A stretch of DNA of 32,970 nt. It comes from Candidatus Benthortus lauensis (GTDB taxonomy: Archaea; Thermoproteota; Nitrososphaeria_A; Caldarchaeales; Wolframiiraptoraceae). Below, piece after piece: positions 1-32,970 of this stretch (position 1 is the stretch's first letter; each line of letters starts with the position of its first letter). The stretch is taken from NCBI GenBank assembly GCA_021650775.1, contig JAHSRM010000042.1:1-32970 (forward strand), given 5' to 3'. Under the pieces are notes generated by a model. That model did no database searches and was not told the DNA's origin. It saw only the letters and a list, made by a program, of their open reading frames with translations. Position numbers and translations under genes: made by a program.

Positions 1-981
1 ATGGCGGCTAGGAAGGGTATCGTAATCAAGGGTGGAACATACTTGGAGAAGCTGGCGGAGATAAGGTCAATGATATTTGACAAGACAGGAACCCTGACAC
101 TAGGTTCCCCCAGCATAGTCTCCGAGTGCCCCTCAACGGTCATCACGGATAAAGAATCCTTGAGATATGCAGCAGCATTAGAGAGGTATTCTCGCCACCC
201 CCTTGCCCAGGCAATAGTCGAGAGGGCCTCTAACGAGGGGTTGAGTATCGAGGGCCTAGAGATAAGCGAGTTCAAGGAGATTCCCGGGAAAGGTGTAACG
301 GGGAGGGTGAACGGCGTTAAAGTTGCTGTGGGCGGAGTCCAACTCATGAAGGAGCTTGGAAAGGAGATAGAGGGGAAGAAGGACGGGCACATGAGGGTCT
401 ACGTCCTCGTCGAGGATAAACTAAAGGCAACCCTCTGCATCTCCGATAAACTCAGGGAAGAGGTCAGGGAAACGGTCCAGAAACTGAAGAAACGTGGGAT
501 AAGAATAGTCATGCTCACGGGAGACAACCCCAACGTAGCCGAGGAGATAGCCAAGTCGGTGGGGATAGACGAGTTCTACGCAGGCCTCCTCCCCGAAGAC
601 AAGCTCCGAATTCTAGAGAAAATAAGACGGGAGACGGGGACAGCGGCCATGGTCGGCGACGGAGTAAATGATGCGCCAGCGTTAGCCGCCGCAGATGTGG
701 GTATAGCATTAGCGGATAAGGGTGTAGACGTAGCCTTAGAGTCGGCAGACATAGTATTGGTTAAGGCGGATGTGAAGACACTCCCATACCTCCATACACT
801 AAGCATAAAATCCAAGCAGATAGCAATACAGAACATGGCCATATCCCTGGGAGTCAAACTCCTACTTGGAGCGCTAGGGTTGATGGGGATGATTCCACTC
901 TGGTCTGCGGTCGCCATAGGTGATGACGGGATAACCCTATTCCTCTTCCTAAACATCCTAAGGCTGACAAGGATAAAATAA
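1..981 (+). CDS. Heavy-metal translocating P1B-type ATPase, C-terminal part (5' truncated by window edge)
   Basis: DKTGTLT phosphorylation motif, HP motif (SRHPLAQAI), MLTGDN, GDGVNDAPAL; reading frame already open at base 1, lacking the upstream transmembrane region. Confidence 0.93.
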   Translation: MAARKGIVIKGGTYLEKLAEIRSMIFDKTGTLTLGSPSIVSECPSTVITDKESLRYAAALERYSRHPLAQAIVERASNEGLSIEGLEISEFKEIPGKGVTGRVNGVKVAVGGVQLMKELGKEIEGKKDGHMRVYVLVEDKLKATLCISDKLREEVRETVQKLKKRGIRIVMLTGDNPNVAEEIAKSVGIDEFYAGLLPEDKLRILEKIRRETGTAAMVGDGVNDAPALAAADVGIALADKGVDVALESADIVLVKADVKTLPYLHTLSIKSKQIAIQNMAISLGVKLLLGALGLMGMIPLWSAVAIGDDGITLFLFLNILRLTRIK

Positions 982-1006
982 ATAGCATCAACAACATGAT
1001 AGAAGC

Positions 1007-1348
1007 ATGGCCAGCAGGCTCCTCATAGTCATAATAGAGGAGAAAGACAGAGAAAGAATCATGAGGGCGTTAAACTTTGCGCTCAGGTCAAAGCGGATGC
1101 AGATATTGGACGATGTTAAGGTTCTACTATGGGGGGAGAGCGAGAACATGATAGTTAAAGACGACCCAGAGCTTCAGACCCTCATCAACTCCCTACTCAA
1201 CGAAGGTGTAGAGATATTCGCATGTCTAGGAGTTGCAAAACAGCTCGGAATAAAGAGTAAACTTGAGGGCATGGGCCTAAGGGTTGAGAGTGCTACGAAG
1301 ATAATTAATGAGTATGTGAATAATGGGTATGAGACTTCGTGGTTTTAG
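1007..1348 (+). CDS. DsrE/DsrF-like family protein
   Basis: 113 aa, Rossmann-like DsrE pattern (LLIVIIEE...VKVLLWGES...L..GVEIFACLGVAKQLGI). Confidence 0.65.
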   Translation: MASRLLIVIIEEKDRERIMRALNFALRSKRMQILDDVKVLLWGESENMIVKDDPELQTLINSLLNEGVEIFACLGVAKQLGIKSKLEGMGLRVESATKIINEYVNNGYETSWF

Positions 1349-3120
1349 GCTGGCCCGATAACAGGGTCTATAACTTTCAGCGTATTACAGTCTATTAGGC
1401 CTTTATCTGTTATAGCGTAGTCGGGTATTGCGGTTATTGAGAGGAATATCATATACATGAATGGTGATGGTAGGCTGCATCCAAGTTGTCTCGCAGCGTC
1501 ATCAAGCTTGCTCTCCATCTCAGCCATCTTTTCAGGTTCTATGTCGGCGACTATGCCGCCTATGGGTAGGTGGAGGAACTCCATGACCTCTCCTCCTCTT
1601 ACGACTACCTGGCCGCCTTGCCTATCTATGATGTAGTTGATTGCATGGGTCATTTCTTGGGGGCTTGTCCCTATGCAGAGTATGTTGTTGTCGTCGGGGG
1701 ATGTCGAGGAGGCCATGGCCCCCTCACGTAGCTGGAACCCTGAAATGAACGCCACGGCCTTCCTCCCAGCTCTATGATACCTCTCGACCACGGCTACATA
1801 CAAGACATCCTGCTCAACGTCTGGGAGAACGACCCCGTCCCTAACACTTAGGATTGCATCCCTCCTCTTCCTCACGAATGGAACCTCCTCCGAGACCTTC
1901 ATCGAGAGAACTCTAACCCTATCAGACTTAACGTTGGTCCTAACCACAAGTTCATCGGGCTTAACTTTGCGGCACTTTATGCTATTTGTTAGGAGGCGTT
2001 TTCTCTTAGGTGGGCTTAGGGGGATAGTCATTCTGCCGTTGCTTGCGACTAGTTCTCCATTGGCTATCACCTTCTCGACGGCGAATCTCTCCAAGCTTCT
2101 CACCATCAGTATGTCTGCTATCCTTCCAGGCGTTATCGAACCTACCACGTGGTCTATCCTGTATATCTCGGCGCAGTTTATGGAGGCCATCTCGACTGCC
2201 TTTACCGGGTCCACACCCTCCTCTATCGCCATTCTAACCAGGTTGTCTAAGTGGCCTCTTGAGAGGACATCGCTGGATGTCACGTCGTCTGTGCAGAACG
2301 CTATTCTCCGTGGGTCTATCCCTTTCTCGGTTATCACCTTGATGTTCTCTTTGAGGAAGTGGGCTACTGATGACTCCCTTATCATGGCCAGTATCCCGTT
2401 CCTAAGCTTCTGGAGGGTCTCCTCTGCGGAGTAGGACTCATGGTCAGCCCTTACCCCCGATGCAGCGTATCTCGAAAGCTTTGAACCCGAGGCCATGGGA
2501 GCGCATCCATATACGGGTAACCTGTTTCTGCGGGCTAGCTTCATTGCTGAGAGAACGCCTTTATCTCCCTCAAGAACAAACTCCTTAACCGTCTCCCAGA
2601 CCCCCACGCAGATAGGCCACCGCTGGCCAACCCTATGCTCCCTCATCCCGAAGTTAAATCCAACCGTTGAGGCTGGAATGGTGTAGGGTAGCTTGCTGGG
2701 AGCGCCCCAAAACACTTTGAGCGGGGTTCTCCAAGCCTCCTTAAGGAACTCCTTGACACCCTCTAGCCCGGCCACCACATATATCTGGTCAAGCCCTGAG
2801 ACCACGCTCGTAGTTCCCCTAGGGACGACTAGTTTTGCGAACATGGTGACCGAGAGCTTGCTGCACTCAAGATGTATGTGGCCGTCGATTAACCCGGGGA
2901 CCAAGTAGTATCCCGAGGCGTCTATGAACCCTGTGCCAGCACCTATGAAGTCACCTACATCCCCTATTGCTAATATTCTATCTCCGAGGATCGCCACATC
3001 AGCCTCGTAGATTTCCTCCGTTAGAACATTCACCAGGACTCCATTCTTCACTACTTTGTCTGCCTTTACCTCTCTGCTGACAACTTTCTCCAGGAACTCG
3101 TCATAAGACATAATCCTCAC
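1345..3120 (-). CDS. Adenine deaminase-like amidohydrolase (divergent)
   Basis: GLIDGHIHLE, VPRGTTSVV, ADHES, CTDD, SINCAEIYRIDHVVGSITPGRIADI and adenine deaminase C-terminal domain (VVRGGEVMEFLHLPIGGI); some metal-site motifs differ. Confidence 0.8.
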   Translation of the reverse strand: MRIMSYDEFLEKVVSREVKADKVVKNGVLVNVLTEEIYEADVAILGDRILAIGDVGDFIGAGTGFIDASGYYLVPGLIDGHIHLECSKLSVTMFAKLVVPRGTTSVVSGLDQIYVVAGLEGVKEFLKEAWRTPLKVFWGAPSKLPYTIPASTVGFNFGMREHRVGQRWPICVGVWETVKEFVLEGDKGVLSAMKLARRNRLPVYGCAPMASGSKLSRYAASGVRADHESYSAEETLQKLRNGILAMIRESSVAHFLKENIKVITEKGIDPRRIAFCTDDVTSSDVLSRGHLDNLVRMAIEEGVDPVKAVEMASINCAEIYRIDHVVGSITPGRIADILMVRSLERFAVEKVIANGELVASNGRMTIPLSPPKRKRLLTNSIKCRKVKPDELVVRTNVKSDRVRVLSMKVSEEVPFVRKRRDAILSVRDGVVLPDVEQDVLYVAVVERYHRAGRKAVAFISGFQLREGAMASSTSPDDNNILCIGTSPQEMTHAINYIIDRQGGQVVVRGGEVMEFLHLPIGGIVADIEPEKMAEMESKLDDAARQLGCSLPSPFMYMIFLSITAIPDYAITDKGLIDCNTLKVIDPVIGPA

Positions 3121-3641
3121 TCAAGCTTCACCGAAACCTTTACCGGGTTTCTGAGAGAATACATGGCAGGGCATCTCTCATAAGCCTCATCAACAATCTC
3201 TTGGAGAATCTTCCTCTCAGCTCCGTCCTTGAGGCTAACCTTTACATTGATCTCCTCTATTATCGGCTTGTCCGCAACCCCGAGAGGCTTAGAGAAATCT
3301 ATCGTGCATTCTATGGTTATTAGCGCCTCGCTTAGCTCTATGCCCTTCTCGGCAGCCACCCCCATCAACGTAGCCATGAAGCATGAGGATATTCCGATGG
3401 CGCAGTAATGCATTGGGCTTGGGCGGGAGCCTGAGCCTCCCATAAAGGACGGCGAGTCCACCTCTACCACGAATGTTCCTCGCTTCTCTGTCTGGATAGC
3501 TGTCCTGAACTGGACTTCCGGGTTCCCGAACACCCACGACCCAGAGACCTTGATTGTTCTCTTAGCCTTGGCGGGGTCGGACTTAATGGCATTAACTGTC
3601 TCCATGACCTTATCCAAGTCTATGTTATTTACCCTAGGCAT
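3117..3641 (-). CDS. OsmC family protein
   Basis: 174 aa with MHYCAIGISSCFMATLMGVAAEKGI and RCPAMYSLRNPVKVSVKLE; 4-nt GTGA overlap with the downstream gene. Confidence 0.85.
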   Translation of the reverse strand: MPRVNNIDLDKVMETVNAIKSDPAKAKRTIKVSGSWVFGNPEVQFRTAIQTEKRGTFVVEVDSPSFMGGSGSRPSPMHYCAIGISSCFMATLMGVAAEKGIELSEALITIECTIDFSKPLGVADKPIIEEINVKVSLKDGAERKILQEIVDEAYERCPAMYSLRNPVKVSVKLE

Positions 3642-3679
3642 GGATGCAGGTTACCATCTATCTATATTAAATTTTTAGC

Positions 3680-4075
3680 CTAGATGAGGGTCTCAATCCT
3701 CTCAAATATATCCCTGACTGAGAGTATTCCTATCACCCTTCCATTATGGCCTATTACTGGTAGGTGTCTTATGTTGTGGGTTATCATTATGTTTCTGGCC
3801 TCGTTTATGCTTGCATCCTCTCTAACGGTAAGTGGGTCCCTTCTCATGTGTTCTTTTACTGGTGAGTCGGGTGGAATCTTCTCAACGAAGAATCTTAGGA
3901 AGTCTCTCTCAGTCACTATCCCTATGCATCTTCCCTCTCCATCTACCACAACAACACTCCCCACGTCCTTCTCAAGCATCCTCCTAGCGGCCTCCCCCAA
4001 GCTGGTCTCACCAGACACGGTGACAACCCTATGGCTCATGATGTCCGTTACCCTTACCGAGGACAAGCCACCCAT
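3680..4075 (-). CDS. Tandem CBS domain protein
   Basis: Two CBS repeats (VTDIMSHRVVTVSGETSLGEAARRMLEKDVGSVVVVD... and MRRDPLTVREDASINEARNIMITHNIRHLPVIG); ORF can extend to 4144, but the internal Met at 4075 is preferred because it clears the divergent promoter. Confidence 0.88.
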   Translation of the reverse strand: MGGLSSVRVTDIMSHRVVTVSGETSLGEAARRMLEKDVGSVVVVDGEGRCIGIVTERDFLRFFVEKIPPDSPVKEHMRRDPLTVREDASINEARNIMITHNIRHLPVIGHNGRVIGILSVRDIFERIETLI

Positions 4076-4150
4076 TGGGTCACAGCCCCTGGATATATTC
4101 TTTCTATGTATATCCTTTAATTGCGGCATATAAATACTATCCACTCAGGG

Positions 4151-5158
4151 ATGTCGAGCCAGCCTCGTGATGTATACGATGTCACGATTATTGGTGCAGG
4201 GCCTACGGGGCTCTTTGCAGCCTTCTATGCGGCTGGTATGCGTGGCATGAAGACCAAGATTATCGAGGCCTTGGATAGGGTTGGGGGGCAGCTTGCTGTT
4301 CTCTACCCCGAGAAGTATATCTACGATGTGGCGGGGTTCCCCAAGATTCTGGCCAAGGACCTGGTTAGGCAGCTCGAGGCCCAGGCCATGGCATATAACC
4401 CAACCCTTGTTCTGGGCGAGCGTGTGGAGGAGCTACGATACGTTGAGGATGGAGTCATAGAGCTGCGGACCAACAAGAACAAGCATTACACCAAGACCGT
4501 GATAATCTGCGTGGGCAGAGGCGCCTTCCAGCCCCGCAAACTAGACAACCCGAGCGTGAATAGGCTTGAGGGCAAGGGGGTCTACTACCAGGTCAGGGAT
4601 AAGTGGCAGTTCCGTGGAAAGCGGGTCATGATTGTGGGTGGAGGGGACTCGGCCGTCGACTGGGCCCTTAACCTGAAGGATATAGCAAAGGAGGTAATCC
4701 TAATTCACAGGAGAACCAAGTTCAGGGCCCATGAAGGAAGCGTGATAGAGCTCTTCCACTCGCCGGTCAAGATAATGATACCATACGAGGTGAAGGAGGC
4801 CCATGGGAAGGATAGGCTCGAGGCCGTAACCATATTCAACAACAAGACAGGGGAGGAGGTAACCATGGAGGTGGACGCACTCATCCTCCAGCTGGGATAC
4901 CTGGTGGACATATCCATATTCAAGAAATGGGGGCTTGAGATAATCGACAACGCCATAAAGGTTAACGGCAAGATGGAGACCAATCTTCCAGGCGTTTACG
5001 CAGCGGGAGACATAGCCTATCCAGTCGACTCGGTTAAGCTGAACCTCATAGTCATAGGGTTTGCTCAGGCGGCCATAGCAGTTAATATGGCTAAGAACTA
5101 CATAGAGCCGGGGGCCAGCATATTCCCGGGCCACAGCTCGGAGAAGCGTATGATTTAG
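4151..5158 (+). CDS. Ferredoxin-NADP reductase (TrxB-like, type 2) / FAD-dependent pyridine nucleotide oxidoreductase
   Basis: GAGPTGLFAAFYA, GGQL, VGGGDSAVDWAL, GVYAAGDIAYP; no CxxC redox motif, so FNR-like rather than thioredoxin reductase. Confidence 0.85.
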   Translation: MSSQPRDVYDVTIIGAGPTGLFAAFYAAGMRGMKTKIIEALDRVGGQLAVLYPEKYIYDVAGFPKILAKDLVRQLEAQAMAYNPTLVLGERVEELRYVEDGVIELRTNKNKHYTKTVIICVGRGAFQPRKLDNPSVNRLEGKGVYYQVRDKWQFRGKRVMIVGGGDSAVDWALNLKDIAKEVILIHRRTKFRAHEGSVIELFHSPVKIMIPYEVKEAHGKDRLEAVTIFNNKTGEEVTMEVDALILQLGYLVDISIFKKWGLEIIDNAIKVNGKMETNLPGVYAAGDIAYPVDSVKLNLIVIGFAQAAIAVNMAKNYIEPGASIFPGHSSEKRMI

Positions 5159-5159
5159 G

Positions 5160-5214
5160 GCTCAGAGCTTTTGACCGGCATCATGGGTTCAGCCAGCCAG
5201 GACTCATCATCGCA
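5160..5214 (-). ncRNA. Candidate archaeal C/D-box guide sRNA
   Basis: Minus strand reads GCG-ATGATGA-GTCCTGGCTGG-CTGA-ACCC-ATGATGC-CGGTCAAAAGCT-CTGA-GC: C box 5210-5204, 11-nt guide, D' 5192-5189, 4-nt spacer, C'-like 5184-5178, 12-nt guide, D box 5165-5162. Confidence 0.72.
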
Positions 5215-5235
5215 TACAGGAGGCTGTCAGGGGAT

Positions 5236-5248
5236 TAGATAATTCTTA
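5236..5248. promoter_or_regulatory. AT-rich TATA-like element, possibly bidirectional (sRNA and rtcA)
   Basis: tagataattctta lies about 30 nt upstream of the minus-strand C box and about 34 nt upstream of the rtcA ATG at 5276. Confidence 0.35.
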
Positions 5249-5275
5249 TTGAACCTATGCCTTCCTGTCCTGTGG

Positions 5276-6343
5276 ATGATTGTGGTAGATGGCTCGATGG
5301 GTGAGGGGGGTGGCCAGATACTCAGGAACGCCGTGGCCCTCTCCGCAGTCCTACTCAAGCCCATAAAGGTCATCAACATAAGGGCCAAGAGAAGCAAGCC
5401 GGGCCTAAGGCCCCAACACCTAACAGCAATCAAGGCGGTGGCCTCACTATGCTCCGCAGATGTCAGGGGACTATCCGTGGGCTCCATGGAGGTGGTCTTC
5501 CATCCCAGGCGGAGGCCTAGGGGCGGGTCGATTAGGTTCGATGCGGGAACAGCTGGAAGCACAACCCTAATGCTCCAGAGCCTTATGCCCGCCATGTCGT
5601 TCAGCCAGGGGCCGGTGGAGGCGGAGCTTAGGGGTGGAACCAACAACCCTATGGCGCCTCCCACCGACTATCTCATCGAGGTCCTGACGCCTATCCTGGC
5701 CAAGATGGGCTGCGGGTTCCAAGTGGAGCTCCTTAGGAGGGGCTTCTACCCGAGGGGAGGCGGGGTTGTGAGGACACGCTCAAGGCCCACCGACTTCCTC
5801 AAGCCCATACATCTCTCGGAGCAGGGAGGTGTGAGGAGGGTCAGGGGGATAAGCTACAGCAGCAGGCTTCCAGGCCACATAGTCGAGAGGATGGCCTCCT
5901 CAGCCGAGAAGCTCCTCAAGCACCATGGCTATGACGTGGAAATCCTCAGGGAGGCTCTCCAGCCCGGCCACCCTAAATGCGCCCTCGACCCGGGATGCGG
6001 GATACTCCTAGTCGCAGAGCTTGGCTCAGGCTCCCTAATAGCATCCGATAAGCTGGGGGAGAAGGGTGTGCCGGCAGAGAGGGTGGGCGAGGAGGCTGCA
6101 CGAGACCTTCTCAAGCAGATAGAGACCGGGGCCGCCGTGGACAGGCATATGGGCGACCAGCTCGTCATATGGGCATGCCTAGCCGACGGCGTCTCTGAGT
6201 ATAGGGTCTCGGAGCTGACATCCCACACAACCACAAGCATAGAGCTCTGCCGCCAGATAGCAGGGTGTCAGGCAGAGGTTATAGGTGAGGAGGGTGGCCC
6301 AGCCACCGTAAGGATAAGGGGTATCGGGCTTAGGAGAGGTTGA
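5276..6343 (+). CDS. rtcA: RNA 3'-terminal phosphate cyclase
   Basis: DGSMGEGGGQILRNAVALS, RPQHLTAI, GTAGSTTLMLQSLMP, RGGTNNPMAPP, ELTSHTTTSIE; ATG at 5276. Confidence 0.95.
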   Translation: MIVVDGSMGEGGGQILRNAVALSAVLLKPIKVINIRAKRSKPGLRPQHLTAIKAVASLCSADVRGLSVGSMEVVFHPRRRPRGGSIRFDAGTAGSTTLMLQSLMPAMSFSQGPVEAELRGGTNNPMAPPTDYLIEVLTPILAKMGCGFQVELLRRGFYPRGGGVVRTRSRPTDFLKPIHLSEQGGVRRVRGISYSSRLPGHIVERMASSAEKLLKHHGYDVEILREALQPGHPKCALDPGCGILLVAELGSGSLIASDKLGEKGVPAERVGEEAARDLLKQIETGAAVDRHMGDQLVIWACLADGVSEYRVSELTSHTTTSIELCRQIAGCQAEVIGEEGGPATVRIRGIGLRRG

Positions 6344-6346
6344 GGG

Positions 6347-6898
6347 ATGGAGTCCAAGGGCTCGGTGAAGAAGGTGAGGAGGGGACTATTCGTAGGGAGG
6401 TTCCAGCCCCCCCATCTAGGACACCTACACGCAATAAAACAGATACTTAGTGAGTGTGAGGAGGTGGTGATAGCTATTGGGAGCGCCCAATACAGCCATA
6501 CCCTCGAGAATCCCTTCACCGCTGGTGAGAGGATAGAGATGCTGCTCATGGCCATACGTGAGTCAGGCATCCCGATGGAGAGGGTCATAGTGGTCGCCGT
6601 CCCGGATGTGGGGGAGCATAGCCTATGGGTGTCCAAGGTCGTCTCATTCTCACCAACGTTCCAGAGAGTCTACACTAATAACCCGTTGGTGAGGAGGCTT
6701 TTCGAGGAGGCTGGATACGAGGTTAAGCCCATAATATTGTTCAGGAGGAGGGAGGAGATGGGGAAGGTGATTAGGCAGAGGATGATAGAGGGTGGTGAAT
6801 GGGAGAGCCTCGTCCCGAGGTCCGTGGCCGAGTTCATCAAGAAGATTAGGGGTGTTGAGAGGCTAAGGGATGCCGTCGGAAAAGATTACCCAGGCTAA
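6347..6898 (+). CDS. nadM: Nicotinamide-nucleotide adenylyltransferase, archaeal type
   Basis: RGLFVGRFQPPHLGHLHAIKQIL, IGSAQYSHTLENPFTAGER, VYTNNPLVRRLFEEAGYEV. Confidence 0.93.
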   Translation: MESKGSVKKVRRGLFVGRFQPPHLGHLHAIKQILSECEEVVIAIGSAQYSHTLENPFTAGERIEMLLMAIRESGIPMERVIVVAVPDVGEHSLWVSKVVSFSPTFQRVYTNNPLVRRLFEEAGYEVKPIILFRRREEMGKVIRQRMIEGGEWESLVPRSVAEFIKKIRGVERLRDAVGKDYPG

Positions 6899-8130
6899 CC
6901 TATCCTATCAAACCTCATCCCCGTAATCTCCGTGAAGGCCTCCAACCCATCCATAATGTCCCCCAATGTCATGACATAGTGGTTCCCCATAGGCTCCCTT
7001 AGAATCTTCTCAGCACCAGGTATCCTAAGCTCCACCTGGGTCCTACAGTATCCTTCACGGCTCGGCTTCCCAGAGACTATCTCGCCCACGCCGGCCCTCA
7101 GCACATCCGCCTCCGCACTAATCCTCATCAAGGTTGCCTCCACGCCCTCGGCCAAGACTCCCGCCACCCCAACCCCCAGCCCAGACTCAAAGTGGGTCAT
7201 CAACCGATAACTCCTAGACAGGCCCATGGCCACAGTGCAGTGGGCGAGAAGAATCCTGTCCCCCTCCACCAACGCAGGGTTTGCCATGAAGACGGGGCCA
7301 CGGCTCAGCGTGTGGGCTATGACCATGGAGAGGGTTGAGGGTATATCGGACTCGCATCCAGCTACCAGCCCATCATCATTAAGCATCGAGACGGCGAGGC
7401 ATGCCGTGGTCCCCGCATCCTTAATCAGGTCAAAGCACCTAATCGTGACCGAGTCGGCCCCGTTCTCCCACATCATCCTTTTAATCTTCCCGTATAGTGT
7501 GAGGGCCTTCGCAACATCTTCCACCCCGACGTGAGCGGACTCCGACCTTGCTACAAGCCGCCTGGCCTCATCCTCGTCCTCCTTACCCGGCCTCAGCTCC
7601 CTCATCAACTCCTTGAGGCTTACCTTGACTATCTCGACCCCGAGTCTGGAGAGAACCCTCGTGTCAGGGAGGCTGTAAATCAGCCATGGGCTAGGGTCTC
7701 CCAAGACCATTATCCTGTGGCCCTTAAGCCTCCAGGCGGCCTCGGCGGCCCTCATAACGTTCTCCAGCCTTCTCTCAGCACCCTCCCTCCACAACGGTAT
7801 AACCCATGAGGGGATTCCACGTGATTTGAGGGCCGAGATGGTCTCTAAGGCAGCTGGGAGGCTGTTCATCTTACTGTGTGCTATGAGTGCGGTTGGTCTC
7901 CCGAGGGCTGCGGCTCTAAGGGCCATCTGCTCGCTCCCACCCGTGATATGCGAGATAGCTATGAACCCGTAGTCGCCCGAGGCCTTCTCCGACGCCTTCT
8001 CAGGAGCTGAGGCCCTCTCAACGTCATCGAACATCCACCCAATTCTGGCCTCAATCCACTTTACGGTCTCTTCGACCAAGCCCTCGTCATGGAGCGGCGA
8101 ATAAACGTGAAGAAGCAGGCTCCTCATCAC
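6895..8130 (-). CDS. L-fucose/L-arabinose isomerase-like protein
   Basis: 411 aa; C-terminal part IRCFDLI...DGLVAGCESDIPSTLSMVIAHTLSRGPVFMANPALVEGDRILLAHCTVAMGL...HFESGLGVGV resembles the FucI/AraA C-terminal domain. Confidence 0.68.
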   Translation of the reverse strand: MMRSLLLHVYSPLHDEGLVEETVKWIEARIGWMFDDVERASAPEKASEKASGDYGFIAISHITGGSEQMALRAAALGRPTALIAHSKMNSLPAALETISALKSRGIPSWVIPLWREGAERRLENVMRAAEAAWRLKGHRIMVLGDPSPWLIYSLPDTRVLSRLGVEIVKVSLKELMRELRPGKEDEDEARRLVARSESAHVGVEDVAKALTLYGKIKRMMWENGADSVTIRCFDLIKDAGTTACLAVSMLNDDGLVAGCESDIPSTLSMVIAHTLSRGPVFMANPALVEGDRILLAHCTVAMGLSRSYRLMTHFESGLGVGVAGVLAEGVEATLMRISAEADVLRAGVGEIVSGKPSREGYCRTQVELRIPGAEKILREPMGNHYVMTLGDIMDGLEAFTEITGMRFDRIG

Positions 8131-8200
8131 CGAGGAGTTCGTGGGACACCTTATTGAACCTTAATCTCCTTATTCTCCCAATTATCTATCGGGGTTTGGG

Positions 8201-8563
8201 TTGCCGGGATTCAGGTATAAGCAGACCATAGTCGTGAGAACGGACCTCGGGATGAGCGTGGGGAAGCTGGCGGCCCAGGTGGCCCACGCATCGGTAACGG
8301 CCTTGGAGGAGTGCAGGAGGATGCGTCCAGAATGGGTTAGGGAGTGGCTCTCCGAGGGCCAGAAGAAGGTGGTGCTGCGGGCAGGCGGAGAGGAGGAGCT
8401 TAGGAGGCTCTGGGCCAAGGCAAGGGAGATAGGGCTACCCGCAGCCCTGATAGAGGACGCCGGCCTGACAGAGCTACCCCCGGGGACGACCACAGCCCTT
8501 GGGGTGGGGCCAGGGCCCTCGGAGCTCGTGGACAAGGTTACGGGAGACCTTAGGCTGCTCTGA
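8201..8563 (+). CDS. pth2: Peptidyl-tRNA hydrolase type 2
   Basis: [50 protein letters not shown] start. Confidence 0.95.
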
Positions 8564-8564
8564 G

Positions 8565-9941
8565 GTGTCGGGTGTGGATGGGTATGTTCCCAGGCTGAGG
8601 GGGCTGAGGGCCGAGGATGTAGAGGGGTTCATAGGGATTGCGGGCTACTCGTCCAGCTCTCCAGGCATAGGGGGTGTGGTGAAGCTTGAGCCCGAGGACT
8701 TCCAGGCATGGGAGGTCCTAGACAATGGGCTGGATGCCAGGAGATGCTTTGAGGAAGGCGTGTTCCTGGACTCCTCCGGAAACCTAGTCCTCGCAGTCAT
8801 GGAGAAGCGTGGGATAGACAGTATAAGGGCTGCCTCGGTGGTGGCGAAGGAGCTTAGGGTGAAGCCCGGCATGGTGGGTATATGCGGGATAAAGGACAAG
8901 ATGAGCGTGAGCTGGCAGTTCATCTCCCTGCCCCAGACAGCCCTGAAGCCTGGAAGAACCCATGAAATCTCAGACTCGATAAGGATACGTGCAGTAGGAT
9001 ACATAGATAGGCGGCTCACCTCTAGGAGGCTGCTCCACAACAAGTTCAGGATAATCATTAGGCAGGCGAGGGCGGACTTGGGGGCGGTAGAGGAGACCCT
9101 GCGCCAGTTGGCGGAGAGAGGTGTCCCAAACTTCTATGGGCATCAACGATTCGGGATAACGAGGCCCATAACACCGATAGTCGGGAGACTGATTCTGGAG
9201 GGCAGGTTGGAGGAGGCGGTCTCAGCCTTCCTAGCCGACTACTCTCCCCTGGAGGATGAGAAGAATAGGTCTGCCAGGGAGCGCCTCATGAGGGAGTGGG
9301 ACCTGGCCTCGGCCTTAGAGTATTACCCACGGACCCTGAGATACGAGAGACGGGTCCTGAGATACTTGGTGGAGCATGAAGGCGATTACCTCGGCGCCTT
9401 GAGAAGCCTACCCCTGAGGCTCAGACGCCTCCTAGTCGAGTCCGTCTCCTCCCTCATCTTCAACAAGACCCTCTCAAGACTACTCCGGGAAGACCCCCAA
9501 TTAAGTAGCCCCGAGGTAGGAGACCTAGCGGCCCCTGTAGGGATGGGTGGACGGGTTGAGAAGGAGCGGGTTCTGAGGGTCAGGGAGGGGAATCTGAGGC
9601 AGGTGGAGAGGCTCATTAGGGAGGGGAGGATGACCATAGTCCTGCCTGTCCCCGGCTACGCCTCCAGAATCCCGAATAACCGGAAGGGTGAGGCCCTGAG
9701 AAAGGCCATGGAGGAGGTGGGCGTAGATAGAAAGATGTTCAACGTTAGGCACCTGCCGGAGACCTCGACCCGGGGAGACCTGAGACCGCTAACGATACCT
9801 CGATGGAGCTGCCGGCCGATACGGGTGTCCGACGACACCGTGGAGCTGGAGATGACGCTGCCCCCGGGAAGCTACGCAACAATCCTCCTCAGGGAGATAA
9901 TGAAGCCACCCACCCCGCTAGCCTTCATAGGCAAGACCTAA
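8565..9941 (+). CDS. truD: tRNA pseudouridine(13) synthase TruD
   Basis: EDFQAWEV, GIKDKMSVSWQFISL, NFYGHQRFG, MFNVRHLPETSTRGDLRPL; GTG at 8565 avoids the long overlap with pth2 in the track ORF (8499). Confidence 0.92.
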   Translation: MSGVDGYVPRLRGLRAEDVEGFIGIAGYSSSSPGIGGVVKLEPEDFQAWEVLDNGLDARRCFEEGVFLDSSGNLVLAVMEKRGIDSIRAASVVAKELRVKPGMVGICGIKDKMSVSWQFISLPQTALKPGRTHEISDSIRIRAVGYIDRRLTSRRLLHNKFRIIIRQARADLGAVEETLRQLAERGVPNFYGHQRFGITRPITPIVGRLILEGRLEEAVSAFLADYSPLEDEKNRSARERLMREWDLASALEYYPRTLRYERRVLRYLVEHEGDYLGALRSLPLRLRRLLVESVSSLIFNKTLSRLLREDPQLSSPEVGDLAAPVGMGGRVEKERVLRVREGNLRQVERLIREGRMTIVLPVPGYASRIPNNRKGEALRKAMEEVGVDRKMFNVRHLPETSTRGDLRPLTIPRWSCRPIRVSDDTVELEMTLPPGSYATILLREIMKPPTPLAFIGKT

Positions 9942-9978
9942 AAACAGTCAAATCCCCCAAGTAGGAGAGAACAGGGCC

Positions 9979-10632
9979 ATGGCATACATAGCACGCAGCA
10001 ACAACTCGAACGCAACGTGGACGCTCATAGCGTTAAACGTGGTAATCTTCATACTTACGTCGAGTCTTCAGGCATCCTCCCCCGTGGAGTTCAGGCGCCT
10101 AATCTTCAGCTTCGGGGCCATACCACTATACGTTATCGCATGGGTCGAGCCTTGGAGACTCATTACCTCCATGTTCCTTCACGCCGGCCTTGAGCATCTT
10201 CTCCTCAACATGTTCGCCCTATTCATCTTCGGCCCCGAGATAGAGATGGTGTTGGGGAAGCCCAGGTTCCTGCTACTCTACTTCCTGAGCGGCATAATGG
10301 CTGACATAGTGCATTCATACTTCATCTTGATGTTCTTTCCCTACCCGACCCTGCTGGCGACGCCTGCCATAGGCTCATCTGGAGCAATATTCGGGGTAAT
10401 GGCGGCCTACGCCCTCCTCTTCCCCAGGAGAACCCTTGTGGTCTTCCCGCTCATGCTCCCAGCCCCAGCCATACTCGTCATAACCTTCATAATCCTCGCC
10501 CAGATATTCCTAGCATTCCTCACACCGTTCTCGGAGGTGGCCTTCGCAGCCCACGTGGGAGGCTTCCTCACAGGCCTCATACTGACCCTGCTCTACAAGC
10601 CCTCGATAAGACGCCTCCCCCTAAGCTACTAA
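9979..10632 (+). CDS. Rhomboid family intramembrane serine protease
   Basis: ITSMFLHAGLEHLLLNMFALFIFG, GSSGAIFGVMAAYALLFP, AAHVGGFLTGLILTLLY. Confidence 0.93.
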   Translation: MAYIARSNNSNATWTLIALNVVIFILTSSLQASSPVEFRRLIFSFGAIPLYVIAWVEPWRLITSMFLHAGLEHLLLNMFALFIFGPEIEMVLGKPRFLLLYFLSGIMADIVHSYFILMFFPYPTLLATPAIGSSGAIFGVMAAYALLFPRRTLVVFPLMLPAPAILVITFIILAQIFLAFLTPFSEVAFAAHVGGFLTGLILTLLYKPSIRRLPLSY

Positions 10633-10649
10633 ACCATGAGTGGAGAGGA

Positions 10650-10664
10650 ATATAACTTAAATTT
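10650..10664 (+). promoter_or_regulatory. Archaeal TATA-box-like element upstream of nuoB
   Basis: ataacttaaattt in the intergenic gap, with purine-rich gaggaaggt directly before ATG 10690. Confidence 0.4.
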
Positions 10665-10689
10665 GGGGGAAGAGTAGGCAGAGGAAGGT

Positions 10690-11349
10690 ATGCCGGTCAC
10701 CCCCTTCCCGCTTATCTCGAGGTTGCCGAGGAAGACCGGTATATTCGGCTACACCCTCGCATCCTCCAAGACCATTCTTGAGTCGGTTGTCGAGAGGGTT
10801 GTTCCGGAGGAGGAGCGTGAGAGGGCCATCGAGGAGTATGGGTTGGGTAGGGCTGTCAGGGTGGAGAAGGACGGGGAGACGCACTACATCATCCAGAAAA
10901 TCAAGGACAACACCCTCATAAGATACTTCGTGAACTGGAGCAGGCTGGCGTCCCTCTGGCCAGTCCACCTAACCACGGCGTGCTGCTCGGTGGAGTTCGC
11001 AGCCTTCTCGAGTAGTAGATACGACCCCGAGAGGTTTGGATGGATTCCTGCCACGGCCACCATGAGGCAGTCGGATGTCCTCCTAATCGAGGGGACTGTG
11101 AGCGGTAAGATGGTCCAGAGAATCAGGCTAATCTACGACCAGATGCCGAGGCCCAAGTGGGTTGTGGCCATGGGAGCATGCGCAATCTCGGGCGGACTCT
11201 ACGCAAAGGACTCCTACAACGTCCTCCAAGGACTCAACGACATAATCCCCGTGGACGTCTATATCCCCGGGTGTCCCCCAAGGCCCGAGACCCTCTTCCA
11301 GGGCATACTCCTCCTGAGGGACAAGATTCTCAAGTCGAGGTTGGAGTAG
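10690..11349 (+). CDS. nuoB: NADH-quinone oxidoreductase (complex I) subunit B
   Basis: TACCSVEFAAF, EGTVSGKMVQRIRLIYDQMPRPKWVVAMGACAISGG, VDVYIPGCPPRPE. Confidence 0.96.
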   Translation: MPVTPFPLISRLPRKTGIFGYTLASSKTILESVVERVVPEEERERAIEEYGLGRAVRVEKDGETHYIIQKIKDNTLIRYFVNWSRLASLWPVHLTTACCSVEFAAFSSSRYDPERFGWIPATATMRQSDVLLIEGTVSGKMVQRIRLIYDQMPRPKWVVAMGACAISGGLYAKDSYNVLQGLNDIIPVDVYIPGCPPRPETLFQGILLLRDKILKSRLE

Positions 11350-11351
11350 GG

Positions 11352-11840
11352 ATGACGTGGGAGAAGCTTAAGGAGGTTCTGGACAACGTCTCGAAGAGGT
11401 TCGGGGACTCGGTGTCGGCTGTAATGGAGGAGGGTAAGATAGCGAAGCTCGTCGTCGAGGCGGGGAAACTGGTTGAGGTCGCCGAGCATCTAAGAGACCT
11501 GGGCTTCGACCACGTTAAAGCGGTTACGGGCATAGACTTGGTTAAGTTGAGGAAGGGTGGGGGGAACCTGATAGAGGTCTCCTATCAGCTCGGCTCCTAC
11601 ACTGTGGAAGAGCTTAGGGACAGCGTCCTCAACCTCTCCGTCAAGGTCGATAGGGACAACCCCCAATCCCCCTCACTCTACAAGGTCTGGCCCAGCGTGG
11701 AATACCATGAGAGAGAGGTGTATGAGATGCTTGGAGTAAAGTTCCAGGGCCACCCAGACCTCAGGAGACTCCTCCTACCCGAATACTGGATGGACATCCC
11801 ACCCCTCAGGAAGGACTACAAGGTTCCAGGGAGGGACTAA
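11352..11840 (+). CDS. nuoC: NADH-quinone oxidoreductase subunit C
   Basis: WPSVEYHEREVYEMLGVKFQGHPDLRRLLLPEYW, IPPLRKDYKVPGRD; ATG at 11352. Confidence 0.95.
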   Translation: MTWEKLKEVLDNVSKRFGDSVSAVMEEGKIAKLVVEAGKLVEVAEHLRDLGFDHVKAVTGIDLVKLRKGGGNLIEVSYQLGSYTVEELRDSVLNLSVKVDRDNPQSPSLYKVWPSVEYHEREVYEMLGVKFQGHPDLRRLLLPEYWMDIPPLRKDYKVPGRD

Positions 11841-11844
11841 GGGA

Positions 11845-13065
11845 ATGGTCGTTGAGGAGACCCGGAAGATAGATGTATATGATGTGGGCGGACCCGAGCT
11901 GAGGTTCAGTTACGGGCCCCAGCACCCCGGGACAGGGCACTTCAGGATGATAGTGACCCTCCGAGGGGACACGATAGTGGATGTAGAGCCTGACCCGGGC
12001 TTCGTCCACAGAGGCGAGGAGAAGATGGCCGAGTATAAGGGGTGGATAACCAACATACCCCACCTCGAGCGCCCAGTCATACTAGACTCCACTGGAATAA
12101 CCCTTCCATACTGCCTAGCCGTGGAGAAGCTCATGGGGGTCGAGCCTCCAGAGAGGGCCAAGTATCTGAGAACAATCATAGCGGAGCTCGACAGGATTGG
12201 TAGCCACCTATACTGGTTCGGGCTCTACGGCGTCTTCCTAGGCCACACGACCATGTTCCTCTGGTGCTTCAGCGACAGGGAATACCTCGTGGACCTGGCC
12301 CAACTCATAAGCGGGGCGAGGATAACACATGCTTACATAGTTCCTGGAGGTGTTAGGAATGATGCGCCTAAGAAGGTTCCAAGGGGGCTTGTAAGGGAGT
12401 TCAAGCACTACTACAAGGCCATGATGGGCAGGGAGCCGGATGAGGGAGAGCTGAGCGAGGATTTCGGGAAATATGTTAAGGCTGTATGCGACTTCATGGA
12501 GGCTAGGCTCCAACAGTATTGGGATATGTTCTTCGACAGCGAGATATTCATCGAGAGAACGAGGGGCATCGGGGTTCTTAGAAAGGAGGATGCGGTAAGA
12601 CTTGGGGCTGTTGGGACAACCCTCCGTGCCTCGGGGATAAAAGCCGACACAAGGATAGATGACCCCTACGACGCATACCCATACCTGAAGTTCGAGATAC
12701 CTGTGAGAACTGAGGGAGACTGCTACGCAAGAGCCATGGTAGGGTTCGAGGAGATACGCCAAAGCCTAAACATAATCCGGCAGGCGGTGGAGCAGATGCC
12801 CGAAGGCCCGGTAAAGAATAAGCAGCATCCAATAGTTCTGAAGGTTCCGCCGGGAGAGGCGGTGGCGAGGGCCGAGGCTGCCAGGGGCGAGATGCTCTAC
12901 TACATCGTCTCGGATGGAGGGCCTAGGCCATACAGGGTGAAGATAAGCCCGCCGAGCTTCAGGCTGCTCCCAGTCCTCAAGCACCTGGCCAGGGGGATAA
13001 GGGTGGCCGACCTACCCCCAGTCTACTGGAGCCTTAACTACTGGCCTGTCGAGGCAGACCGCTAG
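11845..13065 (+). CDS. nuoD: NADH-quinone oxidoreductase subunit D
   Basis: YGPQHPGTGHFRM, FVHRGEEKMAEYKGW, CLAVEKLMGVEPPERAKYLRTIIAELDRIGSHLYW, MLYYIVSDGGPRPYRVKISPPSF. Confidence 0.96.
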   Translation: MVVEETRKIDVYDVGGPELRFSYGPQHPGTGHFRMIVTLRGDTIVDVEPDPGFVHRGEEKMAEYKGWITNIPHLERPVILDSTGITLPYCLAVEKLMGVEPPERAKYLRTIIAELDRIGSHLYWFGLYGVFLGHTTMFLWCFSDREYLVDLAQLISGARITHAYIVPGGVRNDAPKKVPRGLVREFKHYYKAMMGREPDEGELSEDFGKYVKAVCDFMEARLQQYWDMFFDSEIFIERTRGIGVLRKEDAVRLGAVGTTLRASGIKADTRIDDPYDAYPYLKFEIPVRTEGDCYARAMVGFEEIRQSLNIIRQAVEQMPEGPVKNKQHPIVLKVPPGEAVARAEAARGEMLYYIVSDGGPRPYRVKISPPSFRLLPVLKHLARGIRVADLPPVYWSLNYWPVEADR

Positions 13066-13066
13066 C

Positions 13067-13477
13067 CTACTCCCCCATCACCTGAACCGTGTAGCTTCTA
13101 CTCCTAGGCCCGTCGAACTCGGCTAGGAATATGCTCTGCCACGTCCCCGTCATTAATCGTCCATCGGATACCGGTATCCAGACAGAGGGGTTCAGTAGGA
13201 TAGACCTCAGGTGACTGTGAGCGTTATTATCTATCTCATCATGCCTGTATCCAGCGCCCTTGGGGGCCAGTTTCTCGAGGAAGTCTATGATATCCCTCTT
13301 TAGGCGCTCCTCGTCCTCGTTGATGTAGATGCCCATGGTTGTATGATGCGAGAACACTATCACGCCGCCATTCCTCACCCCGCTCTCCCTCACAACCTCC
13401 TCAACCTCCCCAGTAACATTAATCAACTCGACGGGCTTGGAGGTCTTTACCCTAATAGTTCTTCTAAAGACCTTCAT
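13067..13477 (-). CDS. YjbQ/UPF0047 family (secondary thiamine-phosphate synthase-like) protein
   Basis: GVIVFSHHTTMGIYINEDEERLKRDI, NNAHSHLRSILLNPSVWIPVSDGRLMTGTWQSIFLAEFDGPRSRSYTVQVMG. Confidence 0.95.
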   Translation of the reverse strand: MKVFRRTIRVKTSKPVELINVTGEVEEVVRESGVRNGGVIVFSHHTTMGIYINEDEERLKRDIIDFLEKLAPKGAGYRHDEIDNNAHSHLRSILLNPSVWIPVSDGRLMTGTWQSIFLAEFDGPRSRSYTVQVMGE

Positions 13478-13503
13478 GGCACTAGAGTGTTGGATGAGAT
13501 ATT

Positions 13504-14604
13504 TTAAGCCTTTAGGTCGAGTGCTGCGAACCTAGATGGACTGTAGGGTTCAAGGTTTATCGAGGGATTTAGGCCCATGACCTCCTCTGCCAGGGATTGG
13601 GCCAGGGCGACGCCCTTCATGAGACCGTATCCTCTCAGCCCATCTATTATGTAGAGGTTCTCGAATCCCTCAAGCCTCCCAACTATAGGCTCGAAGTCGG
13701 GTGGGATGCTGCAGGGGCCAGCCCACTCATCTACCAGCTCCACCTCACCCTTAACCCTCAGCCTGAGAAGCCTCTCAGCATCCTTGCCAAACTCGGGGTT
13801 AGGCCTACCCAGGCATTCATCCGGGTTGCCGCAAGGCTCCGCATGATATCCGCCTCCGACCAGGGTCCTATCAAACCCGGGTCTCCAATAACTCTGATGA
13901 ACCTCGTCTGCGAAAGCTGGGGCATCCACGCTCACCCTAAACCTATGCGCAGGGCATTTAATCACCCATACAGGAATCCTTACACCGGCCTTGGAGAGAA
14001 TGCGCTGATTCCATGGACCCATGCAGAGGAATATCACGTCGGCTCTCAGCTCCCCGCCGCTCGTCTTAACAAACTCCACGTGATTCTTCTCCAGGCCCAG
14101 ATACAGCACTTCATAGCGTCTTACATCCACACCCACCTCGACAGCTCTCTCCCTAAGAAATTCGAGTAAAGTTCCGGGCTCCACGCCCATGTCAATCCAC
14201 GTATGCGTTACTACCTCTCCCTCCTGGAATCTAAGGCTCGGCCATCTTCTTGAAGCCTCTACGTGGTTGAGCTGCTCGAATCTTACTCCAGCCCTCCTCA
14301 ATAGCTCTCTAGTCTCCTCAGAGTCTTCCTCATCCTCTATGGAGAGAAATCCCCGGCTTACCAGACCCGTGGACTCACGGCCGCCGTCTCCTAGAAGCTC
14401 CTCAAGAATCTCTATGGACTTTGCCGCAATCCTAATCTCCTCCTCGCTCTCAAGCTGGACAGTTATCACTCCCGCTGAACGGGATGTAGCGCCTCCACCC
14501 CTGTCCATCCTATCCACTAGTATCACGTCCTCGCCGGCCATACCTAGCCTTAAAGCCGCTGATAAGCCTGCTATACCTCCCCCGAGAACCAGATACCTCG
14601 CCAA
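13504..14604 (-). CDS. FAD-dependent oxidoreductase, DAO/sarcosine-oxidase-like
   Basis: ARYLVLGGGIAGLSAALRLGMAGEDVILVDR, CMGPWNQRIL, DEWAGPCSIPPDFEPIVG, LYIIDGLRGYGLMKGVALAQSLAE. Confidence 0.9.
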   Translation of the reverse strand: MARYLVLGGGIAGLSAALRLGMAGEDVILVDRMDRGGGATSRSAGVITVQLESEEEIRIAAKSIEILEELLGDGGRESTGLVSRGFLSIEDEEDSEETRELLRRAGVRFEQLNHVEASRRWPSLRFQEGEVVTHTWIDMGVEPGTLLEFLRERAVEVGVDVRRYEVLYLGLEKNHVEFVKTSGGELRADVIFLCMGPWNQRILSKAGVRIPVWVIKCPAHRFRVSVDAPAFADEVHQSYWRPGFDRTLVGGGYHAEPCGNPDECLGRPNPEFGKDAERLLRLRVKGEVELVDEWAGPCSIPPDFEPIVGRLEGFENLYIIDGLRGYGLMKGVALAQSLAEEVMGLNPSINLEPYSPSRFAALDLKA

Positions 14605-14656
14605 AACTCCGCATCCCCACAGCCAGGTTTAATTCTAAGGACACATCAATTTATGG

Positions 14657-15376
14657 TTGATGCTCGTGGATGCACACTGCCACCTATACGGGTTCACGGA
14701 CAAAGAACTGAAGGAATTCAAGGGTCTCGTCATAGCCTCCGTGGGAGAAGACTTGGAGAGCAGCATGCGGAACATTAGTTTATCCAAGAAGTATGGTTGG
14801 GTCAAGCCCTTCGTTGGGATTCATCCATGGAATATCGAGGATTACTCAGAGGAGGAGTTCAAGGCCGTGGAGACGCTGATTAGAGAGGGTGAGGTGGCCG
14901 GGATAGGGGAGGTTGGGCTGGATAAACGCTTGGGGAAGAAGTGGGAGAAACAGGTAGAGTTGTTCGAGAGGTTCTGCTCCCTGGCAGCCGAACTCAACCT
15001 ACCCCTAAACATACATGCCCTCGACGCATGGAGAGAAGCATTCCACATACTCCAAAAATACTCGATAAAGCGTGCATTATTCCACTGGTATACTGGGCCC
15101 CAGGACCTCCTGAAGGATATAGAGGGTGCAGGCTACTACATATCAATCAACCCATCCGTCAAGATTCAGCCAAAACATAGAGCCATACTAGAGAAGGCAG
15201 ACCTAGAGGTTATATTAACAGAGAGCGACGGCCCCTACAATTATAAGGGGCTGAGGCTTAACCCGCTGATGATAAATGACTTGGTGAAGGAGATTGCGAG
15301 TGTTAAGGACGTTTCCTACGACGAGGTTTCCCGCATCGTCTCGAGGAACTTTGAGAGACTTCTCTACAATCCCTAA
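14657..15376 (+). CDS. TatD family metal-dependent hydrolase
   Basis: VDAHCHLYGF, FVGIHPWNI, GIGEVGLDKR, LNIHALDAW, LTESDGPY. Confidence 0.92.
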   Translation: MMLVDAHCHLYGFTDKELKEFKGLVIASVGEDLESSMRNISLSKKYGWVKPFVGIHPWNIEDYSEEEFKAVETLIREGEVAGIGEVGLDKRLGKKWEKQVELFERFCSLAAELNLPLNIHALDAWREAFHILQKYSIKRALFHWYTGPQDLLKDIEGAGYYISINPSVKIQPKHRAILEKADLEVILTESDGPYNYKGLRLNPLMINDLVKEIASVKDVSYDEVSRIVSRNFERLLYNP

Positions 15377-15758
15377 CCTTACTCATCTTCTGCTTAAGAA
15401 TTCTATGAAGAACCTTTGCCTCTCCATCAAAATCAATTCTACCATGGTCTAGGAGGCTTCCGCTGAAAGTCTTGGGTATGTGGAGAAGTTCGTGAATGAT
15501 TACCTCGTCCTTCTCATCTTCCGGCAGACTGTCAAACTGCTCCGAGATGAACTCTATCACGTAGTGGGGCTTCATCCCAACACCCCTGAGAAACGCTTTT
15601 GAGACACCGTGAATTCGGGCAATAGTCCTCGGCGCATTAGCTCCATAGCTTCTCACACACTTAACCCTATCAGCATCAATATGCGTCAAACCCAATGCCT
15701 CAACTATCTTCCTCACACGCTCATCAAGATCTGGAGCAGGCACATATGTTATCGTCAT
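15303..15758 (-). CDS. Putative zinc metallopeptidase (HExxH)
   Basis: DEVIIHELLHIPKTFSGSLLDHGRIDFDGEAKVLHRIL; 3' end overlaps the TatD gene antisense by 74 nt. Confidence 0.75.
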   Translation of the reverse strand: MTITYVPAPDLDERVRKIVEALGLTHIDADRVKCVRSYGANAPRTIARIHGVSKAFLRGVGMKPHYVIEFISEQFDSLPEDEKDEVIIHELLHIPKTFSGSLLDHGRIDFDGEAKVLHRILKQKMSKVRDCREVSQSSSRRCGKPRRRKRP

Positions 15759-15793
15759 AACGTCTCGTTGAGTGATTGAGACATATTTTAGGA

Positions 15794-16315
15794 TTATTTC
15801 TGTGCTGAAAATAGGTTTTCCTCAGAGTAGTATTCTCTCATTGCTTCGAGTAGTTCTAATGTTCTGGCCAAGATTCTGTATTCTTTTTCTGCGAGTATCC
15901 ATCCGACTCTCGTGTTTATCATGACTAGGTAGATTGTTGTGGGTGGTTGCTGGGGGAGGCGGCTGGATAACTCGTTGCTTATCGTTATGCTGTAGAGTCT
16001 TCCCTCCTTCTTACCTGAGATAACGGTCATGACTCCACGCTGTATATCCTCAACATTCATCTCAACAACGTCTGCCTTATTCTCCACAACCGCTATCTCT
16101 TCCACTATGTATCTATGCTCCTTTGTCTGCCTACTCATTATCGCCCTAACCCTCACCCGTATCCCAGGCTTAAGCCATTCGGGAGGCTCCCTGAGATACA
16201 CTACCTCCCCCTTCCCGCTAGGCCTAACAATCCTAAGCCTATATTCCAAGAGCCCCCTATACACCCTAGGCTCAATGCATGCAACATATCCCTCTAGGGC
16301 TATTTTCTCGTTCAT
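15794..16315 (-). CDS. Hypothetical protein (N-terminal beta-rich, possibly OB-like)
   Basis: 173 aa ORF divergent from the ABC operon, with AT-rich upstream sequence; no family recognised. Confidence 0.65.
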   Translation of the reverse strand: MNEKIALEGYVACIEPRVYRGLLEYRLRIVRPSGKGEVVYLREPPEWLKPGIRVRVRAIMSRQTKEHRYIVEEIAVVENKADVVEMNVEDIQRGVMTVISGKKEGRLYSITISNELSSRLPQQPPTTIYLVMINTRVGWILAEKEYRILARTLELLEAMREYYSEENLFSAQK

Positions 16316-16346
16316 TCCACAATTCCTATGCGTTACCGTTTCATGA

Positions 16347-16360
16347 TAAAGTTTGCTTTA
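16347..16360. promoter_or_regulatory. Inverted repeat in a divergent promoter region (TAAAG-tttg-CTTTA)
   Basis: Perfect 5-bp arms with 4-nt spacer in the intergenic region between 16315 (-) and 16413 (+), next to TATA-like ttatatta. Confidence 0.3.
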
Positions 16361-16412
16361 CAGAAATCATTATATTATTGGGTCGGGAGATTAGGGCTCG
16401 GTGGGGTAGAGG

Positions 16413-17093
16413 ATGGATGATGCGATAAGGTTTGAGAACGTGTGGAAGATTTATCGGATGGGGAAGGTCGAGGTTCCCGCACTTAGAGGATTATCTCTAA
16501 GCATAAGGAGGGGCGAGCATGTAGCCATAATGGGTCCCAGCGGCAGCGGTAAATCCACGTTCCTCCATCTAGCAGGTGCCCTCGACCATCCTACCAAGGG
16601 TCGGGTGCTTATAGAAGGCAGGGACCCGTCCAAGCTTAGTGATGCCGAGCTTAGCAGGCTTAGGAACAAGCTTATAGGATTCGTCTTCCAAACCTTCAAC
16701 CTTATACCCCGGCTAACAGCAATCCAGAACGTAATCCTCCCCCTCACACTCCAAGATATACCCCAAAGCGAGAGGAGAAAAAGGGCTGAGGAAGCGTTGA
16801 GACAGGTGGGCTTAGCGCATAGAATGAATCATAGGCCGAACGAGATGAGTGGAGGGGAGCAGCAGAGAGTGGCCATAGCACGAGCCATAGTGACCAGGCC
16901 GAAGATACTCCTAGCAGATGAGCCGACAGGAAACCTAGACTCACACTCAGCATCAGAGATTGTAGAACTATTAACCAGGCTGAACAAGGAGCTGGGTGTG
17001 ACGCTGGTGGTGGTAACCCATAACCCTGATGTGGGAAATGCTGCCCAGAGAATAATCAAGATTAGGGATGGTGTCGTGTATGAAGAGAACTAA
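16413..17093 (+). CDS. ABC transporter ATP-binding protein, MacB/LolD-like
   Basis: Walker A GPSGSGKST, signature MSGGEQQRVAIARAI, Walker B ILLADEPTGNLD. Confidence 0.95.
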   Translation: MDDAIRFENVWKIYRMGKVEVPALRGLSLSIRRGEHVAIMGPSGSGKSTFLHLAGALDHPTKGRVLIEGRDPSKLSDAELSRLRNKLIGFVFQTFNLIPRLTAIQNVILPLTLQDIPQSERRKRAEEALRQVGLAHRMNHRPNEMSGGEQQRVAIARAIVTRPKILLADEPTGNLDSHSASEIVELLTRLNKELGVTLVVVTHNPDVGNAAQRIIKIRDGVVYEEN

Positions 17094-19008
17094 GACTCTG
17101 GTCACCTTAATCATTGTTCTGCTTATTCTGCCGCAGATAGGCATCATGCACTCGAAGCCCCCGGAGGTTCTATTCTCTGATGCGTGGTTCGGTGATGAGA
17201 ACACCCGTATAGAGGTCGAGCCTGGGAGCAAGGGAGTCCAACTAGTTGTCAGACTAATTAATTCATGGAACATAAGTTTCAGGTATGTTGAAGGCTACCT
17301 AATCCTCCCCGACGGGTTCAGGGATTCCCTGACAGGGTCCCAGAAAACTCAGACCTATTCTGTGAAGTCTGTGGAGGGCGGGCAGTATTTCTTCCTAAAG
17401 TTTCTTGTAGACATAGGGGAGGATGTGGGCATCGGGGAGTATCAGGCCAAGGTTTTCCTCCGATACGTCTTCTGGGACGAGGAAACCATAAAGCAGACAA
17501 CCCTCTACATAAGATTCAGGGTAACAGGTAGGATAAATCTGGCAGCCGACATACAGCCCAACGAGATAAAGCCTGGAGAAATCACGGAGACAACGATTAA
17601 ACTTATGAACCTGGGCACTGCCCCCGCCTCATCGGTTAAAGTTAGAGTGGAGGAAGTAACAGATGCACTAGCGGTAATTGAGGGGAAGGAATTACATTAT
17701 GTCGGCGACTTGGAGCAGGGTGGAGTCTTCGAGATACCTGTTGTCCTCCTTGCAGATAGGTCTCTGGCAGATAAGTTGGCTAGGGTCCGGGTCTCCGTAG
17801 ATTACTTGGATGTATATGGTATGCCGAGGAGCTGGGAGACGGTCCTAGCGGTTAAGGTCGCCCCGCTGCCTGGAAAGAAGATACTCATAGATGCATTCCT
17901 GGAGGAACCCATACTCAAGCCCTCCACACTAAACTCCCTAAAACTCCACGTAATTAATCGTGGCTCAATCGAAGCCAACTCCCTCCAAGTCGTAATCTCG
18001 ATGCCTGCGGGAGTCCAGCCGCCAATAACGCTGGTCAATGGACCTACGGCGGTGAATCTCGGGTCCCTGAGCCCGGGAGAGGAGAGGGTTATCGAGATAC
18101 TTGTATTCGCTAACTCATTCGCAGCGGGAGGAGCATACGTTATACCTTTAAGGATAACTTATGTCGATGATGAGGGTAGACATGAGATTGAGCGAAGCCT
18201 GACGGTAACAATCTCGGAGGAGAGTAGGGCCAATAAGCTCAGTATCTATACGGTTGAGTATGTTAGGGGTGGGGTTGTGGAAGACATCGAGATAAGGGTG
18301 AAGAACCTGGCGGGTGAGCCTCTCAGGGACATAACCCTGACAATCTCTCCTGGAGTCGAGTGGGTAACACTTCTGGGGCCTACAACCTGGCATGTAGCGT
18401 CAATCTCGGATGGTGAGGAGACGGTGCTTAGGGTCAAGATATATGTTCCATCCGAGACCTCACGGGGGCCAACGATAGGCGAGCCATTCAACCTGATTGT
18501 TGATGCGAGCTTTGAGGATTCCTCGGGGCTGGTTAGGGAGGAGACGCATACACTTGGGATGTATGTTAGGGGCATTATCTCCCTAACTCTCCAAGAGCTA
18601 TCTGTGGAGAAGCTAGGCGAAGACTACTTCCTCGTGGGGAGAATACTTAACGAGGGAACCGAGACAGCGTTATTCACAAGGATAAAGCTAAGGGACTCGG
18701 AGGCCCAGACATACCTAGGAGACCTGGACCCCAACGCCCCCGTCCTATTCAGCCTCCCCCTACCCAGAACCCTCACACCAGGCTCAACGATAAACACAGA
18801 GCTAATAGTAACCTACATGAACTCCCTCAGGGAACCCGGGGAGACGATACTCGAGGCCAAGGCCACGGTCCCCCAGCAGGCGGAAGAGTCACCCGAATCC
18901 CAGCAACCCCCCATAATCAGCCAGCCGACATTAATCATAATAGTTCTGGCGGCGATAATCGTGGCCCTGTTAATCGCTAGGAGGTTGAGGAAGGGTGAGG
19001 GTTCTTGA
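17080..19008 (+). CDS. Secreted, C-terminally membrane-anchored COG1361/CARDB-like multi-domain beta-sandwich protein
   Basis: N-terminal signal-like hydrophobic segment, repeated IEANSLQVVISMP/APASSVKVRV/GEPLRDITLTI-type repeats, C-terminal helix PTLIIIVLAAIIVALLIARRLRKGEGS; ATG 17080 overlaps the ATPase by 14 nt. Confidence 0.82.
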   Translation: MKRTKTLVTLIIVLLILPQIGIMHSKPPEVLFSDAWFGDENTRIEVEPGSKGVQLVVRLINSWNISFRYVEGYLILPDGFRDSLTGSQKTQTYSVKSVEGGQYFFLKFLVDIGEDVGIGEYQAKVFLRYVFWDEETIKQTTLYIRFRVTGRINLAADIQPNEIKPGEITETTIKLMNLGTAPASSVKVRVEEVTDALAVIEGKELHYVGDLEQGGVFEIPVVLLADRSLADKLARVRVSVDYLDVYGMPRSWETVLAVKVAPLPGKKILIDAFLEEPILKPSTLNSLKLHVINRGSIEANSLQVVISMPAGVQPPITLVNGPTAVNLGSLSPGEERVIEILVFANSFAAGGAYVIPLRITYVDDEGRHEIERSLTVTISEESRANKLSIYTVEYVRGGVVEDIEIRVKNLAGEPLRDITLTISPGVEWVTLLGPTTWHVASISDGEETVLRVKIYVPSETSRGPTIGEPFNLIVDASFEDSSGLVREETHTLGMYVRGIISLTLQELSVEKLGEDYFLVGRILNEGTETALFTRIKLRDSEAQTYLGDLDPNAPVLFSLPLPRTLTPGSTINTELIVTYMNSLREPGETILEAKATVPQQAEESPESQQPPIISQPTLIIIVLAAIIVALLIARRLRKGEGS

Positions 19009-20191
19009 CCTGATATGGTATGCCTTGGGAGGGTTGAAGGATAGGAGGATTAGAAGCGCCTTAACCATACTTGGAATAATGATAGGAGTGGTCCTGATAA
19101 TATCCCTGATGTCCAATAGCCAAGGGCTCAACATAACGATAACCGAGAGCCTCTCAAAGCTGGGGGTAAACAACATATTCATAACACCTGCGGTTGAGGG
19201 TTCGGTGAAGCTGACCGACGCCGATGTCGCCAGGCTGTCCAAGCTCCCCGGAGTCAAGGTCGTCTCCCCATTCTACTTCGAGTCCATATTCTTCAGGGCA
19301 GGCTCAATAGAGCGGCAGGTCTCCCTAATAGCTCTGGACCCAAGGATAATCAGGCTTGTCCTCCCAGACATAGAGCTCCTGGAGGGGCGGGACCTTCTGC
19401 CAAACGATGTCGCCGTCATAGGGCTGGGATACAAGGTTGCCCACCCACCCGACGAGCCTAACAAGAAGGTGAACCTATACAGCTCCATAACAATAGAGCT
19501 TAACAGCGGAGGAATCTTGGAGAGGCGTTCATACATGGTTGGAGCCATCTACCAGGAGTTCGGCTCAACCCCCTTCCTCGACGTTGATAACAGCATACTC
19601 CTCAGCGTGGAGGCTGCCAAGAACCTGTTCAAGACTCCGAATTATCCTGCTCTGGTGGTGGTTGCGGAGTCTCCCGACAAGGTTGAGCCGTTGATGGAGA
19701 CCATAGAGGACATATATGGAAGCGATGTGGATATAATCAGCCCCTTAACGATAGTTAAGCATGTTAGGTCCATAATGGATAACTTCCAGGTCTTCCTGGT
19801 AATAGTTGCGAGCATTTCCCTCTTGGTGGCGGGTATAGGGATAATCAACACCATGGTCATGTCGGTTATGGAGAGGACCCGTGAGATAGGTGTCCTAAGG
19901 GCTCTCGGCTTCAGCCAACGCCACATAGCCCTAATATTCCTGACTGAGGCTACCCTGATAGGCGTGATAGGAGGTGTGGCCGGAATACTCCTGGGAATAG
20001 CGTTATCCACGAGCATGGGCGGAATCTTCCAGGGCATGGTCCCGAGAGAGATAACCTATCGCCCCCTGATAACCCCCGACCTCCTCATAACAAGCTTCCT
20101 ATTCGCAGTAGTAGTCGGACTACTCTCCGGACTATACCCAGCAATTAAAGCTGCGAGAATGGACCCGGTTCAGGCCCTCAGGTCGGAGTAG
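18995..20191 (+). CDS. ABC transporter permease, MacB/FtsX-like
   Basis: DRRIRSALTILGIMIGVVLIISLMS, periplasmic-type core domain, MERTREIGVLRALGFSQRHIALIFLTEA, SGLYPAIKAARMDPVQALRSE; GTG start overlaps upstream gene by 14 nt. Confidence 0.93.
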   Translation: MRVLDLIWYALGGLKDRRIRSALTILGIMIGVVLIISLMSNSQGLNITITESLSKLGVNNIFITPAVEGSVKLTDADVARLSKLPGVKVVSPFYFESIFFRAGSIERQVSLIALDPRIIRLVLPDIELLEGRDLLPNDVAVIGLGYKVAHPPDEPNKKVNLYSSITIELNSGGILERRSYMVGAIYQEFGSTPFLDVDNSILLSVEAAKNLFKTPNYPALVVVAESPDKVEPLMETIEDIYGSDVDIISPLTIVKHVRSIMDNFQVFLVIVASISLLVAGIGIINTMVMSVMERTREIGVLRALGFSQRHIALIFLTEATLIGVIGGVAGILLGIALSTSMGGIFQGMVPREITYRPLITPDLLITSFLFAVVVGLLSGLYPAIKAARMDPVQALRSE

Positions 20192-20281
20192 CCGGCTCGG
20201 AGAGGGCCCTGTTGACGTCATCGGGGTCGGCACTCGGCAAACTCCTCATAGCCGGCGATAGATACCTCCTTATCCAGGTAT

Positions 20282-21259
20282 TTAGGGTTTGAGGAGAAGT
20301 GCTATGGATTGGAGCAGAACCTTTGCTTTGTTGGGTTTAACGAGCCTCAACGCCTCATCTATCTTCCCAAGCTCCTCTCCATCAAGCCTCCAACCCATTG
20401 CGCCGGCAGCCCCCTCCACATGCCTCCCACGTTTCGCCCCAGGTATTGCGGCGACCCACGGCTTACTAATCAGCCAGTTTAAAGCCACCTGGGCCATCGT
20501 CTTCCCCCTCCTCTCAGCTATCTCGCCCAAGACCATGAGTAGAGGCTTGACACTTCTGAGATACTCTGGAGTGAAGAGCCTGTTAATCCTCCGGACCATG
20601 TCTCTGGGCCTCCTGCCTGGGCCATACTTGCCTGTTAGGAGTCCTTGGGCCAGGGGGCTATATGCTATGAGGGTTATCTTCTCCTTCTGGCAGTAGGGTA
20701 GTAGCTCCCTCTCCACATCCCTCTCAAGCATGTTGAACTTGACTTGGTTCGAGGCCACGTCCGTGTGCGATAGGGCTGCCCTCGCCTCCTCAAGCTGCCT
20801 CAGGCTCAGGTTGCTCACCCCAATAGCCCTAATCTTCCCCTCCATCCACATCTCCTCCATAACCCGCATATACTTGGAGACAGGGACCAGTGGGTTAGGC
20901 CAGTGAAGCTGATATAGGTCCACGTAGCTTGTCCCGAGTCTTTCGAGGCTCCTGTTGAGAGCCTTCCACATCATCCCCCTGGTTATCCTGCTGGGCCAGA
21001 GCTTGGTCGCCACCACAACCTCCTCCCTCCTCTCCTTCATGAACTCTCCGAGCAGCCTCTCAGACCATCCCCCACCATAAATCTCGGCAGTATCAAAGAA
21101 ATTCACACCCAGCTCCAAGGCCTTCTCGAACGCCTCCCTCAAATCCTCCCTACCATACTCACGTCCATAGCCCCATGACCTAGACCCCCACTGCCACGTC
21201 CCGACACCTATAGCCGAGACCCTGGCACCACTCCTGCCAAGCTCCAAGTAATCAACCAT
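20282..21259 (-). CDS. Aldo/keto reductase
   Basis: GVNFFDTAEIYGGGWSERLLGE, VATKLWPSR, YVDLYQLHWPNP, AIGVSNLS, YSPLAQGLLTGKY. Confidence 0.95.
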   Translation of the reverse strand: MVDYLELGRSGARVSAIGVGTWQWGSRSWGYGREYGREDLREAFEKALELGVNFFDTAEIYGGGWSERLLGEFMKERREEVVVATKLWPSRITRGMMWKALNRSLERLGTSYVDLYQLHWPNPLVPVSKYMRVMEEMWMEGKIRAIGVSNLSLRQLEEARAALSHTDVASNQVKFNMLERDVERELLPYCQKEKITLIAYSPLAQGLLTGKYGPGRRPRDMVRRINRLFTPEYLRSVKPLLMVLGEIAERRGKTMAQVALNWLISKPWVAAIPGAKRGRHVEGAAGAMGWRLDGEELGKIDEALRLVKPNKAKVLLQSIALLLKP

Positions 21260-21303
21260 AACTCTAAAGTTAATGAATGGGCTCCTAGTGAATAAATGTT
21301 GGG

Positions 21304-21870
21304 GTGAGGGGAGGCCGAGGGTCTTCCCAGCTCTACGATGTCCCGGCAGAGGGTTACGAGGAACTATATGGACGTGAGCAGGAGGAGAAATACGTGGAGA
21401 TATTCAGGAGGATTGGGGTGAAAAATGGGTGGAGAGTCTTGGATGTGGGCTGCGGCATACTCTTACTACTCAGGTTTCTCAGAAAGATTGGATTCAGGGG
21501 CCTTTACGTAGGCATGGACATAGATGAGGAGCGGCTGAGATACGGGAAGAAATACATTGACCCCATGTCGGATATAGTGGTTGCGGACGCCCATAAGCCC
21601 CCCTTCAGACCAAAGACATTCCACATCTCCACTATAATAACGGTAATCCACCTACTAAGGCTCGACGCACTAAGAGAGATAGCCGATAAGACGGAAGCCA
21701 TCATGGTGACAACACTGCTGAAAAAGCGGATGGACCTTGGGGAAGCTTTGGAGGAAATCCTGGGGATGCTTGGAAAGACTCTGAGGCTCCAATCTGAGGG
21801 AAGCGATGAAATATACCTAACCATGTTGGAAACAGGTTCTCTAAAGTGTAGGATGGAGGGTCTGGGATAG
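21304..21870 (+). CDS. Class I SAM-dependent methyltransferase-like protein
   Basis: WRVLDVGCGILLLLRFLRKIGFRGLYVGMDIDEERL, DIVVADAHKPPFRPKTF; GTG start. Confidence 0.8.
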   Translation: MRGGRGSSQLYDVPAEGYEELYGREQEEKYVEIFRRIGVKNGWRVLDVGCGILLLLRFLRKIGFRGLYVGMDIDEERLRYGKKYIDPMSDIVVADAHKPPFRPKTFHISTIITVIHLLRLDALREIADKTEAIMVTTLLKKRMDLGEALEEILGMLGKTLRLQSEGSDEIYLTMLETGSLKCRMEGLG

Positions 21871-21913
21871 TATGATAAGGGTTAAATTCGGGGTGGCTGG
21901 CACATAGAGAGGC

Positions 21914-22762
21914 ATGGGGCTGGTTGAAAGGGTCGTCAAACCCGTTGTCTCGGGGATAAAGCACGCCTTGATGAAGCCTGTAACAATCAAGTATCCATTC
22001 ACAAAGGTTGAGAACATCCCGGAGGAAAACTTCAGGTATGACCCCAAGGCAGGCGTCGCCTACCCGGGATATAAGGGGAGACACATACTCTACCTCGATA
22101 AATGCACTGGCTGTGCGGCTTGTGAGAGGGCGTGCCAGGAGATAGCCGAGGCCATAGTCATGCTATACTCCTTCGACATCTTCCTCGAGTTCGACTCAGG
22201 GTTTAAGTCAGGTCTTGAGGAAGGCGGTGATGAGGCCAGGCTTGTCTCGAGGCTCCTGCATCCGCTTGGAGGCGTTATGGGCGGGTTGGAGGAGGCTGAG
22301 GGAGGGTTCAGGCTGAGGCTCAACGACACCCCCATATGGGAGATGGCCGCCCAAGTAGTCTACGAGAACCTCTTCATGGATGTCTTCAAGGAGCTTGAGG
22401 CCGAGGGATGGGAGATAACCATGCCCGAGGAGAAGCCGAGGGGTGAGGTTAGGAGCTACATCATCAAGAAGAATGGCGTGGAGGCCAAGCTCGTGATAAA
22501 GCAGAGGGACCTGGGATACAAGCAGAACAAGAGGAGCGTCTTCCCCGCCATAGACTACGGTAGATGCGTCTTCTGCGGATTCTGCGTGGACGCCTGCCCC
22601 TTCTATGCACTCGAGATGGGAGGCGACTATGAGCTGGCGGCCCTTGAGAGGGAGGAGCTATTCTACGACCCTGAGATGCTCGCCAAACCCAAGTTCAACA
22701 CCCATCCACCCGAGTCGACCTGGGCCGAGAAAGCGGTTCTTGTCCTGAGGCGATACAAATGA
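21914..22762 (+). CDS. nuoI: NADH-quinone oxidoreductase subunit I-like ferredoxin with large inter-cluster insertion
   Basis: CTGCAACERAC (Cys 64/67/70/74) and CVFCGFCVDACP (Cys 218/221/224/228); adjacent to nuoA/nuoH. Confidence 0.88.
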   Translation: MGLVERVVKPVVSGIKHALMKPVTIKYPFTKVENIPEENFRYDPKAGVAYPGYKGRHILYLDKCTGCAACERACQEIAEAIVMLYSFDIFLEFDSGFKSGLEEGGDEARLVSRLLHPLGGVMGGLEEAEGGFRLRLNDTPIWEMAAQVVYENLFMDVFKELEAEGWEITMPEEKPRGEVRSYIIKKNGVEAKLVIKQRDLGYKQNKRSVFPAIDYGRCVFCGFCVDACPFYALEMGGDYELAALEREELFYDPEMLAKPKFNTHPPESTWAEKAVLVLRRYK

Positions 22763-23109
22763 TGGTTCAGGAGAACCGTAGGAGGTTGATGGAGGCCTTC
22801 ACCCTGGCACGCATGGTGGTAAACGACCTCAGGCTCTTCCTAGACACCGAGGACACAGGATACCTTGAGAGAGCATACAAGATAGGCGAATACATCTGGA
22901 ACAACAAGGAGTATGCGGGCTTGATGTCAGGCGTCCAAGACCTCTACAACAACCTCAAATCCATGTATCAGCTTGTTAAGTCCAAGAACGGCAGGCTGGA
23001 TGACTACGAGATGGGGGACCTAAACCATCAGGCATCCTACACCCTTATGCGTGCCAATATAATAGCCATGGGCCTGAGCTTCAAGCTCAGGAGGATGAGG
23101 ATTACCTAG
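22759..23109 (+). CDS. Hypothetical 116-aa, mostly helical protein embedded in the nuo cluster
   Basis: ATG overlaps the nuoI stop (ATGA), same strand, between nuoI and nuoA; no family recognised. Confidence 0.78.
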   Translation: MMVQENRRRLMEAFTLARMVVNDLRLFLDTEDTGYLERAYKIGEYIWNNKEYAGLMSGVQDLYNNLKSMYQLVKSKNGRLDDYEMGDLNHQASYTLMRANIIAMGLSFKLRRMRIT

Positions 23110-23110
23110 A

Positions 23111-23122
23111 GAATATTTAAGA
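23111..23122 (+). promoter_or_regulatory. TATA-box-like element upstream of nuoA
   Basis: gaatatttaaga in the 59-nt gap between the 116-aa gene and nuoA. Confidence 0.35.
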
Positions 23123-23168
23123 GGGGGGTATACGTCATCCCCTAGAGGCTTACGGGAGGTCCCGGGAC

Positions 23169-23543
23169 TTGGGCAAAGAGCTCGCCCTAACCCTCTACGT
23201 GATATTCGCCGTCTTCATGCCCGAGCTAATGCTGATACTGAACGTCTTCTTGGCCCCGAGGCGGAGGAACAGCAGGTTCCAGAGAATAGGGTTTGAGAGC
23301 GGGCAGAGGCCTATCCGATGGTTCAGGTCCGCCTTCCCAGTCGAATACTTCCCCTACGCCATAATCTACTTAGCCTATGCAGTCGTGGGCCTAGTGGCCT
23401 TCCTCTCAGCCCTGGCGGTCTCCCGCAGCCCCGAGCTGATGGACAGGGTCTTGGTATTCCTTGGTGCCTTGAGTGTGGGGGCTGTTTTCCTGGGCTGGAG
23501 TCTTAGGAGGCTTCCCCAGAGCCTCTGGAGGGGTGGTGGATAG
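23169..23543 (+). CDS. nuoA: NADH-quinone oxidoreductase subunit A (divergent)
   Basis: Three predicted TM helices, IGFESGQRPI..WFRSAFPVEYFPYAIIYLAYAVVGLVAFL corresponds to the NuoA YECG...F.V.Y.. region; next to nuoH; TTG start. Confidence 0.85.
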   Translation: MGKELALTLYVIFAVFMPELMLILNVFLAPRRRNSRFQRIGFESGQRPIRWFRSAFPVEYFPYAIIYLAYAVVGLVAFLSALAVSRSPELMDRVLVFLGALSVGAVFLGWSLRRLPQSLWRGGG

Positions 23544-23544
23544 A

Positions 23545-24546
23545 ATGGTGTTGGAGCAGATTCTCAAGGCGCTTGTGAGCAAGGAGATGGTGATGGTCCT
23601 CTTCTTCCCAGGCATAACCTTCATCACGGCCCTCTCCGTGTTCTCCCTCTGGTTCGAGAGAAAGCTTGTGGCAAGGGTGGCCCTCAGGCTCGGACCCGTC
23701 CACGTCGGCAAGATAGGAGGGATACTCCAGGTCATAGGCGACGGGGTCAAGCTAATCAGCAAGGAGATAATAATCCCGAGCACGGCTAACAGGCTGGGCT
23801 TCATACTCATGCCCATAATCGCCTCCATCTTCCCCCTCCTAATCTACCCCTTCATACCATTCGGCGGGGGATGGGTAATCTATCCATCAGAGATAGGCCT
23901 CCTGCTAATCTTCGCAGTCGTGGCCCTCTCACCCATACCACTCCTCCTCGCAGCATGGGTCTCGGGAACCAAGTATCCCTTCATAGGGTTGCTCAGGCTC
24001 GCCTTCCAGCTCTTCGCATACGAGGTCCCCATGTTCCTGGCCCTGGCCTCCGTAGTAGTCCTAGCAGGCTCCTTCAACTTGGAGAGGATAGTCGAGGCCC
24101 AGGCCAGGGTCCCCTTCATATTCCTCCTCCCCCTCTCCTTCCTAGTCTTCTTCATCTCGGTCCTCGCAGAGTCCGAGCGCATCCCCTTCGATATACCTAC
24201 GGCGGAGCAGGAGATAGTCTCGGGGTGGATGGCGGAATACTCCAGCATATTCTTCGAACTCCTGATGCTCGCATCATACCTGAAGCTGAACGGCCTGGCA
24301 CTCTTGACCACGGTCCTATTCCTCGGAGGCTGGATGGGTCCCCCGATACCCTTCATGCCCAGGGAGATCTATGAGCCTATGTGGATGATACTGAAGACCA
24401 TGGGCCTCCTCTTCTTCATACTGTTGTTCAGGGGCGTCTACCCGAGGATAACCATGGACAGGCTCCTGGACCTTGGGTGGAGGGTCCTGATACCCCTAGC
24501 CCTAATCAACTTGTTCTTCGCAGTCCTACTAGCCCCAGTTATCTAG
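23545..24546 (+). CDS. nuoH: NADH-quinone oxidoreductase subunit H
   Basis: ERKLVARVALRLGPVHVGKIGGILQVIGDGVKLISKE, FAYEVPMFLAL, LAESERIPFDIPTAEQEIVSGWMAEYSS; ATG 23545. Confidence 0.96.
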   Translation: MVLEQILKALVSKEMVMVLFFPGITFITALSVFSLWFERKLVARVALRLGPVHVGKIGGILQVIGDGVKLISKEIIIPSTANRLGFILMPIIASIFPLLIYPFIPFGGGWVIYPSEIGLLLIFAVVALSPIPLLLAAWVSGTKYPFIGLLRLAFQLFAYEVPMFLALASVVVLAGSFNLERIVEAQARVPFIFLLPLSFLVFFISVLAESERIPFDIPTAEQEIVSGWMAEYSSIFFELLMLASYLKLNGLALLTTVLFLGGWMGPPIPFMPREIYEPMWMILKTMGLLFFILLFRGVYPRITMDRLLDLGWRVLIPLALINLFFAVLLAPVI

Positions 24547-25850
24547 GGTGTCAGGCGGAAGACATCACGGGGATACAGGATTACCTCCCTTATGTTCCAC
24601 CTATTGGTCAAGACCATCATGAGCCTGTCGAAGCCCAGGCCCCATCCAGCGTGCATGGGCATCCCATACCCAAACACCTTGAGATGCTCCTTGAAGGACT
24701 CGGGGTTGAGGCCCTGCTCCCTAATCCTCCTCTCCAGCAGCGCCTTATCCGATATCCTCGTCCCTCCTGAGGCCAGCTCGAGCCACTCATACATGAGGTC
24801 GAAGGACTCTGAGACCTCGGGCTTATCCCTCCTCGGCTGTATGTAGAATGGCTTGGACTCTGTTGGGAAGTCGGTTATGAAGTAGTAGCCCTTATGGGCT
24901 TCGCCCAGCCTCCTGAGATGAGGTGTCCCGAAGTCCTGGCCCCACTCAATATCCTCACCCATCCCTCTGAGCTCCTCCACCAACTCATCGTAGCTATATC
25001 GGGGGAAAGGCGTCTTCGGGACCTCCAGCTCCACTCCTATGAGATTGAGTTCCCTCTCCCTCTCCTCTAGGACTCTGCGATGCACGTGGGCTATCAGGTT
25101 CTCCAGCACCTCCATAACGTCCCTGTAGTCCATGAAGGCAGACTCTATGTCCACTGAGGTGAACTCGCTTACATGCCTCCTCGTATGGGACTCCTCGGCC
25201 CTGAAGAAGGTGCCTATCTCGAAGACCCTCTCGAAGACCGTGGTCAGCTGCTCCTTGTAGAGCTGGGGGCTCTGGGCGAGATACGCCTTCCTCCCGAAGT
25301 AGTTTACCTCGAATAGGGCTGCCCCGCCCTCCGTGGCCGTGGCTATTATCCTCGGCGTCCTGACCTCTATGAACCCCCTCTCCCTCAGGAACTCCCTTAT
25401 GGCCTTGAGGGCCGTGGAGGCTATCAGGAATATCGCCTTGTTCTCAGGCTTCCTGAGGTCTAGGACCCTGTGGTCGAGCCTCGTGTCGATGTTTGCCGGA
25501 ACCTTCCCTGTTATGTCGTAGGGTAGGGGTCTCTCGGCCTTGGCCAGGACCCTTATCTCCTCTCCCACGACCTCCACTCCCAGCCTGGCCTTAGGCTGAC
25601 GCTTAACAACCCCCCTAACCCATATCACGTCCTCGAAGCCGAGATCCTTTATCTCATCGGCGGCCCTCTCCCCAAGCTCCTTCTTCCTCACGGTTATCTG
25701 GCATATGCCCGAGACATCCCTAAGCAGGATGAACTTTATCCCGCCTAGGTCCCTTACCTCATGGACCCATCCAAGCAGCTCGGCTCTCTCCCCATCCCTC
25801 TCGGGGGTTATATCCGATGCGTAGTGGGTTCTACTCGGCTTCTCCACCAC
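24543..25850 (-). CDS. aspS: Aspartyl-tRNA synthetase (archaeal type)
   Basis: GWVHEVRDLGGIKFILLRDVSG, FIEVRTPRIIATATEGGAALFEVNYFGRKAYLAQSPQLYKEQ, FRAEESHTRRHVSEFTSVDIE, GWGLGFDRLMM. Confidence 0.96.
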   Translation of the reverse strand: MVEKPSRTHYASDITPERDGERAELLGWVHEVRDLGGIKFILLRDVSGICQITVRKKELGERAADEIKDLGFEDVIWVRGVVKRQPKARLGVEVVGEEIRVLAKAERPLPYDITGKVPANIDTRLDHRVLDLRKPENKAIFLIASTALKAIREFLRERGFIEVRTPRIIATATEGGAALFEVNYFGRKAYLAQSPQLYKEQLTTVFERVFEIGTFFRAEESHTRRHVSEFTSVDIESAFMDYRDVMEVLENLIAHVHRRVLEERERELNLIGVELEVPKTPFPRYSYDELVEELRGMGEDIEWGQDFGTPHLRRLGEAHKGYYFITDFPTESKPFYIQPRRDKPEVSESFDLMYEWLELASGGTRISDKALLERRIREQGLNPESFKEHLKVFGYGMPMHAGWGLGFDRLMMVLTNRWNIREVILYPRDVFRLTP

Positions 25851-25895
25851 CGTTCCCCAAGGAGCTGGAGCCCCGGCATCTCTTATCCTTTGACC

Positions 25896-26675
25896 CTATC
25901 TCCTGAGAATCCTTTCAGCGACCCTGGCCACGTCCTCGAGGCTCAGCCCCCTCCCATCCTTGTCCACGAATACCTCGAGTAAAACCCTCTCGCACCCGCT
26001 CCTCTCAGCCATGTCTATTACCTCGGATAGGTCGAGGAGGCCCTCGGGGACATGGTCCACCGCCTTGCCTTTCCTAAGCATCACGTTGTGTAAGTGGAGT
26101 AGATGTATCCTCCCCTTAAATCTCCTAAACCATCTCCTCAGGGTCTTTAGGGCCTCGTCCAATCCCTCCTCCTCCAGAATCCTTGAAACCACGTGGCCTA
26201 CATCCAGGCAGAGTGAGACCCCCCTAACCTTCACAGCATCCTCGAAGAATCCGGCATCATCCCAGCCGTGCCTCGGAGTATTCTCCACAGTTATCTCTAC
26301 GCCACCGTCCCTCGCCAGCCCCCTAAGATTCCTTAACGCAGCCCTCCACATCCTATTGGTTAGGCTATCAAGCCTCCGATAGCTGGGAAAGTTGAGATGT
26401 ATGTTTAGGTATTCTGCGCCTGTTCGCCTAGCATGTCTTAGGAGGGTGTTGAGCGTCTTGACCGCAGCCTTCTCCATCTCAGGGTAGCTATGGGAGAGGA
26501 AGATGGTGTAGGGAGCATGGTATCCATGCGCCACATCCTTTACCTTAATACTAACCTCGCTGGGCCTAATCGTCTCCAAGTCTATCTCGACGAAGTCGAA
26601 TCCCAGGCTCATGGCCTTGGAGATGGCTCTGCCTACTCGTCCATCCCCCCTCCATATAGGTGCCCCGAGCATCAT
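25896..26675 (-). CDS. AP endonuclease 2/xylose isomerase-like TIM barrel protein
   Basis: GAEYLNIHLNFPSY, ITVENTPRHGW, VSLCLDVGHVVSR, IHLLHLHNVMLRKGKAVDHVPEG, VLLEVFVD. Confidence 0.82.
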   Translation of the reverse strand: MMLGAPIWRGDGRVGRAISKAMSLGFDFVEIDLETIRPSEVSIKVKDVAHGYHAPYTIFLSHSYPEMEKAAVKTLNTLLRHARRTGAEYLNIHLNFPSYRRLDSLTNRMWRAALRNLRGLARDGGVEITVENTPRHGWDDAGFFEDAVKVRGVSLCLDVGHVVSRILEEEGLDEALKTLRRWFRRFKGRIHLLHLHNVMLRKGKAVDHVPEGLLDLSEVIDMAERSGCERVLLEVFVDKDGRGLSLEDVARVAERILRR

Positions 26676-27391
26676 CCACGCTCCACCTTGACGGCGCCCG
26701 CATACCTTAAGGCCTTCTCGAAGACTTGGTCGAGCATCTCTTGGGTGAGCTTACCGGTCTGAGTGTTCTGTCTGCTCGGGTGATATGATGCTATGATTAT
26801 CGGAGGTTTTCTGTCCCCAAGGCTCCCCCCAGGCTCCAGGACCAACCCATGCCTAAACTTTGGGAGGGGTCTCCCGAAATCCACGCCCATCTCCCTTAGA
26901 AGCCGTATAACCGTGTTGAATGCTATGGAGCCTAACGCAACCACCACCGACACATTCCTCAGTAGCATCAACTCCTGCCTAAGATAATCCACGCAGTTCC
27001 TTATCTCGTCTGATGTCGGCTTGTTCTCGGGCGGCGGGCAGCGTAGAACAGCTGTTAGATAAATGCCCCTTAGGGCCAGGCCGTCATCCGCCCTCCTGGA
27101 GTCAGGCCTATTCGCCAGCCCAACATTATAGAGGGAGCGTATGAGGGTGTTCCCTGCACCGTCCCCCGTCCACATCCTCCCGGTCCTGTTCCCACCATGA
27201 GCAGCAGGCGCCAGCCCCACCGCCATTATCCTTGCCTCGGGGTCCCCGAATCCAGGCAGCGGCTTGGCCCAGTATCTCTCGCTCCTATACCTCTTGGGAG
27301 GGTGCTCGGCCGCCCATCTCCTATACTTGACGAGCCTTGGGCATCTCCTACACCTGATTATCTTCTCGGCAAGGCTTCTAAGGTCCTCCAC
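26672..27391 (-). CDS. Type-5 (UDGb-like) uracil-DNA glycosylase
   Basis: MAVGLAPAAHGGNRTGRMWTGDGAG motif, paired Cys (CRRC; RCPP...RNC) for a 4Fe-4S cluster, IIIASYHPSRQNTQTG. Confidence 0.9.
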   Translation of the reverse strand: MEDLRSLAEKIIRCRRCPRLVKYRRWAAEHPPKRYRSERYWAKPLPGFGDPEARIMAVGLAPAAHGGNRTGRMWTGDGAGNTLIRSLYNVGLANRPDSRRADDGLALRGIYLTAVLRCPPPENKPTSDEIRNCVDYLRQELMLLRNVSVVVALGSIAFNTVIRLLREMGVDFGRPLPKFRHGLVLEPGGSLGDRKPPIIIASYHPSRQNTQTGKLTQEMLDQVFEKALRYAGAVKVERG

Positions 27392-28043
27392 CCCACTCCC
27401 TCCTCAGGACACCGTGCTCGCCCACGTAGAGGTTGTATCTCTTCTCAGCCCCGATGGTGCTGGAGGGGCCATGGCCAGGGTAGACGGCATACTCGTCAGG
27501 GAGGCTGAATATCTTCCTGTAGATTGAGTTGAGGAGCTTCTTCAGGTCTCCTCCAGGTAGGTCGGTTCTACCTATAGAGCCTGCGAATAACGTGTCTCCC
27601 GTGAAGACCGCCCTGTCCATGACGTAGCACACGCTTCCCGGGCTGTGGCCCGGCGTATGCATGACCCTCAACCTTATGGCACCCGTCCCCACCACGTCGC
27701 CCTCCTCCACGAATCCATCAGGCTTGGGAGGCTCGGGATACCTTGCGCCCAAGAACTTCTCAGCCTGCTCCGCCGCAGACTCAAGCAGCATCAAATCATC
27801 CCTATGGATATAGAATCTACACCCATACTCCTCCTTAAGGTCCCTTATGGCTAAGACATGGTCGAAGTGGCAGTGGGTTACGTATATCTCCTCGACCCTA
27901 ACACCATGTTTCTGGATTGCTTCCAGTATCTTCCATGCCTCGTCCCCAGCATCTATAAGGACCCCTTTACCCGACGACGTGTCATAGACTAGGTATGTGT
28001 TGCTCTGGAGGCGTCCAACCTCTATCCTCTCCACCCCAATCAA
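27378..28043 (-). CDS. Metallo-beta-lactamase fold hydrolase (glyoxalase II-like)
   Basis: VTHCHFDHVLAI, VMHTPGHSPGSVCYV, VFTGDTLFAGSIGRTDL, YAVYPGHG. Confidence 0.93.
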   Translation of the reverse strand: MIGVERIEVGRLQSNTYLVYDTSSGKGVLIDAGDEAWKILEAIQKHGVRVEEIYVTHCHFDHVLAIRDLKEEYGCRFYIHRDDLMLLESAAEQAEKFLGARYPEPPKPDGFVEEGDVVGTGAIRLRVMHTPGHSPGSVCYVMDRAVFTGDTLFAGSIGRTDLPGGDLKKLLNSIYRKIFSLPDEYAVYPGHGPSSTIGAEKRYNLYVGEHGVLRREWGGGP

Positions 28044-28054
28044 CTCTATCTACC

Positions 28055-29077
28055 TCATGGTTCCAGCACAATCTTCCCGAAGTGCTTGCTGGCCTCCATC
28101 CTCCTATGGGCCTCCGACGCATCTTCAAGACTATAAATAGAGTCTATTACAGGCCTTATCCTGCCCTCGGCCAAGAGCCTCAGGATTTTCCGGAACTCGG
28201 ATCTGTTTCCCAGGAAGGAGCCATGCAGGTTGAGTTGATTCCAGTATAGCTGCCTTATGCTGACTTTAACCTCGTCTCCTGAGGTTGCTCCGGCGAATAC
28301 GAGGGTTCCTCCACGTTTAAGAACCTTTATTGCGGTGGGCCATACATCCTTCCCGGCGTGCTCGAATACTATATCCACTCCCTCGCCTCCCGTTATCCTC
28401 ATCACAGCCTCATGGACGTCCTCCTTCCTCCTGTTAATCACATAGTCGGCTCCGATGCTCTCGGCCTTCCCAACCTTCCAATCATCACCTACAGTTGCTA
28501 TAACCGTTGCTCCAACGAGTTTGGCAAGCTCTATGGCTGCGTAACCTATGCCGCTTCCTCCTCCGACAACGAGTATCCTGTCACCGGGCCCAATCCTGGC
28601 CCTGTTAAAGAGCATATGCCATGAGGTTAGGAAGTTCACCGGGGTCGCCGCAGCCTCCCTGAACCCCACGTTATCTGGAATCTTGAAGGCCATGTCGGCT
28701 CTAACCTTAACGTATTCTGCGTATCCGCCGTTCATGTGCCTGCCGAGAAGCCTCGAGTTTATGCACATGCTCTCCTCACCCCTCATACAATACTCGCAGG
28801 CTCCACAGTTCTCGAGGGGGTAGACGACCACCCTGTCTCCCACGGCCACGTTGCCGACGCCATCCCCAACCTCCTCAACCACACCTGCAACATCTGTCCC
28901 GGGAATATGCGGTGGGCTTATCCTATATTTCCCAGACCTAATCCAGACATCAAGCCTATTCACGCCGACCGCCTTAACCCTGACCAGAACCTCTCCTGGA
29001 CCGGGTTTAGGGGTCTCAAACTCGCTCACCCTTAAGACTTCAGGCCCCCCAAACTCCCTTAAAACAACGGCCCTCAT
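28055..29077 (-). CDS. Zinc-binding alcohol dehydrogenase / quinone oxidoreductase (MDR superfamily)
   Basis: GVNRLDVWIRSGKY, IPGTDVAGVVEEVG, CGACEYCMRGEESMC structural zinc site, LVVGGGSGIGYAAIELAKLVGATVIAT. Confidence 0.94.
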   Translation of the reverse strand: MRAVVLREFGGPEVLRVSEFETPKPGPGEVLVRVKAVGVNRLDVWIRSGKYRISPPHIPGTDVAGVVEEVGDGVGNVAVGDRVVVYPLENCGACEYCMRGEESMCINSRLLGRHMNGGYAEYVKVRADMAFKIPDNVGFREAAATPVNFLTSWHMLFNRARIGPGDRILVVGGGSGIGYAAIELAKLVGATVIATVGDDWKVGKAESIGADYVINRRKEDVHEAVMRITGGEGVDIVFEHAGKDVWPTAIKVLKRGGTLVFAGATSGDEVKVSIRQLYWNQLNLHGSFLGNRSEFRKILRLLAEGRIRPVIDSIYSLEDASEAHRRMEASKHFGKIVLEP

Positions 29078-29124
29078 GTCTATGGAGCGTCTAAAGGAGG
29101 TAAAGATAAACTTAAGCCTACCAC

Positions 29125-31626
29125 CTAAAGGAACCTCTCCAAGCTGGTTACCCCGATTATCGACTCTGTGTCTATATCCAATGCGTCGAGAACCTGGCCG
29201 AAGGTTGAGAAGAGGTATTCTATGTATTTATCCACGTCCACCTGCTCCTTTCTAGCGAACTCGAGTGGCTCGACGCCGTCCCTGTCCCTGGTCTTTACAT
29301 ACGCTATTATGTCTCCCGCACCTACCTGAATCCCCCTGCTGATTAGTTTCCTGGCAGCCTTCACGTGGGGTGGGGTTGTCTTGGTGTATCTCTCAACACT
29401 CCTAGATAACATGACCCTGAACGAGAGGTCTTCTAATTCGTATTCACCCCTCCTCAGCTTCTGATACCATGTCCTAACAATCTCAACTATCCTCTCCTTG
29501 GCCTTGTTGAAGCTCTCCTCGTCGTGAACCTTCTGAAGCTCCTTCAACATCTCGTCGAACGCCTCCTTGATGAACTTGGGTATATGCCTCTTCTTGCCTG
29601 TTAGACCCTTAACGTCCACGACGCCCTTATCGGTTACTCCGAGGTAGTTCTTCTTCCTCGTCGAGAAGACTATGTAACGGTATCTCTTATCCAGTTCCAG
29701 GTCAAGCTTAAGCTCCTTCTTGGCCCATCTTACAACCTCCTCTATCATCTCCGGCTTATCGGTCTTAAGGAAGACGCTGTCCGTGTCCCCGTAAATCACG
29801 GTTATCCCCATGGACCTAACCTTCTCTATGGTCTTCTTGAATGCGTAGCGGGCTATTGCTGCCGTGCTCTCTGCCACCGGTGGGCAGTAGAGGGGGAATC
29901 CCTCGAAGCCGAAGACCCCGTAGGCTGCGTTCAGGAAGACCTTCAACGCCCTCTGGACGACGCTATACCATCTTCTCTGCTCCTGGGGTAGGTTTGGGTC
30001 GCTGCTCCTAGGCTTGAACCACCCAACCCTAATATCTCTAAGGCACCCTATCAACTCGCTCTGTATCCCCCTCCTCTTTCTACATATCCAGTGACTCGTC
30101 TCGGGAACAAGGTTATCCCTACACTCTAGGTGGGGGCACCTAACCGTCTCGTAGCTTAGATTCCATTCCTTTAGGACGGAGGGATATAGTGATGCAAAGT
30201 CCAACACTATTACGTTGAAGTGGACTCCTGGCAGGGGGTTCACCACTATCGCTCCCCGATACTTCTTTCCCTCGATAACCGCCTTGGTGGATGTTACACC
30301 CTTCTCCTCTATCAACTCATCGGGCCTAGGTATCAGGTATCCCCTCCTCCTATGCTCGAAGTAGAGTAGGCTCTTTATCCATCCCGAGACCCCGTGTCTG
30401 CAGACATCCTCTATGGGTAGGCGGCTAATCCTGGATAGGACGAAGAGCAGCTTGAGTAGAAGCTCGTTATCGAATGTTAGAAGCTCGTGGACCAGTAGGG
30501 CGTCATAGAAGCTGTATCTGAGAAGCTCGTCGGTTGTCAGCTCCCCTATAGGCTTCTCAATCTCCACCTTGCCTTTTCCGAGAAGCGCCTGGCTAATCGC
30601 CTCCAAGGTATGCTCCCTATACTTGTTGTCGAATGCGTATATCTGGATGCTCTTGTTGTTGAATAGCTTGTATAGGTCTATGTGTATTCCGTGGCGTAGC
30701 GAGGCCCCCTCCCTTCCCAGGGTTATCGGTATCTGCTCCTTCGGAATGTTTAACGCCTCACCCCTATGCCTGAGGTAAGGCATATCGAAGTCATCCCCAT
30801 TAAACGTCGCCACAACCGGATACTTCGAGATTACCTCGAAGACCTGCCTCAGCATATCAGCTTCATTCTCGAATACCTTAACGTCGAATTCATGTCGTTG
30901 TTCAGGGAACCCGAACCTCCCCGTCTTCAGTAGGTAGGTTTCTTTTCTTCCATCGCTTCCGACAAGCGAGACCGCCACAACCTTATCCTTTGCCTTGCTG
31001 GGGGAGGGGACCCTCGTCGGGACTGGTGAGAGGACCTCTATGTCGAGTGAGAGATGCTTGACCCGGAGTTGCTCGGCCTCTAGGAGGGAAACCCACTCCG
31101 AGAGGAGCCTCCTCTCCTCCTCCGAGAACTCCTTGAAGATTGTGTCCACTATCCTACGAATCTCACGTTCGTCTGGCCTGACCTCCCTGAAACCCCCGTT
31201 AAGCTGGTAGGGCATGCAGGGTATGAGGCCCATGTCGTATAGGTAGCAGAGATGGTATGGTATGTCGGCCTCCCATGCCTTTACTTTCTCCCGTATCGAG
31301 TTGGCTCCTCCCCCTATGGCCAAGGGGTCGCTGGCCAGAATCTTGGTCAGCTTAACCTCCCTGTCCCTCAGCAGGTCGTATTTAACCTCCTCAACAGCAT
31401 CCACCATCCCCGGGAGATTCATCGACTTAACCTGCTCAACGCTCTCCTTAACATAGCAGTAAGGCCTATGACCAGACTCATCATAAACAATCCTAACCTC
31501 CTGGGTCTCAGGGTCAAGAAACTTTAGATATGCCTTCCCAGCCTTCCCATCATACGCAGAGCCTAGAAGAAAATACCTCTCAACCCTGAGATGCTCATCC
31601 AAGCTAGTCTGACCCATCCCTAACAA
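29125..31626 (-). CDS. polB: Family B DNA polymerase with 3'-5' exonuclease
   Basis: Exo motifs LSLDIEV, ATFNGDDFDMPYL, YSFYDALLVHEL; Pol motifs LDFASLYPSVLKEWNL, KVFLNAAYGVFGF, VIYGDTDSVFL; TTG at 31626 or ATG at 31617. Confidence 0.96.
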   Translation of the reverse strand: MLGMGQTSLDEHLRVERYFLLGSAYDGKAGKAYLKFLDPETQEVRIVYDESGHRPYCYVKESVEQVKSMNLPGMVDAVEEVKYDLLRDREVKLTKILASDPLAIGGGANSIREKVKAWEADIPYHLCYLYDMGLIPCMPYQLNGGFREVRPDEREIRRIVDTIFKEFSEEERRLLSEWVSLLEAEQLRVKHLSLDIEVLSPVPTRVPSPSKAKDKVVAVSLVGSDGRKETYLLKTGRFGFPEQRHEFDVKVFENEADMLRQVFEVISKYPVVATFNGDDFDMPYLRHRGEALNIPKEQIPITLGREGASLRHGIHIDLYKLFNNKSIQIYAFDNKYREHTLEAISQALLGKGKVEIEKPIGELTTDELLRYSFYDALLVHELLTFDNELLLKLLFVLSRISRLPIEDVCRHGVSGWIKSLLYFEHRRRGYLIPRPDELIEEKGVTSTKAVIEGKKYRGAIVVNPLPGVHFNVIVLDFASLYPSVLKEWNLSYETVRCPHLECRDNLVPETSHWICRKRRGIQSELIGCLRDIRVGWFKPRSSDPNLPQEQRRWYSVVQRALKVFLNAAYGVFGFEGFPLYCPPVAESTAAIARYAFKKTIEKVRSMGITVIYGDTDSVFLKTDKPEMIEEVVRWAKKELKLDLELDKRYRYIVFSTRKKNYLGVTDKGVVDVKGLTGKKRHIPKFIKEAFDEMLKELQKVHDEESFNKAKERIVEIVRTWYQKLRRGEYELEDLSFRVMLSRSVERYTKTTPPHVKAARKLISRGIQVGAGDIIAYVKTRDRDGVEPLEFARKEQVDVDKYIEYLFSTFGQVLDALDIDTESIIGVTSLERFL

Positions 31627-31647
31627 ATACTTATGAAACGGGCTTAC

Positions 31648-31657
31648 ATTTAAGCTT
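31648..31657 (-). promoter_or_regulatory. TATA-box-like element for polB
   Basis: Minus strand aagcttaaat about 30-35 nt upstream of the polB ATG (31617). Confidence 0.35.
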
Positions 31658-31726
31658 CAGAGGGTTATTCGGCGTGTAAGGGTTCAATAGAGGCCTTTTA
31701 CTAGGTTTCCTGGGCTGATGTAGGGA

Positions 31727-32970
31727 TTGACCGTAGAGCGGGTTGCAGCCGAGGCGATGCTCATATCGCTTGAGGCCTTAAGACTTCATGATGAGACCGG
31801 ATACTCGATTAGGTCGGGGCTTTACACTGCCTGGCGGAGGCTAGGTCTAGGGGCCTCACCGCTAAGACTGGCCAGAAGACTGCTACACGAATACTCTATC
31901 ATTAGAAGGGTGGCTGAAACCCATCTGAAAACTATGCTGGGAAACATTAGGGATAAAGATGTTTTCCGCCTCCTCACACTCCTGGCTACAGCCTCCATAA
32001 AACAAATAAACATGGGGGACCCCGAGAAACTCGCACTCCAACTCCGCTCCATCCTCGGGAGAAGATGGAAACCTGAGATAGAACCCTACCTGGGAGCATT
32101 TAGGTCGATGCGGAACATAACGATAGACCCTGCAGACTGTTATCCTACATGGTTTACCCGCTATATTGTTCGGCTGCTAGGTAGGTGGGAGGCGTTAGAA
32201 TTGATGCGGTTCCAGAATCTGGAAAGCCCCCCACTATACATAACACTTAACACCCTCCTACTCCCCGAAGAGAAGATACTCAAGCATATTGAGAGAGAGG
32301 GAATAGACTTGGAGGCCGATGGAAGATTGCCTGGAATTTACGTAGTCAAGGGGTTTGACGACCCCTCACATCTCAGGAAGGCCATGGATGAGAGACTAAT
32401 CTCGGTTCATGACTTCTCGAGCTACTATGCAGTCATGGCCCTGAACCCGAGGCCTGGGGACAAGGTTTTAGATGTTTGTGCAGCTCCAGGGACAAAAACA
32501 TGGTTGATGGCGAAGCTCATGAAAAACCGTGGGAGAATAATATCTATCGACTCCTCCTGGAACAGGGTTACCGCACATTTGAGAAGAATGAGGCATATGG
32601 GTGTAGGGAACGTGGAGGACATCTCTGCGGACGCAACAAGACCGCTTCCCCTAACCATGAAGGCCGACAAAATACTAATCGACCCCCCATGCAGCTCCAC
32701 CGGGCTCTTCTGGAGAGAGCCAGGATACAGGTGGTCGGTCAAGCCAAGGCACGTAAAAATGTTCCAGAGACTCCAGACCCTAATGCTGGAATCCCTGTCG
32801 AGAAACATATCGAGGAAAGGCGAGATACTCTACTCAACATGCAGCATAACGTTGGAGGAGAATGAATTCGTGGTGGAGGATTTTCTAAAGAGGCACCCGG
32901 AATTCGAGCTGGCGGAGGTTGAGCCTAAAATAGGGTCTAAGGGCATGCGTGGGCTCGATGAATGCAGGAG
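31727..32970 (+). CDS. RsmB/NOP2/Sun-family RNA m5C methyltransferase (3' truncated by window edge; not listed in ORF track)
   Basis: Manual translation from TTG 31727 (in-frame TAG just upstream at 31721): LTVERVAAEAMLISLEALRLHDETG...SVHDFSSYYAVMALNPRPGDKVLDVCAAPGTKTWLMAKL...ILIDPPCSSTGLFWREPGYRW...GEILYSTCSITLEENEFVVEDFL, open to the window end. Confidence 0.9.
   Translation, partial: MTVERVAAEAMLISLEALRLHDETGYSIRSGLYTAWRRLGLGASPLRLARRLLHEYSIIRRVAETHLKTMLGNIRDKDVFRLLTLLATASIKQINMGDPEKLALQLRSILGRRWKPEIEPYLGAFRSMRNITIDPADCYPTWFTRYIVRLLGRWEALELMRFQNLESPPLYITLNTLLLPEEKILKHIEREGIDLEADGRLPGIYVVKGFDDPSHLRKAMDERLISVHDFSSYYAVMALNPRPGDKVLDVCAAPGTKTWLMAKLMKNRGRIISIDSSWNRVTAHLRRMRHMGVGNVEDISADATRPLPLTMKADKILIDPPCSSTGLFWREPGYRWSVKPRHVKMFQRLQTLMLESLSRNISRKGEILYSTCSITLEENEFVVEDFLKRHPEFELAEVEPKIGSKGMRGLDECR

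Follow-up and report, generated by a model that had tools for sequence, protein, structure and literature searches.

A conserved archaeal C/D box sRNA gene predicted to guide 2'-O-methylation of tRNA-Lys(UUU) at wobble U34 and probably at C16

The minus strand of the window (the whole stretch of DNA analysed, 32,970 nucleotides) contains a predicted C/D box sRNA gene at positions 5158-5214. On comparative sequence grounds, it is a real, conserved and free-standing gene under selection. The RNA of about 55 nt has its own predicted promoter and very probably guides the 2'-O-methylation of tRNA-Lys(UUU), at U34 and probably at C16. By analogy to archaeal C/D RNPs that have been characterised, the kink-turns of the sRNA would be the binding sites of L7Ae; the sRNA would recruit Nop5-fibrillarin, and the RNP would methylate the 2'-OH at the N+5 nucleotides. 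The D guide would pair with G31-C40 of tRNA-Lys(UUU) and put the wobble nucleotide U34 at N+5; the D' guide would pair with the D-arm and D-loop of the same tRNA and put C16 at N+5. Each guide is complementary to tRNA-Lys(UUU), so both guides fit one tRNA. The genome encodes a fibrillarin (PF01269, E=1.9e-93), and we infer transcription, RNP assembly and methylation at U34 and C16.

Read on the minus strand, the gene consists of box C (AUGAUGA, 5204-5210), an 11-nt D' guide (GUCCUGGCUGG, 5193-5203), box D' (CUGA, 5189-5192), a 4-nt D'-C' spacer (ACCC, 5185-5188), box C' (AUGAUGC, 5178-5184), a 12-nt D guide (CGGUCAAAAGCU, 5166-5177) and box D (CUGA, 5162-5165). Its approximate limits include the boxes and 4-nt flanks and are based on the box anatomy and on homologues in 18 genomes. 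The C-D'-C'-D array of the preliminary description was thus reproduced in its strings, lengths, order and archaeal spacing. Box D is invariant in an alignment of 15 sequences, and box C reads UGAUGA or UGAAGA in nearly all homologues. The GC flanks beside boxes C and D form a terminal stem of 2 bp (G5213-C5160 and C5212-G5161), in line with the weak stem described before. The G at position -3 and the C at position -2 are nearly invariant in 23 upstream regions, and the MFE fold pairs both. The single-strand fold of the sRNA has a z of -1.3, a measure that is uninformative for C/D RNAs. The window holds a single copy of the four-box pattern, and none appeared in 400 first-order Markov shuffles of the window. 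Genome-wide, the C/D'/C' pattern has four matches in 1.47 Mb compared to none in the reversed control. The element thus has the RUGAUGA and CUGA boxes, the internal C' and D' boxes and the guide and spacer lengths of archaeal C/D box sRNAs, together with a terminal stem, box conservation in relatives and a tRNA complementarity with the N+5 nucleotide inside the duplex.

Comparison with Rfam gave no match at gathering level for the sRNA stretch. With permissive thresholds, the top scores on precisely this stretch went to archaeal C/D sRNA families: sR14 (RF01145, E=1.7e-6, 29.1 bits, gathering cut-off 38), sR1 (RF01152, E=3.4e-6, 29.4 bits, cut-off 45) and snoPyro_CD (RF00095, 20.7 bits, cut-off 45). 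These share with the window sRNA the box layout, the length and the short GC terminal stem, but their guides are unlike those of the window sRNA.

The gene lies between a convergent FNR-like Pyr_redox_2 flavoprotein gene (4121-5158, plus strand; PF07992, E=5e-33) and the divergent rtcA for an RNA 3'-terminal phosphate cyclase (5276-6343, plus strand; PF01137, E=2e-80). The alignment with homologues begins at about residue 9-10 of the longer open reading frame, and rtcA therefore probably starts with an ATG near 5275, leaving an intergenic gap of roughly 5159-5275. A TATA-like promoter element is located at 5238-5245 on the minus strand, 28-35 nt upstream of box C. The AT-rich stretch about 30 nt upstream that had been pointed out earlier is therefore present, and it is conserved: in the 23 upstream regions, 15 from the family of the window sRNA and 8 from a paralogous family, the AT fraction at positions -33, -31, -30 and -29 from box C is 0.96-1.00. 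A scan for bacterial promoters and terminators had no match, as expected for an archaeon.

In 18 of the 61 genomes searched, the window included, there are homologues that share these boxes and guides. They represent six genera (g1, g2, g4, g5, g10 and g12) and two families. BLAST with a 77-nt query detected 14 relatives; three others (G005, G014 and G018) came from a search with a sequence profile of 15 members. Within the window's own family, the sRNA is present in 15 of 16 genomes outside genus g3; six g3 genomes had no such sRNA, though at least five of the six yielded tRNA-Lys(UUU). In all g1, g2 and g4 genomes with a match, the sRNA is located divergently upstream of rtcA. The distance is about 60 bp for the window, compared to about 1 kb in all g2 and g4 matches. 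In g5, g10 and g12, it sits in other genomic contexts away from rtcA. Conservation is therefore not mere hitch-hiking with a neighbour. Loss of the boxes beside retained flanking genes had been named in the preliminary description as an argument against the sRNA; the opposite was seen, with boxes and guides kept where the neighbours differ. This independence from the neighbours, together with the conserved TATA-like box, argues for a free-standing, selected sRNA gene.

In one g2 genome (L095, 1420-1600), the sRNA precedes a SAM hydroxide adenosyltransferase gene of the same strand by about 24 nt, and an ORF of the Mrr-like/ATP-cone type is located between the sRNA and rtcA. The sRNA is located in the leader of the adenosyltransferase gene, which hints at co-transcription.

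The D guide provided the clearest target. Positions 2-11 of the consensus guide GGUUAAAAGC form 10 of 10 Watson-Crick pairs with GCUUUUAACC, the anticodon loop of tRNA-Lys(UUU). The scan covered the 42 tRNA genes of the window's genome, and tRNA-Lys(UUU) was also read from relatives. tRNA-Lys(UUU) was the best of the 42 tRNAs, the best rRNA score was 6, and no shuffled guide reached the score of 10. The N+5 nucleotide, the fifth upstream of box D, is opposite the wobble U34. The window's own D guide pairs at 9 of 10 positions, with tRNA-Lys(UUU) still the best among 42 tRNAs; its score was reached by a fraction of 0.0018 of shuffled guides in tRNA-Lys and of 0.0275 in any of the 42 tRNAs. The single difference is a C.A mismatch at A37. 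It falls on position 8 of the guide, at a distance from the N+5 site, and is common to several g5 relatives. All 18 sRNAs agree at guide positions 2-6, the part that spans the U34 site, and position 8 opposite A37 is U in ten, C in six and A in two, so that it is unpaired in eight of the 18. A37 of tRNAs reading ANN codons normally carries t6A. The tolerance of a mismatch at position 8 could be explained by this modification. The tRNA hardly varies, and compensatory changes of guide and target could therefore not be seen.

The intron that follows position 37 of tRNA-Lys(UUU) begins with ACG in several g2 genomes. The 5' GG of the guide thus pairs fully with the exon nucleotides C39-C40 only in the spliced form, which weakly suggests that the mature tRNA is the substrate. 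The tRNA-Lys(UUU) genes of g5 and g3 (L141, L146, L149, L155 and L156) have an intron in the anticodon stem just before GCTTTTAA; in g5, this intron is present in addition to the one after position 37. For the homologue in genome G035, tRNA-Glu(UUC) was considered as D-guide target and rejected: the nucleotide before C32 does not fit in the tRNA-Glu of the window genome (L057); tRNA-Glu and tRNA-Lys(UUU) of G035 itself were not found.

The D' guide is directed to the other arm of the same tRNA. In the window, it pairs with the D-arm/D-loop sequence CAGCCAGGA. In relatives, tRNA-Lys(UUU) has the D-arm/D-loop CAGCCAGGAU, and the D' guide (A/G)UCCUGGCUG forms a 10-nt duplex with it. The N+5 site is C16, in a register that is constant in the aligned genomes. 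All 12 relatives in the comparison show this pairing, in most cases along 8-10 nt if G.U pairs are counted. The preliminary description, in which no target was named, had already marked one N+5 nucleotide for each guide; these correspond to C16 for the D' guide and U34 for the D guide. The window D' guide has a G.G at the outer end of the duplex. The D-loop of its own tRNA-Lys reads GGAG, not GGAU. The window D' guide scores 9.5 with tRNA-Glu(UUC) and 8 with tRNA-Lys(UUU), and the latter score, which a fraction of 0.38 of shuffles reached in any of 42 tRNAs, is not significant alone. The D' boxes of most relatives are degenerate (CNGA, such as CAGA, CGGA and CCGA, or CUUA), and G014 and G015 have a D' guide in partial decay. 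Confidence in the D' site is lower than in the D site, and further tRNAs with AGCCAGG, for example tRNA-Glu(UUC), may be served by the D' guide as well.

rRNA offered no alternative target. Of the rRNA or tRNA complement that the preliminary description had proposed to look for, the tRNA part was found for both guides in tRNA-Lys(UUU); for the rRNA part, neither guide fits the 16S and 23S rRNA of the same genome better than shuffled guides. The method is able to find rRNA targets, as the same kind of scan gave a perfect 10-nt LSU rRNA match for another C/D sRNA of the genome. Taken with the conserved boxes and guides, the tRNA target supports the earlier classification as an archaeal dual-guide C/D sRNA.

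The genome has three more C/D sRNA candidates (L063, L064 and L066). For L066, the D guide is perfectly complementary to LSU rRNA 2232-2241 over 10 nt; for L064, the D' guide matches SSU rRNA 863-872 with one G.U.

A chance arrangement of box-like words would be compatible with the missing Rfam match at gathering threshold and the missing rRNA complement. It has practically no probability left given the 400 shuffled windows, and the strong conservation in other genomic contexts already refutes it. Decay of a real sRNA is improbable, too: an ancestor would have modified tRNA-Lys(UUU), and the window copy would be an orphan guide inactivated by the C.A37 mismatch and the changed D-loop. Each guide does have one mismatch with its own tRNA, but that of the D guide lies off the N+5 site and recurs in g5 relatives, and the four boxes, the flanking stem and the promoter are all intact.

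The remaining alternatives accept a functional sRNA and concern its D' half. Possibly, although we consider it unlikely, only the D guide works, on U34 of tRNA-Lys, and the D' half is kept for the kink-turn structure or for anchoring the substrate, without methylating. The degenerate D' boxes of most relatives and the decayed D' guide in G014 would fit, as would the tRNA-directed sRNAs of Pyrobaculum, which reportedly have one guide without target (PMC7994747). Against this, the core TCCTGG of the D' guide hardly varies and fits the tRNA that the D guide also matches, and the window has a perfect CUGA as D' box. It is a possibility to be taken seriously, if still a doubtful one, that the D' guide addresses several tRNAs with an AGCCAGG D-loop, such as tRNA-Glu(UUC), and not tRNA-Lys in particular. 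In the window genome, it fits best to TAGCCAGGAC of tRNA-Glu(UUC), with Asp, Ser and Lys tRNAs being comparable, and a guide against a region common to several tRNAs can act on many of them (PMC7994747). In relatives, however, tRNA-Lys(UUU) with CAGCCAGGAU is a full match to the ATCCTGGCTG guides, and a broader range of tRNAs is compatible with, and not exclusive of, the preferred reading of a double guide for tRNA-Lys(UUU).

A paralogous C/D sRNA family with the guides GUCUGACCAGG and GGAUCUUGAGCU was observed at loci L082-L088 and L098 in the genomes G002, G010, G013, G016, G019, G031, G035 and G037. Both sRNA families are present in G035. The paralogous D guide is complementary to GCUCAAGAUCC, which some g2 genomes (L183-L186) have as the anticodon loop of tRNA-Leu(CAA), with C34 at N+5, and the paralogous D' guide partially matches the D-loop of this tRNA (CCUGGUCA in L183 and L184). 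A double-guide test of this family with the pattern CCTGGTCAGA...CTCAAGA had no match.

RNA-guided methylation of wobble nucleotides is known from other archaea. The nearest precedent is tRNA-Gln(UUG) of S. acidocaldarius, for which C/D guidance at U34 and G18 has been described and the modification observed (PMC7668247, 2020). Both systems have C/D guidance at the wobble U of a tRNA of a two-codon box and in the D-loop; the window sRNA differs in its tRNA, Lys(UUU), in its D-loop site, C16, and in its clade, and its sites are predicted. A C16 site was also predicted for tRNA-Gln of P. furiosus, undetected in the same study (PMC7668247). C/D sRNAs of Pyrococcus target position 34 of tRNA-Leu(CAA), tRNA-Leu(UAA), tRNA-Met and tRNA-Trp (PMC7994747). 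They share with the window sRNA a guide spanning the anticodon loop and N+5 on nucleotide 34, but the list is without tRNA-Lys, and the Trp guide is an intron whereas the window sRNA is a free-standing gene. Unlike in the Pyrobaculum tRNA-directed sRNAs, for which a targetless guide is reported, both guides of the window sRNA fit one tRNA. The RNA kind is thus already known, and the window sRNA would be the tRNA-Lys(UUU) analogue of known wobble-directed guides. The literature search found no report of a wobble guide for tRNA-Lys(UUU); the main Pyrobaculum catalogue (Lui et al. 2018) was outside this search, and the novelty of the target is provisional. It found nothing relevant on C/D sRNAs of this clade, which seem unstudied.

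As a guide for the wobble base of tRNA-Lys(UUU), the sRNA appears to be undescribed. A seemingly orphan guide was resolved by the consensus of a clade instead of a single sequence, with the precise prediction of Um34 and Cm16 in tRNA-Lys(UUU). More tentatively, and with rather low probability, the double-guide sRNA would modify U34 and C16 throughout the clade and tolerate the A37 mismatch because A37 is hypermodified to t6A at the time of binding. If so, RNA-guided wobble methylation would act late, on the spliced tRNA.
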